DNA from: Microtetraspora niveoalba
GTDB taxonomy: Bacteria; Actinomycetota; Actinomycetes; Streptosporangiales; Streptosporangiaceae
Assembly: GCF_001570405.1 (NCBI RefSeq)
Contig: NZ_BBYM01000002.1
Coordinates: 259,921-323,920, forward strand
DNA: 64,000 nucleotides
Direction: 5' to 3'
Shown here: positions 1-64,000 of the stretch, in pieces
Layout of the letters: each line of letters starts with the position of its first letter
How positions within the stretch are numbered: the stretch's first letter is position 1
Made by a program: the position numbers and the translations under genes
Notes under the pieces: generated by a model
What the model saw: the letters and a program-made list of their open reading frames with translations, nothing else
What the model was told of the DNA's origin: nothing
The model's database searches: none

Positions 1-427
1 CGCCGTACTCGATCGCGTCCCGGACCTGCGGGGCGTCAAGGGGGCCGTCGGCCAGGTCGGAGCGGAGCACGAACGCGATCTCCGCCTCGACCCGAGGCTG
101 GAGGACCCGCCCGACCGGGATCGTGTCCCCGTCGGCGTACGCCATGTCGTCGAAGAGGACGCCGAGGTCGGGCTGGTCGACGCCGAGCTGTCGTTGCACG
201 GCGTCCGAGGTCAGGCCGATCTTGCGGCCGACGATCCGGGCGCCGGCGGCGAGGCGGCGCCCGGTGAGCGCCGCCTGGACGGCGTACGCGGCGGCCAGGT
301 CGTCCCGGCCGATCAGGTCCCGCACGGGGGCGCAGGGCACGCCGGACGCGGACGCCCCGGCGAGCCGCTCGACCGCGGCGGCGATGTCGGACTGGCTCGT
401 GGCGGCGAGCCCGGTGGTTTCGGTCAC
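1..427 (-). CDS. 2-keto-4-pentenoate hydratase family protein (MhpD/HsaE-like), 3' end outside window
   Basis: The reverse strand from a GTG at 425-427 reads without a stop to the left window edge, giving about 142 residues. The protein begins MTETTGLAATSQSD and carries the family's GRKIGLTSDAVQ segment (about residue 67) and PRVEAEIAFVL segment (about 110), whose acidic residues bind the divalent metal in the MhpD/fumarylacetoacetase fold. The family hydrates 2-hydroxypenta-2,4-dienoates made by meta-cleavage of aromatic or steroid rings. A G-rich Shine-Dalgarno (GTGGGGGGC) precedes the GTG. The divergent IclR gene 70 bp away is the obvious regulator. More than half of the usual 260 residues are visible. 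The exact substrate cannot be told from this part. Confidence 0.85.
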   Translation of the reverse strand, partial: MTETTGLAATSQSDIAAAVERLAGASASGVPCAPVRDLIGRDDLAAAYAVQAALTGRRLAAGARIVGRKIGLTSDAVQRQLGVDQPDLGVLFDDMAYADGDTIPVGRVLQPRVEAEIAFVLRSDLADGPLDAPQVRDAIEYG

Positions 428-497
428 GCCCCCCACTGTGCGGACGGGCTCGGGCCCCTGACCAGCAGTTCGTCTCGTTCAGCGATACGCTGCGGGG

Positions 498-1259
498 GTG
501 ACGGAGACGACCGGCCTCGACACCGTGCTGGGCAAGGCGGTGGCCATCCTGCGCGCCTTCCGGCCCGATGACCGGGTCGTCGGCCTCGCCGAGCTGGTGC
601 GGCGCACCGGCCTCCACAAGGCGACCGTGCACCGGCTGGCCGGCGGTCTGGTCGCCAACCGCCTGCTCGACCGCACCGACGGCGGCTACCGGCTCAGTGG
701 CGGCCTCTTCGAGCTCGGGATGCTCGCCTCGCTGGAGCGCAGCCTGCTCGAGGTGGCGATGCCGTTCCTCCAGGACCTCTACGAACGCACCCACGAGACC
801 GTCCACCTCGGGGTGCGGGAGGGTCACGACGTCGTCTACGTCGCCAAGATCGGCGGCCACCGCCAGGCCAGGGCGCCCTCGCGCCCGGGCGGGCGGATGC
901 CGCTGCACTGCACCGCGATCGGCAAGGCGCTGCTCGCGCACGCCGGCCCCGACCTGCGGCGTGAGGTGCTGGCCGGGCCGCTCGAGCGGCGCACGCCGCA
1001 CACCGTCGTCGCGCCGGGCATCCTCCGGCGCCAGTTGCAGCGCGTCACCGAGACCGGCGTCGCGTTCGAGCGGGAGGAGTCGGCCGTCGGGCTCGTGTGC
1101 GTCGCCGCGCCGGTGCTGGGGCGCGGCGACGAGCCGCTCGCCGCGATCAGCGTGGCCGGCCCCGGCCACAGGTTCCGGCCCGAGGGACACGTGACGGCGG
1201 TGCGCGCGGCGGCGGCCGCGCTCGGCAGCACACTGATCCGGCGCGACCTCCTCCGCTGA
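498..1259 (+). CDS. IclR family transcriptional regulator
   Basis: The 253-residue protein has an N-terminal winged helix-turn-helix (about residues 8-70; LAELVRRTGLHKATVHRL is the recognition region) and the C-terminal IclR effector domain (about 80-250; HCTAIGKALLA and RETGVAFEREE-type segments are family signatures). IclR proteins commonly control aromatic-acid catabolism by binding a pathway intermediate. The gene is divergent from the hydratase at 1-427, so control of that ring-fission pathway is a reasonable inference. The GTG start at 498 follows GGGGG. Oddly, its first seven residues, MTETTGL, are identical to those of the divergent hydratase. Confidence 0.93.
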   Translation: MTETTGLDTVLGKAVAILRAFRPDDRVVGLAELVRRTGLHKATVHRLAGGLVANRLLDRTDGGYRLSGGLFELGMLASLERSLLEVAMPFLQDLYERTHETVHLGVREGHDVVYVAKIGGHRQARAPSRPGGRMPLHCTAIGKALLAHAGPDLRREVLAGPLERRTPHTVVAPGILRRQLQRVTETGVAFEREESAVGLVCVAAPVLGRGDEPLAAISVAGPGHRFRPEGHVTAVRAAAAALGSTLIRRDLLR

Positions 1260-1323
1260 GCCGGCGGGCACCGTGACCGCGCGGCGCCCCGAGCGCATCC
1301 GGCGGGGTCGTCCCGAGCGCGGG

Positions 1324-4110
1324 TCAAAGAGCCGGGGCGGCGGAGGGCAGGGGCTGTTCGGTCCAGATGACCTTGCCGTCGGCGGTGTGCCGGGTGCCCC
1401 AGCGTTGGGCGAGCTGGGCGACGAGGAACAGTCCGCGTCCCCCTTCGTCCGTCGTGGCGGAGCGCCGCAGTCGTGGTGAGGTGCTGCTGCCGTCGGAGAC
1501 CTCGCAGATCAGCGTGCGATCGCGCAGGAGGCGCACCTGGATGGGGCCGCCCGCGTACCGGATGGCGTTGGTGACCAGCTCGCTGATCACCAGTTCGGTG
1601 GAGAACGCCAGCTCCTCCAGGTCCCACTCCGCCAGTTGCCGGGTGACTTCCGTACGTATGCCGGAGACGGCCGCCGGATCGCCGGGCACGTCCCACTGGG
1701 CGACCTGGCGGGCGTTCAACGCGTGGGTACGGGCGACGAGCAGGGCGACGTCGTCGCTCGGCTGGGCGGGGAGCAGCGCCTCGAGCAGCGCGTCGCAGGT
1801 CTCCTCCGGTGAGCGGAGGGGGTGGGTGAGGACGTTCCGCAACCGGTCGAGTGCGACGTCGATGTCGCGGTCGCGGTGCTCGATGAGCCCGTCCGTGTAG
1901 AGGATGAGCCGGCTTCCCTCGGGCATCGCGATGTCGACGGTCTCGAACGGCACGCAGCCAAGGCCGAGGGGCGGGCCCGCGGGCACCTCGGGAAACTCGA
2001 CCGTGCCGTCGGGAAGGACCAGCGCCGGCGCGGGGTGGCCCGCGCGGCCCATGGTGCAGCGTTGCGAGACCGGGTCGTACACCGCGTACAGGCAGGTGGC
2101 GCCGATGATCCCGGTTCCGGCCGTGCCGTCCGGGTCCTCGTCCAGGTCGAGACGCCCGACGAGGTCGTCGAGGTGGGCGAGCACCTCGTCCACGGGCAGG
2201 TCGAGGTGGGAGAAGTTCTGGACGGCGGTGCGCAGCCGGCCCATCGTGGCGCAGGCGTGCAGGCCGTGGCCGACGACGTCGCCGACGACCAGCGCCACCC
2301 GGGCGCCCGAGAGCGGGAGGATGTCGAACCAGTCCCCGCCCACACCGGCCTGCGCGGGCAGGTAGCGGTGCGCGGCCTCGACGGCGTTCTGCTCGGGCAG
2401 GCCGTGCGGGAGCAGGCTCCGTTGCAGGGCCAGGGCGGTCGTGCGTTCGAGGGTGAACCGGCGGGCGTTGTCGACGCACACGGCGGCGCGGCCGGCCAGC
2501 TCCTCGGCGAGGGACAGGTCGTCGTCTTCGAAGGGGCCCCGGTGCTCCAGCCGGTAGAAGGTCGCCACGCCCAGGACGACGCCCCGGGCGAGCAGGGGGA
2601 CCGCGATGGCGGAGTGGATGCCCGACGCGCGAACCTTCTGGGCGTGCGCGGGATCCTCGGGCAGCCACGCGGACGCGGGGGTCGGCAGCGGTGCGAGCAC
2701 GGACTGCCCGATCGCCAGACACCGTGCCTGCGGCGTCGCCGGGACGAACGTGACCAGCCGGCCCACCGGGTACAGGTGCGACTCCCCGTTGACGGCGCCG
2801 AGCGCCACCCGGCGCATCGCGGCGCCGTTCACGCCGGCCGGCTCCTCCCCCGTCAGCACGACGTCCGGCAGATCGACGGTGACGAAGTCCGCGAGCCGCG
2901 GGATCGCGACCTCGGTCAGTTCCTCGGCGGTCCGGGTCACGTCGAGGGTGGTGCCGATGCGGACGCCGGCTTCGGTGAGCAGCTCCAGGCGTTGCCGCGC
3001 CAGCAGGGCGAGCCGGCCGACTCCCGGCTCGCCCACGGCGATCAGCCACTCGTCCGTGACGCCGGCCGGCTCGGCGACGGCGGTCCGGGCGGAGGGGGCG
3101 GTCGCGCGCGGCGGCAGGGCGACCGCGTTCGAGGCCCGTTCGTACGGCGCCCCGGAGCGAGCGGTGGCGAGGCGGCGCAGCGCGCCGCCGGGCAGGACCG
3201 CCTCGACGGCGATGCCGGTCTCCCCCGAGGAGCCCGTCACCGGCCGGCTCAGGAGCGTGGCCGCCCGGCCGCGCGGGAGCGCCACCTCGACGACGGCCGC
3301 GTGCCCCGAGGAGATCAGCTCCGCGGCCTTCTCCTCCAGGATGAGCCGGTCGCCGCGGCCCAGCGGGTCGCCGCCCGGCGCTCCCGGTCCGGCGGGCTCG
3401 GCCGCGTCCGGCAGGAGGAGGGCGGCTCCCCGAGAGCCGCCCGCCGCGAGGCGGGCCTGGACGAACGTCTGGAGCAGCGCCCGCTCGCGCTCCGCGGTCT
3501 GCTCCAGCAGGCGCCGCTCGATGTCGCGGGCCGCCTGGCGGACGAGGGTCGCCATCGAAGGGTCGGCGTTCTCGCACAGGCAGGTCAGGTTGAGCAGGCC
3601 GCGGCTCCGGCCGCTCAGCGGGTCGCGGATGGGGACGGCCGAGCAGGTGAACACCTGCAGGGCCTCGACGAAGTGCTCGCGCCCGTGGACGAAGGCGGGC
3701 CCCCGCTCGACCAGCGCGGTGCCGATGCCGTTGGTGCCGGCGAACTCCTCGGCGTACCCGAATCCGGGGGCGAGCCCGCGCGCGTCGAGAACCCCACGGA
3801 ACGACGGATCGTCCACGCGCCGCCCGACTATCCGCCCCTGCTCGTCGCAGACCAGAATGCTCATCCGCATCCCGCAGAGCGCGGAATTCAACCGGTCGAG
3901 CACGGGGTCGGCGGCGCGGACGAGATCGCTTTCCAGATCCAGATCCCGGTGGTACGGAATATCGATGTGGTCGGCCGGAATGCCCAGGGTTTGACAGCGC
4001 TGCCACGAGGTCAGCACCGACGCCCGCACCCCCACGCCGACCGGTCTACCTGCGAGGAGGCGTTCACGAGCGTCGGCGAGAGCATCGTTGTCACTCCATA
4101 TGGCCGTCAC
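1324..4110 (-). CDS. GAF / SpoIIE-type PP2C phosphatase / HATPase multidomain signalling protein
   Basis: About 928 residues. The N-terminal part (about 30-200) resembles the AcoR-type input domain of sigma-54 activators (EEFAGTNGIGTALVE, VFTCSAVPIRDP). A second GAF-like domain lies at about 370-520, a SpoIIE PP2C-type Ser/Thr phosphatase at about 545-735, and a histidine-kinase-like ATPase domain of the RsbW/anti-sigma type at about 760-900. Phosphatase metal ligands GGDWFD, GDVVGHG and YTDGLIE and the ATPase N-box ELVTNAIRYAGG are visible. Such proteins control anti-sigma/anti-anti-sigma switches in actinomycetes. I chose the GTG at 4108-4110 because AGGGGGAG lies about 8 bp upstream; an in-frame ATG at 4174-4176 would add 22 residues. 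No cognate sigma factor is nearby, so its partner is unknown. Confidence 0.93.
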   Translation of the reverse strand: MTAIWSDNDALADARERLLAGRPVGVGVRASVLTSWQRCQTLGIPADHIDIPYHRDLDLESDLVRAADPVLDRLNSALCGMRMSILVCDEQGRIVGRRVDDPSFRGVLDARGLAPGFGYAEEFAGTNGIGTALVERGPAFVHGREHFVEALQVFTCSAVPIRDPLSGRSRGLLNLTCLCENADPSMATLVRQAARDIERRLLEQTAERERALLQTFVQARLAAGGSRGAALLLPDAAEPAGPGAPGGDPLGRGDRLILEEKAAELISSGHAAVVEVALPRGRAATLLSRPVTGSSGETGIAVEAVLPGGALRRLATARSGAPYERASNAVALPPRATAPSARTAVAEPAGVTDEWLIAVGEPGVGRLALLARQRLELLTEAGVRIGTTLDVTRTAEELTEVAIPRLADFVTVDLPDVVLTGEEPAGVNGAAMRRVALGAVNGESHLYPVGRLVTFVPATPQARCLAIGQSVLAPLPTPASAWLPEDPAHAQKVRASGIHSAIAVPLLARGVVLGVATFYRLEHRGPFEDDDLSLAEELAGRAAVCVDNARRFTLERTTALALQRSLLPHGLPEQNAVEAAHRYLPAQAGVGGDWFDILPLSGARVALVVGDVVGHGLHACATMGRLRTAVQNFSHLDLPVDEVLAHLDDLVGRLDLDEDPDGTAGTGIIGATCLYAVYDPVSQRCTMGRAGHPAPALVLPDGTVEFPEVPAGPPLGLGCVPFETVDIAMPEGSRLILYTDGLIEHRDRDIDVALDRLRNVLTHPLRSPEETCDALLEALLPAQPSDDVALLVARTHALNARQVAQWDVPGDPAAVSGIRTEVTRQLAEWDLEELAFSTELVISELVTNAIRYAGGPIQVRLLRDRTLICEVSDGSSTSPRLRRSATTDEGGRGLFLVAQLAQRWGTRHTADGKVIWTEQPLPSAAPAL

Positions 4111-4224
4111 GTCGACCACTCCCCCTATGGATGGCGGTGCCGGGAAATCGGCTACTTGATTGACATGCGACGGCATTCAACCGATTCGGCGCATTAGGTG
4201 AAGCTTATTGACGCGCGGCAAAGG

Positions 4225-4245
4225 CAGGGGCGATCCCCGCCCCTG
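4225..4245. terminator. GC-rich stem-loop, possible terminator
   Basis: CAGGGGCG and its exact complement CGCCCCTG flank a 5-base loop. There is no T-run, as is usual in high-GC actinomycetes. It sits just past the end of the IS256-like remnant read on the reverse strand and may have been that element's terminator. Confidence 0.4.
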
Positions 4246-4282
4246 ATTCCATCGGCTTCGGCAAAATCGGCGCCGCCGCGGC

Positions 4283-4357
4283 TTACTCGTCGGTCCGCTC
4301 GTCCAGCACGGTGCCGACGAGACGGACGGTCGCGGCCCGGTCGGGGAAGACGGCCAC
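4283..4357 (-). pseudogene. C-terminal scrap of an IS256 family transposase
   Basis: The reverse strand encodes VAVFPDRAATVRLVGTVLD followed by ERTDE and a stop. This resembles the conserved tail of IS256-type transposases (F-P-[ND]-R-A-x-x-x-R-L-[IV]-G-x-V-L-x-E). Nothing of the DDE core precedes it in frame. It is a short match, so the assignment is tentative. Confidence 0.45.
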
Positions 4358-4554
4358 TCTGGGCGGCCGGTCGCCGGAACAGGCCCGGCGGAGGTCGGGG
4401 GACCTCCAAAGGGAGTGCGATCGCTCGGTGCACGGGCATGAAGGGTGCAAGGTTCCGTCACGGAAGCCACCGCAATCACCCCCCGAGGTGGGGATGCACG
4501 GGATGCGGGGACATGGGAGGAAATGCCGGAATTCCTCCGTCCACCGGAGCACCA

Positions 4555-5358
4555 ATGGCTCGATCACATCCACGGCGCCGTGCAACTGTGCTCGCCGGGA
4601 GCGTCTTCACTCTGGCAGCGGCCACCGGGGCGCACCCACCCGCGACCGCGGCGCCCTCCCACGAAGTGCCGGGCGAGCCCAGCCCTTCGGTGATCCCCGA
4701 GCGGACCTTCTCGGCGCCGCACGGGTTGTCGATCACCGTCAAGGAGATCGGTCCCAGTGCGCAGCCGGCCGACCTGCAGGTCATCACCCTGTTCGACAAG
4801 GCTTCCGGCCAGGCGTTCGCCGGCTCGATGGTCGAGCTGGACAAGAGGCTCGGGGGCACCCTCAGCGCCGTGCGGAACAGCGGTCAGTTCCAGGCGAACG
4901 CGCTGGAGACGCTGCTGATCACGCCGCCGCCGGGGGCCATCGCCGCGCGGCGGCTGCTCATCATCGGCCTGGGCGACGCCCGCCGGGCGTCGCTGGACCT
5001 GATGAACAAGGTGGGCGCGGTGGCCGCCCGCGAGGCCGTACGGACCCGGTCCGCCACGGTCTCCTTCGCGCCCACCCTGCGGGACCAGGGCTTCTCCCGG
5101 CTGGAAACCGGGCAGGTCTCCGCCGAGGTCGTCCAGGGCGCCCTGCTCGCGTACGACACGGATGCCCGGTTGCAGCGCCAGGGCCTGCAGGACTGCTTCG
5201 CGCTCAAACGCTGGTACTACGAGGCCGGCGCCGCCTTCTACTCCGGCGTCGTGGCCAAGGTGGGCCCGGCGGTGAAGGACGCGTCCGCCACGATCGACCG
5301 GCGCGGCGGCGCGCCTTTCGGCAAGACCGGCCCGTCGGCCGGCACCTGCAGCACCTGA
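4555..5358 (+). CDS. Secreted protein with an M17 peptidase N-terminal domain only
   Basis: 267 residues from the ATG at 4555 (GGAG 5-6 bp upstream). Residues 1-34 form an export signal: basic start with HPRRRATVLAG, hydrophobic stretch, and an ATAAPS cleavage region; the arginines could make it a Tat signal. The rest matches the macro-like N-terminal domain of leucyl aminopeptidases (ALETLLITPPPG, RRLLIIGLGD, AAREAVR). The metal-binding catalytic domain of M17 enzymes is absent, so peptidase activity is unlikely. An upstream ATG at 4513 would add 14 residues and hide the signal. It may share a transcript with the amidohydrolase 74 bp downstream. Function unknown. Confidence 0.82.
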   Translation: MARSHPRRRATVLAGSVFTLAAATGAHPPATAAPSHEVPGEPSPSVIPERTFSAPHGLSITVKEIGPSAQPADLQVITLFDKASGQAFAGSMVELDKRLGGTLSAVRNSGQFQANALETLLITPPPGAIAARRLLIIGLGDARRASLDLMNKVGAVAAREAVRTRSATVSFAPTLRDQGFSRLETGQVSAEVVQGALLAYDTDARLQRQGLQDCFALKRWYYEAGAAFYSGVVAKVGPAVKDASATIDRRGGAPFGKTGPSAGTCST

Positions 5359-5432
5359 TCGGGAAAGCGGGCCCGGCCCGGCGCGCCGGCCCGGCGGTCT
5401 CCGCTCCGATCCCTGGGTGAGGGAGAAACCAC

Positions 5433-7337
5433 ATGATCAACGTAATGCCGGTCGACGGCGTCAACCCCGATCCCGCCGTCCGCGAGCCCGCCGACCTGGT
5501 CGTCCGCAACGGCCGTGTGCACACAGGGGTGGCCGCCCGTCCCGCCGCCACGGCCCTCGCCGTCCGCGGAGGCCGCATCGTCGCTCTCGGAGACGACCGG
5601 GACATCGCCTCCTTCGTCGGCCCCGGCACCCGCGTCGTCGACGCGCTCAACCGGCGGATCATCCCCGGCCTCAACGACTCCCACCTGCACGTCATCCGCG
5701 GCGGCCTGAACTACCTGCTGGAACTCCGCTGGGACGGGGTCCCCTCGCTGCGCACCGCCCTGTGGATGCTGCGCGAGCAGGCCGCACGCACCCCCGCCGG
5801 CCAGTGGGTCCGCGTGGTGGGCGGATGGACCGGCGAGCAGTTCGCCGAACGGCGCCTTCCCACCGTCTCGGAGTTGAACGCCGCCGCTCCGGACACTCCC
5901 GTGTTCGTCCTGCACCTCTACCAGTCGGCCATCCTCAACCACGCGGCCGTACTCGCCGTCGGGCTCACCGGGGACAGCGTGGCGCCGCCGGGCGGCCAGA
6001 TCGTCCGGAACCACGCGGGCGAGCCCACCGGCATGCTGCTGGCCACGCCCGCGGCCGGCCTCCTGTACTCCACGCTCGCCAAGGGCCCCACGCTGACGGA
6101 TGAGGAACAGGTCGGCTCCACGCGGCACTTCCTGTACGAGCTGAACCGGCTTGGTCTGACCAGCGCGATCGACGCCGGGGGCGGCTTCCAGAACTTCCCC
6201 GAGAACTACGCGGCGGTGACGAGGCTCGCCGAGCAGGGCCTGCTGACCATGCGCATCGCCTATCACCTGTTCCCGCAGACCGCCGGTCAGGAGCTGGACG
6301 ACCTGCGACGGTGGATCGGGTCGGTACGGCCGGGTGACGGCGACGAATGGCTGCGGCTGAACGGCGCCGGGGAGAACCTCGCGTGGTCGCCCGCGGATTT
6401 CGAGAACTTCACCGAGCCCAGGCCGCTGCGGCCGGAGCGGGCCGACCGCGAACTCGAGGCCGCGGTGCGCCTGCTGCTCGACAACGGCTGGGGCTTCCGC
6501 CTGCACGCCACCTACGAGGAGACGATCCGCGCCGACCTCGACGTGTTCGAGCGGGTGGGAGCGGACGGCGGCTTCCCGCGCGGAGTGCCGTGGTTCTTCG
6601 ACCACGCCGAGACGGTGTCCGAGGCCAGCCTCGACCGGATCGCCGCGATGGGCGGCGCCCTGTCCGTCCAGAACCGGATGATGTTCCAGGGCGGCGCCTT
6701 CCGCGACCGGTACGGGGAGGCCCGCGCCGCCGACGCACCGCCACTGCGCCGGATGCTGGACCGGGGCCTGCTGGTCGCCGCCGGCACCGACGCCACCCGC
6801 GTGTCCAGCTACAACCCGTGGCTGTCCCTGGAATGGCTGGTGCGCGGGCGCAGCATCGGCGGCCGCCCGCTGGCGTCCGCGGAGAACCGGCTCGACCGTG
6901 AGACGGCGCTGCGCCTCTACACGGCGGCCGGCGCCCGGCTCACAGGCGAGGACCACGTCAAGGGCCTGCTGAAGGAGGGCTACTACGCCGACTTCGCGGT
7001 GCTCTCCGAGGACTTCTTCGCGGTGCCCGAGGAGGACATCTCCCACATCGAGTCGCTGCTCACCGTCGTCGGCGGGCGGATCGTGTACGCCGCGGGCGAG
7101 TTCGAGGGCCTGGCCGCGCCGCTGCCCGCCATGCGGCCGTCATGGAGTCCGGTCGCCTACTTCGGGGGATTCCACCGGACGATGTGGCCCACCCCTCCGA
7201 CCGGGGTCCGCCAGGCCCGGGCGCTGGTCGACGCGGTCGCGGAGTCGGAGGAGCACCGCCAGTGGCGTCTCAACCGGGGATTCGCCGAAGACCACGCCCC
7301 CGTGTCGGAGATCTTCGACTCCTGTTTCGTTCTGTGA
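5433..7337 (+). CDS. Amidohydrolase family 3 protein (YtcJ-like)
   Basis: 634 residues with the amidohydrolase-superfamily TIM barrel. The metal-binding HxH is seen in LNDSHLHV (about residue 80), with further candidate ligands in WFFDHAET and the metal-binding Asp in VAAGTDATRVSS. The N-terminal beta-sandwich (DLVVRNGRVHTG) and C-terminal EGYYADFAVLSEDFF are typical of Amidohydro_3. The family hydrolyses amide, urea or imine bonds of small molecules; the substrate cannot be inferred. GGGAGA lies 7 bp before the ATG. It is followed 36 bp later by an isochorismatase-like hydrolase and then an exporter, probably one transcription unit. Confidence 0.92.
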   Translation: MINVMPVDGVNPDPAVREPADLVVRNGRVHTGVAARPAATALAVRGGRIVALGDDRDIASFVGPGTRVVDALNRRIIPGLNDSHLHVIRGGLNYLLELRWDGVPSLRTALWMLREQAARTPAGQWVRVVGGWTGEQFAERRLPTVSELNAAAPDTPVFVLHLYQSAILNHAAVLAVGLTGDSVAPPGGQIVRNHAGEPTGMLLATPAAGLLYSTLAKGPTLTDEEQVGSTRHFLYELNRLGLTSAIDAGGGFQNFPENYAAVTRLAEQGLLTMRIAYHLFPQTAGQELDDLRRWIGSVRPGDGDEWLRLNGAGENLAWSPADFENFTEPRPLRPERADRELEAAVRLLLDNGWGFRLHATYEETIRADLDVFERVGADGGFPRGVPWFFDHAETVSEASLDRIAAMGGALSVQNRMMFQGGAFRDRYGEARAADAPPLRRMLDRGLLVAAGTDATRVSSYNPWLSLEWLVRGRSIGGRPLASAENRLDRETALRLYTAAGARLTGEDHVKGLLKEGYYADFAVLSEDFFAVPEEDISHIESLLTVVGGRIVYAAGEFEGLAAPLPAMRPSWSPVAYFGGFHRTMWPTPPTGVRQARALVDAVAESEEHRQWRLNRGFAEDHAPVSEIFDSCFVL

Positions 7338-7373
7338 CCGGCCGGTCGGACAGATGAGCCAGAGGAGAGAGCC

Positions 7374-8036
7374 ATGGGTGATATCGCGAACGCCGAGCCG
7401 GCGCCCGCGCGGTCGCTGCTCAGCCCGCAGGACAGCGTGGTCGTGATGGTGGACCACCAGCCGCAGATGTTCTTCGCCACCACCAGCGCCGACCGGGCGG
7501 AGATCGCCAACGCCGCGGTGGGGCTCGCGAAGGGCGCGAAGGTCTTCGGCGTGCCGGTCATCCTGACCACGGCCGCGGCCGCGACCTTCGCCGGTCCGCT
7601 CATAGCCCCGCTCGCGGACCTCTTCCCCGGCGTCCAGCCGATCGACCGGACCACGATGAACTGCTGGGAGGATCCTCGGGTGGTCGACGCGGTCACGGCG
7701 ACCGGCCGCCCCCGGATCGTGATGGCGGGCCTGTGGACCGAGGTGTGCATCTCCCTGGCCGCCCTGTCCGCGGTCGATCAGGGCTACGAGGTGTACGTGC
7801 CCACGGACGCCTGCGGAGGCGTGTCGGTGGAGGCCCATGAGAACGCGGTCCGCCGGATGACCGGGCACGGCATCGTGCCGACGACCTGGCTGACCACCGT
7901 GCTCGAATGGCAACGCGACTGGGGGCGCACCGAGACCTATGACGCCGTTGTGAAGGTCTTCGAGGAGCACGCCGGCGCGTACGGTCTCGGCATCCGCTAC
8001 GCGCACACGATGATCCGCGACCCCTCCGGGCACTGA
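7374..8036 (+). CDS. Isochorismatase-like cysteine hydrolase (YcaC type)
   Basis: 220 residues with the alpha/beta isochorismatase-hydrolase fold. The catalytic Asp is in VVVMVDHQPQMF (about residue 27) and the nucleophilic Cys in AGLWTEVCIS (about residue 127), which places it in the YcaC-like branch of amidases/hydrolases of unknown substrate. An AGGAGAG ribosome site precedes the ATG. The location directly behind the amidohydrolase suggests that both act on the same nitrogenous compound or its product. Confidence 0.92.
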   Translation: MGDIANAEPAPARSLLSPQDSVVVMVDHQPQMFFATTSADRAEIANAAVGLAKGAKVFGVPVILTTAAAATFAGPLIAPLADLFPGVQPIDRTTMNCWEDPRVVDAVTATGRPRIVMAGLWTEVCISLAALSAVDQGYEVYVPTDACGGVSVEAHENAVRRMTGHGIVPTTWLTTVLEWQRDWGRTETYDAVVKVFEEHAGAYGLGIRYAHTMIRDPSGH

Positions 8037-8130
8037 GTCCTCCGTGGACGGCGCCGGACGGGAACGCGACCTCGGGCGGGTGCGGTCGCCTCTCCGGCCC
8101 CGGCCCGCATCCGTACGGGGGCGATAGCCG

Positions 8131-9759
8131 ATGAAGCGACGACCCGGGGACGACGGCGAGCCGGCCGCGCCGCGCGCCGAGGCCGGATCGGCCTGGCGAC
8201 CGCTGGCCCTGCGCGCGTTCCGGATCTTGTGGCTGGCCCAGCTCGTGTCCAACATCGGGAGCTGGATGCAGACGGTCGGCGCCCAGTGGCTGATCAGCCG
8301 CGATTCGGGGTCCGCGGGTCTGGTCGCCCTGGTGCAGACGGCGATCAGCCTGCCGGTGCTGCTGCTGGGCATCCCCTCGGGTGTGCTGGCCGACATCGTC
8401 GACCGCCGGCGGCTGCTCCTGGCGGCCCAGGCCCTGATGTTCGTCGTCACGGGCGCGCTCGCGATCCTGACCGCGCTGGGACGCGTCACCTCTTACGGCG
8501 TCCTGATGCTGACGTTTCTGCTCGGCTGCGGCACCGCTCTCATGGGCCCGGCCTGGCAGGCCGTCCAGCCCGAGCTCGTGCCGCGTGACCAGATCCGCAA
8601 CGCCGCGACCCTCGGCGGCGTGAACGTCAACCTCGCGCGAGCCGTCGGCCCGGCCCTCGGGGGGCTGGTCGTGGCCCTGGCGGGCGCCGCCGCGACGTTC
8701 GCCCTCAACGCGCTGTCCTTCCTGGTCACGATGGCCGCGCTGGCGGCCTGGCGCCGGACGGCCACCCGCGACCCGATGGGAGCGGAGTCGGTGTTGCCGG
8801 CCCTGTGGGCCGGCTATCGATACGTGCGCCACGGGCCGCGGATCCGCCGGGTGCTGGGGCGGTCGTTGTTGTTCGTGCCCGCCGCCTCCGCCCTGTGGGC
8901 GCTGCTGCCGGTCGCCGCCCGGCAGCGGCTGGGGCTGGGAGCGGACGGGTACGGCCTCCTTCTCGGGGCGATCGGGGTGGGCGCGGTGCTCGGGGCGGCG
9001 CTGCTGCCACGGGTCCGCGGCCGCTGGTCGAGCAACGGCGCCCTCGCGGGCGGTGGTGTCCTGTTCGCGCTGACCATGGCCGTGCTGGCGGTGGTGCGCG
9101 TCCCGTGGCTCGCCATGGCGATCCTCGTGCTGTCCGGAGTGGCCTGGGTGGGCGTGCTGTCGACGTTCAACTCCCAGATGCAGGTCACGGCGCCCGACTG
9201 GGTGCGGAGCCGAGCACTGGCCGTCTATCTGACGATCTTCCAGGGCGGGATGGCGATCGGTTCGGCCGTATGGGGCGCGATCGCCGAGGGGCTCGGCGTG
9301 GCGGGCGCCCTGGCGGTGGCGGCGGGCGCGCTTGCCGCCGGATCCCTGATCGGGTCGCGCTTCGCCGTTCCGGACAGCCTTCTGGACCGATCACCCTCGA
9401 TGCACTGGTCCGCGCCCGTCATGGTGCTGGAGCCCGCGGCGAGGGAGGGACCGGTGCTGGTCACGGTGGAGTACCACGTGCCGCCTGAGCGTGCGGACGC
9501 CTTCGTGGAGGCCATGGCGGCGGTCGGGCGCTCCCGGCTGCGCACCGGCGCCCTGCGCTGGAACCTCTTCCAGGATGGGGCACGCCCCGAGGTGTACCTG
9601 GAGATGTTCATGCTGGCCTCGTGGGACGAACACCTGCGGCAGCACGGCGGGCGGCTCACGGGCGCGGACCGGATCGTGGAGCAGGAAGCGCGCTCCCTGG
9701 TGGATCGCCCCTTCCGCATCTCCCACTACCTCCCGGCCCGCGTACGCGACCGGGACTGA
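8131..9759 (+). CDS. MFS transporter, MFS_3/enterobactin-exporter-like, with C-terminal soluble domain
   Basis: 542 residues. Roughly residues 28-430 form about 12 membrane segments; FRILWLAQLVSNIGSWMQTV is the typical first helix of the MFS_3 family (EntS-like drug/siderophore exporters). The last 95 residues (EYHVPPERADAFVEAM, HLRQHGGRLTGAD) form an antibiotic-biosynthesis-monooxygenase-like soluble tail that is regular in this family. It follows the two hydrolases by 94 bp in the same direction and converges on the fusion enzyme at 9777, 17 bp away. Export of a small molecule is likely; the substrate is unknown. Confidence 0.93.
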   Translation: MKRRPGDDGEPAAPRAEAGSAWRPLALRAFRILWLAQLVSNIGSWMQTVGAQWLISRDSGSAGLVALVQTAISLPVLLLGIPSGVLADIVDRRRLLLAAQALMFVVTGALAILTALGRVTSYGVLMLTFLLGCGTALMGPAWQAVQPELVPRDQIRNAATLGGVNVNLARAVGPALGGLVVALAGAAATFALNALSFLVTMAALAAWRRTATRDPMGAESVLPALWAGYRYVRHGPRIRRVLGRSLLFVPAASALWALLPVAARQRLGLGADGYGLLLGAIGVGAVLGAALLPRVRGRWSSNGALAGGGVLFALTMAVLAVVRVPWLAMAILVLSGVAWVGVLSTFNSQMQVTAPDWVRSRALAVYLTIFQGGMAIGSAVWGAIAEGLGVAGALAVAAGALAAGSLIGSRFAVPDSLLDRSPSMHWSAPVMVLEPAAREGPVLVTVEYHVPPERADAFVEAMAAVGRSRLRTGALRWNLFQDGARPEVYLEMFMLASWDEHLRQHGGRLTGADRIVEQEARSLVDRPFRISHYLPARVRDRD

Positions 9760-9776
9760 CCCGTCGCGACCGGGCG

Positions 9777-12700
9777 TCAGCCGGGAAGCGGCAGTGGACC
9801 GCCGTGGCCGGGCAGGCCCCGGTCGTCCGAGATCGTCTCCTCGACCGCCCCCTCGTCCGTGAAGCCCTGGCCGCGGGTCTGCTCGGCGAGGCGCTGGTAG
9901 TAGCCCGAGACCGCGGCGAGCGCCTCGCGTGCCGCGTTCAGCAGCGTGGCCCCCGCCTGCTCGACGACGTCGGCCTCGTGGATCTCGAACGCCCGGATCC
10001 CTTCCAGCACGGCGGTTTTCAGGTCGCGCAGCAGTCGGACGTCGACGTGCGCGTAGACGCGGCACAACCCCGCGACCCGCCGGAAGTCGTCCCCGGCGAG
10101 CAGCAGCTCCTTTACGGCGGACACGGAATGCCGGACCAGCCCGACATCCGGCCGCGCGGACATGGCGGCGAGATCGGTGTCGAAGGACCGGATGTCCAGG
10201 TGCGGGTCGCAGAAGCCGACGGTGAGCTGCCACAGGGTGCGCAGGTCCTCGCGCACCAGCCCGTCCAGATAGCTGACCAGGAACCGCCGGTGCGCCTCGA
10301 GGACGTACTGCGCCTTGAAGGGCGTCAGCTCCCCGGGATCTTCGCCCGAGGTCGTGACCGACGCGGTGAATCCGTAGTCGGCGGCCAGCGCGTTCTCCAT
10401 GCCGACCAGCAGGTACACGAACCGTACCCAGGTCCGGAACAGCTCTTCCAGCGGCAGCGCGCGCAGACCGCCCTCGGTGAGCACCACGCCCCACCGGGCG
10501 CCGAACCGCAGCCGGCGCAGATGGCCGATCTGGTACATCGCGAGCTCGGCGTCGATCTCGGCGTGCGCGTGGTGCAACACCTTCCGATACGCCGCGGTCG
10601 CGTCGAGCCCGACGTGATTGCGGATGATGTGCGGCCCGCCGATGTGCAGGTGCAGGAACTCTCCGACGTCGAACACCGCGCCGCCGATCGCCATCCAGTA
10701 GCCCGCGTCGGCGGTGTTGCGCCGCGCCAGATCCGACACCTCGAAGCGGGGCCCCTGCTGCGCGTGGCCCAGATAGGTGGTGAAGACGTCCTGGCCCAGA
10801 CGTCCCTCGGCCACCAGTCGGCGGAGGAATTCACGGCCGTCGCCGGGAACGACGTCGGTCAACGCCTGGAGCACCGAGACGGCGAACCGTGCGCTGCCGC
10901 ACACGTAGACGTACGCGCCGCGGCCGCCGTCGTCGGTGGACCGCAACAGCTCCCAGAGCGCTTCCGCCTCGGCGCGGACCACGTCGTCCACCCGGCGCCG
11001 CTGTCCGGCTTGCACGACGTGGCGCCGGCCGTCGAACGCGATCGCGGCGTCGGCGCGGGAGAACGCGACGGAGAGTCTCAGCCGGCCCGCGGCCGCCGCC
11101 GCGTCCAGGTCCGTGTGCTCGGCGAACTCCTCCGGCGTCCGGATCCCCAGGTAGAGGCGGTTCTCGCCCGGCCCGGTACGCGCGGCGACGAACCCCAGGA
11201 ACGGGGCGATCCCGGAACCGGCCGCGAACATGACGACGGGCCGGGCGGGATCGGCCGGCAGCCGGAACCGGGGCGTGGGGACGATCTGCAGCGACAACCG
11301 TCGCCGCCCCTCGACGCTCGCGCGGCGCAGGAAATGCGACGCCGTGCCGTGCCGTTCCCGCGGGTACGACCACGGCGTCCCGGCGGAGGTGTAGCCGAGG
11401 CCGGCGACCACCAGCTTCAGCGTGGTGGCCGGTTCGCCGGGCGGCGGCGCCGAGGCGATCGAGTACAGCCGGAACGGCTCGGGCGGGATCACCGCGCAGA
11501 ACGCGTCGTCCTCGCGGGGATCGGCCTTCCACAGCCGGGTGACGTCATATCCGCCCGCGTACAGCAGGTTCAGGACGTCCCACAGCTCCCACTGGTCCTC
11601 CATGCGGGCGTCCACCACTCGCTGCCAGGAGCCCACGGCTGTCAGTCTCACCAGCCGTTTCGCCACCTCCCGCCCGATCGGCCGGAGCCGGGCGAAGCGC
11701 AGCAACGTCCGCAGCGGCAGCACGTCGACCTCGTCGTAGCCCGCCCGGCAGGCCACCGCCGCCCGCCACTCCGGGGTGAGCCGCACCAGCTCGTCGCCGG
11801 TCGCCTGCAGGGCGGCGACCGTGCGGCGCACCAGCTCGTCGTCGTTCTCGGCCAGCACGCCGACCCGGTCGCCGGGCAAGTGGTGCACGCCCTGGCCGGT
11901 GACGTCGAGCTCCAGATGACAGGTCCAGGCGCCGGACTCTCCGCTGACGACACGGCCCCGGCGGGCGGTCCCGAACACCACCGGCGGACCCACCGGCGGG
12001 CGGCGCTCGTCGCGGGCGATGGCGAGCTGGTCGTCCACCTTGTCCCAGGTCCGGTCCTTGAACAGTCCGGTGAACCGGGCGCCGGTCGTCACCTGACGGC
12101 CGACCTTGAACGCCACCTCCAGAAAGCCGTACGTCTTGACGCGGTGCAGGCCCATCCAGCCGCGGTCGCCCACATAGGCGTCGAGCACGGCGTTGTAGAT
12201 GCCGCGCAAGGTCTTGTTGCGGGTGTCCTCGACGTACTGGCGCACCGACACCTCGCGCAACGCGGCCACCAGCTCCTGCCAGTGCCGCGGGAAGAATCCG
12301 GAGAGGTAGGTGCTCTGCCGGCCGACCACCGAGCCGTAGTCCCGGCGCTCGAGAAACGCGTCCAGCGCGTGGATCTGCGGTTGCGCGGTGCCGCTCGGGC
12401 TGGGCGCGCCGTCGAAGATCGGAACGCCCGCGGTGCCGACCGTCTTGGCCCACAACACCTGGTCGAGCGGATGCCGGGCGCGGGGGTTGGGGTCGATCTG
12501 CGGATAGACGGCCTGGGTGACGTGCCGCAGCCGGTCGAGGATCACCAGGAGCGCGCTCTCCAGGGCGGCCGGGTCGTCCGCGACGACGGCTTCCTGGGCA
12601 TCCAGCATGGCGCCCAGCACGGGTGTGAGCGCCATCGCGAATTCGGTGGTGACCAGGTAGAACACCCGCTCCGCCGAGTTGTTCCAGGTCGGCACGAGCA

Positions 12701-13481
12701 GGTCCATGTTGTCCAGCGCCCGCGGCCCGGCGGGGTCGCGCAGCCGCCAGTTGTAGAAGAACAGGTCGATGTAGGAGACGGCCGGAATCTCCTTGCCCAG
12801 CCGGCGCGAGACCGTGGTCCACGGCCGCAGCAGCGACTCGGGCAGGGCGGCCGGCGGATCGATCGCCATGTACTGGTAGGCGTGGGCGAAAACGCCGAGC
12901 AGGGTCGAGGCGCGCAGCAGGTACCGGTCGGGCAACGCGGCGGGCCGGGCGTCGAGCACCGGCATCGCGTCGAACGCCCGGCGCAGCGACAGCCGGCGGA
13001 ACAGCTCGGGGAGCCGGTCGGTCATCTCGTCCCAGGCTCGGTGCGACTCCGGGAAGGCCTGCAGCGGCGGCTCGACCGGCAGGAATCCGTGCGCGAGCGA
13101 CAGGAAACCGTCGATCTCGTGGCCGACCCGCAGGTTGTGCGCCTCGGCGGCCTCCACCACGCGGCGTGCGGCGACACGCGGCGGCCCGACCGGCCGCAGC
13201 ACGGTCATCTGGTCCGGATCGACGAGCGCCGTCGCCTCCGGATCGAGGAACGTCCACGTCAGCTCGAATCGGCCGATGCGCATCCGGTCCCCGGGGACGA
13301 GCACCTGGCGCGTCACCCGCGTGTCGTTCACGTAGGTTCCGTTGGAGCTGCCGAGGTCGGTGAGCACCAGGCGGTCGCCGGCGATCTCCAGCCGCGCGTG
13401 GCGCCGGGATACGGTGCCGTCGTCCAGCACCACCGCGGCCGCACCGCTGTCCCGGCCGAGAGTGGCCGGCAGCGCGCACAC
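9777..13481 (-). CDS. FHA - indoleamine-dioxygenase-like - FAD/NADPH reductase - cytochrome b5 fusion protein
   Basis: 1,234 residues from the GTG at 13481. Domains in order: FHA (1-80; LGRD, SRRHARLE, LGSSNGTYVN); an all-helical IDO-like heme domain (about 105-475), with VSRRLGKEIPAVSYIDLF, AQPQIHALDAFLERRD and GLHRVKTYGFLEV aligning by eye with human IDO, the His in the last being the expected heme ligand; a cytochrome-P450-reductase-like FAD/NADPH module (about 490-885) with RLYSIASAP, FAAGSGIAPFLGF and YVCGSARFAVSV but no flavodoxin domain; a cytochrome b5 domain (about 905-990), with HIGG in place of HPGG and a second His in VLHHAHAEID; and an unassigned helical tail of about 245 residues. 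Membrane segments are absent. It follows the CBS gene directly. The FHA domain lacks its first strand from this GTG; reading in frame up to an ATT at 13536-13538 restores it. Confidence 0.95.
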   Translation of the reverse strand: MCALPATLGRDSGAAAVVLDDGTVSRRHARLEIAGDRLVLTDLGSSNGTYVNDTRVTRQVLVPGDRMRIGRFELTWTFLDPEATALVDPDQMTVLRPVGPPRVAARRVVEAAEAHNLRVGHEIDGFLSLAHGFLPVEPPLQAFPESHRAWDEMTDRLPELFRRLSLRRAFDAMPVLDARPAALPDRYLLRASTLLGVFAHAYQYMAIDPPAALPESLLRPWTTVSRRLGKEIPAVSYIDLFFYNWRLRDPAGPRALDNMDLLVPTWNNSAERVFYLVTTEFAMALTPVLGAMLDAQEAVVADDPAALESALLVILDRLRHVTQAVYPQIDPNPRARHPLDQVLWAKTVGTAGVPIFDGAPSPSGTAQPQIHALDAFLERRDYGSVVGRQSTYLSGFFPRHWQELVAALREVSVRQYVEDTRNKTLRGIYNAVLDAYVGDRGWMGLHRVKTYGFLEVAFKVGRQVTTGARFTGLFKDRTWDKVDDQLAIARDERRPPVGPPVVFGTARRGRVVSGESGAWTCHLELDVTGQGVHHLPGDRVGVLAENDDELVRRTVAALQATGDELVRLTPEWRAAVACRAGYDEVDVLPLRTLLRFARLRPIGREVAKRLVRLTAVGSWQRVVDARMEDQWELWDVLNLLYAGGYDVTRLWKADPREDDAFCAVIPPEPFRLYSIASAPPPGEPATTLKLVVAGLGYTSAGTPWSYPRERHGTASHFLRRASVEGRRRLSLQIVPTPRFRLPADPARPVVMFAAGSGIAPFLGFVAARTGPGENRLYLGIRTPEEFAEHTDLDAAAAAGRLRLSVAFSRADAAIAFDGRRHVVQAGQRRRVDDVVRAEAEALWELLRSTDDGGRGAYVYVCGSARFAVSVLQALTDVVPGDGREFLRRLVAEGRLGQDVFTTYLGHAQQGPRFEVSDLARRNTADAGYWMAIGGAVFDVGEFLHLHIGGPHIIRNHVGLDATAAYRKVLHHAHAEIDAELAMYQIGHLRRLRFGARWGVVLTEGGLRALPLEELFRTWVRFVYLLVGMENALAADYGFTASVTTSGEDPGELTPFKAQYVLEAHRRFLVSYLDGLVREDLRTLWQLTVGFCDPHLDIRSFDTDLAAMSARPDVGLVRHSVSAVKELLLAGDDFRRVAGLCRVYAHVDVRLLRDLKTAVLEGIRAFEIHEADVVEQAGATLLNAAREALAAVSGYYQRLAEQTRGQGFTDEGAVEETISDDRGLPGHGGPLPLPG

Positions 13482-13530
13482 CCGCTCGCTGGTCTCGCGG
13501 GTGTGCCGATCGGTGAGGATCAGCCGGAGC

Positions 13531-13974
13531 TCAGGAATGGTAGATCACCGCCCGGCACAGATCAGCGCGGGACAGCGTGCCCACGAGGGTCCCGTCGTCG
13601 ACCACGGGAAGCCTTCGGATCCCGCGGTCGATCATCACGATCGCCGCCCGGGCGAGCTCGTCGGCCGATCGGACCGTCACCGCGTCGCGCACGACGAGGG
13701 GATCGATGACGCGGTCGGCGAAGGCGCGGCCCCGCTCCAGGAAGATCCGGAACGCGTCGGCGAGCGTGCCGCCGGCGGCGGTCACGTCGTCGAACCCGGG
13801 CAGCATGGCCCGCACCAGGTCCTCCTCGGACAGTGACCCGACGAACCGGCCGTCGTGGTCCAGGACCATCAGTTGGCCGACCTCCGACACGCTGACCAGC
13901 TCGGCCGCCCGCCGGATGGTCGCGCCGAGCCGTATGTGGGCCGGGAACGCCGTCATGACGTCGCTGACGAGCAC
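13531..13974 (-). CDS. Two-CBS-domain protein upstream of the fusion oxidoreductase
   Basis: 147 residues from a GTG preceded by an excellent GGAGG 4 bp away (a longer ATG start at 14010 has none). Two CBS motifs fill it: MLVSDVMTAFPAHI to SLSEEDLVRAM, and VIDPLVVRDAVTV to GTLSRADLCRAV. CBS pairs bind adenine nucleotides or other small ligands and act as sensors. Its stop codon lies 50 bp before the GTG of the fusion protein and overlaps the possible ATT start of that gene, so the two are almost certainly co-transcribed and may be translationally coupled. It may be an energy-state sensor for the redox enzyme. Confidence 0.92.
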   Translation of the reverse strand: MLVSDVMTAFPAHIRLGATIRRAAELVSVSEVGQLMVLDHDGRFVGSLSEEDLVRAMLPGFDDVTAAGGTLADAFRIFLERGRAFADRVIDPLVVRDAVTVRSADELARAAIVMIDRGIRRLPVVDDGTLVGTLSRADLCRAVIYHS

Positions 13975-14407
13975 GCCACCTCCCAGGTCCGCCCCGCGGT
14001 CGTTCCGCACAATCGGTTACCTGGCCACTCATCCGAGAGAATCATCCGCGAGTATAAATTCATCCCAAATGCGGTGTACACCCCCGGACGTGGGTCGGCA
14101 CGGCGTGTTCTGGACCGATCCCGAGCGCCGGGAGAAGGTATCGCCGAGTTGTACGCCAGACCGCTGGACCGTCGGGGCGGGGCGACGGTCGGCGGGACCG
14201 GGCGCCGGCTGGATCCGCTTGTCGTGGCGACCTCGTAGCGCCCAGGTTCCGCGGAGACGAGCGATGTGCGGCGGAAGTGTCAGTGGTGATCAGTATGGTG
14301 CCGGCCATGGCTGATGCGGTGCCGACGTGCTCATACGTTCGCTCTTCCCCGCCCGACCCGCGGTCGGGCCATCCGGGTCCGTCCACCTCGTACGGCACGG
14401 TGCCGAT
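13975..14407. other. Intergenic region between CBS and DUF6493 genes
   Basis: About 430 bp. It includes an AT-richer patch around 14045-14080 that may hold the promoter of the CBS/fusion operon. A 38-codon open frame at 14295-14411 ends in a TGA that overlaps the GTG start of the next gene (GTGA). I see no other gene. Confidence 0.5.
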
Positions 14408-17074
14408 GTGAACCCGTGGCAGGAGGTCGTCGAGTGCATCGAAGGGCGCCACGACGACGACCTGATGGACGTCCTCGTTTCCCTGAGCGAGCTGGGGCGG
14501 CAGGTGGTGGCCGCGCGGCTTCCCCGTTATCTGGCCGAGCGCCTCGCCGAGGGATGGGAGGCACGATGGAACGTTGAGGACCAGGCCTCGGGATTCCGCC
14601 TCGCGGGCGCGGCCTGCTTCACGCGCTCCGCGCAGGTGGCGACCTGGCTCAGTCGGCGCGAGCTGCGCGAGGTGCGCGACTCGCGTCTGGACGCCGAGCG
14701 CATCCGGACGCTGGTGAGGGACCGGCCGCAGGAGTGGCGTGCGGATCTCGCGGTGCGGCTGGTACGGCGGTTGCGGCGCCCGGCGGACAGGTGGCGTCGT
14801 CCCGGCGGTCCGCCGGGGTGGGAGCTGGCCGCCGGGCTGCTGGTGGAGACCGGCAGCGAGCCACCGGAGGCGGACGTGTTCGTCGAGGGCTGGGTCCGCC
14901 AGGCGAGCGCGACGCGCCGTATGAACGGCGGGCGCGCCGCTATCGGGGACGATCCGCTGCTCGACGTGATGGTCCCGCGGCTGTTCCGTGCGGAGGGGGT
15001 CGCCGCCGCGCTGGTCGCGGACCTCCGATGGGCTCCGGAGACGTCGCTGGTCTCGGCGCTCGCCGCCCTCGGCGGCTCCGGTCGGCTGAAGCGCCAGGAG
15101 CTGATCGACGGTTGCGCCGCGCGTTTCCTCGCGGGGGGCGACGCGGCGGAGCTCCGGCCGTTCGTGACGTTGTGGACGGAGCTGCGGCCGTCGTCGGCGG
15201 AGATCCCGCTGCTCGACTTCGTCCGGCTGCTGCCGTCGGCCGCGTCGCCGTTCGTACAGATGGCGCTCGACGCGCTGGGCCGGGCCGACGACGAGGGCCT
15301 GCTCGACGACGAGCTGTTCGCTGAGGCGGTCCATGCCCTCGCCTTCCGGCCGGAGAAGAAGTTCGTCACCGCCGCCCTGCGGTGGATCGCGCGGTCGGCG
15401 ACCGGCGACAGCGCTGCCGGGCGGGCCGGCGGCGCGCTGGCTGCGCTGGCGATGATCTTCGGTCACGAGGTTGCCACCCTCCAGGGCCGGGCGGTGAAGC
15501 TCGCGGTCGCGCTCGCCGCGCAGGCGGACCCGTCGGCGTCGGAGGAGGTCCGAACGGCGGCGGGTGGGCTCGCACCGGAACTCCGGGAGCGGATCGCCGC
15601 CGCCTTCGGCGAGGTGCCGGCCGAGGAGCCGCAAGATCCGCCCACAGCCGCGGCCCTGATCGTGGCGCCGCTGCCCGGACCCCTGCCGCCCATCACCTCG
15701 CCGAAGGAACTGGCGGTCGAATTGGCCCGTCCCCTCTGGCCAGAGGAGCCCGCCGTGTTCGAGCGCATCCTGGCGGCGCTGGTCGAACTCACCCACCGTG
15801 ACCGCACGGCTGTGGCCGCGGCGCTCACCCCCTGGCGGCGGCGTACCTGGCCCGACCCGTTCGACGCCCGTATCTACGTGTACGGCATCAGCGGCTACGA
15901 CCGGGACATCCGCTCCCTGCTGTCCCGCGCCGCGTTGGCGGTGGTGTCTCCGGAGGAGAGCAAGGAGCTCACCAGCCTGCTGGCCGACCACCAGCGTGAA
16001 TACCCGCCGTACGACCGGAGCCTCCAGGTGCTCGTCCAGCGCCGGCTGCGCGAGGTGCTCTTCATGCTGGAAGCCGGACACTCGATGCCGCTGCTGCTCG
16101 CGACGCCGACCACCACGACCGGGCATGTCGCCCCAGACATCTTGATCGACCGGATGGAACGGCTCGAGGGCGCCGAACCTCTGCCCGCCGACTTCCACCA
16201 GGCGCTGCTCCGGCTGCCCAGGACGATCGACCCGGCGACGGCCGTACGGGCGGAACGACTGACCTCGCAGGCGGGACGGCGGCTGGCAGCACTGCTACGC
16301 GATGGCGGGCTCCCCGACCCCACGGTGACAAGCGGTGTCGAGAGCCGCCGGTACAGAAGCGCCATGTACGGCGGCGAGATGGTCATCCAGAGGATGCGTC
16401 CACGGGTGACGCCGCCCCCAGGCGTCCCCGAGGAGATCCGGAAGGTGTGGACCGTGGAGACCGACGAGGTGTCGGGGGCCCATTCGTATGAGACGGTGTG
16501 GTGGCCGACGATGATGCCGTCCCATCGCGACGTCGTAGCCGCGCACCTCCTGGAATCCGCTCCGTGGCTGCCCCACGGCGACGACGGCCAGATGGAGGCA
16601 CTCCGGAGGCTCGTCCACGGGGACGGCCCGGTCGGCGTGGCGGTGGCCGGGGCGATCGTCTGCGTCATGGCCCACGCGCGGCCGGCACGGCGGGCGGCGG
16701 CGACCGACGCCCTCGTCACGCTGGCTGCGCGGGACGAAGTTCCCGCGGCGGAGATCGGGCGCTTGCTGGTGGAAATGGCCGTTGCGGGCAGGCTGAAGCT
16801 CAACCGGGCGGTGACCGTCCTGGACGACGCCGTGCACGCGGGCGCGCACGCCTCAGTGTGGTCGATCCTCGCGGAGGCGCTCCCCGCGCTGCTGCCCCCC
16901 GCGGGGGAAAGGCCCAGGGCCGGGCTCGGGGACCTCCTCGCGGTCGGCGCCCGAGCGGCCGCCCTGACCGGAGCACGCGCCGACATCCCGGAACTCACCG
17001 AGGTCGCGACACGGCACGGGCGTAGCCGGCTGGTCGAGGAGGCTCGCCGCCTCCACCGACGGTTGTCCGGGTGA
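14408..17074 (+). CDS. DUF6493 family protein
   Basis: 888 residues from GTG 14408, where the family-like N-terminus MNPWQEVVECIEG begins; a GTG at 14327 in the same frame would add 27 residues. The protein is rich in helical, Leu/Ala-dense repeats (ELGRQVVAARLPRYLAERL, and others throughout) typical of the DUF6493/HEAT-like family. No catalytic motif is visible. In other actinomycetes DUF6493 genes often lie beside SWIM zinc-finger, MoxR ATPase and VWA genes; none is here, so this copy looks solitary. A short upstream frame ends on its start codon. A terminator hairpin follows. Role unknown. Confidence 0.85.
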   Translation: MNPWQEVVECIEGRHDDDLMDVLVSLSELGRQVVAARLPRYLAERLAEGWEARWNVEDQASGFRLAGAACFTRSAQVATWLSRRELREVRDSRLDAERIRTLVRDRPQEWRADLAVRLVRRLRRPADRWRRPGGPPGWELAAGLLVETGSEPPEADVFVEGWVRQASATRRMNGGRAAIGDDPLLDVMVPRLFRAEGVAAALVADLRWAPETSLVSALAALGGSGRLKRQELIDGCAARFLAGGDAAELRPFVTLWTELRPSSAEIPLLDFVRLLPSAASPFVQMALDALGRADDEGLLDDELFAEAVHALAFRPEKKFVTAALRWIARSATGDSAAGRAGGALAALAMIFGHEVATLQGRAVKLAVALAAQADPSASEEVRTAAGGLAPELRERIAAAFGEVPAEEPQDPPTAAALIVAPLPGPLPPITSPKELAVELARPLWPEEPAVFERILAALVELTHRDRTAVAAALTPWRRRTWPDPFDARIYVYGISGYDRDIRSLLSRAALAVVSPEESKELTSLLADHQREYPPYDRSLQVLVQRRLREVLFMLEAGHSMPLLLATPTTTTGHVAPDILIDRMERLEGAEPLPADFHQALLRLPRTIDPATAVRAERLTSQAGRRLAALLRDGGLPDPTVTSGVESRRYRSAMYGGEMVIQRMRPRVTPPPGVPEEIRKVWTVETDEVSGAHSYETVWWPTMMPSHRDVVAAHLLESAPWLPHGDDGQMEALRRLVHGDGPVGVAVAGAIVCVMAHARPARRAAATDALVTLAARDEVPAAEIGRLLVEMAVAGRLKLNRAVTVLDDAVHAGAHASVWSILAEALPALLPPAGERPRAGLGDLLAVGARAAALTGARADIPELTEVATRHGRSRLVEEARRLHRRLSG

Positions 17075-17080
17075 CAGGCT

Positions 17081-17109
17081 GCCCGGCCGACCAGGTCGTA
17101 CGGCCGGGC
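17081..17109. terminator. Terminator hairpin after DUF6493 gene
   Basis: GCCCGGCCG and CGGCCGGGC form a perfect 9-bp stem around an 11-base loop, starting 6 bp after the stop codon at 17074. The DUF6493 and membrane-protein genes converge here. Confidence 0.7.
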
Positions 17110-17264
17110 CGCCAACGGCGAGGCGACGACATCCGGAGGAGGAAGGCGTAGCCGCGCGCCTCCTTCCAGATCTTCGAGACGGTCGAGCCTGAGGAGGCTT
17201 CGCCGGACTCGGTGCGCATCTCCGGTCGCCCGCAGACAGAGGAGAGTGTGCGCCGCGCCACCGC

Positions 17265-19046
17265 TCATGGCTTCAGCTCGAGCCTCTTCCTCGACGCACC
17301 CGGGAACACGACGACCAGGTGCTGCTCCTCTCCATCGTCGACCCGCACGTAGACACGGAGCCGGTAGCGGCCCTTCCCCGCGATCGCCAGGTTCGGCATC
17401 GGGGCACCCGCGCCCACCTCTCCGCCCTCGCCCATCTCCGGCACGGCGAGCCGGCCGCTGCGGCTGACGATCGACACCTCGTTGACCTGATCCCACCCGG
17501 CCGTCCGCGGTGGCGGCGGGGTGCGGAAGGCCTTAACGGTAAGGCACAGGTCAGTGACGTCTTCGACATGCCCGATGAGCACCGCGCTGTCGGCCACCCC
17601 GATGCGGCTGCTGTCGTCGTAGACCTTGTCCATCGCCTGCTCCGCCACCTCGGCGGCCGCTTCGTCTTCGGGATCGTGGACCAGATAGCCGGGATCGCCG
17701 TCGACGAACAGGAAGTACTTGGCCGTGGCCTGGACGACACCCTTCGTCCGGGGCCACGGGTCGCGGCACTTCGCGTTCCCCTCGGCGATGTAGGCCGCGT
17801 ACGCCGCCTCCCTCTCCGCGGTCGACCGCAGCAGATCGGGATAAGTTGCGCCGACGATCTCCGGGCAGACGTAGACGAGTTCCCATGGGTCCGCGCCCCA
17901 GGCGGGCCGCGCGCTCCCCGCCCGCGCCAGAATCGCCTCCTGCTCGTCACGGTCCTTCGTTCGGCACAGCGCCCGCCCATACGCGAGGATCTCCTGGTCC
18001 GACAGGCTGTCCGGGAACATGGGCGGGACTCCGCCCTCTGTGCTCCGCGCCCGGCACAGGAATGTGCCGTCGCGTTCCGCAGGTTTCAGGTCGCCGAAGC
18101 TGGGCTGGTCATAGCAGTCCATCGACCAGCCGGTGTAGGTGAGGTGCGGGGCCTGCTCCGGGTGGATCAGCGCGATGATCGGCAGTACGGCCACGGCCGC
18201 CACCGCGACGCGGATCACGCGCCGCCGCGCGGGCGGAAGGTCCGCCGGTTGGCCCTCGCCCTCAGCGGGCATTTCACGGGCGGTCGCCGCGATCCACACG
18301 GTGCTGATGAGCCCCACCGCGTCCATCATGACCAGCATCGCCAGATTGCCGCTGGGGCTCCTTACGAAGAGAACGTTGAGCGGGACCACCAGCGCGTAGA
18401 CGCCCACCGACAACCACCCGGCTGCCTGCGTGCCGCGGCTCCACCGGCCGTCGCGCCGCTGCCCGACGACCGTGATGATGGTCGCCGCCACTCCGCCCAC
18501 CATCAAGCCCAGATCGACGATGCCGCCGGATCCAAGCTCTGGGAGGTCGAGTTCGTCGAGCAGTTCGTTGGCCATCCCGACCAGCTCGACCGCGAACATC
18601 GCTCCGGCCGCCGCGCGCAGCATGCGGGACCGCCAGCGGATAACGAGCAGGTAGAGGACGTCGATCGCGGTCCACAACGCGAGCTGGGATGCCGCATCGA
18701 CCGCGTCGGGGAGCAGCGCGATCGGATACCAGAGCACGAGGGTGTACGCCACCGCCAGATACAGCAGTCGGCGCAACGCCTTCGCACGGCGGTCCAGCGG
18801 TCCGGGTGCGGGGGCACGCAGGATCAGCCACAGGAGCGCGGCCTTCACCAGGGCGGCCACGAGCAGCGCCACGGCCGTCGGGGTGTCGAACCCGCCGCGC
18901 GCGTAGAACTCCGCATAGGCCGGCGGCGACCATTCGACGGCCACCCAGAGCCAGGCGTCGCCGAGCATCAGGCCCGCGACCGCGGCCACAAGAACCAGAC
19001 CGACTAATCCAACCCTGATAATCCGCCAGAAACTACCCGAAAGCAC
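17265..19046 (-). CDS. Polytopic membrane protein with cysteine-bearing C-terminal domain, unknown function
   Basis: 593 residues. The first 300 contain about eight to nine hydrophobic helices (for example VGLVGLVLVAAVAGLML near the start and VIRVAVAAVAVLPIIALI near 285). The second half is soluble and probably external, with six scattered cysteines (in DCYDQ, FLCRAR, ALCRTK, YVCPEI, AKCRDP, DLCLTV) that could form three disulfides, and a final beta-rich segment. I do not recognise a family. The ATG at 19046 is the first start in frame, and the hydrophobic helix begins soon after it. It is transcribed alone, convergent with the DUF6493 gene. Confidence 0.85.
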   Translation of the reverse strand: MLSGSFWRIIRVGLVGLVLVAAVAGLMLGDAWLWVAVEWSPPAYAEFYARGGFDTPTAVALLVAALVKAALLWLILRAPAPGPLDRRAKALRRLLYLAVAYTLVLWYPIALLPDAVDAASQLALWTAIDVLYLLVIRWRSRMLRAAAGAMFAVELVGMANELLDELDLPELGSGGIVDLGLMVGGVAATIITVVGQRRDGRWSRGTQAAGWLSVGVYALVVPLNVLFVRSPSGNLAMLVMMDAVGLISTVWIAATAREMPAEGEGQPADLPPARRRVIRVAVAAVAVLPIIALIHPEQAPHLTYTGWSMDCYDQPSFGDLKPAERDGTFLCRARSTEGGVPPMFPDSLSDQEILAYGRALCRTKDRDEQEAILARAGSARPAWGADPWELVYVCPEIVGATYPDLLRSTAEREAAYAAYIAEGNAKCRDPWPRTKGVVQATAKYFLFVDGDPGYLVHDPEDEAAAEVAEQAMDKVYDDSSRIGVADSAVLIGHVEDVTDLCLTVKAFRTPPPPRTAGWDQVNEVSIVSRSGRLAVPEMGEGGEVGAGAPMPNLAIAGKGRYRLRVYVRVDDGEEQHLVVVFPGASRKRLELKP

Positions 19047-19427
19047 GGGACGCGATCTTAGTGCGGCACCGCCGTACAGGCGGAAACAGCGGAACGAGCG
19101 GTCCCGCCCCGCCGATCAGACTCCATGACCGTCAACGCGATGCGGTTTCGATGATGGCGGGGCGCCGGGTGCCCAGGATGTTGCGGGCGACGCATTCGGG
19201 AAAGGAGGGGTCCCCGGAGGGGTGGACGCTGAGGATTCCATATTGAGCACCTCGGCACGCCGATCTTCTCAAGCGTGCTCCAGTACATTCATTGCCGAAT
19301 TGTCATTACAGAAGTCGGGTCACCGCACCGCGCACTACCGACTCCCACGCCGATTACCTCGGGGAGCCCGTCGCCTCTACGACGAAGCCCCGAAGGGCAG
19401 CCGCCACGTTGCCACCACAATCGAGTC
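19047..19427. other. Intergenic region, possibly holding decayed coding sequence
   Basis: About 380 bp between divergent genes. The reverse strand around 19130-19225 reads a plausible short peptide (PECVARNILGTRRPAIIETA) ending in a stop, which looks like the tail of a lost gene, but I cannot name a family. The promoters of the two flanking genes must lie here. Confidence 0.35.
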
Positions 19428-19769
19428 ATGGGCACGTGGATCTACATACGCGGCTGGCTGGAGTTCTACGGACAGCGACGAGAAGCCGAACGCATCATCG
19501 GCGAGGGCGCCGAAGGCTGGACCTTCCCCAAAGGCGGCTGGCTGGACGCCGCCTGCTACGCCCGCGCGGTCCGCGAGCACGAAGTCGACGAAGTACTCGA
19601 CCAGATCCGACAGATCGCCGCGCTCCCCGGTACCGACGAAGACAACGATCGCGTCTGCGGACTGTTCTTCGCCTTTCACGAGGTAGAAGGCCAAGCCGAA
19701 TGGCAAGTGCGCGACGGCGAGGTGGTCATCGGCCCAGCCCCACCACGCTACGACTATCTGTGGAACTGA
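19428..19769 (+). CDS. Small soluble hypothetical protein
   Basis: 113 residues from ATG 19428, where the distinctive sequence MGTWIYIRGWLEFYGQRREAERI begins; the same frame is open further upstream but has no protein-like composition there. The protein is acidic and aromatic-rich, with no signal peptide and no motif I recognise. Its stop codon touches the right end of a TnpB-type element remnant, so the native 3' flank has been replaced. Confidence 0.7.
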   Translation: MGTWIYIRGWLEFYGQRREAERIIGEGAEGWTFPKGGWLDAACYARAVREHEVDEVLDQIRQIAALPGTDEDNDRVCGLFFAFHEVEGQAEWQVRDGEVVIGPAPPRYDYLWN

Positions 19770-20065
19770 TGCGCTCCCCGGCCTCAAGGCCAGAGACTCA
19801 GCCCGTGCCGCGATGCTCACGCGGCGCCTCTGAGGCTTCCTGCTTCCTCGCGCTGTGCCAGGCCGGAGCCTGGTCTTACTCGCGCTCCACAGGCGTTCAG
19901 CCCGTCCGCCCGCCTGGCGGCCAGGATGTTCTTCGCCGCGTTCACGTCCCGGTCGTGGACCGCCCCGCACGGGCAGGTCCACGACCGGACGTTCAACGGC
20001 AGCGACTCGGCGGCGGTCTCACCAGCGCAGCGCTGTTTCGAGCTGGAGAGCCAGCGGTCGATCAT
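19770..20065 (-). mobile_element. Remnant of an IS200/IS605-type (IS1341-like) element: right end plus tnpB 3' part
   Basis: On the reverse strand the tnpB fragment is followed by a right-end-like hairpin (GGCCTTGAGGCC then GGGGAG at 19770-19792), the form typical of elements carrying orfB/tnpB in actinomycetes. The left end, any tnpA and most of tnpB are missing. In intact elements the segment across the tnpB 3' end and right end encodes the omega guide RNA, so a degenerate omega RNA locus may lie at 19770-19900. Confidence 0.65.
19817..20065 (-). pseudogene. TnpB (RNA-guided nuclease, IS605 OrfB) C-terminal fragment
   Basis: The reverse-strand frame reads MIDRWLSSSKQRC, then LPLNVRSWTCPCGAVHDRDVNAAKNI and LNACGARV to a stop. 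This is the zinc-ribbon and RuvC-III end of TnpB (CPCGAVHDRDVNAAKNI is diagnostic; the Asp in DRDVNAA is the last RuvC acid). The N-terminal RuvC parts and DNA/RNA-binding domains are absent, and one cysteine pair of the zinc ribbon is damaged (KQRCAGE where CSACG is expected). It cannot be functional. Confidence 0.8.
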
Positions 20066-20396
20066 GTGGTCCGCGGGGAGACTCCCGCGCAGAACACGAT
20101 GGCCAAGGGGCACCCGTACAACGGCGACCTGTGGTCCACCGAGGAGCCGACGGGCAACACCTGCCGCAACCGGGGCACGCCGACCGGGCGGTACAGCCCA
20201 GAGGGCTACGCGGGATTCGCCGAAGGTCTGACACCTCTGACATGCGGCGATATCGGGGACGCCGCAGCCGTCGCTGTGCTGGTGGATCTCGTGTCGCGGC
20301 CCGGTGCGCACTCGTAGTAGATCCGGCCGTCGATGAGGGCGAGCCACGCCACGGTGTGGCAGCTCGCCGTCGACGTCGATGATGTAGGGGCCTGAT
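20066..20396. other. Degenerate region upstream of the TnpB scar
   Basis: The forward strand at about 20098-20230 reads a protein-like stretch (KGHPYNGDLWSTEEPTGNTC, RYSPEGYAGFAEG) without a clean start or end. It is probably a broken gene of unknown family displaced by the mobile element. I see no intact gene. Confidence 0.35.
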
Positions 20397-20864
20397 TTAG
20401 GGCTCTTCTGTCGGCTTGGGATCGAAGGTCACGACCGGCTCCGGACCGGCCGACGGTGCGGCGTTCGGCGTCGGATTCACCGTCGGCGTCGGACTCGGGT
20501 TACCCGACGTCGGCGTCGCACTCGGCGTCGGACTCGGGCTCGGGTTCACCGTCGGCGTCGCACTCGGCGTCGGACTCGGGCTCGGGTTCACCGTCGGCGT
20601 CGCACTCGGAGTCGGACTCGGGTTACCTGACGTCGGCGTGGCGCTCGGCGTGGGGTTCACCGACGGCGTCGGGCTCGGGTTACCCCGCGTCGGCGTCGGA
20701 CTCGGATTACCCGACGACGGCGTGGCGCTCGGAGTGGGGTTGCCCGTCAGCGTCGCGGTGGCAGCATGGGCGGCGTCTCCGCCGATCAGGTCGCCGGCGG
20801 AAACAGCGAGAAACGTGGTCAGGGCGAGCAGAGCCCCGGATCGGGCGATCGTCCTAGTGTGCAT
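20397..20864 (-). CDS. Secreted Pro/Ser/Thr-rich repeat protein
   Basis: 155 residues. Residues 1-35 are a clear Sec signal (MHTRTIARSGALLALTTFLA... ending AHAA). The mature part consists almost wholly of repeats of the type NPSPTPSATPT / NPTPSATPTSG (about 100 residues), then a short acidic tail ending DPKPTEEP. Such regions are usually extended, O-glycosylated wall spacers; here no folded domain, anchor or sorting motif follows, so it may be a remnant of a larger surface protein or a free glycopeptide. The opposite strand is also open because the repeats are GC-patterned, but it lacks a signal and makes less sense. Confidence 0.65.
   Translation of the reverse strand: MHTRTIARSGALLALTTFLAVSAGDLIGGDAAHAATATLTGNPTPSATPSSGNPSPTPTRGNPSPTPSVNPTPSATPTSGNPSPTPSATPTVNPSPSPTPSATPTVNPSPSPTPSATPTSGNPSPTPTVNPTPNAAPSAGPEPVVTFDPKPTEEP
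20460..20740. repeat. Tandem coding repeats (TP/SP-rich)
   Basis: Units of about 24-42 bp built from GTCGGACTCGGGTT / CACCGTCGGCGTCGCACTC on the plus strand recur about eight times. The repeats encode the Pro/Ser/Thr tracts of the reverse-strand protein and are prone to length variation. Confidence 0.8.
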
Positions 20865-21071
20865 GGGGGCAGTGTGGCCCCGTCCACTTGTAGGTCACTA
20901 ATATCCGGACGCATCCGCTGATCGGAGCCGACGAACCGCTCAACCGGTCGTGAGCAGCGATCTGGCCAGCCGCACCATGGTCGCCCATCGTCACGTGGGC
21001 GTTGCCCACGCCGAACCGGATCCGCGCCCACGTTCCATACAGCCACGGGCTCCCTGACGCCCCACGCCGCC

Positions 21072-22103
21072 TCAGCCGTCCTGGTCCCCCGTCTTGGCGG
21101 GGACCGGGCCGGTGGAGCGGCGGACCACCAGCTCGGGCCGGTACAGCAGCTCGGTCCGCGGCGCCCTGACGCCTCCGATCTCCTCCAGCAGGTTCTCCAC
21201 CGCGGCGAGGCCCATGTCGCGGACCGGCTGGCGCAGGGTGGTGAGCGGCGGGTCGAGGTAGGCGGTCATCGGGGAGTCGTCGAACCCGACGACCGAGACG
21301 TCCTCGGGGACGCGCAGGTCGCGCTGGCGGACGCCGCGGATGGCGCCGATCGCCATTATGTCGCTGCCGCAGCAGATGGCGGTGCAGCCGCGGTCGAGCA
21401 GTTGCTGCGCGGCGGACTGACCTCCCTCGATGGTGAACAGCGAGGGCACGACGAGGTCGTCGGTGTCGCTGACGCCGGCGTGTTCGGCCATGGCCCGGCG
21501 GAATCCGGCGATCTTCCGGATGGAGGGCACGAAGCGTTCCTGGCCGACGGCCAGGCCGATTCTCCGGTGGCCGAGCGAGACCAGGTGGCTGACGGCCATG
21601 TCCAGGGCGGCGGCGTCGTCGTTGGAGACGAAGGGCGCGTCGATGTCGGGCCGATAGCCGTTGATGAGGACCATGGGCAGGCCGAGCCCGATCAGGCGGC
21701 GGTAGCGGGCGCGGTCGGAGCGGGAGTCGGCGTGCAGGCCGTTGACGAAGACGATGCCGGAGACGCCGCGTTCGAGCAGGAGGTCGGTGTAGTCGTCCTC
21801 GGTGATGCCGCCGGGAGTCTGGGTGCACAACACGGCGGTGTAGCCGGACTGGACGAGCGCGCTCTCTATGACCTGGGCGAAGGCGGGGAAGATCGGGTTC
21901 GTGAGCTCCGGGACGATCAGGCCGATGAGGCCGGCCTGTTGCTGGCGGAGTTTGGCGGGGCGTTCGTAGCCGAGGACGTCGAGGGCGGTGAGGACCGCCT
22001 GCCGTGTCGCGGCGGCCACGCCCGGCTTGCCGTTGAGCACCCGGCTGACGGTCGCTTCACTCACACCCGCGTGGGCGGCGACGTCGGCGAGTCTCATTGT
22101 CAT
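21072..22103 (-). CDS. LacI family transcriptional regulator, probable MalR-type repressor of the amylase gene
   Basis: 343 residues: a LacI HTH at 3-50 (RLADVAAHAGVSEATVSRVLNG) and a periplasmic-binding-like effector domain at 60-330 (GLIVPELTNPIFPAFAQVIE; FDDSPMTAYLDPPLTTLRQP). It is divergent from a secreted GH13 glucanase, with CTTGCA(G) repeats in between, resembling the arrangement of Streptomyces maltose-responsive regulators and amylase genes. Control by maltodextrins is therefore likely, though no transporter is present here. The ATG at 22103 has an AAAGG about 12 bp upstream; the ATG at 22097 is an alternative. Confidence 0.93.
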   Translation of the reverse strand: MTMRLADVAAHAGVSEATVSRVLNGKPGVAAATRQAVLTALDVLGYERPAKLRQQQAGLIGLIVPELTNPIFPAFAQVIESALVQSGYTAVLCTQTPGGITEDDYTDLLLERGVSGIVFVNGLHADSRSDRARYRRLIGLGLPMVLINGYRPDIDAPFVSNDDAAALDMAVSHLVSLGHRRIGLAVGQERFVPSIRKIAGFRRAMAEHAGVSDTDDLVVPSLFTIEGGQSAAQQLLDRGCTAICCGSDIMAIGAIRGVRQRDLRVPEDVSVVGFDDSPMTAYLDPPLTTLRQPVRDMGLAAVENLLEEIGGVRAPRTELLYRPELVVRRSTGPVPAKTGDQDG

Positions 22104-22524
22104 GGTCGGTAACTTACCTTTCTTGCACCAGGTCGCAGCTCGCCTTGTGGACGTTATTGCGGTGCGTGCAGCGCGGGCCGCGTCAATGCCCGCCGGGACA
22201 CCGATGTGCTGTCGATTCTTTCACTGCTTGCAGACCTGGACGCATCCGGTTTCGGCGCGCTGCCCCAGCCGCACACGGAGCGATGCCTCGGCCCGCCCGG
22301 GGAGCGATGCCCCAGCCGCACAGGGAGCGATGCCTCGGCCGCACGAATAGGCGATGCCCCCGGTCGGACGCGGGATCTGAGACCCGCCGGCCCGGAGCCC
22401 CATCCCGTCCGGCAGGAAGGAGCCAGCCGCGCATTTCATGCTTTGCAAATCCTTGCAGCTCTTGCAGAATCGCTGTAGTTTCCGGGAAATCCGTACGAAA
22501 TCTGAATATGTCCTGGGAGGCTCC
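22104..22524. promoter_or_regulatory. Divergent regulatory region of the LacI and GH13 genes with CTTGCA repeats
   Basis: The heptamer CTTGCAG occurs at 22227-22233, 22452-22458 and 22461-22467. Related CTTGCA (22122-22127) and CTTTGCAAA (22441-22449) copies are also present. The cluster at 22441-22467, about 60-80 bp before the GH13 GTG, is the likely operator. CTTGCAG direct repeats of this kind are known upstream of Streptomyces alpha-amylase genes as targets of MalR/Reg1-type repressors. The centre of the gap is filled by the tandem repeat at 22257-22367. Confidence 0.6.
22257..22367. repeat. Imperfect 23-bp tandem repeat array in the promoter gap
   Basis: Five units of about 19-25 bp follow the pattern GGAGCGATGCCCCAGCCGCAC / GGAGCGATGCCTCGGCCGCAC (starts near 22257, 22278, 22301, 22324, 22349). 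They are non-coding and have no spacers, so this is not a CRISPR array. They separate the LacI-side and GH13-side CTTGCA copies. Confidence 0.75.
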
Positions 22525-25500
22525 GTGCCCCTGCACCCCCCACAACGGCGGCGACGACCGGGAGCGTTCCGGCTGCTCGGTCCGGTGCTCGCCGCGACCC
22601 TCGCCGCGCTCCCCCTCCTGCCCGTCCCCCCGGCCTCCGCGTACGGCCTGCGACATGGAGAGCCCGCGCATCCGGTGAGGAGCGGGCCGAGCCGTGCCGG
22701 CGAGCCGGGCGACCGGCAGCTCGCCCGCAGCGGCGAACGTCCCGCGCTCAGCCGGGAGCGCTTCTACTTCCTGATGACGGACAGGTTCGCCAACGGTTCC
22801 ACGGCCAACGACCGCGGCGGATTGACCGGCGACCGCCTCACCACCGGCTTCGACCCCACCGACTCCGGTTTCTACCAGGGCGGCGACCTCGCCGGGATCC
22901 TCCGGCGGCTCGACTACATCAAGGGTCTCGGCACCACGGCCATCTGGCTCACCCCGGCGTTCCGGAACCGGCCGGTGCAGGGAACCGGGGCGAACGCCTC
23001 CGCCGGGTACCACGGCTACTGGATCACCGACTTCACCCGCGTCGACCCCCACCTGGGAAACAACGCGGACATGAAGAAGCTGGTGCAGGAGGCCCACCGG
23101 CGTGGCATGAAGGTCTTCTTCGACATCATCACCAACCACACGGCCGACGGCATCGACTATGCCGAGAAGCAGTACGGCTACCGCGGAAAGAACGCCTACC
23201 CGTATCTGGACGCCGACGGCAGGCCGTTCGACGACCGGGACCACGCCGACGGCACGAAGCCCTTCCCGAAGGTCGGCTCGGCCTCGTTCCCCTACACCCC
23301 GGTCCCGGTGCCCGGGGTCACCAAGTCACCGGCCTGGCTGAACGACCCGACGATGTACCACAACCGCGGCGACTCCACCTTCGCCGGGGAGAGCTCGCAG
23401 TACGGCGACTTCGTCGGCCTGGACGACCTGTGGACCGAACGGCCCGAGGTCGTCAGGGGCATGACCGACATCTACACCACCTGGGTCCGGGAGACCGGCA
23501 TCGACGGGTTCAGGATCGACACCGCCAAGCACGTGAACATGGAGTTCTGGCGGCGCTTCGCCCCGGACGTCAAGGGCTACGCCAGGCGGCTGGGGAACAA
23601 GGACTTCTTCATGTTCGGCGAGGTCTTCACCGACGATCCGACGACCACCTCGCTCTATTCGACCACCGGGGGGATGAGCGCGACGCTCGACTTCCCGTTC
23701 CAGGCGGCCGCCCGGGCGTACGCCTCGCAGGGCGCCGGGGCGGCGGTGCTCAGCGCGCTCTACCGGGCCGACGACTACTACACCGACGCCGACTCCAACG
23801 CGTACTCGCTGCCCACCTTCCTCGGAAACCACGACATGGGCAGGTTCGGCTACTTCCTCAAGCGGGACAACCCGCGGGCGGGCGACGCGGAGCTGCTGCG
23901 CCGCGACCTGCTCGCGCACGAGCTGATGTACCTCACCCGGGGCCAACCGGTCGTCTACTACGGCGACGAGCAGGGCTTCACCGGTCAGGGCGGGGACAAG
24001 GCGGCCCGCGCCCCGATGTTCGCGTCGCGGACGGCCGCCTACCTGTCGGACGACCTGATCGGCACCACCGCCACGCACGCCCAGGACAACTTCGTCGCCC
24101 GGCACCCGCTGTACCGGGGCATCTCGGCGCTGGCCACGCTGACCGACCGGCATCCGGCGCTGCGGGACGGCGCCCAGATCGAACGGCTCAGCGACGGCGG
24201 CGTCTACGCCTTCTCCAGGATCGACGCCGACCGGCGGATCGAGTACGTGGTGGCTCTCAACAACGGCTCCGCCGCGCGGCGGGTGAAGATCCCCACCTAC
24301 TCGGAGCGGGCCGCGTTCACGCCGATCTATCCGAACGCCGGCGCCCCGGTGACGACCGGAGCCGACCGGACGCTGGACGTGACCGTCCCGGCCCTGTCCG
24401 CGGTGGTCTACCAGGCCGGGAAGCCGATCTCCCGGCCTGCGGCGGCGCCCGAGATCACCGTCACCCTGCCGGACGACGGGCTCACCGGCCGCGCCGAGAT
24501 CACCGCCGACGTGCCCGGCGGGGGCTTCGACCAGGTCACGTTCGCCGCGAAGGCCGGCGCCGGCCCGTGGACGGTGCTGGGCACCGACGACGCCCGGCCG
24601 TTCCGGGTGTTCCACGACGTCGGCGGCCTCGCCGCCGGGACGTCCGTGACGTACAAGGCCGTGGTCCGCGACTCGGCGGGCCGGATCGCGTCGGCGGGGG
24701 CCTCGGCGACGGTGGCCGCGCGGCCCCCGGCCGAGGAGCCGGGTGAGCAGCGGCGCGACTGGCTGGTGGTGCACTACCAGCGGCCCGGCGGCGACTATGA
24801 CGGCTGGGGCCTGCAGGCCGACGGCGACGTCGCCCGGCCCTCCACCTCGGACGCGCCGGTGCCGTTCTCCGGAGAGGACGCCTACGGACGGTTCGCCTGG
24901 ATCAGGCTCAAGCCCGGTGCCGGCGCCGTCACCTTGTCCGTGCGGAACGGCGATCAGCGGGACGGCGCGGCGCGCACCGTCGATCCGGCCCGGAGTGCCG
25001 AGATCTGGCTGACCCAGGGCGAGGAGGACGCGGCCACGTCCCTGGCGGAGGCGCGCGGATACGCGACCGTCCACTACCGGCGGCCGGACAAGACGTACGA
25101 CGGCTGGGGCCTGCACCTGTGGGGCGGCGGGCTCGCCGACGGGACCGCGACAGAGTGGAACGCGCCGCGTCCCGCCGATGGCCGGGACGAATACGGCGTC
25201 TACTGGAAGGTCCCGGTCAGGGACGTCGACGCGCCGGTCGGCTTCATCGTCCACAAGGGCGACCAGAAGGATCCGGGTGGTGATCAGTCGCTGCTGCCGT
25301 CCGCGCAGCCGGACGGCTGGGTCGACTCAGGCGTCGCGGCGGTGCATCCGACCAGGGCGGCCGCCGACAACGTGGCGATCCTGCACTACAACCGGCCGGA
25401 CGGCGACTACGAGGGGTGGGGCGCGCACGTCTTTGGGAGCGGCGCGGCCCGGCCGACCGAGTGGGACGCACCGCTGGCCCCGGCGGGCCGCGACGGCTTC

Positions 25501-26046
25501 GGCGTGTACTTCACGGTGCCGCTGACGGCCGGCGCGTCGAGCGTCAGTTACATCCTGCACAAGGGCGGCGAGAAGGACCTGCCCGACGACCAGGTGCTGG
25601 AGTTCCCCGCGTACGGCAACGAGGTCTGGATCCAGGCCGCCACGCCGGGGTACGTGCTGCCGCAGACCGGAGGGCGCGGCCTGGACGCCGACCTCTCCGT
25701 CAGCAAGGCCCACTGGATCGATGGCACCACCCTGGCCTGGGACGTCAAGCCGCTCGGCACCGGCGGGTACGCCATGGTCTACTCGCCGAAGCGGGACCTG
25801 GCGATCAAGGACGGAGAGCTGGCCGGTGACGTGCACGTGCTCCGGCTGGTGCCCGTGGCGGGCGGGCTGGCCGCCGAGCAGCGGGAGCGCCACCCCGATC
25901 TCGCCTCGTACGCCGCCTTCACCGTGGACCCGCGGGACACCGGCCGGGTGGCCGCGGCCGTCGCGGGGCAGCTCGCCGCGACCGAGCGGTCCGGCGACGG
26001 GCGGCTGCTCACCGTGACCGGCGTGCGGATCGTGACCGGCGGCTGA
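22525..26046 (+). CDS. Secreted GH13 alpha-amylase/pullulanase-type enzyme with three PUD modules
   Basis: 1,173 residues from a GTG with GGGAGG 4 bp upstream. A Sec signal occupies residues 1-43 (RRRR, hydrophobic core, PPASA cleavage). The GH13 (beta/alpha)8 domain spans about 75-620; catalytic residues are predicted as Asp332 (DGFRIDTAKH), Glu366 (MFGEVF) and Asp437 (LGNHD). A beta-sandwich follows at about 640-735, then three homologous pullulanase-associated (PUD) modules at about 746-840, 846-945 and 951-1050, each starting with HYxRPxxxYxGWG. An extra C-terminal domain ends the protein. PUD modules bind alpha-glucans, so the enzyme probably degrades starch, pullulan or glycogen outside the cell. 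Expression is probably controlled by the divergent LacI protein. Confidence 0.95.
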   Translation: MPLHPPQRRRRPGAFRLLGPVLAATLAALPLLPVPPASAYGLRHGEPAHPVRSGPSRAGEPGDRQLARSGERPALSRERFYFLMTDRFANGSTANDRGGLTGDRLTTGFDPTDSGFYQGGDLAGILRRLDYIKGLGTTAIWLTPAFRNRPVQGTGANASAGYHGYWITDFTRVDPHLGNNADMKKLVQEAHRRGMKVFFDIITNHTADGIDYAEKQYGYRGKNAYPYLDADGRPFDDRDHADGTKPFPKVGSASFPYTPVPVPGVTKSPAWLNDPTMYHNRGDSTFAGESSQYGDFVGLDDLWTERPEVVRGMTDIYTTWVRETGIDGFRIDTAKHVNMEFWRRFAPDVKGYARRLGNKDFFMFGEVFTDDPTTTSLYSTTGGMSATLDFPFQAAARAYASQGAGAAVLSALYRADDYYTDADSNAYSLPTFLGNHDMGRFGYFLKRDNPRAGDAELLRRDLLAHELMYLTRGQPVVYYGDEQGFTGQGGDKAARAPMFASRTAAYLSDDLIGTTATHAQDNFVARHPLYRGISALATLTDRHPALRDGAQIERLSDGGVYAFSRIDADRRIEYVVALNNGSAARRVKIPTYSERAAFTPIYPNAGAPVTTGADRTLDVTVPALSAVVYQAGKPISRPAAAPEITVTLPDDGLTGRAEITADVPGGGFDQVTFAAKAGAGPWTVLGTDDARPFRVFHDVGGLAAGTSVTYKAVVRDSAGRIASAGASATVAARPPAEEPGEQRRDWLVVHYQRPGGDYDGWGLQADGDVARPSTSDAPVPFSGEDAYGRFAWIRLKPGAGAVTLSVRNGDQRDGAARTVDPARSAEIWLTQGEEDAATSLAEARGYATVHYRRPDKTYDGWGLHLWGGGLADGTATEWNAPRPADGRDEYGVYWKVPVRDVDAPVGFIVHKGDQKDPGGDQSLLPSAQPDGWVDSGVAAVHPTRAAADNVAILHYNRPDGDYEGWGAHVFGSGAARPTEWDAPLAPAGRDGFGVYFTVPLTAGASSVSYILHKGGEKDLPDDQVLEFPAYGNEVWIQAATPGYVLPQTGGRGLDADLSVSKAHWIDGTTLAWDVKPLGTGGYAMVYSPKRDLAIKDGELAGDVHVLRLVPVAGGLAAEQRERHPDLASYAAFTVDPRDTGRVAAAVAGQLAATERSGDGRLLTVTGVRIVTGG

Positions 26047-26364
26047 TCGGCGCGAGCGCGGCAGGGGGCTCGGGGCCCGGCCCGCCGATCAGGCGCGGCC
26101 GGGCCCGGAGCCATGCCGGAAGCACGTCCACGTGTGATCCCGGCGGCATGGAGGTCATCAGGGCGGTCGACGAGGATGCGCTCCCCCTCCACGTCGTAGA
26201 CTCGAAGTCGAATCCAGCACGCACCTTCTCGTCGATGACCAGGCTGGCCGCGGAACGGGGCGGCGAGGCGCCGTCCGGCGCCCGGCAGGGCATGGTTCTT
26301 CGGACACGACCTGGCCAGGCCGCCGGCCACAAGGCGATCGAGTGGACGCTCAGACGGGGGAGAT
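26047..26364. other. Intergenic region after the GH13 gene
   Basis: About 318 bp holding a strong terminator at 26069-26110 and the promoter of the next CBS gene. I see no credible gene; open frames on both strands here lack ribosome sites. Confidence 0.5.
26069..26110. terminator. Strong terminator hairpin after the GH13 gene
   Basis: GGGCCCGGCC at 26073-26082 pairs perfectly with GGCCGGGCCC at 26097-26106, and a few outer bases extend the stem. It begins 23 bp after the GH13 stop codon. Confidence 0.8.
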
Positions 26365-26739
26365 ATGCGTATCGGCAATGTCTATCGTCCAGTGGTCTTC
26401 GGCTGTCGGGCGGACGAACGGCTGTCCGAGGTGGCACGGCGGATGGTGGAGAAGAAGGTCGGCGCTCTGGCCGTGCTCGAAGGCGACCAGGTCACCGGGA
26501 TAATCACGGAGCGGGATCTGGTGGCGGCGATGGCCGGATCCGCCGACCCGGCCTCGACGAGCGCCGCCGCGTGCGCCTCGACCGAGGTGAAGACCGCGGG
26601 CGCGGAGGAGGACTCGCGCGAGGTCGCCCGCAGGATGCTGGACGCGGGCATCCGCCACCTGCCTGTGGAGCAGGACGGACGCATGGTCGGCATGGTGTCG
26701 ATGCGCGATCTGCTCGCACTGGAGACCTGGGCGTCCTAG
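26365..26739 (+). CDS. Two-CBS-domain protein
   Basis: 124 residues comprising one Bateman pair: MRIGNVYRPVVFGCRADERL with GIITERDLVAAM, and a second half with AGIRHLPVEQDGRMVGMVSMRDLL. A perfect GGGGGA ribosome site lies 4 bp before the ATG. CBS pairs sense adenine nucleotides. The same-strand gene 160 bp downstream is another CBS protein, which suggests a stress or energy-sensing locus like those with many stand-alone CBS proteins in actinomycetes. Confidence 0.92.
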   Translation: MRIGNVYRPVVFGCRADERLSEVARRMVEKKVGALAVLEGDQVTGIITERDLVAAMAGSADPASTSAAACASTEVKTAGAEEDSREVARRMLDAGIRHLPVEQDGRMVGMVSMRDLLALETWAS

Positions 26740-26898
26740 AGCCGCGCCGCGGTTCGGCCGAGCCGTGACCGGCGCCGCGCAGGAAGCTCCCGCTCGGCGA
26801 CCTCGCCGTCTCCCCTGCTGCCGACGACGGGGCGTTCCCCTCCGGCCGCGCCGGTCGAGCCCTCGGGGACAGCGGCTCGGCTCGACCGGGAGGAGTCG

Positions 26899-27585
26899 AT
26901 GATGCACAAGAAGGTACGGGACGTCATGACCCGGGAGGTCGCGTCCGTCAACGGCAGCACCCCTTTCCGCGACGTCGCCGAGGTGCTGATGGCGCACGGA
27001 GTGAGCGCCGTCCCGGTCGTCGACGGCGAAGGCCACGTCATCGGCGTGATCTCGGAGGCCGATCTTCTCCGTAAGGAGGAGTTCAGGGAGCAGTACTACC
27101 AGGAGGCCTACCAGCCGCCGCTCCGCGTGCGACTCCGCGAACGCCTCGGCGGGCAGGACACGGCGGACAAGGCCCGCGGGCACACCGCGGCGGAGCTGAT
27201 GACCGCTCCCGCCGTCACGGTCAGGCCGTACACGAGCATCGTGGGCGCCGCCCGGTTGATGGGCCAGAAGGGCGTGAAGCGGCTGCCCGTCGTCGACGAC
27301 GACGGACGGCTCGAGGGGATCGTCAGCCGGCACGACCTCCTCAAAGTCTTCGTACGCGGCGACGACGACATCGCCCGCGAAGTGCGCGAAGAGATCGTCG
27401 AAGGCGCCCTGTGGGCGGACACGTCCGCCGTCCACGTGCTGGTGTCCAACGGCGTGGTGACCCTTCGCGGCCGGATGGAACGACGCAGCGACGCGCGCGT
27501 CCTGGTGCGGATGACCGAGCGGGTCAACGGCGTCATGGACGTCGTCGACGAACTGGGATGGACGGAGGACGACGTCTCCGGCTGA
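26899..27585 (+). CDS. CBS-pair protein with C-terminal BON domain
   Basis: 228 residues. Two CBS motifs (KVRDVMTREVASV to GVISEADLLRKE, and AAELMTAPAVTVRPYTSIVG to GIVSRHDLLKVF) are followed by a BON domain (about 155-222; VHVLVSNGVVTLRGRMERRSD is typical). The BON domain is a small lipid- or membrane-associated module, so the protein may couple ligand sensing to the envelope. GGAGGA lies 4 bp before the ATG pair (ATGATG); the first is used here. Confidence 0.93.
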   Translation: MMHKKVRDVMTREVASVNGSTPFRDVAEVLMAHGVSAVPVVDGEGHVIGVISEADLLRKEEFREQYYQEAYQPPLRVRLRERLGGQDTADKARGHTAAELMTAPAVTVRPYTSIVGAARLMGQKGVKRLPVVDDDGRLEGIVSRHDLLKVFVRGDDDIAREVREEIVEGALWADTSAVHVLVSNGVVTLRGRMERRSDARVLVRMTERVNGVMDVVDELGWTEDDVSG

Positions 27586-27769
27586 GCCGGCGGGTCTCGC
27601 CCGATGGCGACCGCGGCCACACGGGCGGGCCTTCGGCGTCCGTATGCTCACCGTGATCCCCTCACGCAGGCCGGAGGTCGGCCGGCGCTCGGGCGACTGA
27701 CACCCCTGCCGTCCCAGAGGGGAAGGTCCCATCGGCGCGAGCGGCCGCCGAACCGCGGCGACCTGCCCG

Positions 27770-28435
27770 TCACCGGGTCGCGAGACGGGCGTAGAGGATG
27801 ACGTTGTCGGTGTAGTGGCCGCGCCGGCGGTCGAACACGCCGCCGCAGGTCACCAGGCGCAGGCCCGCGTGGTCCAGCGGGCCGTACACGCGGCGGGTGG
27901 GGAAGCGGCTCTTCGGCGTCATCTCCACCGACTCGACCACGAACGTGGCCACCGAGCCGTCGGCGCGGCCGACCTCGACGGTGTCCCCGGTCCGCATGCG
28001 GCCGAGGTCGTAGAAGACGCCCTTGCGGCCTCCGCCGTCGACATGGCCGAGGATGACCGCCGCCCCGCGCTCGCCGGGGGTCGCCCCGTGCGCGTACCAG
28101 CCGGCCTCCTCCGGGTGCTCCACGGGCGGGATCTCCACCGTGCCGTCGGGGTTGAGCCCGAGCCGTCCGAGCGCGACGTGGACGCCGATCTTCGGGATGT
28201 CCAGGCGGCGCGGCTCGGACGGCCCGAGCACGGGAGCCGCGGTGGAGGAGACCCGCTCCCCCGCGGCGGCCGTTCCCTCGGCGGTCGCCGCGGTCTGGGC
28301 GGTCACGGGCGGCGGGGCCGGAGGACCGCCCGCCGGCAGGACCCCGCAGCCCACGAACACGGCGCCGGCCACGACGACGGCGGCGGCCGCCACGCCCAGG
28401 GCGCGACGGCCGCCGCCGGTCCTCTCGTCCGGCAT
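27770..28435 (-). CDS. Class F sortase
   Basis: 221 residues from ATG 28435. A hydrophobic signal anchor lies at 12-34, a Pro/Ala-rich linker follows, and the sortase beta-barrel covers about 75-220. Catalytic residues are predicted as His131 (VILGHVDG), Cys197 (LVTCGGVFD) and Arg 203-205 (RRRGHYTDN), the TxTCGGxFD form typical of actinobacterial class F enzymes. Sortases cleave a sorting motif and join surface proteins to peptidoglycan or polymerise pilins. The gene starts one base after the stop of a small protein bearing a sorting-signal-like tail, its probable substrate. Confidence 0.93.
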   Translation of the reverse strand: MPDERTGGGRRALGVAAAAVVVAGAVFVGCGVLPAGGPPAPPPVTAQTAATAEGTAAAGERVSSTAAPVLGPSEPRRLDIPKIGVHVALGRLGLNPDGTVEIPPVEHPEEAGWYAHGATPGERGAAVILGHVDGGGRKGVFYDLGRMRTGDTVEVGRADGSVATFVVESVEMTPKSRFPTRRVYGPLDHAGLRLVTCGGVFDRRRGHYTDNVILYARLATR

Positions 28436-28436
28436 G

Positions 28437-28769
28437 TCAGGCACCGGCGCGCGACCTGCGGCGCAGCGCCAGCACACCCATCCCGGCCCCCGCGGCGAGA
28501 AGGACGGCGCCCGCCGGAACCAGCACGGTCGACGTGTCCGAGGGGCCGCCGCCGGTCTCCGGGGCGCCTCTCGGCACGAGGCGAGGCTGCGAGGTCGGGG
28601 CGGGCTTCTCCGCGTCCGGGGACGCCGGCTCGGCCGACGGCACGGGCGAGGGGAAGAGCGAGGGTTCGGCGGCCGACGGCCGGGTGTCCGCCATGGCGGG
28701 GGCCACGGGCGCGGCCAGGACGGCGACGCCGAGCGCCGAGGCGGCCAGCGCGGTACGGATGAGTCGCAT
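28437..28769 (-). CDS. Small surface protein with C-terminal sorting-like signal (APETG), probable sortase substrate
   Basis: 110 residues with AGGAGGA 3 bp before the ATG. Residues 1-27 are a Sec signal (VAPAMA/D cleavage); 28-68 are a Pro/Ser/Glu-rich linker with no fold; APETG is at 69-73; a hydrophobic helix is at about 82-102; the tail is RRRSRAGA. This is the layout of a sortase-anchored protein, except that the motif starts with Ala instead of the usual Leu of LPxTG. The mature part is only about 45 residues, so it may serve as a wall spacer or accessory. It is translationally coupled to the sortase. Confidence 0.85.
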   Translation of the reverse strand: MRLIRTALAASALGVAVLAAPVAPAMADTRPSAAEPSLFPSPVPSAEPASPDAEKPAPTSQPRLVPRGAPETGGGPSDTSTVLVPAGAVLLAAGAGMGVLALRRRSRAGA

Positions 28770-28949
28770 GCTTCCTCCTTGCGCGGCGGCGTGGCGGAAG
28801 GATCCCCACGACGCGCACGCAGACCGTTGATCAGGAACGGCGTCGATGCTGGCAGGGGAATGTCCGCCGGCCATGACCGGAATGTCATGAGCATGTAATG
28901 GATGTCGGCATTCGCAGGAAGAAGAGGCGGCGTACCGGATACTTGACGG

Positions 28950-29642
28950 GTGGCCCGAGTGATGCTGATCGAGGACGACCATTCCGTACGGGAGAGCCTG
29001 CGTCTGTCATTGGGCCGGAACGGGCACGACGTCGAGGTCGCGCGGACCGGCGAGGAAGGACTCCGACGCCTGTCGGCCGCCCCCGCCGACATCGTGGTGC
29101 TCGATCTGATGCTTCCCGGGCTCGACGGATTCGAGGTGTGCCGCCGCATCCGCGCCGGGGGTTCCACGCCGATCGTCATGCTCACCGCCCGCGGCGACGA
29201 CCTCGACGTGGTCAGCGGCCTGGAGGCGGGCGCCGACGACTACGTGGTGAAGCCGGTACGTCCGCGCGTGCTGGAGGCGCGGATCCGCGCGGTGCTGCGG
29301 CGCGGAGGGCCCGCCGCGGCGGCGGCCTCCGCCTCGGCCGGCCCGGAGACCCACGGCGACCTGGCCATCGACCGGGGCTCCCTCACCGTGTCCAAGGCCG
29401 GAGCCACGATCGCCCTGCCGCCGATGGAGCTGCGGCTGCTGCTGGAGCTGTCGGCGGCCCACAGCCAGGTGTTCAGCCGCCAGCAGCTCCTGGAGTCGGT
29501 CTGGGAGCTCGACTTCCTGGGCGACTCCCGGCTGGTGGACGCGTGCGTGCAGCGGCTGCGCGCGAAGATCGAGGACGTTCCCTCCAAGCCCCGGTACATC
29601 CAGACGGTGCGCGGGTTCGGGTACCGGTTCGGTCCCCTGTGA
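28950..29642 (+). CDS. OmpR-family response regulator
   Basis: 230 residues. The receiver domain (1-115) shows the acidic pair ED at 8-10, phospho-acceptor Asp52 (VVLDLMLPG), Thr79 and Lys101. A winged-helix DNA-binding domain (about 130-228) ends with YIQTVRGFGYRFG. The stop overlaps the GTG start of the sensor kinase gene, so the two are a co-translated pair. It is divergent from the sortase locus, with 180 bp between, so the sortase genes are possible targets. Confidence 0.95.
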   Translation: MARVMLIEDDHSVRESLRLSLGRNGHDVEVARTGEEGLRRLSAAPADIVVLDLMLPGLDGFEVCRRIRAGGSTPIVMLTARGDDLDVVSGLEAGADDYVVKPVRPRVLEARIRAVLRRGGPAAAAASASAGPETHGDLAIDRGSLTVSKAGATIALPPMELRLLLELSAAHSQVFSRQQLLESVWELDFLGDSRLVDACVQRLRAKIEDVPSKPRYIQTVRGFGYRFGPL

Positions 29643-31138
29643 GGCGAGATCGCGGGGACGCCCGGCTCTCCGGCCGGCTCTCCGGCTGGGTGCGCGGGCT
29701 GCGCCCCCGGCTGATGATCGTCTGCGTGCTCCTCGCGGTGCTCAGCGCCGTGACCGCCGCCGGGCTGGTGTACCGCCAGGCGCGCGACCTCATGCTGGCC
29801 CGTACGGAATGGTCGCTCGTCAACGAGTTCCGGCTGCGCGTCGCGACGCTCACCGAGAACATGCAGCACCCGCCGGACCGGCCGGCGCTGCAACGGCTGG
29901 CCAACGGCGTCGCGCCCTCGTTCCTGGAGGCGACCGGGGCCGCCGCCTACCGGGGCGGGGGGCTGGTCGCCTCGGGCGACGACACGGGCGCGATCACTCC
30001 CGAGCTGCGCCGTACCGTCCTCGACCGCGACCGCCTCTTCCACCAGCGCGTCGTCAGGTCCGGCACGCCGTACCTGGTGGTCGGCACGCCGGTGATGCTC
30101 GGCAAGCAGGCCACCTCCTCGGGCGTCGAGGTGTACCTCGTCGTCTCCCTCGCCAAGGAGCAGCGAGAGGAGGAGCTCCTGGTCACGGCCGCGAGGAACG
30201 GCGCGATCCCCGTCGTGCTGCTCGCCGTGGCGCTCGCCCTCGTGGCGGCGCGCGGCGTCCTGCGTCCGGTCCGCGACCTCGACCGGGCGGCGCGCAGGCT
30301 CGGCGCGGGCGAGCTGGACACACGCCTGAAGGCGACCGGCGGCGACGAGCTGGCGCGGCTGGTCAACACCTTCAACGCCACGGCCGCCGCCCTGGAGGCG
30401 AACGTCTCCGAACTGCGCAGCATGGAGGTCCAGGCCCGCCGGTTCGTCGCCGACGTGTCGCACGAGCTGCGCACCCCGCTGGCGTCCATCCTCGCGATGG
30501 CCGACATGTTCGAGGAGGAGGCCGGCCACCTGGAAGGCGACCTGGAGAAGGCGGCCCGCCTGATGAACCTCGAAGTCGGCAGGCTGGTCCGGCTCGTCGA
30601 GGACCTCATGGAGATCTCCCGGTTCGACGCCGGCGCGGCGAAGCTGGTCCTGGACGACGTCGACACGGCGGACGCGATCCGCGCCTGCCTGCGGACCCGG
30701 GGCTGGACCGGCCGGGTGGGCCTCGACCTGCCCGCCGGCGTGCGGATCCGGATGGATCCGCGCCGATTCGATGTCATCGTGGCGAACCTCGTGGGCAACG
30801 CCCTCCGCCACGGCGCGCCCCCGGTCACCGTACGGCTCCGCGCCGAGGCCGAGACCGTCGTCATCGAGGTGCGGGACGCGGGCGACGGGGTGGACCCGCG
30901 GATCCTTCCGCACGTCTTCGACCGTTTCTCCAAGGCCGACGAGGCGCGGACCAGGTCGGACGGAAGCGGCCTCGGGCTCGCCATCGCCCGCGAGAACGCC
31001 CGCCTGCACGGCGGCACGATCGAGGTCGCCAACCCGCCGGAAGGCGGGGCCGCGTTCACCCTCACGCTGCCCCGCCATCCGCGGCCGCCCCAGACCGATC
31101 CCGACGACGCCTCTCCGGTCGGGAGGCGCGAGCCGTGA
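29639..31138 (+). CDS. Sensor histidine kinase
   Basis: 499 residues from a GTG overlapping the regulator's stop (GTGA). One membrane helix near 25-45, an extracytoplasmic sensor domain of about 130 residues, a second helix near 183-205, then HAMP, dimerisation/phosphoacceptor (H-box ADVSHELRTPLASIL) and HATPase domains (N-box VANLVGNALRHG; G-boxes VRDAGDGVD and GSGLGLAIAREN). A complete class I kinase. The ligand is not inferable. Its stop overlaps the start of the lipoprotein gene, which may be part of the sensing unit. Confidence 0.95.
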   Translation: MRRDRGDARLSGRLSGWVRGLRPRLMIVCVLLAVLSAVTAAGLVYRQARDLMLARTEWSLVNEFRLRVATLTENMQHPPDRPALQRLANGVAPSFLEATGAAAYRGGGLVASGDDTGAITPELRRTVLDRDRLFHQRVVRSGTPYLVVGTPVMLGKQATSSGVEVYLVVSLAKEQREEELLVTAARNGAIPVVLLAVALALVAARGVLRPVRDLDRAARRLGAGELDTRLKATGGDELARLVNTFNATAAALEANVSELRSMEVQARRFVADVSHELRTPLASILAMADMFEEEAGHLEGDLEKAARLMNLEVGRLVRLVEDLMEISRFDAGAAKLVLDDVDTADAIRACLRTRGWTGRVGLDLPAGVRIRMDPRRFDVIVANLVGNALRHGAPPVTVRLRAEAETVVIEVRDAGDGVDPRILPHVFDRFSKADEARTRSDGSGLGLAIARENARLHGGTIEVANPPEGGAAFTLTLPRHPRPPQTDPDDASPVGRREP

Positions 31139-31683
31139 TCTCCCGTACCCGCCGCGCGGCGGCGGCCCTCGCGGTGGTCGCCGTGGCGTCGACGGCGGCC
31201 GGCTGCGGCATCGCCCCGACCGGCGTCAGGGACGGAGGCGAGCCCGCGGTCGGGTTCCGCCCGAGCGTCCGGCTGTACTTCGTGTCGGGAGCGCGGCTTC
31301 GGGCCGTGACCCGCCCCATCCCGTCGCTCACCCTGAAGGAGACCCTCGACCTGCTGCTGGACGGGCCGAGCGCCGACGAGCGCGAACGGGGGCTGCGCAC
31401 CGACCTGATCACCGGCGTACACGGGCCGCTGAAGCTCAGCGCGGGCCGCGCGAGGGTCCTGATCACGCTCCCGCCGCCCCAGCCGACTCCGACGCGGGCA
31501 CCGGAGCTCTTCCCCACCGACGACACCCGCCCTGACCTGTCGAAGGGCCAGCTCACCTGCACCGCCGCGGGCGCGGTCGCCGCGCGTGAGAACATCGACC
31601 CCGACGCGGTCACCGTCGTCTTCCGGCAGGGGGAAGGCGGCCGGACCGAATCGTTCCACTGCTCGGAATTCCCCCGAGGCTAG
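31135..31683 (+). CDS. Lipoprotein with GerMN-like domain, third gene of the two-component operon
   Basis: 182 residues from a GTG overlapping the kinase stop codon by four bases. A lipobox-like TAAGC near residue 24 follows a short hydrophobic signal. The mature part (VRLYFVSGARLRAVTRPI, LKETLDLLLDGPSADERERGL) resembles the GerMN domain found in actinobacterial LpqB and similar lipoproteins that accompany MtrAB-type two-component systems. In MtrAB-LpqB the lipoprotein modulates the kinase; the same arrangement is inferred here, but this protein has only the GerMN part. Confidence 0.87.
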   Translation: MISRTRRAAAALAVVAVASTAAGCGIAPTGVRDGGEPAVGFRPSVRLYFVSGARLRAVTRPIPSLTLKETLDLLLDGPSADERERGLRTDLITGVHGPLKLSAGRARVLITLPPPQPTPTRAPELFPTDDTRPDLSKGQLTCTAAGAVAARENIDPDAVTVVFRQGEGGRTESFHCSEFPRG

Positions 31684-31846
31684 ATTCCGCCCCTTTCTGA
31701 CAGGAGCCCCGGCAACGCGCGGGCGGTCGAGCAGGACCTCGTGCGGGTGCTGCCGGACGCCTGCCTTCTGCCACTCCGACGGCGCGTGCCGGCTGAAGGT
31801 GCGGCGGCCCACGATCCGCCGGGTGACGGATGGGCCGCCGGAACGG

Positions 31847-33484
31847 TCAGGCGTTGCGGATGCGGGCCGCGTCGTGCAGGTCGAGGATCTCGACGGCGCG
31901 CTCGCGCATCTCCACCTTGCGGATCTTTCCCGTGACCGTCATGGGGAACGCGTCCACGACATGGACGTAGCGCGGGACCTTGTAGTGGGTGAGCCGCCCC
32001 GCGCAGAACTCCTTGACGTGTGCGCCGGTGAGCGGCTCGGTTCCCGGCCGCATGACGATCCAGGCCATGAGCTCCTCACCGTACTTCTCGTCCGGAACAC
32101 CGATCACCTGGACGTCGGCGATGTCGGGATGGGTGTAGAGGAACTCCTCGATCTCGCGCGGGTAGATGTTCTCGCCGCCGCGGATCACCATGTCCTTGAT
32201 CCGGCCCACGATGTTGACGTACCCCTCGGCGTCCATGACGGCCAGATCGCCGGTGTGCATCCAGCGGGCGGTGTCGATCGCCTCGGCCGTGGCGTCCGGC
32301 TGCTCCCAGTATCCGAGCATGACCGAGTACCCCCGGGTGCACAGCTCCCCGGTCTCGCCGCACGGCAGCGTCAGGCCCGACACGGGGTCGACGACCTTGA
32401 CCTCGATGTGCGGCATGGCACGGCCGACCGTCTCGGTACGGCGGGCCAGCCCGTCGTCGCGCCGCGTCATCGTCGACACCGGCGAGGTCTCCGTCATGCC
32501 GTAGCAGATCGCCACCTCGCTCATGTTCATCTCGGCGACGACGCGCTTCATCACCTCGACCGGGCAGGGCGAACCGGCCATGATCCCCGTACGCAGGGTG
32601 GACAGGTCGAAGGCGGCGAAATCCGGGTGACCGAGCTCGGCGATGAACATGGTGGGCACGCCGTACAGGGAGGTGCAGCGCTCCTGCTCGACGGCGCGCA
32701 GCGTGAGCTCGGGGTCGAAGCCGGGTGCGGGAAGCACGATGCACGAGCCGTGCGAGGTCGCGCCCAGGTTGCCCATGACCATCCCGAAGCAGTGATACAG
32801 CGGGACCGGCAGGCAGACCCGGTCGGCCTCGGTGTAGCCGACCAGCTCGCCCACGAAGTAGCCGTTGTTAAGGATGTTGTGGTGCGACAGCGTGGCTCCC
32901 TTGGGGAAGCCGGTGGTGCCCGAGGTGTACTGGATGTTGATCGGGTCGTCGAAGGCCAGCGTCGCCGCCCGTTGCCGCAGGACGGCAGGGTCGCTCCGCC
33001 TGCCGCTCTCGACCAGGTCGTCCCATCCGCGCTCGCCGATGAACACGACGTCCGAGAACCCGATCTCGGCGATCATCGCCCGGTAGTCGCTGCTCCGGTG
33101 CGCGACCGCGCTGACCAGCAGCCGCATCCCGGACTGTCGTACCACGTAGGCGAGCTCATGGCTGCGGTACGCCGGGTTGACGTTGACGAGGATCGCGCCG
33201 ATCTTCGCGGTGGCGTACTGCACGAGCACCCATTCGGCGCAGTTGGGCGCCCAGATGCCGACCCGGTCGCCCTTGGCGACGCCGCGGGCCATCAGTCCGA
33301 GCGCGACCTCGTTCACCGCGGCGTCGAACTCGGCGTACGTCCAGCGGCGCCCGGTCGCCACGTCCACCAGCGCCTCGCGATCACCGAAGCGCGCCACAGT
33401 GCGTTCGAGGTTCTCCCCGATCGTCTCCCCGAGCAGAGGGACGTCCGAAGTGCCGGAGGAGTACGAGAGAAGTAAGTCGCCCAT
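31847..33484 (-). CDS. AMP-binding acyl-CoA synthetase
   Basis: 545 residues of the ANL superfamily: P-loop-like [11 protein letters not shown] (about 190), [10 protein letters not shown] (about 330), [18 protein letters not shown] (about 415), [20 protein letters not shown] hinge (about 430), and the C-terminal catalytic Lys in [12 protein letters not shown]. It activates a medium- or long-chain fatty or similar acid via an acyl-adenylate. The ATG at 33484 begins the usual N-terminus; further upstream sequence is not conserved-looking. It is divergent from a GAF-LuxR regulator, with a palindrome between them. Confidence 0.93.
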
Positions 33485-33519
33485 GGAGGCAGCATCGGCA
33501 CGGACGCGATGGCCTACTA

Positions 33520-33533
33520 CCCCCGTTCGGGGG
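33520..33533. promoter_or_regulatory. Perfect GC palindrome between divergent ligase and LuxR genes
   Basis: CCCCCG-TT-CGGGGG lies 36 bp upstream of the ligase ATG and 38 bp upstream of the regulator ATG. Its position suggests an operator shared by both genes, plausibly bound by the LuxR-type protein. Confidence 0.5.
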
Positions 33534-33571
33534 ATGGCTCCAACCAGCAAATCTCATTACATTCCCGTGCT

Positions 33572-34444
33572 ATGGCCGTAACACACGCACCGGTCAGCAA
33601 CCCGGAACACGAACGCGAGGCGCTGCACGTCGCCCTGGCGAGGATGCGCCGAGTGACGGGACTTCCCGTCGCGTTCGGCGGTGCGGTGTCAGCCGGGCGG
33701 CGGGACGTACGGCTCACGGAGTTCACCGGGACGCTGACCGGCGCCCTGCGGGGCCTGGTCATCGGCGCCGGCAACGGACTCGGCGGCCGGGTGCTCGTCA
33801 CCGCGCGCCCCGGCAGCGTCGACGACTACGCCACCGACGTGCGGATCAGCCATGAGTACGACCAACCCGTGATCGCCGAGGGGCTGCGGGCGATCGCGGC
33901 TGTGCCGGTCACGATCGACGGCTCGGTGTTCGGGGTCCTGTACGGCGGGACCCGCGAGTCGCTGTCGCTCAGCACCCGCCTGCTGGACGCGATGACGCAG
34001 GTCGCCCTCCGCATGAGCATCGAGCTGACCGTACGGCGCGAGGTCGAGCGCCGGATGGTCGACCTGGAGACGGCCGCGATCATCCGCGCCGCGCGTGAGG
34101 CGCCGACCGCCCCGGAGTGGGAGGAAGTCCGCCAGGTGCACGCCCAGCTGCGGTCGATCGCGCAGGAGATCGCCGATCCCGCACTCCGTCTGCGCCTCCA
34201 GGACGCCTGCGACCGGCTGGCGCGCTCCAACAGCGGGCCCCTTCGTGAGAACCCGCTGTCGCCGCGAGAGCTGGACGTGCTGGCCCTGGTCGCGGTGGGG
34301 TGCGGCAACGCCGAGACGGGGCGCCGCCTCGGCATCCTCCCCGAGACGGTCAAGAGCTATCTGCGCACCATCATGCGCAAGCTCGGCACCCACAGCCGGA
34401 TGGAGACCGTGATCGTCGCCCGGCGCTCGGGGTTCATGCCGTAG
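33572..34444 (+). CDS. GAF-domain LuxR-type transcriptional regulator
   Basis: 290 residues: a GAF-like domain (about 15-165; [35 protein letters not shown]), a linker helix, and a C-terminal LuxR HTH (about 225-288; [37 protein letters not shown]). This is the layout of actinobacterial regulators next to acyl-CoA ligases and dehydrogenases. Divergence from the ligase gene suggests it controls acyl-CoA or aromatic acid activation. Its 3' end overlaps the bL32 gene of the opposite strand by 11 bp. Confidence 0.9.
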
Positions 34445-34679
34445 CCGCCGAGCGGTCCGTCGCCGGTGCTTCCGTCGGGACCACCGCGGCGAACCAGGCT
34501 CGAACCGGACCACCTCCGCACCACCCGGGAGGCCGCCGGTACGCGCGGACAAGACGCCGGGGACCCAGCAGGTCCTGCCCGTTCACAGTGATCGGGACGA
34601 GGTCGGGCACGACCGCCTTCCACCGACTACGGCGATGCCGCGTGTTGCTGCGCGAAGTCCTGCGCTTGGGCACGGCCAC
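34434..34679 (-). CDS. rpmF: Ribosomal protein bL32 paralogue, zinc-independent type, extended C-terminus
   Basis: 81 residues from a GTG 2 bp after the uS14 stop. [20 protein letters not shown] is diagnostic of bL32, and the zinc-ribbon cysteines of the standard form are absent through residue 50 ([18 protein letters not shown]). From about residue 51 the sequence ([13 protein letters not shown]...) has no family counterpart; such proteins normally stop at about 55-60 residues. A small frameshift probably extends it into the 3' end of the convergent LuxR gene. Last gene of the Zur-type operon. Confidence 0.8.
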
Positions 34680-34681
34680 GG

Positions 34682-34981
34682 CTACCAGCTCGCCTTCGTG
34701 ACGCCGGGGAGCTCGCCCCGGTGGGCCATCTGCCGGAAACGGATCCGGGAGAGCCCGAACTTGGTCAGGTGGCCTCGAGGCCGCCCGTCGACGGAGTCGC
34801 GGTTGCGCACGCGGGTCGCGCCGGCGTCACGCGGCTGCCGGCTCAGGTCCCGCACGGCGTCCGCCCGCTGTTCCGGCGTGCCGGTGCGGATGACCTCCTT
34901 CAACCGGGCACGCCGCTCGGCGTAGCGGGCCACGACGGCCTTGCGCCGCTCGTTGGCCGCGATCTTGCTCTTCTTGGCCAT
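34682..34981 (-). CDS. rpsN: Ribosomal protein uS14 paralogue, zinc-independent type
   Basis: 99 residues; [20 protein letters not shown] is a typical long uS14 start, and the C-terminus ([29 protein letters not shown]) is intact and standard. There are no CxxC pairs, so it binds no zinc. Such copies replace zinc-containing uS14 under zinc starvation. The ATG overlaps the bL28 stop by one base; it is part of the five-gene ribosomal operon. Confidence 0.96.
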
Positions 34982-35217
34982 CAGATCCTCTCCCCTCGGG
35001 CTCGGATCTGGGCGACGGCCTTCTCGATGCCGATCCTGTCGATGGTCTTGATCGCCCGGGCGCTGAGCGTGAGCCGCACGAAGCGGCCCTCGCTCGGCAG
35101 CCAGTAGCGGCGGTTCTGGATGTTGGGGTTCCACCGCCGCCGGGTGCGGCGGTGGGAGTGGGAGACGTTGTTGCCGAAGACCGGCCTGAGGCCGGTGAGC
35201 TGGCAGTGAGCGGGCAT
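34981..35217 (-). CDS. rpmB: Ribosomal protein bL28 paralogue
   Basis: 78 residues with the family core [34 protein letters not shown] and [16 protein letters not shown]. Only one cysteine remains near the N-terminus (HCQLTG), where the zinc form has a CxxC, consistent with the zinc-independent version. The start overlaps the bL31B stop; the stop overlaps the uS14 start. Confidence 0.96.
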
Positions 35218-35462
35218 CAGCTCCTCCCGTAGCGCTGGTTGAACCGCTCGACGCGGCCGGCGGTGTCCAGGACGCGGCCGCGGCCGGTGTAGAAGGGGTG
35301 GCTCGCGGAGGAGACGTCGACGTCCACCACCGGATACGTCCTGCCGTCGGTCCACTCGATGGTCTTGTCGCTGGTGATCGTGGAGCGGGTGAGGAAAGCG
35401 ACGTCCGCGCTCGGGTCACGGAAGACGACTGGGTGGTAGTGGGGGTGGATGGCCTTCTTCAT
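35217..35462 (-). CDS. rpmE2: Ribosomal protein bL31 type B (zinc-independent)
   Basis: 81 residues. [20 protein letters not shown] and [27 protein letters not shown] are the hallmarks of the type B form that lacks the cysteine zinc site. GGGAGG lies 5-6 bp before the ATG, which overlaps the bL33 stop (ATGA). In actinobacteria this gene is part of the Zur regulon. Confidence 0.97.
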
Positions 35463-35677
35463 CGTTCCTCCCGGAAGGTGACGTGCTGTCGGACGATCGG
35501 GTCGTACTTGCGGAGCGTGAGCCGGTCCGGGGCGTTTGGCCGGTTTTTGGTGGTCACGTACGTGTAGCCGGTCCCGGCGGTCGAGCGGAGCTTGATCACC
35601 GGTCGGAGTTCGTTTCTGGCCCAGTCGGATCCTTTCTGGTCGCCAGGTTGTGTAATGATAACGACAACGGTTTTCAT
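35459..35677 (-). CDS. rpmG: Ribosomal protein bL33 paralogue with the normal start codon lost
   Basis: The family's 54 residues are encoded at 35459-35623 ([19 protein letters not shown]..., [16 protein letters not shown]), with no zinc cysteines. The codon where bL33 normally begins, directly behind an AAAGGA ribosome site, is TGG (35621-35623) instead of ATG. The only standard in-frame start upstream is an ATG at 35675-35677 inside the Zur-like box; it would add 18 residues and would need a leaderless or very short leader. The coordinates use that ATG. Either the gene is translated from there, or it is dead while the downstream genes remain intact. Confidence 0.65.
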
Positions 35678-35678
35678 T
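35654..35678. promoter_or_regulatory. Zur-like operator between the ribosomal operon and the COG0523 pseudogene
   Basis: Half-sites AATGATAAC and GTTTTCATT (one mismatch from perfect complementarity) flank a 7-base centre (GACAACG). AT-rich Fur-family palindromes of this look precede zinc-independent ribosomal genes and COG0523 GTPases in actinobacteria. The reverse-strand TATCAT inside it could be the -10 box of the ribosomal operon, so Zur binding would block the promoter. Confidence 0.7.
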
Positions 35679-35696
35679 CCCGCAACTGGAGGATCA

Positions 35697-36184
35697 GTGT
35701 CCACCCCCGTCGTCCTCGTCGCGGGCCTGCACGCCTCGGCCCGCACGGCGACCGTCGACCGACTGTTGAACGAGCACTACTGGAGTACGCCACAGGGCTG
35801 GTCCTGCACGGCGGCGACGAGGAGGACGCCGAACTCTCCCGGGCGGTGCTCTCCCACCTCGCCCCCGTAACGCCGGTCCACCCGATCGACGGGCTCCCCG
35901 ACCTCACCGGCACCGCCCTGTGCACCGCGGAGCTGGCGGAACGCGTCGATCCCGCGACCGCCCAGCTTCCATGCGAGGCCGAGGACGACGAGATCACGAC
36001 CGTGGTGTGGCATCGTGTCCGCCCGCTGCATCCCGCCCGCCTGTTCGAGGCCGTGGACGAACTGGTCACCTCGTCGGTCCGCTCACGCGGGAGGTTCTGG
36101 CTGGCGACCAGGCACCCAGGTCTGTGGGTAGGGGCATGCTCCGGCAACGGCGGTAAGGCGGGCGAGCCCTGGTACGCAGGATGA
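35697..36184 (+). pseudogene. Broken COG0523 (CobW-like) GTPase of the Zur regulon
   Basis: A GTG with GGAGG 4 bp upstream starts [20 protein letters not shown], the N-terminus of the CobW-like GTPase usually divergent from these ribosomal genes. After RLLNEH (about 35776) the frame is lost. The sequence jumps, in another frame, to EYATGLVLHGGDEEDAELSR ... ELAERVDPATAQLPCEAEDD ... SVRSRGRFWLATRHP, the start of the C-terminal part. The middle, with the Walker B, CxCC and NKxD GTPase motifs, is deleted, and the C-terminal CobW domain is also cut. The protein cannot act as a zinc-chaperone GTPase. Confidence 0.85.
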
Positions 36185-36206
36185 AGATCACCGTAAGGTG
36201 ACGGAC

Positions 36207-36749
36207 ATGGACTGAGTCGAGCGGGTCGCCGACATCCGGCGCTGGACGCGGGGCGGCGAACGCGCTCCGCACAAGCCCCTCCTGCTGCTCTACGCCCTCG
36301 GCCGCTTCCAACGCCACGTCGGGCAGAACATCCGGGCGCGTTCGACGATCCGGCGGGACCCCGCCTTCCGCGAGAACGTGCTCATGGCTTACGAGTACTG
36401 CTGCGCGTTCTGCGAGTACGACGGATGGCTGGACGGTACGGTCGTCGGCCTCGACGCCGCCCACGTCCGCTGGTGGGCATTCGACGGGCCCGACGACGTC
36501 GCCAACGGCCTGTGCCTGTGCGCGATCCACCACAAACTCTTCGACAAAGGCGTCCTCGGTCTCACCCCCGACCGGACGATCAGTGTCTCCGCGAAATTCG
36601 TCGGCCGAACGTCGGCGGCCAAGGATGTGGTCCTCGCCCTGGCCGAACGCCCCGCGCGCCCCCCACAACCGGGGCTCGCCCCTGTCGACGCCGCGCACAT
36701 CGAATGGCATCGGCGCCAGGTCTTCCGTGCCCCCGCCCGCAGCGGGTGA
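36207..36749 (+). pseudogene. Broken phosphorothioate-DNA-dependent HNH restriction endonuclease (ScoMcrA-like)
   Basis: From ATG 36207 the frame reads MD-stop-VERVADIRRWTRGGERAPHKPLLLLYALGRFQRH, i.e. TGA where the family has TGG at codon 3. It then continues in frame into RRDPAFRENVLMAYEYCCAFC ... GLDAAHVRWWAFDGPDDVAN ... LCLCAIHHKLFDKGVLGL, the complete HNH/zinc-binding nuclease domain. The remainder of the N-terminal sulfur-binding domain (well over 100 residues in relatives) is missing. Intact enzymes cleave DNA carrying phosphorothioate (dnd) marks. A new start at the ATG 36378 would give a free HNH domain, but without target recognition. Confidence 0.82.
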
Positions 36750-37009
36750 CAGCTCTCCATCGACGTCGACGAGGCATTCCCCGTACCACCATGTATTTCG
36801 TCCTGACCATTCCTGACCATCAGGACGACCCGGTCATCCCCCGGACGCAGGCGGCAACCGGTTACCGGTGATGCACCTTCGTCGTTGCGCCGGAACTCGT
36901 GCACGACTTCGATCAGCCCGGCGATATGGGCGTTGAACTCCGCCAACTCCTCGGCGGGGCCCCACAGTTCGAGGATGTCCCCGCCGAACCGGAGGTTCGG
37001 AGCCTCAGG
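36750..37009. other. Non-coding remnant region
   Basis: About 260 bp after the HNH pseudogene. The reverse strand at about 36880-36950 reads a helical, protein-like piece (MAEFNAHIAGLIEVVHEFRR) without matching flanks. It is probably another decayed gene. No intact gene seen. Confidence 0.35.
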
Positions 37010-37738
37010 TCACCGAGGCCGGAAACCCTTCCCTCTACGGCGGGCCGGCGCGGCCCGGCGGCCGGAGCCGTTCTGTGCGGGTTTTTGCGCCTGCCGCCGT
37101 ACCGGTTTCTCGGCAGGGGAGGCGGGGGTACGGCCCCGCGAGCTGTTCACTGTCCGGCCACGGACGATGCCGATGAAATCTTCCACCAGATCGGTGGTCG
37201 CGTCCGTGGGCCAGGCCAGCGCGACCTGAGACTGCGGCGCGTCCAGCATCGGCCGGTAAGTGAGATCCCTGCGATGGTGGAGGCGTGCCAGCGACTGCGG
37301 AACCAGGAGAAGTCCGGCGCCGGCCGCTACCAGCTCGACCGCGCCCGCCGTTGTGGCCGGGCGGGTGAACGCGGGCAGCCCGGGTCGGACCGCCCACTCG
37401 ATGGTGTCGTCCAGAGGATGGAACACCTCGTCGTCGGTCAGGTCGGTGGTGGTCACCTCGTCGGCGGCGGCCACCGCGTGGTCCTTGGGCACCACGACCA
37501 CCGTGGTCTCCACGTAGAGGGGAATCACGCTGAGCCCGTCCCGGTCGACCGGCAGCCGTACGAATCCGGCGTCGGCGCCGCCATCCCGCAGGAGTCCCAC
37601 CACCTCGGCGGCGGAAACCGCGACCAGGGTGATCGGCACGCCCGGCATCCTCTCGGTCCAGACGTTGACCCATTTCGCGGGTGTCACCCCGGGCACGTAC
37701 GCCAGCCGGAACACCCTGCCGGTCTCCCCATCAGTCAC
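37010..37738 (-). CDS. LysR-type substrate-binding domain protein without HTH
   Basis: 242 residues. Residues about 8-195 match the effector-binding half of LysR regulators (FRLAYVPGVTPAKWVNVW, VTTTDLTDDEVFHPLDD, VELVAAGAGLLLVPQSLARL), but there is no N-terminal DNA-binding domain. The C-terminus is Arg/Lys/Pro-rich (RRQAQKPAQ, RRAAPARRRGKGFRPR) and could bind nucleic acid. It is divergent from a DUF5997 gene, a pairing I recall from other actinomycetes, so the two probably act together, with the DUF5997 protein perhaps replacing the missing DNA-binding part. Confidence 0.88.
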   Translation of the reverse strand: MTDGETGRVFRLAYVPGVTPAKWVNVWTERMPGVPITLVAVSAAEVVGLLRDGGADAGFVRLPVDRDGLSVIPLYVETTVVVVPKDHAVAAADEVTTTDLTDDEVFHPLDDTIEWAVRPGLPAFTRPATTAGAVELVAAGAGLLLVPQSLARLHHRRDLTYRPMLDAPQSQVALAWPTDATTDLVEDFIGIVRGRTVNSSRGRTPASPAEKPVRRQAQKPAQNGSGRRAAPARRRGKGFRPR

Positions 37739-37792
37739 TTCCTCAGGGTACCGATGTCAGGGAAACCCGTTCCGACTGACTACTCTTGGCGC

Positions 37793-38173
37793 ATGACCTC
37801 GCCCAAACCGAAGACCATCCAGACGATGAAGCCCGCGACCGCGGCCAAGAAGCTGGGTGTCCTCCTCTCGGCCACTCCCGCCGAGTTCCAGGCAGGTGTC
37901 GTCTCCAGGGACGAGCTGAACGAATTGCAGTCGAGGCCACCCGCCTGGCTCACTGATCTGCGCCGCAACGGCCCGCACCCCAAGCAGGTCATCGCCGCGA
38001 AGCTCAGGGTCTCCATTTCCGGCCTGACCAGAGGCGGGATCACCGGCCCGCTCACCACCGCCGAGATCGACGCGCTGAAAGCGGAGAACCCGCCGTGGCT
38101 GGAGCGCGAGCGGTCCATCCAGGCCGAGACCCGCAAAGAGGCACTCCGCCTCAAGCAACGCGAGACAGCCTGA
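37793..38173 (+). CDS. DUF5997 family protein
   Basis: 126 residues from ATG 37793: MTSPKPKTIQTMKPATAAKKLG, then LPPAWLTDLRRNGPHPKQVIA-like and LRVSISGLTRGGIT segments. The family is small, basic and helical; its ATAAKKLGVLL and AAKLRVSISGLTR parts look like DNA-binding helices. It is divergent from the LysR-effector-domain gene with only 54 bp between them. A role as a DNA-binding partner of that protein is inference. Confidence 0.88.
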   Translation: MTSPKPKTIQTMKPATAAKKLGVLLSATPAEFQAGVVSRDELNELQSRPPAWLTDLRRNGPHPKQVIAAKLRVSISGLTRGGITGPLTTAEIDALKAENPPWLERERSIQAETRKEALRLKQRETA

Positions 38174-38491
38174 GATCCTGCACATCTCCGACCCGAGACG
38201 AACCCGTCGAATGAGCCGCGCTTGCTCCGCACGGGGGATGGCCTCCAGCGGCTGCACCAGCGGGGTGACGTCGTTGCGGTTGCCGCGGGTCACGATGACG
38301 GCGAGAGGGATGCCGGTGGCGTGGGTGATCAGGTAGTGCTTGCTGCCTGATCTGCCTCGGGCGACAGGGCTCGGGCCGGTCTGCACCCCCTTCGCGGGCA
38401 GAGGTTCGCGGTTCAGCAGGCCCGTGGCGTGGCCATGACCGTGCTGATGCCGCTACGCGATCGTGACCGATGCGTCGTAGGTTGACTGCCC
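38174..38491. other. Gap containing an IS5-type transposase scar
   Basis: 318 bp between DUF5997 and the truncated DUF3352 gene. It holds the transposase fragment at 38213-38386 and a stretch with no recognisable content. Confidence 0.55.
38213..38386 (-). pseudogene. Middle part of an IS5 family transposase
   Basis: The reverse strand reads MQTGPSPVARGRSGSKHYLI, THATGIPLAVIVTRGNRNDV and TPLVQPLEAIP, the well-conserved central DDE-region motif (GPSPVDRGRxGSKHHLITDATGIPLA...TGGNRNDV) of IS5-type transposases. The N- and C-terminal parts are missing, and the expected Asp in LITDA is His here. Inactive. Confidence 0.8.
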
Positions 38492-38968
38492 GTGACTGAC
38501 GCGGAAAGATCCCCGGCTGCGGAAGAGTCAGGCCTGCCGGTGCCCGATTCCGGGAGGTTGAAGTCCCGGCGCCGCGGGTGGCAGCTGCCCGTAGCGGCCG
38601 GCGTGATCCTGTCTCTGGTGGCCGCGACCGGCGTGTACGCGATGACCGCGTTGAGCGGGAGCGGTGTTCAACCGCAGGAGGTTCTTCCCGCCGAGGCGAT
38701 CGGCTACGCCCGGCTCGACTTCGACCCGGCGGCGAACCAGAAGCTCGCCTTCCTCAGCTTCATGCGGAGATTCGACGCCATGAAGGGTCAGGGCGGCGAC
38801 CCCCGCGCGGCGCTGGTGAAGCTGCTCGGCGCCGTCCCCGGGCAGGGGCCCGCGGCGCGGGCCGTGGGGGTCCGGTGCTCCTGTGGATGTCAGTTGCGCT
38901 CGACCGTGTCCTCCAGGACGATGCGGCCGATGATGGCGAACGTCGCCGGTTTGCGGATCTTGAGGTAG
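38492..38968 (+). pseudogene. Truncated DUF3352 protein
   Basis: The GTG at 38492 starts a protein with a cytoplasmic N-terminus, one membrane helix (WQLPVAAGVILSLVAATGVYA) and the start of the DUF3352 domain (VLPAEAIGYARLDFDPAANQKLAFLSFMRRF). The family homology ends near 38860; the frame then runs antisense into the permease gene and stops at 38968. Most of the usual 500-plus residues are lost, so this is a deletion junction rather than a working gene. Confidence 0.75.
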
Positions 38969-40401
38969 ATCGCCAGCCCGGCGCCCAGCGCGGCGAAGCC
39001 GAGCGTGATCCACGGGATGAGGGAGAAGAACAGCGTCTTGGACGCGTCGCCGGCCGCGGCCTCCTGGTTCTGGAAGAGGAGCAACACCACGTACGCCATG
39101 GAGAGCCCCCCGGCCAGCGGAAAGAGCAGGGTGCGCCACCAGGAGGCGGTCTCGGGGTGCTTCCTCTTGACGTGGAAGTAGCCGATCACCGAGAACGAGC
39201 AGAGCGTCTGCACGATCAGGATGGCAAGCGTGCCGAGTACGGCGAGCAGCGTGTACATGTGGATGTAGGGGTCCATGCCGGCCAGGAAGAAGGCCAGCAC
39301 GATGACGACCGAGATCGCGGTCTGCAGGAATCCCGCGATGTACGGGGACCCGTGTCTGGGGTGGGTGCGGCCCAGCGTGGAGCGCGTCCCGGGGATGAGG
39401 TTCTCGCGTCCGATGGCGTACAGGTAGCGGGACGCGCAGTTGTGGAAGGCCATCGAGCAGGCGAAGGATCCGGTCAGGATGAGGATCTTGAACAGGTCCA
39501 CGGCCCAGGCGCCCAGCATCTCCTGCGTGGGGGTGAAGAAGATCCCGGCGAACTCCTTGGCCGCCTTCTCGGGGGCCGTGACACCGTTGGCGGCGACCGT
39601 CATCCACGACACGAAGGTGTAGAAGAGGCCAACGCCGACCACCGAGATGATGGTGGCCTTGGGGATGATCCTCTTCGGGTCGCGCGACTCCTCGCCGTAC
39701 ATCGCGGTGGACTCGAAGCCGACCCAGGACCAGAAGCACATGAACAGGCCGAGACCGACCGCGCCTCCCTCCAGGCCGGTCACCTGGAAGGCCCGGACGG
39801 GGTTGAGCGTTCCGGCCATGAGCCCGTCGGGGCCGCCGCCGTGCAGGAGCGTGGCGGTGGCGCCCAGGCCGAGCATCAGGATCTCGGTGACCAGGAAGAC
39901 GCCGAGCACCTTGGCGGTGAGGTTGATGTCGAAGTAGGTCAGGATCGCGTTGAGCGCCAGGCCGAGCGCGGCGAACCAGAGCCAGTGCACGTCCACCCCG
40001 GCCAGGCTCAGGAACGTGTCGTGGGCGGAGTAGGCGAAGAACCCGATGATGGACGCCTCGAACACGACGTACGCCATGGTCGCCAGCAGACCCGCGACCA
40101 TGCCGGCGATCTGCCCGAGCCCGTGGGAGATGTAGCCGTAGAAGGCGCCGGCGGAGGTGATGTGCCGGGCCATGGCGACGTAGCCGACGGAGAAGACCGT
40201 GAGGACCGCCGTGGCGACCAGGTAGCCCGCCGGCACGCCGAGGCCGTTGCCGAAGCCGATGACGATGGGGACGTTGCCGGTCATGGCGGTGATGGGAGCG
40301 GCGGTGGCGACCGCCATGAAGACGACGCCCACCAGGCCGACGGCGTTCCTGCGAAGGCGATGAACCCCTTCGTCGACGGCCGGCTTCTCGATGATGCTCA
40401 A
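38890..40401 (-). CDS. APC family amino acid/amine permease
   Basis: 503 residues with about 12 membrane segments and the APC signatures ATAAPITAMTGNVPIVIG (helix 1) and FWSWVGFESTAMYGEESRDP (helix 6 region). The start is TTG at 40399-40401, giving MSIIEKPAVDEGVHRLRR, with GAAGG about 10 bp upstream. It is divergent from a Tat-exported amine oxidase, so it most likely imports an amine or the amino-acid product of that enzyme. Its 3' end overlaps the frame of the truncated DUF3352 gene. Confidence 0.93.
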   Translation of the reverse strand: MSIIEKPAVDEGVHRLRRNAVGLVGVVFMAVATAAPITAMTGNVPIVIGFGNGLGVPAGYLVATAVLTVFSVGYVAMARHITSAGAFYGYISHGLGQIAGMVAGLLATMAYVVFEASIIGFFAYSAHDTFLSLAGVDVHWLWFAALGLALNAILTYFDINLTAKVLGVFLVTEILMLGLGATATLLHGGGPDGLMAGTLNPVRAFQVTGLEGGAVGLGLFMCFWSWVGFESTAMYGEESRDPKRIIPKATIISVVGVGLFYTFVSWMTVAANGVTAPEKAAKEFAGIFFTPTQEMLGAWAVDLFKILILTGSFACSMAFHNCASRYLYAIGRENLIPGTRSTLGRTHPRHGSPYIAGFLQTAISVVIVLAFFLAGMDPYIHMYTLLAVLGTLAILIVQTLCSFSVIGYFHVKRKHPETASWWRTLLFPLAGGLSMAYVVLLLFQNQEAAAGDASKTLFFSLIPWITLGFAALGAGLAIYLKIRKPATFAIIGRIVLEDTVERN

Positions 40402-40718
40402 TACGGTGCGCCCTTCTGGAGTCAGCGCGAGCTGGGGTGGGCGCGATGATTACAGCGGACGGAGCCGACATACCAGCGTGATCACCGCCGCAATGTTGAC
40501 ATGTCGTAAGAAGTGCAGCACTGCGCCGCCGGGGTGCCGGACATGTATCCGGTCGGATGCCCTCCGGCCCCGTCACGCGCGATCTATCACATCGCCGCCC
40601 GGAAGAGACGCGGGCGTCATGTCAATTGATGGCAGTGGTCAGCTACAGGTTGCCAACTTCTCCCGGCGGCTCTCGATCTTCAGGCTGGGCGGCAACACGA
40701 TCAGGAGGGACACCCCCC
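40402..40718. promoter_or_regulatory. Divergent promoter region of permease and amine oxidase genes with palindromes
   Basis: 317 bp. Palindromic elements: GACATGTC (40498-40505), CCGGACATGTATCCGG (40537-40552), and a CAATTG-centred element near 40622. Two ACATGT-containing sites about 40 bp apart suggest a common regulator, but no regulator gene is adjacent. Confidence 0.45.
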
Positions 40719-42389
40719 ATGGCCCGAACCTCTTCTCTGCGTGCGCTCAAGCGGCTGGCCTCCGAACACGCCGACTCCCGCCGTCTCGGCATCCCCGTCG
40801 ACGAGCTGCGCGGCCTGCGCGCCGCGGCCGCGGCCGAGCCGCGCGGCATCGCCCGGCGCGAGCTGCTCCGGCGGGCCGCCGCCGTGGGTCTCGGCGTTAC
40901 CGCGCTCGCCGCGCTGCCGCGACCGGCCCGTGCCGACGACGTCCTCACCACGGCCGCCAAGCCGCCCCGGCCGGCCAGGGTCGCCGTGATCGGGGCGGGT
41001 ATCGCCGGCCTGACCGCCGCGCTGACCCTGCGCGACGCCGGAGCGACGCCCATCGTCTACGAGGCCAACCCGACCCGGGTCGGCGGCCGCATGTACTCAC
41101 AGCGATCGCTGTGGACCGGGGGCCAGACCTCAGAGATCGGCGGCGAGCTGATCGACCAGGAGCACAAGAAGATGCTCGAACTGTGCCGGCGCTTCGGCCT
41201 GACCACGGTCGACTTCGCCGGGTCCGGGCCCAACGGCGCCGAGGAGATCCTGCACTTCGCCGGCGGCTACTATCCGCGTACCCAGGCCGACGCGGATTTC
41301 AAGGTGATCTACCAGGCCCTCCACAGCGACCTCATCGCGGCCGGCGAGGTGAAGTGGAACAGCAGCACGGCGGCGGGCACCGCGCTCGACAACATGTCCC
41401 TGTACGAATGGATCGAGTCCCGAGTGCCGGGCGGGCACTCCTCCGTCCTGGGCCGGTTCCTCGACGTCGCCTACAACGTGGAGTACGGCGCCGACACCGT
41501 GGACCAGTCGTCGCTCGCCCTCGTCCTGCTGATGGGCTACCAGCCCAATCCGGGCCACTTCAACGTATGGGGCCTGTCGGACGAGCGCTACCACATCGTC
41601 GGCGGCAACGACCAGTTGCCCAACGCCATCGCGGCCGCGTTGCCCTCCGGGTCCATCCAGATGGGATGGAAGCTCCTGGCGGTGCGGGCCAACTCCGACG
41701 GCACCCAGACCCTGACGTTCGACAACGGCGGCACCACCAAGACAGTCACGGCCGACCACACGATCATCACCGTGCCACTGCCGATCCTGCAGGGCCTGGA
41801 CCTGTCCCGGGCCGGCTTCGACAGCCGGATGACGGCCCTGCTGCGCGACGCGCGCATGGGCTACTGCACGAAGCTCAACATGCAGTTCTCCAGCCGGCCG
41901 TGGGTCGGCACCGGCCCCTGGCCCGGCGTGTCGTCCGGGGACTGCTTCACCGACATGTCCTTCCAGCAGTGCTGGGACACCACCAAGGGCCAGCCAGGAT
42001 CCTCCGGCATCCTCATCCAGTACGGCGGGGGCGGCCTGGCCCGCGCGCTCAACCCGTCGACGCCGTTCCCGACCGCCGACGACCGCTACGTGCGCTCGCT
42101 GGTGACCTCGACACTCACGCAGATCAACCAGGTCTACCCGGGCACCGGAGCCGTGTGGACCGGACGCGCCCAGCTGTCGGCCTGGCACAAGAACCCCTAC
42201 TCGCTGGGCGCCTACTCGTACTGGCCGGTCGGCTACCTGCACAGGTACGCGGGCTACGAGGGCACCGCCCAAGGCAACGTGCACCTCGCCGGGGAGCACA
42301 CGTCCTACGACTTCCAGGGCTACATGAACGGCGGGGCGACCGAGGGCGCGCGCGCCGCCCAGGAGGTGCTCGCCGCGCTGCGCGCCTGA
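40719..42389 (+). CDS. Tat-exported flavin monoamine oxidase
   Basis: 556 residues from ATG 40719 with AGGAGGGA 8 bp upstream. A Tat signal lies at about 42-75 (RRELLRRAAAVGLGVTALAAL, then PARA). The FAD-binding motif is VAVIGAGIAGLTAALTL (about 86); the substrate/FAD region is GELIDQEHKKMLELCRRFGL; the C-terminal FAD motif is LAGEHTSYDFQGYMNGGATEG, typical of the MAO/tyramine-oxidase group. It oxidises primary amines to aldehydes with H2O2 release outside the membrane. A strong terminator follows 3 bp after the stop. Confidence 0.93.
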   Translation: MARTSSLRALKRLASEHADSRRLGIPVDELRGLRAAAAAEPRGIARRELLRRAAAVGLGVTALAALPRPARADDVLTTAAKPPRPARVAVIGAGIAGLTAALTLRDAGATPIVYEANPTRVGGRMYSQRSLWTGGQTSEIGGELIDQEHKKMLELCRRFGLTTVDFAGSGPNGAEEILHFAGGYYPRTQADADFKVIYQALHSDLIAAGEVKWNSSTAAGTALDNMSLYEWIESRVPGGHSSVLGRFLDVAYNVEYGADTVDQSSLALVLLMGYQPNPGHFNVWGLSDERYHIVGGNDQLPNAIAAALPSGSIQMGWKLLAVRANSDGTQTLTFDNGGTTKTVTADHTIITVPLPILQGLDLSRAGFDSRMTALLRDARMGYCTKLNMQFSSRPWVGTGPWPGVSSGDCFTDMSFQQCWDTTKGQPGSSGILIQYGGGGLARALNPSTPFPTADDRYVRSLVTSTLTQINQVYPGTGAVWTGRAQLSAWHKNPYSLGAYSYWPVGYLHRYAGYEGTAQGNVHLAGEHTSYDFQGYMNGGATEGARAAQEVLAALRA

Positions 42390-42391
42390 CC

Positions 42392-42423
42392 GTGGCGCCG
42401 ACCACTCTGGGGGCCGGCGCCAC
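42392..42423 (+). terminator. Terminator hairpin after the amine oxidase gene
   Basis: GTGGCGCCG (42392-42400) pairs perfectly with CGGCGCCAC (42415-42423) across a 14-base loop, starting 3 bp after the stop codon. Confidence 0.75.
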
Positions 42424-42711
42424 GGCCTACGCCGTTCCGTCTCGATGCCCGCGCTGTGGCATGGCCGGCCCCTCGCGCGGGGCCGGAGCGCGCGGCCTCG
42501 CGTGGCGCGCCGTCCCCTCTCAGGAGGCGAGCGCGTCCGTGGCCGGCCCTCAGGTCTGCGCGCTCGTCACCGCGATCGTGGCGACGCTGCTGATCCACCT
42601 GCTGCCCAACGGCCGAGCACGTAGCGGCGATCGTCGTGGCGAACCTAACCCCATTGGGGGTATACATATAGAGTAACCCCGCAATAACCCCACGTGCGAA
42701 GGGACGGGGCC
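42424..42711. promoter_or_regulatory. Promoter region of the Clp-N gene with an ACCCC/GGGGT inverted repeat
   Basis: ACCCC-ATTG-GGGGT lies at 42647-42660, immediately before an AT-rich TATACATATAG (42660-42671) that looks like a -10 region. AACCCC and ACCCCA copies recur at 42676 and 42687. This looks like an operator-promoter for the gene at 42712. The rest of the gap shows nothing recognisable. Confidence 0.5.
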
Positions 42712-43455
42712 GTGCCGAAGATCAACGTCTACCTGCCCGACGAACTCGCGGAGGCGGTCAAGGACACCGGCGTACCGGTGTCGGCGATCTGCCAGCGCGC
42801 GCTGGAACAGGCGGTGCGTCGGATCGCCGCCATCCGGCAGACCGCCCTGGGCGAACTCGAAGCCGACGATCTGGACGAACGGCTGCCGCGATTCACCGCA
42901 CCGGCCCGCACGGTCGTGAAGCTCGCGATCGACCGGGCACGAGCCGACGCCGCACCGAACGTCGGGACCGGGCACCTGCTCGCCGGAATGCTGGCGGAGG
43001 GAAAGAACCTGGCGTTGCACGTGCTCCGAGCGGTCGAGATCGATCCCGCCCAGGTCCAGCGCGACCTGGAACGGCACGCGGGCAGCGAAGACGGCGGCGC
43101 CGAGGGGAACTCGTCCGTTCACTTCAGCGCCCCGGCCGCCGGCGCGCTCGAACTGACGGTCGTCGAGGCGACAGGTCTCGGCCACAACTACGTCGGCTGC
43201 GAGCATCTGCTCCTGGGCCTGATCACCGAGCCCGACGGCACCGCCGGTCAGGTGCTGCGGGCACTCGGCGCCGAGCCCCGGCTGGTGCGCCGGGCCGTGA
43301 CGGCGGCCCTGGCCGGCTACGTGCACCTGCGCGCCCAGACCGCCGCCGATCCGGCGCAGGCGCTGGCCGCCGCGGTGCACCAGCAGGTGCGGCCGCTCAT
43401 CGAACGCATCGAGAGGCTGGAGCAACGCCTCGGCTCCGCGCGCGAGCAGGGATGA
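42712..43455 (+). CDS. Clp N-terminal-domain protein with ribbon-helix-helix-like N-terminus
   Basis: 247 residues from GTG 42712 (GAAGGGACGGGG upstream). Residues 1-50 (MPKINVYLPDELAEAVKDTG, VSAICQRALEQAVRR) look like a ribbon-helix-helix DNA-binding unit. Two Clp N repeats follow: VKLAIDRARADAAPNVGTGHLLAGML and VVEATGLGHNYVGCEHLLLGLITE, as in ClpA/ClpC substrate-binding domains, then a C-terminal coiled coil. No ATPase is present. This may be a regulator or adaptor related to Clp proteolysis. It is coupled by ATGA to a small membrane protein. Confidence 0.88.
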   Translation: MPKINVYLPDELAEAVKDTGVPVSAICQRALEQAVRRIAAIRQTALGELEADDLDERLPRFTAPARTVVKLAIDRARADAAPNVGTGHLLAGMLAEGKNLALHVLRAVEIDPAQVQRDLERHAGSEDGGAEGNSSVHFSAPAAGALELTVVEATGLGHNYVGCEHLLLGLITEPDGTAGQVLRALGAEPRLVRRAVTAALAGYVHLRAQTAADPAQALAAAVHQQVRPLIERIERLEQRLGSAREQG

Positions 43456-43631
43456 CCACGCCCGTGGGCGGGTCGATCCGGGGGCGCCGCGACGGACGTT
43501 CGCCGGCGGCGCCCCACCCTGCGGGGCATCGGCGGCGCGCCGCCCGGCCCGCTCTCCTCGCCGGGCTCAGGTGGTCCGCCGTGGCCCTCTTCTGGCTGCT
43601 GTTGCTGCCGCCCCTGCTCGACGTCCGCTGA
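43452..43631 (+). CDS. Small single-pass membrane protein coupled to the Clp-N gene
   Basis: 59 residues starting at the ATG that overlaps the preceding stop (ATGA). The first 35 residues are basic (RGRRDGRSPAAP, HRRRAARPA); residues about 40-58 are one hydrophobic helix (WSAVALFWLLLLPPLLDV) ending at the stop. The overlap and membrane segment favour a real gene, but it is short and the composition is simple. Function unknown. Confidence 0.5.
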   Translation: MTTPVGGSIRGRRDGRSPAAPHPAGHRRRAARPALLAGLRWSAVALFWLLLLPPLLDVR

Positions 43632-43706
43632 CTGTTGGACGGAGCCGGCGAGCTGGAAGCCTCGTGCCCAGCGAGACAACCGCCGCGGGCGTGGCTCGGC
43701 CGGTGG

Positions 43707-43890
43707 ACGCCCGATCGGGCTCGACAAGGAGCACTACACGAGGCGCAACGTCGTCGAGCGGGCGATCGACCGGCCGAAGAACTTCCGGCCGTGACCGCCC
43801 GCTGTGACAAGCGCGCTTACATCTGTCTCGGCACCGCGACCGTGGCAGCTCTGGTGACCCGGCTCCGCACGTGATCCGAGAAACAGGACC
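43707..43890 (+). pseudogene. IS5 family transposase C-terminus with right-end-like repeat
   Basis: The forward strand reads GLDKEHYTRRNVVERAIDRP and KNFRP, then shifts frame into CDKRAYICLGTATVAALVTR and a stop at 43872-43874, the standard tail of IS5-type transposases (DKxxYxRRNxVER..., YDKRAxxFxGTVTVA). A GAAACAG-G-ACC element at about 43881-43890 resembles the complement of the GGACTGTTTC tip seen at 45139, i.e. the element's right inverted repeat. Frameshifted and lacking its 5' part. Confidence 0.75.
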
Positions 43891-44435
43891 TAGCCGTCGA
43901 GGGAGGCGATGTCGCCGGAGCCGAGCTTGCGGTCCGCGATGCCGGCGAAACCGTTGCGGTCGCTGTAGCTCTCCTCGCCGATGATGCGGCCGTGCTCGTC
44001 GATGGGCCACACGATCGCCATCCGGCTCTCGTACAGGTAGTACGCGTCCGGATCGTCGACCTCGATGCCCATGGCGAGCAGCGTGCGTCCGGGGTAGGCC
44101 ATCCGCATCAGCCCGTCGGTGACCACGCAGTCACGGTCGACCGCGAGCCGGTCGACGTCGTACTGGAGCTGGGTGGCGCCCGAGGCGATGAAGTCGCTGT
44201 AGTAGGCGCGGATCTCGGCGTGGCCACGCGGGCGCATCCCCGGCATGTCCGGCGCGCCGAGGCGATAGGCGGGGCTGTCGCTGAGCGTTGCCATCAGGGC
44301 GTCGAGATCTCCCCGGGCTTCGGCCTTGGAATGGGTGATGACGATCTCCAGGTTCCTGTGCAGTATCGGGTCGGTCTCCCGCGCAAGCCGCTCCTCCAGC
44401 GCCGCCCACGACTTCCTCGGGTCGATGACAACCAT
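43890..44435 (-). CDS. SnoaL/NTF2-like protein
   Basis: 181 residues from ATG 44435 with GAAGGGAGA about 8 bp upstream. A cone-shaped NTF2-like fold is suggested by LEIVITHSKAEARGDLDALM, IRAYYSDFIASGATQLQYDV and YESRMAIVWPIDEHGRIIGEE. The family includes polyketide cyclases, small isomerases and ligand-binding proteins; no catalytic residue can be assigned here. Divergent from a TetR-type regulator 47 bp away that probably controls it. Both lie between two IS5 scars. Confidence 0.88.
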   Translation of the reverse strand: MVVIDPRKSWAALEERLARETDPILHRNLEIVITHSKAEARGDLDALMATLSDSPAYRLGAPDMPGMRPRGHAEIRAYYSDFIASGATQLQYDVDRLAVDRDCVVTDGLMRMAYPGRTLLAMGIEVDDPDAYYLYESRMAIVWPIDEHGRIIGEESYSDRNGFAGIADRKLGSGDIASLDG

Positions 44436-44464
44436 CCCGATCTCCCTTCATTGTGTATGCCGTA

Positions 44465-44480
44465 GACCGTAACATCGGTC
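44465..44480. promoter_or_regulatory. Candidate TetR operator
   Basis: GACCG-TAACAT-CGGTC is a perfect 5+5 inverted repeat located directly before the TetR ATG and 30 bp from the SnoaL-like ATG, where a TetR-type repressor would block both genes. Confidence 0.5.
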
Positions 44481-44482
44481 AC

Positions 44483-45475
44483 ATGACACAGGCAACGAGT
44501 TCCTCCCCGGTCGTTCGACGCGCCCGCCGGACCGTACGGGACGTCTTGTTCGCCGCCCGGAGCATCCTCGACGAGGGCGGCCTGGAGGCCTTGACCATGG
44601 CCGCGACGGCCAAGCGGCTCGGAGTGACGCCGATGGCGATTTACCGCCACGTCAAGGACAGGGACGCGCTGCTCGCCGGAGTGTCCGGCCTGGTCCTGGA
44701 GGAGGTGGGAAACACCGGGTCAGCCGAGATGCCGTGGGACGAGAGCGTCGTGCTCTGGATGCGGGACGTGCGACGCTGCATGGTCCACCACCCCTGGATC
44801 GCTCAGCTGTTCGCCTCGCACGCGCGCCTCTCACCCGCATGGGCCGCAGCGCTCGACCGACTCCTGGCCGCGCTGGAACGCGGCCCCTTGGACGACACCG
44901 CACGGGCGGACACGTTCGTCTGGATCGCCCGTACGACCGTGGGGGTGGTGCTGCTGGAGGCCAAGTCCCCGCTCGCGAACGCGGGTCACGACGTCGCGGA
45001 GGCGCTCGCGGACGCCGTGCCGGGCGCGTCGGGCCGCTGGGCCCGCATCGCCGCCCGGATGGACGCCTACCACGACGACGACCTGTTCGACGATCTCGTC
45101 CGCCACACGCGGGCTCGCCTGAGCGCAAACCCACAAAGGGACTGTTTCATGAAACAGTCCTCGACGGCCGAGGCGCCGGGCGAGCACGACCTGTCGGACA
45201 TGGAGTGGGAGCGCGTCGCCCCGCAGCTGCCGGCCAATAGCGGCCGGGGCCCGCACTGGGTGGACCATCGCGCCGTTATCGACGGGATCCGGTTCCACGA
45301 ACGCACCGGGATCTCCTGGCGGCAGATACCTGCCCGCTATGGGCACTGGCGCACGATCTATGGCCGGTATCGACGATGGACTCGCGACGGCACCTGGCAA
45401 CGCATCACCGCGACGCTTGCACCTGACACCCAAGGAGCGGAGGTCAGACGCCGAACGCCGCCGGGTAGCGGATGA
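44483..45475 (+). CDS. TetR family regulator fused in frame to the start of an IS5 transposase
   Basis: 330 residues from ATG 44483. Residues 1-60 are a TetR HTH (TMAATAKRLGVTPMAIYRHVKDRDAL); about 80-218 are a TetR C-terminal ligand-binding domain (HHPWIAQLFASHARLSPAW). After RLSANPQRDCF the frame enters an inserted element at 45139 and continues as an IS5 transposase N-terminus (LSDMEWERVAPQLPANSGRG, FHERTGISWRQIPARYGHW) to a chance stop. The TetR part has close to its normal full length, so it may still work with a foreign tail of about 110 residues. An ATG at 44453 would add 10 residues. Confidence 0.85.
   Translation: MTQATSSSPVVRRARRTVRDVLFAARSILDEGGLEALTMAATAKRLGVTPMAIYRHVKDRDALLAGVSGLVLEEVGNTGSAEMPWDESVVLWMRDVRRCMVHHPWIAQLFASHARLSPAWAAALDRLLAALERGPLDDTARADTFVWIARTTVGVVLLEAKSPLANAGHDVAEALADAVPGASGRWARIAARMDAYHDDDLFDDLVRHTRARLSANPQRDCFMKQSSTAEAPGEHDLSDMEWERVAPQLPANSGRGPHWVDHRAVIDGIRFHERTGISWRQIPARYGHWRTIYGRYRRWTRDGTWQRITATLAPDTQGAEVRRRTPPGSG
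45139..45440 (+). mobile_element. 5' fragment of an IS5 family element, with palindromic left tip
   Basis: The element begins with a perfect 22-bp palindrome at 45139-45160 (half-site GGACTGTTTCA). The transposase ATG is at the palindrome centre, followed by about 90 residues of transposase N-terminal domain (DLSDMEWERVAPQLP ... YRRWTRDGTWQRI). Homology stops near 45440; the catalytic domain and right end are absent at this site. Confidence 0.8.
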
Positions 45476-45543
45476 CGCCGCTCGGGACCGGCCGCTCAGG
45501 GGCGAGGAGGAGCGCCCGCGCAGCCCGTCCACGGGACCCGGCG

Positions 45544-46797
45544 TCAGCTGCCATCGGCGATGGCGACGCCCACCGTCGTCGCGGGGGCGACGCCGTCGAA
45601 CTCGATGTGGAGGTGGCGAGGTCCGCGCAGCGCCGCGTTCTGCCGGTACGGTGGCGGATCGGCGACCAGCCGGGGGTTCTCCAAGCGGCGCGCGAGCTCG
45701 GACAGCGCGAGCTGGGTCTCCAGCCGGGCCAGCGGGGCGCCGAAGCAGAAGTGCACGCCGCCGCCGAAGCCGAGGTGCTCCTTGTCCTCCCGGTCCGGAT
45801 CGAACCGGTCGGGGTCGGGGAAGCGGCCGGGGTCGCGGTCCGCGGCGGCGAGCGCCAGCGTGATGCGGGCGCCCTTGGGGATGGTGGTGCCGGCGATCTC
45901 GATGTCGTCCAGAGCGGTGCGCACGGGCGGCATGTGCACCGGCGGCTCGTAACGCAGCAGCTCCTCGATGACGGCGTCGACACGATCGGGTTCGCGGCGC
46001 AGCCTGTCGAGCTCGGCAGGGTGGCGCAGCAGGGTCAGCATCCCGTTGGCGATCAGGTTGACGGTGGTCTCGTGCCCGGCGACGAGCAGCAACGCGGCGG
46101 TGCTCAGCAGTTCCTCCCGCGACATGCGCCCTTCGGCGTCGTCGGTGACCAGCGCGGACAGCAGGTCGTCGGACGGCTGCCGCAGGCGCGCGTCGGCCAG
46201 CTCGTCCAGATACGCGCGCAGCTCCGTGCCGGCGGCGACACGCCGCCGCTCCACCGCTTCCCCGGCTCTCGGGTCGAGCGTCTCGACCAATGCCTCGGAC
46301 CACGCGCGGAAGCGCGGTTCGTCCTCGGTGGGCACGCCCAGCAGCCTGCAGATCACGATGACCGGCAGCGGGTAGGCGAAGGCGTCGACGACGTCGACGC
46401 GGTCCCGGCCGGCGAAGGCGTCGATCAGACGGGTGACGGTCTCACCGACCTGGCGCCGCATGCCCTCGACCCGGCCCGGCGAGTGGGGCGGTCCGAAGTG
46501 CCGCATCGCCAGCCGCCGGAGCCGGTCGTGCTCGGGCGGGTCACGCCGGATGAAGGCGGGCGGCAGGCCGGGCAGGCTCTCGTCGCCCGGCGGCGAGCCG
46601 CCCTCCGGCGGCTCCGGCCGGATCGAGCTGATCCGGGGATCGTGCAGCAGCGCGACGATCTCCCGGTAGGTGCTCACCACGTAGCCGCCGTCCTTCCGCC
46701 GCATGACCGGCGTCTCGCGCAGCTCGGCGTACAGCGGGTAGGGGTCGGCGCGGTTCGCGTGATCCAGGATCCGGTCGAAGACGCAGGTCTCGGCCAT
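45544..46797 (-). CDS. Cytochrome P450
   Basis: 417 residues from ATG 46797 (AGGAG 7 bp upstream). All landmarks are present: I-helix AGHETT (240-245), K-helix EELLR (278-282), and heme loop FGGGVHFCFGAPLAR with the thiolate ligand Cys351. A soluble class I bacterial P450 that needs a ferredoxin and reductase. Both are supplied by the gene 56 bp upstream in the same operon. The substrate is unknown; proximity to amide and CoA-ester catabolic genes fits oxidative degradation better than biosynthesis, but that is inference. Confidence 0.96.
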   Translation of the reverse strand: MAETCVFDRILDHANRADPYPLYAELRETPVMRRKDGGYVVSTYREIVALLHDPRISSIRPEPPEGGSPPGDESLPGLPPAFIRRDPPEHDRLRRLAMRHFGPPHSPGRVEGMRRQVGETVTRLIDAFAGRDRVDVVDAFAYPLPVIVICRLLGVPTEDEPRFRAWSEALVETLDPRAGEAVERRRVAAGTELRAYLDELADARLRQPSDDLLSALVTDDAEGRMSREELLSTAALLLVAGHETTVNLIANGMLTLLRHPAELDRLRREPDRVDAVIEELLRYEPPVHMPPVRTALDDIEIAGTTIPKGARITLALAAADRDPGRFPDPDRFDPDREDKEHLGFGGGVHFCFGAPLARLETQLALSELARRLENPRLVADPPPYRQNAALRGPRHLHIEFDGVAPATTVGVAIADGS

Positions 46798-46853
46798 GAC
46801 GACGCTCCTCGGCTTCGGGACTTCTCCGGCTGGGGTCGGGGGCGGGCGCGGGA

Positions 46854-48461
46854 TCACTCGGGACGGCGCACCAGGATGGCCCGCCGCTCGCCCGGGTCAT
46901 GGCCGGTCACCACCACTGTGGCGCCCTGGGCGACCGCGACGCGCGGCGGCACCTCCGCCGGGACCGGTTCCATGACGGCCGGCCTGCCCACCATGGCGAA
47001 GTCCGGCGGGAACGGCGCGGCCTGCTCGATCAGCCGCTGGTAGAACTCCAGCCACATGGCCTGGTCGAAGGTGACGGCGGCGGTGATGCGCCCCCGGTAC
47101 CCGTAGGCGGCGACGAAGCGGCGCTCGGCGACCGACCCCTGAGTGATCACGACCCCGTCCGCGAACGTCGGAACGCCGACGGATTTGATGTTGACGCCGA
47201 ACTGGCTGGACCAGAACACCGGCAGGGCCAGATGCGCCCACCGCCGGGTCTGGTCGCTGACCATGTTGTGCGCCGCGATCTCGGCCTGGGCGACCGCGTT
47301 GCCCCAGTGCTCCAGAGCCAGGAACTGGTATTCGTACGACGGGTGCGGAAATCGGGCGATGTCCCCGGCGGCGAAGATGTCGTCGGTGACCACGCCGTTG
47401 ATGTCGAAGACGCGGCAGCCCGCGTCGCAGCCCACACCCCAGACGCCGGCGGCCAGCCCCGCGCCCTCCAGCCAGTCGACGTTGCGGACCGCGCCGAGCG
47501 CGACCACCGCCATGTCCACCTCGAGGGTGGCGCCGTCGGACAGGCGCGCGGCGCGCAGCCGCCCCTCGGCGTCTCCTTCGAGCGCCGTGACGGTGGTGTC
47601 GCAGCGCAGGTCCACGCCGTGCTCGCGCTGCATCTCCCCCGCGATCGCGCCGATCACCCTGCCCAGCGCCCCGAACAGCGGGACCGGTCCCCGCTCGGCG
47701 ACCGTGACCGGCCGGTCCAGCTCCCGGCAGACGGAGGCGACCTCCGATCCGGCGAAGCCGCCGCCGATGACCAGCACCCGCCCGGTCCCGGCGGCGAGCC
47801 GCGCCCGCAGCCGGATGGCGTCCTCGATCGTACGGAGCACGTACACGCCGTCGAGGGCGGCCTCCGCCTCGTTCGGCCACGGCCGGGCGCGGACGCCGGT
47901 GGCGATCAGCAGGCGGTCGAACCCGATCTCCCGGCCGTCGGCGAGGCGCACCCGCTTGCCGGTCAGGTCCAGGCCGGTCGCCCGCTGCCCCAGCAGCCAT
48001 TCGGCGTCCAGTTCCGCGAGCCGGGGCAGCATGGTGTGCTCGACGGGCACCTGACCGGCCAGCACCTGCTTGGACAGCGGCGGCCGGTCGTACGGCTCGT
48101 GCGTCTCGTCGCCGATCAGGGTCAGCGAACCGGCGAAGCCCTCCCTGCGCAGCACCATCGCGGCCCGCAGGCCGGCCAGCGAGGCTCCCACGATGACGAT
48201 GCGCCCGTTGCGTTTGAAGCCGTCTCCGGCGTCCGGATATACCTGGGGGCCGCGTCCGGCGGCACGGGCGGCGAACCGGTCGATATGGATCGCCTGGACC
48301 GGGCAGGCCGCCTTCGCCCGCAGCACCCGCGCACGCTGCTCGTCGCTCGGATCGGGGTCGTAGAGCAGGGCCTCCTGCCCGTGCATCGTGAAGACGTCGG
48401 GCGCCGCGAAGACGCATTGCCCGTATCCCTGGCATCGGGTGAGATCGACGACGACTCGCAT
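46854..48461 (-). CDS. Ferredoxin-ferredoxin reductase fusion (P450 redox partner)
   Basis: 535 residues from ATG 48461 with AGGAGG 4 bp upstream. Residues 1-62 are a [3Fe-4S] ferredoxin: Cys10, Cys16 and Cys53-Pro, with Gly13 at the position of the missing fourth cysteine. After a linker, residues about 85-490 are a putidaredoxin-reductase-like FAD/NADH oxidoreductase (RIVIVGASLAGLRAAMVL; VLVIGGGFAGSEVASV; DIFAAGDIARFPHP). Usually these are two genes; here electron supply to the adjacent P450 is in a single chain. It is first in the operon, with repeated elements upstream. Confidence 0.95.
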   Translation of the reverse strand: MRVVVDLTRCQGYGQCVFAAPDVFTMHGQEALLYDPDPSDEQRARVLRAKAACPVQAIHIDRFAARAAGRGPQVYPDAGDGFKRNGRIVIVGASLAGLRAAMVLRREGFAGSLTLIGDETHEPYDRPPLSKQVLAGQVPVEHTMLPRLAELDAEWLLGQRATGLDLTGKRVRLADGREIGFDRLLIATGVRARPWPNEAEAALDGVYVLRTIEDAIRLRARLAAGTGRVLVIGGGFAGSEVASVCRELDRPVTVAERGPVPLFGALGRVIGAIAGEMQREHGVDLRCDTTVTALEGDAEGRLRAARLSDGATLEVDMAVVALGAVRNVDWLEGAGLAAGVWGVGCDAGCRVFDINGVVTDDIFAAGDIARFPHPSYEYQFLALEHWGNAVAQAEIAAHNMVSDQTRRWAHLALPVFWSSQFGVNIKSVGVPTFADGVVITQGSVAERRFVAAYGYRGRITAAVTFDQAMWLEFYQRLIEQAAPFPPDFAMVGRPAVMEPVPAEVPPRVAVAQGATVVVTGHDPGERRAILVRRPE

Positions 48462-48527
48462 CGGGCCTCCTGTACGCGAGCGGTGCGCGCTTCGAGCGGC
48501 GGCGGACCGCGCGGAAGGCCGCGCCAC

Positions 48528-48677
48528 CCGGTCATGGACACATACGGAAGGCAGCGCGATCCGGTCATGACCGCCTCGCTACCGCGTATCGGGCAACCGG
48601 TACGACCGCCCGGCGGAACGCCGCGGCGAGCCCGTCCCGATATGAGGCGCACGTACCCCGGTTGCGGCGGTCGTACC
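48528..48677. promoter_or_regulatory. Regulatory repeats upstream of the P450 operon
   Basis: CCGGTCATG occurs twice in direct orientation (48528-48536 and 48561-48569), 33 bp apart (three helical turns). A perfect 12-bp inverted repeat, GGTACGACCGCC (48599-48610) and GGCGGTCGTACC (48666-48677), lies further upstream, between this operon and the end of the LacI gene. These may be operators or a terminator-like structure for the LacI gene. Confidence 0.45.
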
Positions 48678-48694
48678 CTCCCGTCACCCGCCGC

Positions 48695-49753
48695 TCAGTG
48701 CCCCGGCCGCTTCAGCGAGCTCTTCGGGGCCGAGGACGCCCGGACCTGGAAGCCGGCCGAGAACAGGCGGCCGGGGTCGCCGTCGCGGCCTTCGAGGCGG
48801 TCGACGAGCAGGTCCACCGCCGCCTGGGCGGTCTCGCCGGGCAGGAAGCCGAGCGTGCTGATCGGCGGGTCGGTGTAGGGGGCCGCCGGGTCCTCCGTGG
48901 CGCAGACCAGCAGCAAATCGCCGGGGACGGAGCGGCCGAGCCTGCGGATCGTGTCCAGCAACAGCGGCGTGCTGAGCTCGACCAGGGTGAACAACGCGTC
49001 CGGCGGGACCGGGGCGGCGAGCAGCTCGGTGACGGCCTGGAGCGTCTGCTCGACGCCGGGGGCGGGCAGGCAGACGATCCGGGGGTCGTGTCCTCGCTCG
49101 GCGCACCAGTCGTGGTAGGCGCGGACGGACTGCTGGTGGTAGCAGGCCGTGGTCGCGCCGGCGACGACGGCGATCCGTTCGGCGCCCGCCTCCTCCAGGT
49201 GATCGAGGACCTGGCGTACGGCGGCGTCGTAGTCGAAGTCGACCCAGCCGCCCGCCGCCCGCGCCTCGCCCGCGACCTCGGCCAGGGCCCGGCGGTCGGA
49301 GACCACGGGGACGCCCGCGGCGAGGAAGTCCCGGACCATCGGGTCGCCCTCGACCGGGTCGATGACGAACACGCCGTCCAGCGGGATGTCCAGCCAGCAG
49401 TCGTCCGGCCCGTAGGTGGGCAGCAGGACGACGCCGTATCCGTGGGCGAGGGCCGCCTGGGTCGTCGCGGTCACGATCTGGGAGAAGTAGGCCAGGTCGG
49501 CGTAGACCCATGGCGTCTCGACGTACTCGCGTGCCGCGACGCCGAGCAGCCGGGTGTGCCCGGCGCGCAGCAGCCGTGCCGCGGCGTTCGGGCGGTAGCC
49601 GAGAGAACGCGCCACCTTCTGCACGTGCTCACGGGTGGCGGCGGGGAGCCGGCCTGCTCCGTTCAGCGCGTCGGACACCGTCGTCTTGGACACCCCGGCG
49701 GCGCGGGCCACGTCCACGAGACGGACCCGCGGTGTGCGGTCTGACTGGCTCAT
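48695..49753 (-). CDS. LacI family transcriptional regulator of the ABC transporter operon
   Basis: 352 residues from ATG 49753. LacI HTH at about 11-60 (RLVDVARAAGVSKTTVSDALNG), then a ligand-binding domain with PDALFTLVELSTPLLLDTIR and ISTLGFLPGETAQAAVDLLVDR. Effector domains of this family bind sugars or other small metabolites. It is divergent from the peptide/opine-type ABC operon with two similar palindromic sites between, so it probably represses that operon and itself. Confidence 0.92.
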   Translation of the reverse strand: MSQSDRTPRVRLVDVARAAGVSKTTVSDALNGAGRLPAATREHVQKVARSLGYRPNAAARLLRAGHTRLLGVAAREYVETPWVYADLAYFSQIVTATTQAALAHGYGVVLLPTYGPDDCWLDIPLDGVFVIDPVEGDPMVRDFLAAGVPVVSDRRALAEVAGEARAAGGWVDFDYDAAVRQVLDHLEEAGAERIAVVAGATTACYHQQSVRAYHDWCAERGHDPRIVCLPAPGVEQTLQAVTELLAAPVPPDALFTLVELSTPLLLDTIRRLGRSVPGDLLLVCATEDPAAPYTDPPISTLGFLPGETAQAAVDLLVDRLEGRDGDPGRLFSAGFQVRASSAPKSSLKRPGH

Positions 49754-49805
49754 GAGCGCGATCCTGTCATCCGGGCGGACCCTCCGCCACTCGCCCGTAC
49801 GCATT

Positions 49806-49845
49806 GCAGAATCGTTCCGCTGAACTCTTGTGCAGGAACGTTCCT
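49806..49845. promoter_or_regulatory. Two LacI-type operators
   Basis: GCAGAATCGTTCCGCTGA (from 49806) and GCAGGAACGTTCCTTCAC (from 49832) share the pattern GCAGrAwCGTTCCkyT. The second contains the perfect palindrome AGGAACGTTCCT (49834-49845) with the central CG typical of LacI operators. Spacing is 26 bp. Confidence 0.65.
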
Positions 49846-49914
49846 TCACGAATACTCGCAGCCACCTCTGCCGCACATCTGATCGTTGCGGCCCGTTCAG
49901 AAAGAGGTGGTCTG

Positions 49915-51534
49915 ATGCGCACCACCCGTTTCGCCGCCGCGATGGCGCTGCTCGCGCTCGCGGTCGCCGCCTGCGGCGGCGCCTCATCCGCCGTCAAGGG
50001 CGGCGACTCCTCCGCGTTCGAGATCACGAAGGACACAGCGCCGGCCAAGGGCGCCGTGGACACGGTGACCTGGTCGCTCTACGCCGAGCCGCAGTCCCTG
50101 GACTACGCGTACGCCTTCGACTACCACCCCAACACCGTGCTCGCCAACGTGTGCGAACAGCTCATGCGGATCACCCCCGAGCTGAAGGTGGAGCCCGGCC
50201 TGGCCGCCGCCGCGGCCAACCCCGACCCCAGGCGCTGGGTCTACACGATCCGCGACGGCGTGAAGTTCCACGACGGCTCCACGCTCACCGCCGACGACGT
50301 CGTCGCCAGCATGCGCCGCCACATGGACCCCAAGGTCGGCTCGTACTGGGTCTCCGTCTACCAGAACGTCGACAAGATCGAGAAGACCGGGCCGATGGAG
50401 GTCACGGTTCACCTGAAGCGGCCCGACCAGCTCTTCAACGAGGAGATGGGCACCTCCGCCGGAACCATCGAGAGTGCCGATTCGCTGGCCGAGGAGGGCT
50501 ACGGCACCCCGGACGTCGGAGTCGACTGCACCGGCCCCTTCTCGTTCGAGTCGTGGCAGAAGGGCCAGTCGATCACTTTCAAGAAGTTCGCCGACTACTG
50601 GGACAAGGCGCTCGAACCCAAGGTGAACACGCTCAAGATGGTGTTCATCCCGGACCCCGCGGCCCGCGTCAACGCGATGCTCGCCGGGGAGGTCGACGGC
50701 GGCTACCTCCTGCCGCCCCCCGGGTTCGCCAAGCTCCGCACCGCCGGCAGCGGCACGCTCTACTTCGGCCCCAACACGACGGCCGTGAACCTGATCCCCA
50801 CCGACCTCAAGGGCACGCTCGGTGACGTCAAGGTCCGCAGGGCGCTGTCCATGGCGCTCGACCGCGACGGCATCATCAAGGCCGCCGCGGGCGGAGCCGG
50901 CGCGCCGGCGAAGGCGCCGGGCGCTCTCGGCGCCTGGGGAATCGCCCCTGAGGCGGGCAAGGGGCACCACGACAAGCTTCCGGCCCTCACCCGAGACGTC
51001 GAGGGGGCGAAGAAGCTGATCCAGGAGGCCGGAGCCTCCGGCAAGAAGGTCGTGATGGCGACCAGCACGCTCTCCCCCGACATCGGCGTCATCGCCAACG
51101 CGGTGCAGTCGGCCGGGCAGGCCATCGGCCTGAACGTCGAACTGAAGGCGGTCGCCCCCGAGGCCTACACGGCGCTGTTCTCCGATCCGAAGGCCCGCGA
51201 GGGCGTCGACCTGGTCATGACGATCTGGTACGACTCCACCCCCGACCCGCTGGAGTTCTACGGGATCCTGCGCACCGGCGACTTCGCCAACTACGGCGGC
51301 TACTCCAACCCCGAGTACGACGCCCTGGTCGACGAGGCCAACGCCCAGGCCGATCCGGCCGCACGCGCCGCTACGGTCGCCAAGCTGCAGGAGATCGCCG
51401 TCCGTGACATGGTCTGGATCCCGCTGTACGAGCCGCCGCACAACATGTTCCTGAACAAGCGGCTCACCGGCGCCCCGACCGGCATCTCCCAGCTCGTCTA
51501 CCCATGGGCCGCCCGTCTGGGTTCGGCCGGTTGA
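49915..51534 (+). CDS. ABC transporter substrate-binding lipoprotein, family 5 (peptide/opine/nickel type)
   Basis: 539 residues from ATG 49915 (AAAGAGGTGG upstream). Lipobox LAVAAC near residue 21, then the SBP_bac_5 fold (TWSLYAEPQSLDYAYAFDYH, VKFHDGSTLTADDVVASMRRH, NYGGYSNPEYDALVDEANAQ). It captures an oligopeptide-like or other amide-containing solute outside the membrane and delivers it to the permeases encoded next. First gene of the operon that also encodes an amidase. Confidence 0.95.
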   Translation: MRTTRFAAAMALLALAVAACGGASSAVKGGDSSAFEITKDTAPAKGAVDTVTWSLYAEPQSLDYAYAFDYHPNTVLANVCEQLMRITPELKVEPGLAAAAANPDPRRWVYTIRDGVKFHDGSTLTADDVVASMRRHMDPKVGSYWVSVYQNVDKIEKTGPMEVTVHLKRPDQLFNEEMGTSAGTIESADSLAEEGYGTPDVGVDCTGPFSFESWQKGQSITFKKFADYWDKALEPKVNTLKMVFIPDPAARVNAMLAGEVDGGYLLPPPGFAKLRTAGSGTLYFGPNTTAVNLIPTDLKGTLGDVKVRRALSMALDRDGIIKAAAGGAGAPAKAPGALGAWGIAPEAGKGHHDKLPALTRDVEGAKKLIQEAGASGKKVVMATSTLSPDIGVIANAVQSAGQAIGLNVELKAVAPEAYTALFSDPKAREGVDLVMTIWYDSTPDPLEFYGILRTGDFANYGGYSNPEYDALVDEANAQADPAARAATVAKLQEIAVRDMVWIPLYEPPHNMFLNKRLTGAPTGISQLVYPWAARLGSAG

Positions 51535-51542
51535 GTCCGACC

Positions 51543-52493
51543 ATGGCAGGCTTCCTCCTCCGCCGGATCGGGGGGATCGCCGTGACGTTGCTCGTCGCGT
51601 CGTTCCTGGTCTTCGGTTCGGTCCATCTCGCCCCCGGTGATCCGGCGTCCTTCCTCCTGGGAGGGCGATCGGCGTCACCGGCCGCCGTCGCGGCCATCAA
51701 GGAGCAGTACCACCTGAACGACCCGTTCCTGGTCCAGTACACGAAGTGGGTCGGCGGCGTCGTCACCGGCGACTTCGGCAAGTCCGCGACGTTCCGGCAG
51801 GACGTGGGCGGCCTGATCGCCGCCCGGCTGCCGACGACGCTGCTGCTGATCGGCTACGCGGGCCTGCTCATCCTGGTCGGCGGGCTGGCGTCCGGAGCGC
51901 TGGCCGCGCTTCGGCGGGGCGTCGTCGACCGGGCGGTCCTCATCGGCACGGGCATCGCCACGGCCACCCCCTCGTTCGTCGCCGCGATCGGGCTGATCTC
52001 GCTGTTCGCCGTCCAACTGGCCTGGTTTCCCGCCTTCGGCGACGGGGGCGGTTTCGGTGACCGGGTCTACCATCTGACGCTCCCGGCGGCGGCGCTCGCC
52101 CTGACCTTCGTCGGCCTGGTGGCCCGGGTCACCCGGACGTCGATGCTGGAGGAGCTGGGACGCGAGCACGTCGAGGTGGCCCGCTCACGCGGGGTGCCCG
52201 GCTCGGAGGTGGTACGGCGGCACGTGCTGCGCAACGCCCTCGGCCCGATCACCACCGTGACCGGGACGGTCGTGGCCGGCCTGCTGGTCGCCACCTCGAT
52301 CGTGGAGACCGCCTTCGGCCTGTCCGGGGTCGGCCAGTTGCTCGTCAGCTCCGTCACCGTCAAGGACTTCCCGGTCGTGCAGGCCGTCAGCCTGCTGGTG
52401 GTGCTGGCCTTCGTCACCGCCAACCTCGTCGTCGACCTGGTCCAGCCGCTCATCGACCCCCGTCTGTCCCATGCGAAGGGAGGCAGGGCATGA
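51543..52493 (+). CDS. ABC transporter permease (DppB-like)
   Basis: 316 residues; the first helix MAGFLLRRIGGIAVTLLVASFLVFGSVHLAPGDPA is the DppB/OppB signature. Six membrane segments; the EAA-like loop is EVARSRGVPGSEVVRRHVLRNALGP, which contacts the ATPases. The ATG at 51543 is used; an ATG at 51504 within the preceding gene would add 13 residues. Its end overlaps the next permease by four bases. Confidence 0.95.
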   Translation: MAGFLLRRIGGIAVTLLVASFLVFGSVHLAPGDPASFLLGGRSASPAAVAAIKEQYHLNDPFLVQYTKWVGGVVTGDFGKSATFRQDVGGLIAARLPTTLLLIGYAGLLILVGGLASGALAALRRGVVDRAVLIGTGIATATPSFVAAIGLISLFAVQLAWFPAFGDGGGFGDRVYHLTLPAAALALTFVGLVARVTRTSMLEELGREHVEVARSRGVPGSEVVRRHVLRNALGPITTVTGTVVAGLLVATSIVETAFGLSGVGQLLVSSVTVKDFPVVQAVSLLVVLAFVTANLVVDLVQPLIDPRLSHAKGGRA

Positions 52494-53353
52494 CCGCCGT
52501 GCCCGTCCACCGGCGCAGGTTCTTCGCGCCGCTGGCCCGCGTCGCGGGAGGCGACAAGCTCGTCACGGCCGCCCTCGCCCTGCTGGCCCTGCTGATCGTG
52601 GCGGCGGTCCTCGCCCCGTGGATCGCACCGCACGACCCCGACGCCGTGGACCTGTCCGCGACGTTGAGCGGCTCCACCCCCGAGCACCTGCTGGGCGCGG
52701 ACCAGTCCGGCCGCGACGTCCTGTCCCGGCTGATCTTCGGCGCCCGGACGGGACTGCTCGGCCCGCTGGTGGTCGTGATCGTCTCGACGGTGCTCGGCAT
52801 GCTGATCGGGGTGACGGCCGCCTGGCACGGCGGGGTGGTCGACGCCGTGCTGTCGCGTGCCATGGAGCTCGTCTTCTCCTTCCCCGCCCTGCTGCTGGCG
52901 ATCATCCTGGTGGCGGTCTTCGGCGTCGGACTGACCGCGCCGGTGATCGCGATGAGTGTCGCCTACGCCCCGTACGTCGGCCGGTTGGCCCGCAGCGTGG
53001 CCCTGCGGGAGAAGGCCCGCCCCTATATCCAGGCGTACAGGGTGCAGGGCTGGTCCGGCTGGGTGATCTGCGTGAAGCACCTGCTGCCCAACATCGCTCC
53101 GCTGATCCTCGCCCAGTCCGCGATCAACTTCGGGTACGCGCTCATGGACCTCGCGGCGCTCTCCTTCCTCGGCTTCGGTGTGCAGCCGCCCACCGCCGAC
53201 TGGGGTGCGATGATCAACGAGGGCTCCTCGTCCCTGCTCCAGGGCGCGATGCTGCCCGCCCTCGCCCCCGGCGTCGCCATCGTGATCACGGTTGTCGCGT
53301 TCGGCATCGTCGGCGAATCCATCGCCGACCGCGTCGCACGGCGGGAGCAGTGA
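52490..53353 (+). CDS. ABC transporter permease (DppC-like)
   Basis: 287 residues with six membrane segments, the DppC-type N-terminus (APWIAPHDPDAVDLSATLSG, HLLGADQSGRDVLSRLIFGA) and the EAA loop AYRVQGWSGWVICVKHLLPN. It starts at the ATGA overlap with the DppB-like gene and ends overlapping the ATPase start (TGATG), showing tight translational coupling. Confidence 0.96.
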   Translation: MTAVPVHRRRFFAPLARVAGGDKLVTAALALLALLIVAAVLAPWIAPHDPDAVDLSATLSGSTPEHLLGADQSGRDVLSRLIFGARTGLLGPLVVVIVSTVLGMLIGVTAAWHGGVVDAVLSRAMELVFSFPALLLAIILVAVFGVGLTAPVIAMSVAYAPYVGRLARSVALREKARPYIQAYRVQGWSGWVICVKHLLPNIAPLILAQSAINFGYALMDLAALSFLGFGVQPPTADWGAMINEGSSSLLQGAMLPALAPGVAIVITVVAFGIVGESIADRVARREQ

Positions 53354-54321
53354 TGACCGGCCGGCTACTGGAGATCGAGAAGCTGACCGTGCGGCTCGCG
53401 GCCGGCAAGGCCGCCCGCCCCATCCTCGGCGGTGTGTCGTTGCACGTCGAGCGAGGCGAGGCCGTGGGGCTGGTCGGCGAGTCCGGATCTGGCAAGTCCG
53501 TCACCTGCCGTTCGGTGCTGGGGCTGCTCCCCGAGGGTGCGTCGGCCTCGGGGAGCCTGCGGGTGAACGGAGAGGACATCCTCACGATGTCCTCCACCCG
53601 GCTTCGCGAACTGCGTCGCCGCGACGTCTCCATGATCTTCCAGGACCCTCGGGCCTCCATCAACCCGATGCGCCGGATCGGCGACTTCGTCACCGAAGGG
53701 ATGCGGGCCGGCGGCGTGCCGCAGAAGGACGCTCTCAAGCGGGCCGAGGAACTGCTGGAGTCGGTCGGCATCCGTGAGCCGGGCCCGGCTCTGCACAGGT
53801 ACCCGCACGAGTTCTCCGGCGGCATGCTGCAGCGCGTGATGATCGCCGGCGCGCTCGCCGGAGGGCCCCGGCTGCTGCTGGCCGACGAGCCGACCACGGC
53901 GCTGGACGTCACCACCCAGGCCGAGGTCGTCTCGATCCTCACCCGGCTGCGGGCCGAGCGTGACATGGGGATGCTCTTCGTCACCCATGACCTGGAGCTG
54001 GCCGCGGCGATCTGCGACCGCATCTACGTGATGTACGCGGGACGGATCGTGGAGGCGCAGTCCGCCGAAGGGCTCTTCGGCCGGCCTCGCCATCCGTACA
54101 CCTCGGGGCTGCTGGCCGCGACCCCGCGGCTGGAGTCGGACGAGCCGCCGCACGGTGTCCCCGGGCGCCCGGTCTCTCTCGCCGAGGCTCCGGACGGATG
54201 CGCCTTCGCGGCCCGCTGCGCCCACGTCCGGCCCGGCTGCACCGAGCGCGAGCCCGTCCACCGGGAGATCGACGGCGCCCAGGTGGCCTGCCTGCGCGCG
54301 GAGGAGCTGATCCATGACTGA
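53353..54321 (+). CDS. ABC transporter ATP-binding protein (DppD-like)
   Basis: 322 residues with Walker A GESGSGKS, signature SGGMLQRVMIAGAL (SGGM variant common in DppD), Walker B LLLADEPTTALD and H-loop THD. The C-terminal oligopeptide-transporter extension contains the cysteine pattern GCAFAARCAHVRPGC, then CLRAEE, the iron-sulfur-binding motif of DppD/OppD proteins. It overlaps the next gene by 8 bp. Confidence 0.96.
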   Translation: MTGRLLEIEKLTVRLAAGKAARPILGGVSLHVERGEAVGLVGESGSGKSVTCRSVLGLLPEGASASGSLRVNGEDILTMSSTRLRELRRRDVSMIFQDPRASINPMRRIGDFVTEGMRAGGVPQKDALKRAEELLESVGIREPGPALHRYPHEFSGGMLQRVMIAGALAGGPRLLLADEPTTALDVTTQAEVVSILTRLRAERDMGMLFVTHDLELAAAICDRIYVMYAGRIVEAQSAEGLFGRPRHPYTSGLLAATPRLESDEPPHGVPGRPVSLAEAPDGCAFAARCAHVRPGCTEREPVHREIDGAQVACLRAEELIHD

Positions 54322-55213
54322 GCACGCGCTGGAGGTCGAGGGCCTGCGCAAGACGTTCGGCGACCACGTCGCCGTCGACGGCGTCTCCTTCTCGCTGCCT
54401 CCCGGCGGCTCCCTGGCCATCGTGGGCGAGTCGGGATCGGGGAAGACGACCACCGCGCGGATGCTCGTCGGCCTGGAGCGACCGGACGCCGGCCGGATCC
54501 GCGTCGGCGGGCGGGACCGCTCGCACGTCGCCCGCGGCAGGGCGACCCGGCTGGCCCGCGCCCGCGAGATCCAGATGGTCTTCCAGGACCCCTACCTCTC
54601 GCTGGACCCCAGGGTCACCGTCGCCGCCTGCGTCGAGGAGCCGCTGCGCCTGCACTTCTCGATGAGCCCGGCGGAACGCCGGGCCCGCCGCGACGAGCTG
54701 CTGGCGCGGGTCGGCCTCGGCGAGCGGGAGGCGGACGCGCTCCCGAGACGGCTGTCCGGCGGCCAGCGGCAGCGGGTCGCCATCGCCCGCGCGCTGGCGA
54801 CCCGGCCGAAGGTGCTGATCCTGGACGAGGCGACCGCCGCGCTCGACGTGTCCATCCAGGCCCAGATCCTCGACCTGCTGGCGGAGATCCGCCGCGACAC
54901 CGGCGTCGGATATCTGTTCGTCACGCACAACCTGGCGCTCGTCCGGCACGTCGCCGACGACATCCTCGTGCTCTACCAGGGGCGCGTGGTCGAGACGGGC
55001 CCGACCCGGGAGGTGCTGGCCGCCCCCGAGCATCCGTACACCCGGCTGCTGCTGCACTCCGTGCCGCGGCCCGGCTGGGACCCCGCCCGGATCGCGGCCG
55101 ACCGGCGCGCCCTCGCGGCCGCGCTGAAGGAGACGCCGCCTTCCCCGGCCTCCGCCGACCCCCTTCGTCACGTCCCCGAAACGAACTCCACGGAAAGGAG
55201 TGCGGCCCAGTGA
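54314..55213 (+). CDS. ABC transporter ATP-binding protein (DppF-like)
   Basis: 299 residues: Walker A GESGSGKTT, signature LSGGQRQRVAIARAL, Walker B VLILDEATAALD, H-loop THN. The C-terminus is shorter than that of its partner and lacks the cysteine cluster, so only one of the two ATPases carries an Fe-S site. The stop overlaps the GTG of the amidase gene. Confidence 0.95.
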   Translation: MTEHALEVEGLRKTFGDHVAVDGVSFSLPPGGSLAIVGESGSGKTTTARMLVGLERPDAGRIRVGGRDRSHVARGRATRLARAREIQMVFQDPYLSLDPRVTVAACVEEPLRLHFSMSPAERRARRDELLARVGLGEREADALPRRLSGGQRQRVAIARALATRPKVLILDEATAALDVSIQAQILDLLAEIRRDTGVGYLFVTHNLALVRHVADDILVLYQGRVVETGPTREVLAAPEHPYTRLLLHSVPRPGWDPARIAADRRALAAALKETPPSPASADPLRHVPETNSTERSAAQ

Positions 55214-56625
55214 CCGACCTCCCCTACCTCCCCGCGACCGAGGCCCTGCGGATGTTCCGCTCCCGGGAGCTGTCCCCCGTCGAGCTGATGACCGCCGTCG
55301 TCGAGCGCGCCGAGGCCGTCGAACCGCGGGTCAACGCGCTCAGCGAACGCACCTTCGAGGAGGCCCTCCTCCAGGCGAAACAGGCCGAGGACGCCTACCG
55401 CGACGGCACGGCGCGCCCGTTGGAAGGGCTTCCCGTCGCCACGAAGGACGAGCAGCCGATCGCCGGACGGATCGCCTCGGACGGCTCGCTCCCCTTCGCC
55501 GACCACGTGGCCGAGGTGACCCACCCGATCATCGAGCGCATCGTCGCCGCCGGCGGCATCGTGCACGCCCGTACGACGACGCCCGAGTTCTGCTGCGCGG
55601 GCTTCACGCACTCGAAGCTGTGGGGGGTCACCCGCAACCCGTGGAACCTCGACTATTCGCCCGGCGGCTCCTCCGGCGGCTCGGGCGCGGCGCTCGCCTC
55701 CGGCACGGCCACCCTCGCCACCGGCTCCGACATCGGCGGCTCGATCCGGCTGCCCGCCGCCAACACCGGCACGGTCGGCTTCAAGCCGCCCTACGGCCGG
55801 GTGCCCGCCATGGCGCCGTTCAACCTCGACCACTACTGCCACGACGGGTCGATGGCCCGCACGGTCGCCGACTGCGCGCTGCTGCAGAACACCATCGTCG
55901 GCCCGCACCCCCGTGACGTGGTCTCGCTCCGCCCGGCCGTCCACATCGCCGAGGATCTCGGCGACGTGACCGGCCTGCGCATCGCGTACGCGCCGAACCT
56001 GGGCGACTGGGAGATCGAGCCGGACATCGCGGCCAACACCCGGGCCGTGGCCGACGCGCTCCGCGAGGCCGGGGCGATCGTGGAGGAGGTCGAGATCTGC
56101 CTGCGGCGCGCCGACGTCTTCAAGGCCGTGTTCATCCACTTCGGCGCCATCTTCGGCCCTATGGTCACCCGGGTCGCGGCCGAGCACGGCGACCGGCTCA
56201 CCCCCTACGCCCTCGCTTTCGCCGCCGATGCCGGGCGGGCGATGGAGGAGGCCGGCGCCTTCCTGACCGGGCTGGAGATGGAGGCGGCGATCTACGCGCC
56301 GATCGGCGAGCTGCTCGACCGCTACGACGCGCTGATCTGCCCGACCACAGGCGCGCCCGGCCTGCGCGCGGGCGAGGAGTACGTCGACACCAAGTTCAGC
56401 GTGAACGGCGTGGAACTCGACAACTACCTGGAGTACTCACTGACCCCGGTCTTCAACATCGCCAGCCGCTGCCCGGTGCTCAACGTCCCGTCCGGACGGG
56501 CGTCCAACGGCGTGCCGACCGGCGTGCAGATCGTCGGCCGCAGCTACGACGACGCGACCGTCTTCAACGTCGGCGCCGCCGTCGAGCGCGTCCGCCCGTG
56601 GGCGTTCCGCCCCGAAGCGCTGTGA
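55210..56625 (+). CDS. Amidase (amidase signature family)
   Basis: 471 residues from GTG 55210, overlapping the ATPase stop, with AAAGGAG upstream. The Ser-Ser-Lys triad is predicted in PVATKDEQPI (Lys, about residue 79), SPGGSSGGSGAALASG (Ser, about 154) and GSDIGGSIRLPAA (Ser nucleophile, about 178). It hydrolyses linear amides to acid and ammonia/amine. Co-translation with a peptide-type importer implies that the imported solute is its substrate. Confidence 0.95.
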   Translation: MTDLPYLPATEALRMFRSRELSPVELMTAVVERAEAVEPRVNALSERTFEEALLQAKQAEDAYRDGTARPLEGLPVATKDEQPIAGRIASDGSLPFADHVAEVTHPIIERIVAAGGIVHARTTTPEFCCAGFTHSKLWGVTRNPWNLDYSPGGSSGGSGAALASGTATLATGSDIGGSIRLPAANTGTVGFKPPYGRVPAMAPFNLDHYCHDGSMARTVADCALLQNTIVGPHPRDVVSLRPAVHIAEDLGDVTGLRIAYAPNLGDWEIEPDIAANTRAVADALREAGAIVEEVEICLRRADVFKAVFIHFGAIFGPMVTRVAAEHGDRLTPYALAFAADAGRAMEEAGAFLTGLEMEAAIYAPIGELLDRYDALICPTTGAPGLRAGEEYVDTKFSVNGVELDNYLEYSLTPVFNIASRCPVLNVPSGRASNGVPTGVQIVGRSYDDATVFNVGAAVERVRPWAFRPEAL

Positions 56626-56656
56626 TCCCCCTGATCCCGTCCCAAGGAGAACCCGC

Positions 56657-58285
56657 ATGACCACCCCCGCCGATCTCGTCTTCCTCGGCGGTCCGGTACA
56701 CACGCTCGGACCGGCCCGTTCCCGGGCCACGGCGGCCGCCGTCCGCGCCGGCCGGATCGTCGCCGTCGGCGAGGAGCAGGACGTCCGGCCGCTGATCGGC
56801 GCCGGCACCGAGGTCGTCGACCTGGCCGGCCGGGCCCTGCTGCCCGGGTTCCAGGACGCCCACGTGCATCCCGTCCTGGCCGGCCTCACCATGATCCGGT
56901 GCGACCTGCACGAGGCCGGGAACGCGGACGAGGCGGTCGCCGCCATCCGCGCCTACGCCGAGGCCAACCCCGACGCCGAATGGATCAGCGGCGGCGGCTG
57001 GTCCATGGAGTGGTTCCCCGGCGGGACGCCGAGCAGGAGCCTGCTGGACGCGGTGGTCCCCGACCGGCCCGTCCACCTCGTCAACCGGGACGGCCACGGG
57101 GCCTGGGTCAACACCAGGGCCCTGGAACTGTGCGGCGTCGACGCCGGCACCCCGGACCCTGTCGACGGGCGCATCGAGCGGGAGGCCGACGGCGTCCCGC
57201 AGGGCACGCTCCACGAGGGCGCGTCGCACCTGGTCGGCCGGCACGTCCCCGAGCCGACCCCGGACATGATGCTGCGCGCGCTCCGGGCCGGCCAGCGGCG
57301 GCTGCACTCCGCCGGCGTGACCGCGTGGCAGGACGCGATGGTCAACCCCGAGGTGCAACGGGCCTACCTGGCCGCGGCCGAGTCCGGGCTGCTCACCGCC
57401 CGGGTGGTCGGCGCGCTCTGGTGGGACCGCGAAAGGGGCGAGGAGCAGATCCCCGAGCTGCTCGAGCGCCGGAGTGAGGCGGGCCGGTTCCGCGCCACCA
57501 GCGTCAAGATCATGCAGGACGGGGTGGCGGAGAACTTCACCGCCGCGATGACCTCCTCCTATCTCGACGGCTGCGGGTGCCGTACCGGCAACCAGGGGAT
57601 CAGCTTCGTCGATCCGGAGGCGCTGCGCGGGTACGTCACCCGCCTGGACGCCGAAGGCTTCCAGGTCCACGTGCACGCCGTCGGCGACCGGGCGGCCCGC
57701 GAGGCATTGGACGCGTTCGAGACGGCGCGCGCGGCCAACGGGACGAACGACCACCGCCACCACATCGCCCATCTGCAGGTCGTGCACCCGGATGACGTGC
57801 CGCGGTTCGCCGCCCTCGGCATCACCGCCAACATGCAGCCGTTGTGGGCGGCGCACGAGCCGCAGATGGACGAGCTGACCATCCCGTTCCTCGGCCCGGA
57901 ACGGGCGGGCCGGCAGTACCCGTTCGGGGACCTGGCCCGCGCCGGCGCCTCGCTCGCGGCCGGGAGCGACTGGCCGGTCAGCAGCCCCGATCCGCTCCTC
58001 GGCATCCACGTCGCCGTCAACCGATGGATCCGGGGCGAGGGCACGGAGGCGTTCCTGCCGGAGCAGCGCCTCAGCCTGACGGCCGCCCTGGCCGCGTACA
58101 CGATCGGCTCGGCGCGGGTGAACCACCTGGACACCCGGACCGGCACCATCGAGAAGGGCAAGCTCGCCGACCTGGTGGTCACCGACCGCGACCCCTACTC
58201 GATCCCGGCCGCCGAGATCGGCGAGACGTCGGTGCTGGCCACCTACGTCGAAGGCGATCGCATCCACACCGACCCGGCCTTCTGA
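56657..58285 (+). CDS. Amidohydrolase family 3 protein
   Basis: 542 residues, a second Amidohydro_3 enzyme unlike the one at 5433 in detail. Metal site: GFQDAHVHPVLAG; further ligands FQVHVHAVGDRA, DHRHHIAHLQVVHPDD and LAAGSDWPVSSPD; the C-terminal KGKLADLVVTDRDPYSIP is standard. AAGGAG precedes the ATG at 56657, 31 bp behind the amidase. It probably completes hydrolysis of the imported amide or of the amidase product. Confidence 0.94.
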   Translation: MTTPADLVFLGGPVHTLGPARSRATAAAVRAGRIVAVGEEQDVRPLIGAGTEVVDLAGRALLPGFQDAHVHPVLAGLTMIRCDLHEAGNADEAVAAIRAYAEANPDAEWISGGGWSMEWFPGGTPSRSLLDAVVPDRPVHLVNRDGHGAWVNTRALELCGVDAGTPDPVDGRIEREADGVPQGTLHEGASHLVGRHVPEPTPDMMLRALRAGQRRLHSAGVTAWQDAMVNPEVQRAYLAAAESGLLTARVVGALWWDRERGEEQIPELLERRSEAGRFRATSVKIMQDGVAENFTAAMTSSYLDGCGCRTGNQGISFVDPEALRGYVTRLDAEGFQVHVHAVGDRAAREALDAFETARAANGTNDHRHHIAHLQVVHPDDVPRFAALGITANMQPLWAAHEPQMDELTIPFLGPERAGRQYPFGDLARAGASLAAGSDWPVSSPDPLLGIHVAVNRWIRGEGTEAFLPEQRLSLTAALAAYTIGSARVNHLDTRTGTIEKGKLADLVVTDRDPYSIPAAEIGETSVLATYVEGDRIHTDPAF

Positions 58286-58296
58286 CCGATCGCCGG

Positions 58297-58324
58297 ACGG
58301 CTCCGCGGCCGGCCGTGGAGCCGT
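58297..58324. terminator. Bidirectional terminator
   Basis: ACGGCTCC (58297-58304) and GGAGCCGT (58317-58324) form a perfect stem extended inward by CGG/CCG. It lies between the convergent ends of the amidohydrolase and PaaX genes. Confidence 0.75.
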
Positions 58325-58329
58325 TCGCG

Positions 58330-59172
58330 TCACGGGCGGAGGGAGAGCTCGTCCAGGATCTCGTCCGCCAGCTTCCCCGCGGTCGGCTCGAAGGCCCGGG
58401 CCAGCGAACGGAACACCTGCTCGGCCCGGATCGCCGGCCAGTCGCCGGGCAGCTGCTCGGCCGGCAGGTGCGGGTCCCGGCGGACGAGCTGCAGCCAGTC
58501 GTGGTGCAGGAACAGCTGCCGGGCGAGGTCGTCGGCGGCCGAGGGCACCGGGTGAGGGGTGTCCCAGCGGTCCAGGAAGGCGCGGTACCGCCCGGCGATC
58601 TCCTCGATGTCGAAGGCCTTCCTGACGAGGTCCGCCGACTCGGTCGGCGTGGACGCGCGGGCGGTCAGCACGGTGACGTGGTCGCCGAGGTCGAGCGGGG
58701 CGAGCATGCCGGTGACGTCCTTCATGCCGGGCGCGATCCACAGACCGCTCTGCAGCGGGCCGAACCCGGCCCAGACGAGCTGCGAGCGCAGGTCGTGCCG
58801 CGTGCTGCGCCGGCTGTCGGGAAGCGAGAACCCCACCAGGGTCCAGGTGCCGTCCCAGTCGCGGTTGACCGCGCCGGTCTCCCAGACCCGCCTGCGCCCG
58901 TCCTCCAGCACCCCCACGGCGTGCTCGGTGAGCCCGAAGTACATCTTGCGTCCCCGGCGGTGCCGCGCCAGCAGGTTCCGCTTGACCATGCGGGTCAGCG
59001 TCGAGCGCACCGCCTCCTCGGACAGGCCCAGGCGGGCGAACACGTCGATGACGCTTCCCGAGTAGACGGCGGTGTCGCGTCCGAGCACGTAGATGCCGAG
59101 AAAGCTGAACATCAGCGACTGCGGGCGCGCGGACGGCGCGTGCGCCTGGTCGTCTCCCTCGCTGAGCGTCAC
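58330..59172 (-). CDS. PaaX family transcriptional regulator
   Basis: 280 residues from GTG 59172. N-terminal winged helix (about 15-90; LMFSFLGIYVLGRDTAVYSG, SEEAVRSTLTRMVKRNLL), central PaaX domain (WDGTWTLVGFSLPDSRRSTRHDLRSQLVWAGFGPLQSGLWI) and C-terminal helical domain. PaaX proteins repress phenylacetate and other CoA-thioester pathways and are released by the acyl-CoA intermediate. It is divergent from the SDR/ligase operon, whose ligase would make such an inducer. Confidence 0.94.
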   Translation of the reverse strand: MTLSEGDDQAHAPSARPQSLMFSFLGIYVLGRDTAVYSGSVIDVFARLGLSEEAVRSTLTRMVKRNLLARHRRGRKMYFGLTEHAVGVLEDGRRRVWETGAVNRDWDGTWTLVGFSLPDSRRSTRHDLRSQLVWAGFGPLQSGLWIAPGMKDVTGMLAPLDLGDHVTVLTARASTPTESADLVRKAFDIEEIAGRYRAFLDRWDTPHPVPSAADDLARQLFLHHDWLQLVRRDPHLPAEQLPGDWPAIRAEQVFRSLARAFEPTAGKLADEILDELSLRP

Positions 59173-59210
59173 AGGACGAGGGTAGACGGGGCAACGACAT
59201 TGGGCACAAT

Positions 59211-59227
59211 TTTGACGATCGTTTCAA
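59211..59227. promoter_or_regulatory. Candidate PaaX operator
   Basis: TTTGACGATCGTTTCAA is an imperfect palindrome with the perfect core ACGATCGT, situated 38 bp upstream of the PaaX GTG and about 53 bp before the SDR start. Confidence 0.5.
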
Positions 59228-59279
59228 TACTGCCTTATGTTGACGGGGTCGTCCTTCCGCTCATCGAGAGGTGAAGTCC

Positions 59280-60188
59280 ATGGATCTGTCCGGCAAGGTC
59301 GCCGTCGTCACGGGCGCGGGCCGTGGCCTCGGCCGCGCGTACGCCGAGGCGCTCGCCGCGGCCGGCGCCGCGGTGGTCGTGAACGACGTGAACGCCGAGG
59401 CGGCCGCGGAGGTCGCCGGCGCCATCCGGGCGAGCGGCGGCAGGGCCGCCGTCGTCGCGGGCGCGGTCGGCGGCTCCGAGCTCGCCGACCGGCTGGTCGC
59501 CGCCGCCGAGGAGTTCGGCCGGCTCGACGTGCTGGTCACCAACGCGGGCATCCTGCGGGACAGGGTCCTGTGGAAGATGTCCGACGAGGACTTCGACGCG
59601 GTCGTCGACGTGCACTTGCGCGGCACGTTCACCTGCGCCCGCGCCGCGGCGGTCCGCATGCGCGAGCAGGGGACCGGCGGCCGCCTGATCCTGATCTCGT
59701 CCCCGGCCGGTCAGCGCGGGAACTTCGGCCAGACCAACTACGCCGCCGCCAAGGCGGGCATCGTCGCCATGGCCCGCACCTGGGCGATGGAGCTCGCCCG
59801 CGCGGACATCACGGTCAACGCGGTCGTCCCGGTGGCGGCGACCGAGATGACCAGGACGATCCCCGCGTTCGCCCCGATCCTCGAAGAGGCCGAGCGCACC
59901 GGGACGCCGTTCCCGGAGTGGCTGCGCAAGGACGAGGGCCTCGGCACGGTCGAGGACGTCGCCGCACTCATCGTCTACCTCGCCTCCGACGCGTCGGCGG
60001 GCGTGACCGGGCAGGCGATCGGCATCGGCGGCGACCGGCTCGCCCTCTGGTCCCACCCGAGCGAGAAGGCCGTCGCGTTCGCCGACGGCGGATGGACGGC
60101 GGACACCATCGCGGCGTCGTGGGAGAAGGGCGTCGGCGCCGAGCCGGAGACGTACGGGATCCCCGCGCCCAGGGTTCCGGAGGCGTGA
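59280..60188 (+). CDS. Short-chain dehydrogenase/reductase
   Basis: 302 residues from ATG 59280 (AGAGGTG 6 bp upstream; the GTG at 59271 is an alternative). Rossmann motif VVTGAGRGLGRAYAEAL, NAG (TNAGILRD) and catalytic Ser-Tyr-Lys (LISSPAG ... NYAAAKAG). The extended C-terminus (GWTADTIAASWEKGVG) resembles the 3-hydroxyacyl-CoA dehydrogenase-like SDRs of peroxisomal-type beta-oxidation. It likely oxidises a 3-hydroxyacyl-CoA made by the MaoC hydratase of this operon. Confidence 0.94.
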   Translation: MDLSGKVAVVTGAGRGLGRAYAEALAAAGAAVVVNDVNAEAAAEVAGAIRASGGRAAVVAGAVGGSELADRLVAAAEEFGRLDVLVTNAGILRDRVLWKMSDEDFDAVVDVHLRGTFTCARAAAVRMREQGTGGRLILISSPAGQRGNFGQTNYAAAKAGIVAMARTWAMELARADITVNAVVPVAATEMTRTIPAFAPILEEAERTGTPFPEWLRKDEGLGTVEDVAALIVYLASDASAGVTGQAIGIGGDRLALWSHPSEKAVAFADGGWTADTIAASWEKGVGAEPETYGIPAPRVPEA

Positions 60189-60189
60189 G

Positions 60190-61080
60190 ATGGGCGACCG
60201 GCTCATGAACGTCGCCGACCTGGTCGCGATCGACGTCCACACGCACGCGGAGGTCTCGAAGGACGGGCACGGCTCGCTGAGCCCGGAGCTGTTCGGCGCC
60301 TCCGAGGAGTACTTCAAGGCGCACGGCCACCGGCAACCGACGATCGCGGAGACGGCCGCGTACTACCGCGAGCGGAAGATGGCCGCGGTGGTGTTCACCA
60401 TCGACGCCGAGCACGCCACCGGCCACCCGCGCATCTCCAACGAGGAGGTGGCCGAGAGCTGCGCGGAGCACGCCGACGCGCTCATCCCGTTCGCCAGCGT
60501 GGACCCCTGGAAGGGCCGGGCGGGCGCCCGCGAGGCGCGCCGTCTGGTCGAGGAGCACGGGGTGCGCGGCTTCAAGTTCCACCCGAGCATCCAGGGCATA
60601 GCGCCCAACGACCGCACCGCCTACCCGCTGTACGAGGCCATCGAGGAGCTCGGCGTCCCGGCGCTGTTCCACACCGGCCAGACCGGCATCGGCGCGGGTG
60701 TCCCCGGCGGAGGCGGCATCCGGCTGAAGTACGGGAACCCGATGCTGGTCGACGACGTCGCCGTGGACTTCCCCGAGCTGCGGATCATCCTGGCGCACCC
60801 GTCGTTCCCCTGGCAGGACGAGGCCCTCGCCGTCGCCACGCACAAGCCGTACGTCTACATCGACCTGTCCGGATGGTCGCCGAAGTACTTCCCGCCGCAG
60901 CTGGTCCGGTACGCGAACACACTGCTGAAGGACAAGGTGCTCTTCGGCTCCGACTACCCGGTGATCACCCCGGACCGCTGGCTGGCCGACTTCGACAAGT
61001 TGGAGATCAAGCCCGAGGTCCGCCCCCGGATCCTCAAGGACAACGCCGTACGCCTGCTCGGGCTCGGCGACCAGAAGTGA
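60190..61080 (+). CDS. Amidohydrolase family 2 protein (COG2159)
   Basis: 296 residues starting 1 bp after the SDR stop. Metal site IDVHTHAE, GFKFHPSIQG, LFHTGQTG, ILAHPSFPW and LFGSDYPVI define the Amidohydro_2 family (decarboxylases and C-C or thioester hydrolases). Members in p-coumarate-type side-chain degradation hydrolyse beta-ketoacyl-CoA; together with ligase, MaoC and SDR here that reaction is a good guess. An ATG at 60205 is an alternative start. Confidence 0.9.
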   Translation: MGDRLMNVADLVAIDVHTHAEVSKDGHGSLSPELFGASEEYFKAHGHRQPTIAETAAYYRERKMAAVVFTIDAEHATGHPRISNEEVAESCAEHADALIPFASVDPWKGRAGAREARRLVEEHGVRGFKFHPSIQGIAPNDRTAYPLYEAIEELGVPALFHTGQTGIGAGVPGGGGIRLKYGNPMLVDDVAVDFPELRIILAHPSFPWQDEALAVATHKPYVYIDLSGWSPKYFPPQLVRYANTLLKDKVLFGSDYPVITPDRWLADFDKLEIKPEVRPRILKDNAVRLLGLGDQK

Positions 61081-61109
61081 CCGGACGACCAGGAGAGAGA
61101 AGGCAGGCC

Positions 61110-61568
61110 ATGACCACCACCGTGAACGGGCTCGACGAGATCACCGCGCTCGCCGGCAAGGACCTGGGCCGCAGCGGCTGGCTGGAGATCACCCAGCAGA
61201 GGGTGAACGCCTTCGCCGACGCCACCGGGGACCACCAGTGGATCCACGTCGACGCCGAGAAGGCGAAGGACGGGCCGTTCGGCGGCACGATCGCGCACGG
61301 CTACCTGACGCTGTCGCTGGTCATCCCGCTCTTCAACGAGCTGCTCGACATCCAGGGCGTGAAGATGAGCGTGAACTACGGCCTGGAGAAGGTGCGCTTC
61401 CCCAGCCCGGTCCGGGTGGGCGCCAAGGTGCGCCTCGCCGCCACGGTGGAGTCGGTCTCCGAGGTGGCCGGGAACGGCGTGCAGATGCTGCTCGACGTCA
61501 CCGTCGAGGTCGAGGGCTCCGACAAGCCCGCCTGCGTCGCCCGCACGGTCTACCGGCACTACGCCTGA
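61110..61568 (+). CDS. MaoC family enoyl-CoA hydratase/dehydratase
   Basis: 152 residues with AGGAGAGAGAAGG upstream of the ATG. Hot-dog fold with the hydratase motif FADATGDHQWIHVDAEKAKDGPFGGTIAHGYLTLSL, in which Asp and His (GDHQWIH) are catalytic. It hydrates a trans-2-enoyl-CoA to a 3-hydroxyacyl-CoA, fitting between the ligase and the SDR. Confidence 0.95.
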   Translation: MTTTVNGLDEITALAGKDLGRSGWLEITQQRVNAFADATGDHQWIHVDAEKAKDGPFGGTIAHGYLTLSLVIPLFNELLDIQGVKMSVNYGLEKVRFPSPVRVGAKVRLAATVESVSEVAGNGVQMLLDVTVEVEGSDKPACVARTVYRHYA

Positions 61569-61691
61569 CCCACGATGCGACGCGCGTTCCACGAGGACGA
61601 CCACGAGGCGTCCCGGCTCGCGGTCCGCGAGGTCGTGCTCTTCCCCATGGCGAACGAAGACCGCTTCTTCCTGACCGGAGGTCGTACACCG

Positions 61692-63260
61692 ATGCAGAAC
61701 GCTGGACTGGGAGGGTGGCCGGCTCGCCGGGCCCAGATGACGCCGGACCACGCGGCGTTCACCTACCGGGACCGGTCCCTCACCTACGCCGAGGTTCACC
61801 AGCGCACGACGAGGCTGGCCTCACGGCTGCGCGACGCCGGGGTGCGGGCCGGGGACCGGGTCGCCTATCTCGGCCCCAACCACACCGCGTTCGTGGAGAC
61901 CATGTTCGCCACGCACGTGCTCGGCGGGATCTTCGTGCCGCTGAACTTCAGGCTGGCGGCGCCCGAGATCGCGTACATGCTGAACGACTCGGAGGCGACG
62001 GTCCTGATCTACGCGCCGGAGTGCGCCGAGGCGGTCCGCGCGCTCCCGGACGCGTCGGCCCCGAACACGTCGGCCCCGGACACCTCGACGCCGCCCGCGG
62101 TCGTGGCGCTCACCTCTCCCGCGCCGGGCGAGCATGAGTACGAGACATGGCTGTCGGCGGGGGATGCCGCGCCGATCGACGTGCCGGTGTCGCTCGACGA
62201 CGTCGCCCTCATCCTCTACACGTCGGGCACGACGGGGCGCCCCAAGGGTGCGACGCTCACCCACGGCAACCTCACCTGGAACACCTTCAATCTCATGGTC
62301 GGCGTCGACGTGACGGGCGACGAGGTGACGCTGATCAGCGCCCCCCTCTTCCATGTCGGGGCCCTCGGCCAGACGCTGCTGCCGACGTTCATCAAGGGCG
62401 GCCATTCGGTGATCATGCCGTCGTGGGACGTGAACGCGTGCTACGACCTCATCGAGCGGCACGGCGTCACCTGGATGTTCGGAGTCACCACGATGTACGC
62501 CGCCCTCGCCCGGTCGCCGCGGTGGGCCGCGGCCGACCTGTCCTCGCTGCGCAGCCTCATGTCCGGCGGAGCGGCGATCCCGGCCTCGCTGATCCGCACC
62601 TACCAGGAGCGCGGCCTGGTCTTCTGCCAGGGATACGGGCTCACCGAGACCGCGCCGGGCGCGACCTTCCTCGAGGCGAGCCAGAGCGCCCGCAAGGTCG
62701 GCTCCGCCGGCGCCCCCGTGTTCTTCGCCAACGTACGCGTGGTCCGCTCCGATCTCGCAGACGTGGCGGTCGGCGAGCCCGGCGAGGTGCTCGTCCAGGG
62801 GCCCAACGTGACCCCCGGCTACTGGCGGAACCCGGGGGCGACGGCCGCGGCCTTCTCCGAGGGCGGCTGGTTCCATTCCGGCGACATCGCCACCGTGGAC
62901 GGGGACGGGTACGTCTACATCGTCGACAGGGTCAAGGACATGTACATCTCGGGCGGCGAGAACGTCTACCCGGCCGAGGTCGAGGGCGTGGTGTTCGAGC
63001 ACCCGGCCGTGGCGGAGGTCGCCGTGATCGGGGTGCCGGACCCCACGTGGGGCGAGGTCGGCCACGCGTTCGTCGTGCGCCGTCCGGGCTCGCACGTCAC
63101 CGCCGACGAGCTGCGCGACTTCCTCCTCGGGCGGTTGGCCAAGTACAAGATCCCCCGCTATTTCGACATGGTGGACGACCTGCCGAAAACGGCATCGGGC
63201 AAGATCCGGAAGCCGGAGCTGCGCCGCCGCCGCGGCCTGGCAGCCGCCGGTCCGGCCTGA
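61692..63260 (+). CDS. AMP-binding acyl-CoA synthetase (benzoate/cinnamate or fatty acid type)
   Basis: 522 residues from ATG 61692 with GGAGGT 9 bp upstream. ANL motifs: LILYTSGTTGRPKGATLTHGN, CQGYGLTETAPG, GWFHSGDIATVDGDGYV, DRVKDMYISGGENVYPAEVE and C-terminal Lys in KTASGKIRKPELR. It activates the operon's carboxylic acid substrate. The frame is open upstream to an ATG at 61575, but those 39 extra residues resemble the start of a different enzyme, an acyl-CoA dehydrogenase, so I exclude them. Confidence 0.93.
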   Translation: MQNAGLGGWPARRAQMTPDHAAFTYRDRSLTYAEVHQRTTRLASRLRDAGVRAGDRVAYLGPNHTAFVETMFATHVLGGIFVPLNFRLAAPEIAYMLNDSEATVLIYAPECAEAVRALPDASAPNTSAPDTSTPPAVVALTSPAPGEHEYETWLSAGDAAPIDVPVSLDDVALILYTSGTTGRPKGATLTHGNLTWNTFNLMVGVDVTGDEVTLISAPLFHVGALGQTLLPTFIKGGHSVIMPSWDVNACYDLIERHGVTWMFGVTTMYAALARSPRWAAADLSSLRSLMSGGAAIPASLIRTYQERGLVFCQGYGLTETAPGATFLEASQSARKVGSAGAPVFFANVRVVRSDLADVAVGEPGEVLVQGPNVTPGYWRNPGATAAAFSEGGWFHSGDIATVDGDGYVYIVDRVKDMYISGGENVYPAEVEGVVFEHPAVAEVAVIGVPDPTWGEVGHAFVVRRPGSHVTADELRDFLLGRLAKYKIPRYFDMVDDLPKTASGKIRKPELRRRRGLAAAGPA

Positions 63261-63299
63261 CCGCGGCGGCACCGTTCGCGGACGGCGTGGGCCGCGGTC
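63259..63299 (+). terminator. Possible terminator after the ligase gene
   Basis: GACCGCGG (63259-63266) and CCGCGGTC (63292-63299) form a perfect 8-bp stem with a 25-base loop immediately at the ligase stop codon. Confidence 0.45.
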
Positions 63300-63563
63300 C
63301 CGGATTCTGTTTCGGAAAAGCGGTAATCCGCCCCAATCTAGCCCTTTGCCTATTACGGGTGTCCGGCTCGGCCTGGCGCCCTCTACCGTGAGGACAGGTC
63401 GACATGCCGTTTCGGCATCTTCCCGGAAGACCGATTCGACGCTCCGTCTATCAGTAGTGACCGAGACCGGGCCGAGCATCCAGCAGGTCCGGTGTCCCGT
63501 GAGACACAGCCCCGCGCATGAGCGGGAGCGTGGAACCATCACCACCACTACGGAGTGATCTTC
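63300..63563. other. Upstream region of the Arg-rich repeat protein
   Basis: About 260 bp without a gene. It contains a short repeat-like ATGCCGTTTCGGCAT palindrome at 63403-63417 and AT-richer patches near 63340-63355 that may hold the promoter. No ORF of interest. Confidence 0.4.
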
Positions 63564-64000
63564 ATGCTCAAACAAGCTCTCGCCACCGGCGTAATGGTCG
63601 CTTCCGCCCTCTCCGTCCCGATGACCATCTCCTCCCAGCCCGCGAACGCGTCCGTCGCCCCCTCCGCCATCGCCGCGGCGAACATCTCGAACTCCGCACT
63701 CACCTGCTGGTCAGGAAACAGCTGCGGGACCCGGCGTCATCACGAGAAGCGGGCCCGCAAGGTGCTCGTCCAGGAGCGCGTCTACGTCGAGAAGCCGCGA
63801 CTGCGGCGCACATTCGTCGAACGCCGAGTCACCGTCCACCCCAAGAGGATGCGGCGAGCATTCGTGGAACGCCGCGCGTTCGTCCAGCGCCCCGTACTCC
63901 GCAGGCACTTCGTCAGGCAAGCCGTCGAACACCCGCGACTGCGGCGCGCGTTCGTCGAACGCCGAGTCACCGTCCACCCCAAGAGGATGCGGCGAGCATT
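63564..64000 (+). CDS. Secreted arginine-rich tandem-repeat protein, 3' end outside window
   Basis: 145 residues are visible from ATG 63564 (GGAG 8 bp upstream). Residues 1-31 are a Sec signal (MLKQALATGVMVASALSVP, then QPANAS). A short region with two cysteines (LTCWSGNSCGTRR) leads into a very basic array built on RR-x-FVE/QR: PRLRRTFVERRVTVHPKRM, RRAFVERRAFVQRPVLRRHF, then a second copy of the first block 46 residues (138 bp) later. About one third of the mature chain is Arg/Lys. I recognise no family. It might bind acidic wall polymers or nucleic acid, or be antimicrobial; all are guesses. Confidence 0.72.
   Translation, partial: MLKQALATGVMVASALSVPMTISSQPANASVAPSAIAAANISNSALTCWSGNSCGTRRHHEKRARKVLVQERVYVEKPRLRRTFVERRVTVHPKRMRRAFVERRAFVQRPVLRRHFVRQAVEHPRLRRAFVERRVTVHPKRMRRA
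63795..64000 (+). repeat. 138-bp direct repeat in the Arg-rich gene
   Basis: The block beginning CCGCGACTGCGGCGC at 63795 recurs at 63933 with almost no change through the window end (about 68 bp visible of the second copy). The near-identity at DNA level indicates recent duplication or gene conversion. Confidence 0.85.

What the first reader, a model, noticed from the sequence alone, without database searches (positions are those of the whole stretch)
9777..13974. A self-contained IDO-like dioxygenase: FHA, heme domain, P450-type reductase and cytochrome b5 in one chain, with a CBS partner gene
Seen: one continuous reading frame with FHA motifs, an all-helical region aligning by eye with indoleamine 2,3-dioxygenase (including the proximal-His helix GLHRVKTYGFLEV and the AQPQIHALDAFL segment), FAD and NADPH motifs of the P450-reductase type without a flavodoxin domain, and a cytochrome b5 domain with both axial histidines. 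Known: mammalian IDO1 is activated by reduction of ferric heme, and cytochrome b5 with cytochrome P450 reductase can supply the electrons. Inference: this bacterium carries those partners fused, with b5 in place of the FMN domain, and places the enzyme under FHA (phospho-Thr) and CBS (adenylate) control. I know of no described enzyme with this order. It could be a tryptophan/indole dioxygenase, a heme monooxygenase or a redox sensor.
Basis: partly seen in the sequence, partly recalled or inferred. Interest (0 to 1): 0.93.

Follow-up and report, generated by a model that had tools for sequence, protein, structure and literature searches.

The report
Self-powered IDO-type heme enzyme
This bacterium carries one long protein that joins a phosphopeptide-binding-type (FHA) domain, an indoleamine-dioxygenase-type domain, a P450-reductase-type domain and a cytochrome b5-type domain, beside a conserved CBS-domain gene; it is predicted to be an NADPH-driven heme oxygenase that likely acts on something other than tryptophan, and so would be a new way of powering this enzyme family.

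Summary

The tryptophan reading is weakened. The equivalent of IDO1 Arg231, which holds the substrate carboxylate, is Gly or Ala in 25 of 25 fused rows and Arg in 16 of 16 standalone rows. The fused domains form their own group (100/100). 19 of 22 bearer genomes encode a separate TDO-family gene. In 22 of 22 bearers every detected b5 domain is IDO-fused.

Best reading: a self-sufficient oxygenase, NADPH to FAD to b5 to IDO-fold heme, with CBS and FHA as likely regulators. Substrate, cofactor binding, electron transfer and regulation are untested.

The parts
14051..14080 (-). promoter-like site TGTACA-18-TATACT upstream of the CBS gene
   Evidence: 9 of 12 consensus matches; 1 found, shuffles mean 0.1; TATACT box seen by eye in 8 of the 14 relatives aligned. 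Consensus match only.
13531..13974 (-). CBS-domain gene (GTG start, 147 aa, one pair of CBS domains); S49xxD52 and S135xxD138 motifs largely conserved
   Evidence: PF00571 77.3 bits, 2 stretches; adjacency in relatives; start and motifs
9777..13538 (-). FHA-IDO-reductase-b5-helical fusion gene, 1253 aa from a predicted ATT start whose frame overlaps the end of the CBS gene by 8 bases; stop codon 9779-9777
13224..13538 (-). FHA domain, residues 1-105; residues R29, S44, H47, N66 of the phosphothreonine site (roles recalled)
   Evidence: PF00498 63 bits; R29 92 of 92 letters, S44 108 of 108, N66 111 of 112
12039..13184 (-). IDO-fold domain, residues 119-500
12144..12146 (-). H465, predicted proximal heme ligand (IDO1 His346 equivalent)
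   Evidence: H in 25 of 25 fused and 16 of 16 standalone rows
12435..12437 (-). G368, place of the substrate-anchoring Arg231 of IDO1
   Evidence: Gly/Ala in 25 of 25 fused rows, Arg in 16 of 16 standalone rows; 116 Gly, 5 Ala, 4 gaps
10764..11978 (-). P450-reductase-type FAD/NADPH module without flavodoxin domain, residues 521-925
10515..10763 (-). cytochrome b5 domain, residues 926-1008; predicted axial His H965 (10646-10644) and H989 (10574-10572)
   Evidence: PF00173 45.7 bits
9780..10514 (-). C-terminal all-helical domain, residues 1009-1253, with conserved PGHGG tail (9812-9798)
   Evidence: pLDDT 90.3; 67 hits, which look like pieces of this family; not checked one by one; no clear solved relative; tail His in 116 of 121 letters

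Best explanation
The chain joins an FHA domain, an IDO-family domain, a P450-reductase-type module, a cytochrome b5 domain and a helical domain, and is predicted to be a self-sufficient heme oxygenase in which NADPH would reduce FAD, FAD would reduce the b5 heme, and b5 would feed the IDO-fold heme that likely activates O2 for a substrate other than tryptophan. Shown: the fusion, the conserved heme-ligand and flavin/nucleotide residues, the loss of the tryptophan-anchoring Arg, the conserved CBS gene next upstream; the IDO fold is a confident prediction. Inferred: heme and flavin occupancy, the direction of electron flow, O2 as the oxidant, the unknown substrate. Also inferred: the CBS protein (nucleotide-type motifs) and the FHA domain (phosphothreonine-type residues, likely a later addition) set when the enzyme works. 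The helical domain and its PGHGG tail are likely structural or docking elements for the b5-IDO unit.
Against: No activity, cofactor or substrate is shown. Human IDO needs one priming electron for many turnovers (PMC12921851 passage), so a reductase does not prove a monooxygenase. An invariant Lys (K365, three residues before the lost Arg) might take over the carboxylate, and T484 (122 of 123 letters) in the JK-loop region might be the Thr379 equivalent; the alignment there is uncertain and the model has pLDDT under 50 in residues 471-495. PF03301 membership does not prove that the separate gene cleaves tryptophan, and two bearers, G140 and G397, showed neither a TDO nor a second IDO. FAD_binding_1 is under its cut-off in the window's protein. 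The order of electron transfer cannot be read from the model: coordinates and PAE were not available. PrnB, a related heme enzyme, gave no product with CPR or b5 (PMC11791213 passages). The paralogue without reductase shows that the module is not indispensable. A sensor role is not excluded.
Confidence: 0.5

Rival explanations
1. A genuine tryptophan (or indole) 2,3-dioxygenase whose reductase and b5 only keep the heme ferrous, as CPR and b5 are reported to do for human IDO1 in vitro.
For: IDO fold and proximal His; reported CPR/b5 support of IDO1 (passages); K365 or T484 could replace lost anchors; two bearers, G140 and G397, showed no TDO and no second IDO.
Against: Arg231 equivalent absent in every fused row with a letter there; separate group; 19 of 22 bearers have a TDO-family gene and G396 has a standalone IDO with the Arg; no other gene recurs at a fixed place beside it, so no pathway context supports it (neighbours were clustered, not annotated).
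Confidence: 0.15
2. A nitric oxide dioxygenase or peroxide/nitrite reductase, working like flavohaemoglobin but with an IDO-fold heme domain in place of the globin.
For: Heme plus FAD/NAD module (plus b5) in one chain resembles the flavohaemoglobin plan (recalled); the site has lost its amino-acid anchor; no recurring biosynthetic neighbour, which suits a small-molecule substrate.
Against: Aromatic residues stay at the places of IDO1 Phe163 and Phe226 (F293, W363 invariant), more suited to an organic substrate; no direct evidence; the flavohaemoglobin NCBIfam match covers part of the reductase only (16.9 bits, cut-off 432).
Confidence: 0.15
3. A redox or gas sensor: the hemes and flavin set a state that is reported through FHA and the CBS protein, with little catalysis.
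For: FHA domain and CBS neighbour; fixed two-gene unit without recurring metabolic neighbours.
Against: Reductase with conserved catalytic residues; FHA is missing in other branches while reductase, b5 and CBS stay, so signalling through FHA is not the core.
Confidence: 0.12

Closest known systems
Indoleamine 2,3-dioxygenase (IDO1/IDO2, PF01231)
   Different: fused to reductase, b5 and a helical domain; Arg231 equivalent is Gly/Ala; GTGG loop not recognisable; separate group in the tree
P450 BM3 (CYP102A1) and nitric oxide synthase
   Same: works like: heme oxygenase domain fused to a CPR-type FAD/NADPH module
   Different: IDO-fold heme domain, not P450 or NOS; no FMN domain, b5 instead and placed after the reductase
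NADPH-cytochrome P450 reductase / sulfite reductase flavoprotein FAD module
   Different: no flavodoxin domain; the terminal Trp (CPR Trp677, recalled) is Phe
Human IDO1 with CPR and cytochrome b5
   Same: the same three modules, reported to support catalysis in vitro (PMC13142367 passages)
   Different: there separate proteins, and that paper calls their role in vivo unclear; here fused and conserved
Flavohaemoglobin
   Same: heme domain plus FAD/NAD module in one chain
   Different: globin fold and a different reductase family; no b5, FHA or CBS (flavohaemoglobin anatomy recalled)
PrnB, MarE and other heme-dependent aromatic oxygenases
   Same: His-ligated heme oxygenases related to IDO/TDO (PMC11791213 passages)
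   Different: no PF08933 match was reported for this protein; no fused reductase in those enzymes (recalled)

Membership tests
IDO family PF01231 (as a domain family) | HMM score over curated cut-off | tested here: met
   104.5 bits vs 26
IDO family PF01231 (as a domain family) | IDO fold | tested here: met
IDO family PF01231 (as a domain family) | proximal His (IDO1 His346) | tested here: met
   H465; 25 of 25 and 16 of 16 rows
Tryptophan-cleaving IDO (enzyme) | Arg231 that holds the substrate carboxylate | tested here: not met
   Gly/Ala in 25 of 25 fused rows; Arg in 16 of 16 standalone; 0 Arg among 121 letters
Tryptophan-cleaving IDO (enzyme) | JK-loop GTGG with Thr379 | tested here: inconclusive
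   GTGG not seen at its place in the fused rows, but T484 is near and nearly invariant; loop alignment and model unsure
Tryptophan-cleaving IDO (enzyme) | oxidises L-Trp to N-formylkynurenine | not testable with these tools
   needs purified protein
Tryptophan 2,3-dioxygenase PF03301 / PrnB PF08933 | Pfam match | tested here: not met
   neither listed at E<=1 for the window's protein (HMMER filters apply)
CPR-type diflavin reductase | FAD/connecting/NADPH module | tested here: met
CPR-type diflavin reductase | FMN flavodoxin domain | tested here: not met
   no flavodoxin match listed; IDO and b5 occupy the neighbouring parts of the chain
Cytochrome b5 | PF00173 and two axial His | tested here: met
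   45.7 bits vs 23.7; H965, H989
FHA domain | PF00498 and phosphothreonine-binding Arg/Ser/Asn | tested here: met
   63 bits vs 20.7; R29, S44, N66 (roles recalled). Binding not tested.
CBS pair (Bateman module) | two CBS domains with S/TxxD nucleotide motif | tested here: met
   77.3 bits, 2 stretches; S49 in 10 and D52 in 11 of 11 rows, S135 in 11 and D138 in 10 of 11. Ligand binding not tested.
Self-sufficient P450 / NOS / flavohaemoglobin | P450, NOS or globin heme domain | tested here: not met
   no such match listed at E<=1
Anti-phage defence systems (PADLOC) | profile match | tested here: not met
   0 families for both proteins at E<=0.01

The most novel reading that the evidence does not exclude
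A new class of self-sufficient heme oxygenase: the IDO fold wired, P450-style, for repeated NADPH-driven O2 activation through a dedicated cytochrome b5, acting on a non-tryptophan substrate and gated by an adenylate-sensing CBS partner and, in one lineage, by phosphothreonine signalling through a built-in FHA domain. It is an ancient two-gene unit shared by Actinomycetota and Chloroflexota.
Probability: 0.4. Interest if true: 0.9.

Novelty: new variant of a known kind. Interest (0 to 1): 0.8.

Why it matters
Whether the reductants that support IDO1 in the test tube do so in cells is still called unclear in a 2026 preprint (PMC13142367, passages). This family joins the same partners to an IDO domain in one chain, so it makes b5-to-IDO electron transfer directly testable in one purified protein. 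It also shows an IDO branch that lost its tryptophan anchor, pointing to unknown chemistry in a fold usually equated with tryptophan. It has gone unnoticed by name: none of the source names shown (such as 'FHA domain-containing protein' or 'sulfite reductase (NADPH) flavoprotein alpha-component') mentions IDO.

Tried and rejected
Neighbourhood as a clue to the substrate: called ORFs of 29 other loci and the window were clustered. After the fusion gene (29 loci) and the CBS gene (23 by gene call, 28 by tblastn), the next clusters have 8 and 6 members (7 and 6 loci), largely Herbidospora synteny or at changing places. Neighbours of the distant members (LuxR-type regulator, P450, AMP-binding enzyme, L-PSP-family protein, pyridine nucleotide oxidoreductase) differ from one another.

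Defence system: no PADLOC match. Named NCBIfam family: none over its cut-off among those listed.

Literature: eight answered searches. Six were aimed at such a protein or at bacterial IDO relatives, two at IDO background. In the titles and abstract starts shown, no paper describes an IDO fused to a reductase or b5, an FHA-IDO protein or its CBS neighbour. The library holds open-licence papers only; a 2011 paper on the evolution of bacterial IDO (Yuasa et al., seen only as a reference) was not read and might mention relatives. Passages, not whole texts, were seen of PMC11791213, PMC6072487, PMC13142367, PMC12921851, PMC5758539, PMC4217691.

An early PDB search used the wrong reading frame (a meaningless weak hit); repeated in frame.

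Full report
What is there. The minus strand from 13538 to 9777 encodes one continuous chain. Pfam gives FHA (63 bits), IDO PF01231 (104.5 bits, cut-off 26), FAD_binding_1 (29.5, just under 32.3), NAD_binding_1 (25.4, cut-off 22) and Cyt-b5 (45.7, cut-off 23.7) in this order. Upstream, 13974-13531, is a gene for one pair of CBS domains (77.3 bits).

Start codon. The listed GTG start (13481) cuts off the beginning of the FHA domain. In the window and 25 relatives an in-frame ATT lies 19 codons upstream, overlapping the end of the CBS gene (26 of 27 rows; the 27th, L021, has the ATT at another offset; L027, left out of that count, has ATG at the same place). The stretch between ATT and GTG looks translated by its substitution pattern: 783 synonymous to 857 non-synonymous single-base codon differences, against 507:1225 and 299:1296 in the other two frames (pairs are not independent). 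GGTGATC, complementary to the 16S 3' end (recalled), stands upstream in 25 of 26 rows. It also encodes part of the CBS protein, so it is not free evidence. In L061 the gene has an ordinary ATG; L061 shares contig and protein length with P0089, named Ktedonospora formicarum. I therefore number 1253 residues from the ATT.

Residues. In an alignment of the window, the 120 listed homologues and four distant relatives (125 rows, fragments and the window's own twin included) the proximal His H465 is kept in 123 of 123 rows with a letter, b5 H965 in 120 of 121 and H989 in 121 of 123. The equivalents of the reductase's catalytic and NADPH-binding residues and of the FHA phosphothreonine residues are kept (roles recalled). 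In IDO1 the substrate carboxylate interacts with Arg231, and Arg231 and Thr379 correspond to the tryptophan-holding Arg144 and Thr342 of TDO (PMC12921851 and PMC5758539 passages). In a joint alignment of 25 fused rows (chosen by me) and 16 standalone IDO rows this Arg is present in 16 of 16 standalone and replaced by Gly or Ala in 25 of 25 fused. In the 125-row set it is 116 Gly, 5 Ala, 4 gaps. L063's Arg was aligned to an Arg of human IDO2 by HMMER; that this is the IDO1 Arg231 place is recalled. The GTGG loop is not recognisable in the fused rows, but a nearly invariant Thr (T484) is close, so that point stays open. W363 (at Phe226), K365, K468 and T484 mark the family. K365, three residues before the lost Arg, might compensate.

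Family. A tree of these 41 rows puts the fused domains on one side of a branch with 100/100 support; L055 and L056 are long branches. FHA is absent in the other branches tested (L029; P0120, L056, L059), so it was likely added later; IDO, reductase, b5, helical domain and CBS neighbour look like the core. Complete members occur in Actinomycetota and Chloroflexota by record names. Partial sequences named Polyangiaceae and Coleofasciculaceae match IDO plus reductase. A paralogue in G508 has IDO, b5 and at least the start of the helical domain but no reductase. The system is not common: 3 fused-type bearers, the window's genome included, in 396 Actinomycetota genomes sampled (the fourth match, G023, is standalone), 17 of 200 in the order, again with the window's (an 18th match, G582, scores like the standalone type), 2 of 400 in the sample around G396 (10 further matches have open frames of 398-512 aa and low scores), 4 of 4 in the genus.

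Context. The CBS gene is next upstream in 28 of 29 loci from genome contigs (with a gap of about 300 bases in L029); the 29th, L030, matched over 292 residues only and has no CBS match. It is also next upstream in L056 and L059, where the IDO domain is only 38-45% identical, and in L061. It is absent beside the paralogue L055. No other gene recurs at a fixed place beyond close relatives. The CBS nucleotide motifs are kept in 10 of 11 rows each.

Two tests speak for a dedicated, non-tryptophan system. First, 19 of 22 bearer genomes encode a TDO-family gene (PF03301), the window's own included (186 bits), though family membership does not prove the activity. Of the three without, G396 has a standalone IDO with the Arg; G140 and G397 showed no second IDO either and are the exceptions to tell. 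Second, in 22 of 22 bearers all 23 b5 domains detected at E<=1e-3 lie in the IDO-fused frames, so these bacteria seem to keep b5 for this use alone. The 22 were those with handles.

Mechanism. By anatomy I take NADPH to FAD to b5 heme to IDO-fold heme to O2. All of this is inference from homology. CPR with or without b5 is reported to support human IDO1 in vitro (PMC13142367), and human IDO can also act as a monooxygenase (PMC12921851). A fused reductase would suit continuous turnover, but one priming electron suffices for the known IDO cycle (same paper), so a dioxygenase is not excluded. PrnB, a related enzyme, gave no product with CPR or b5 (PMC11791213). The CBS and FHA parts are taken as regulators because their ligand motifs are intact. 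No ligand or partner is shown.

Novelty. Eight answered literature searches showed no description (listed under Tried and rejected). All parts are known kinds; the combination, the lost anchor and the conserved CBS neighbour are new to me.

Noticed in passing
13538-13536 (-): A conserved non-canonical ATT start codon, overlapping the end of the upstream gene; most of the close-relative database entries looked at start the protein 19 codons late or later. ATT starts are otherwise best known from infC (recalled).
   Followed up: partly
9780-10514 (-): All-helical C-terminal domain of about 245 residues with no Pfam match and no clear structural relative.
   Followed up: partly
9812-9798 (-): PGHGG motif in the low-confidence C-terminal tail, its His kept in 116 of 121 letters; absent in L055, L056 and L059.
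   Followed up: no
L055:3679-5658: Paralogue with IDO, b5 and part of the helical domain but without reductase and without CBS gene, beside a LuxR-type regulator and a P450.
   Followed up: partly
L063:4540-5664: Genome G396 (Anaerolineae MAG of L029) carries a standalone IDO with the tryptophan-anchoring Arg as well as the fused protein.
   Followed up: yes
L030:5601-6476: Acrocarpospora corrugata shows only a reductase stretch of the gene (292 residues) and no CBS match: decayed copy or assembly gap.
   Followed up: no
P0145 and P0202: Two Dactylosporangium cerinum proteins (526 aa with FHA and IDO; 209 aa of the C-terminal part) share one contig length, so the gene may be split there.
   Followed up: no
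14051-14080 (-): One sigma-70-like promoter match upstream of the CBS gene; TATACT box seen by eye in 8 of 14 relatives aligned.
   Followed up: partly
5433-9759 (+): Convergent neighbours: amidohydrolase, isochorismatase-fold hydrolase, MFS_3 transporter with a weak ABM-like end; no recurrence beside the system was seen in the clusters.
   Followed up: partly
14327-17074 (+): Divergent 915-aa protein with a DUF7824 match (30.3 bits), function unknown.
   Followed up: no
homologues P0005, P0019, P0028 and others: Some sources name these proteins sulfite reductase flavoprotein alpha-component; the reductase module resembles that family.
   Followed up: no
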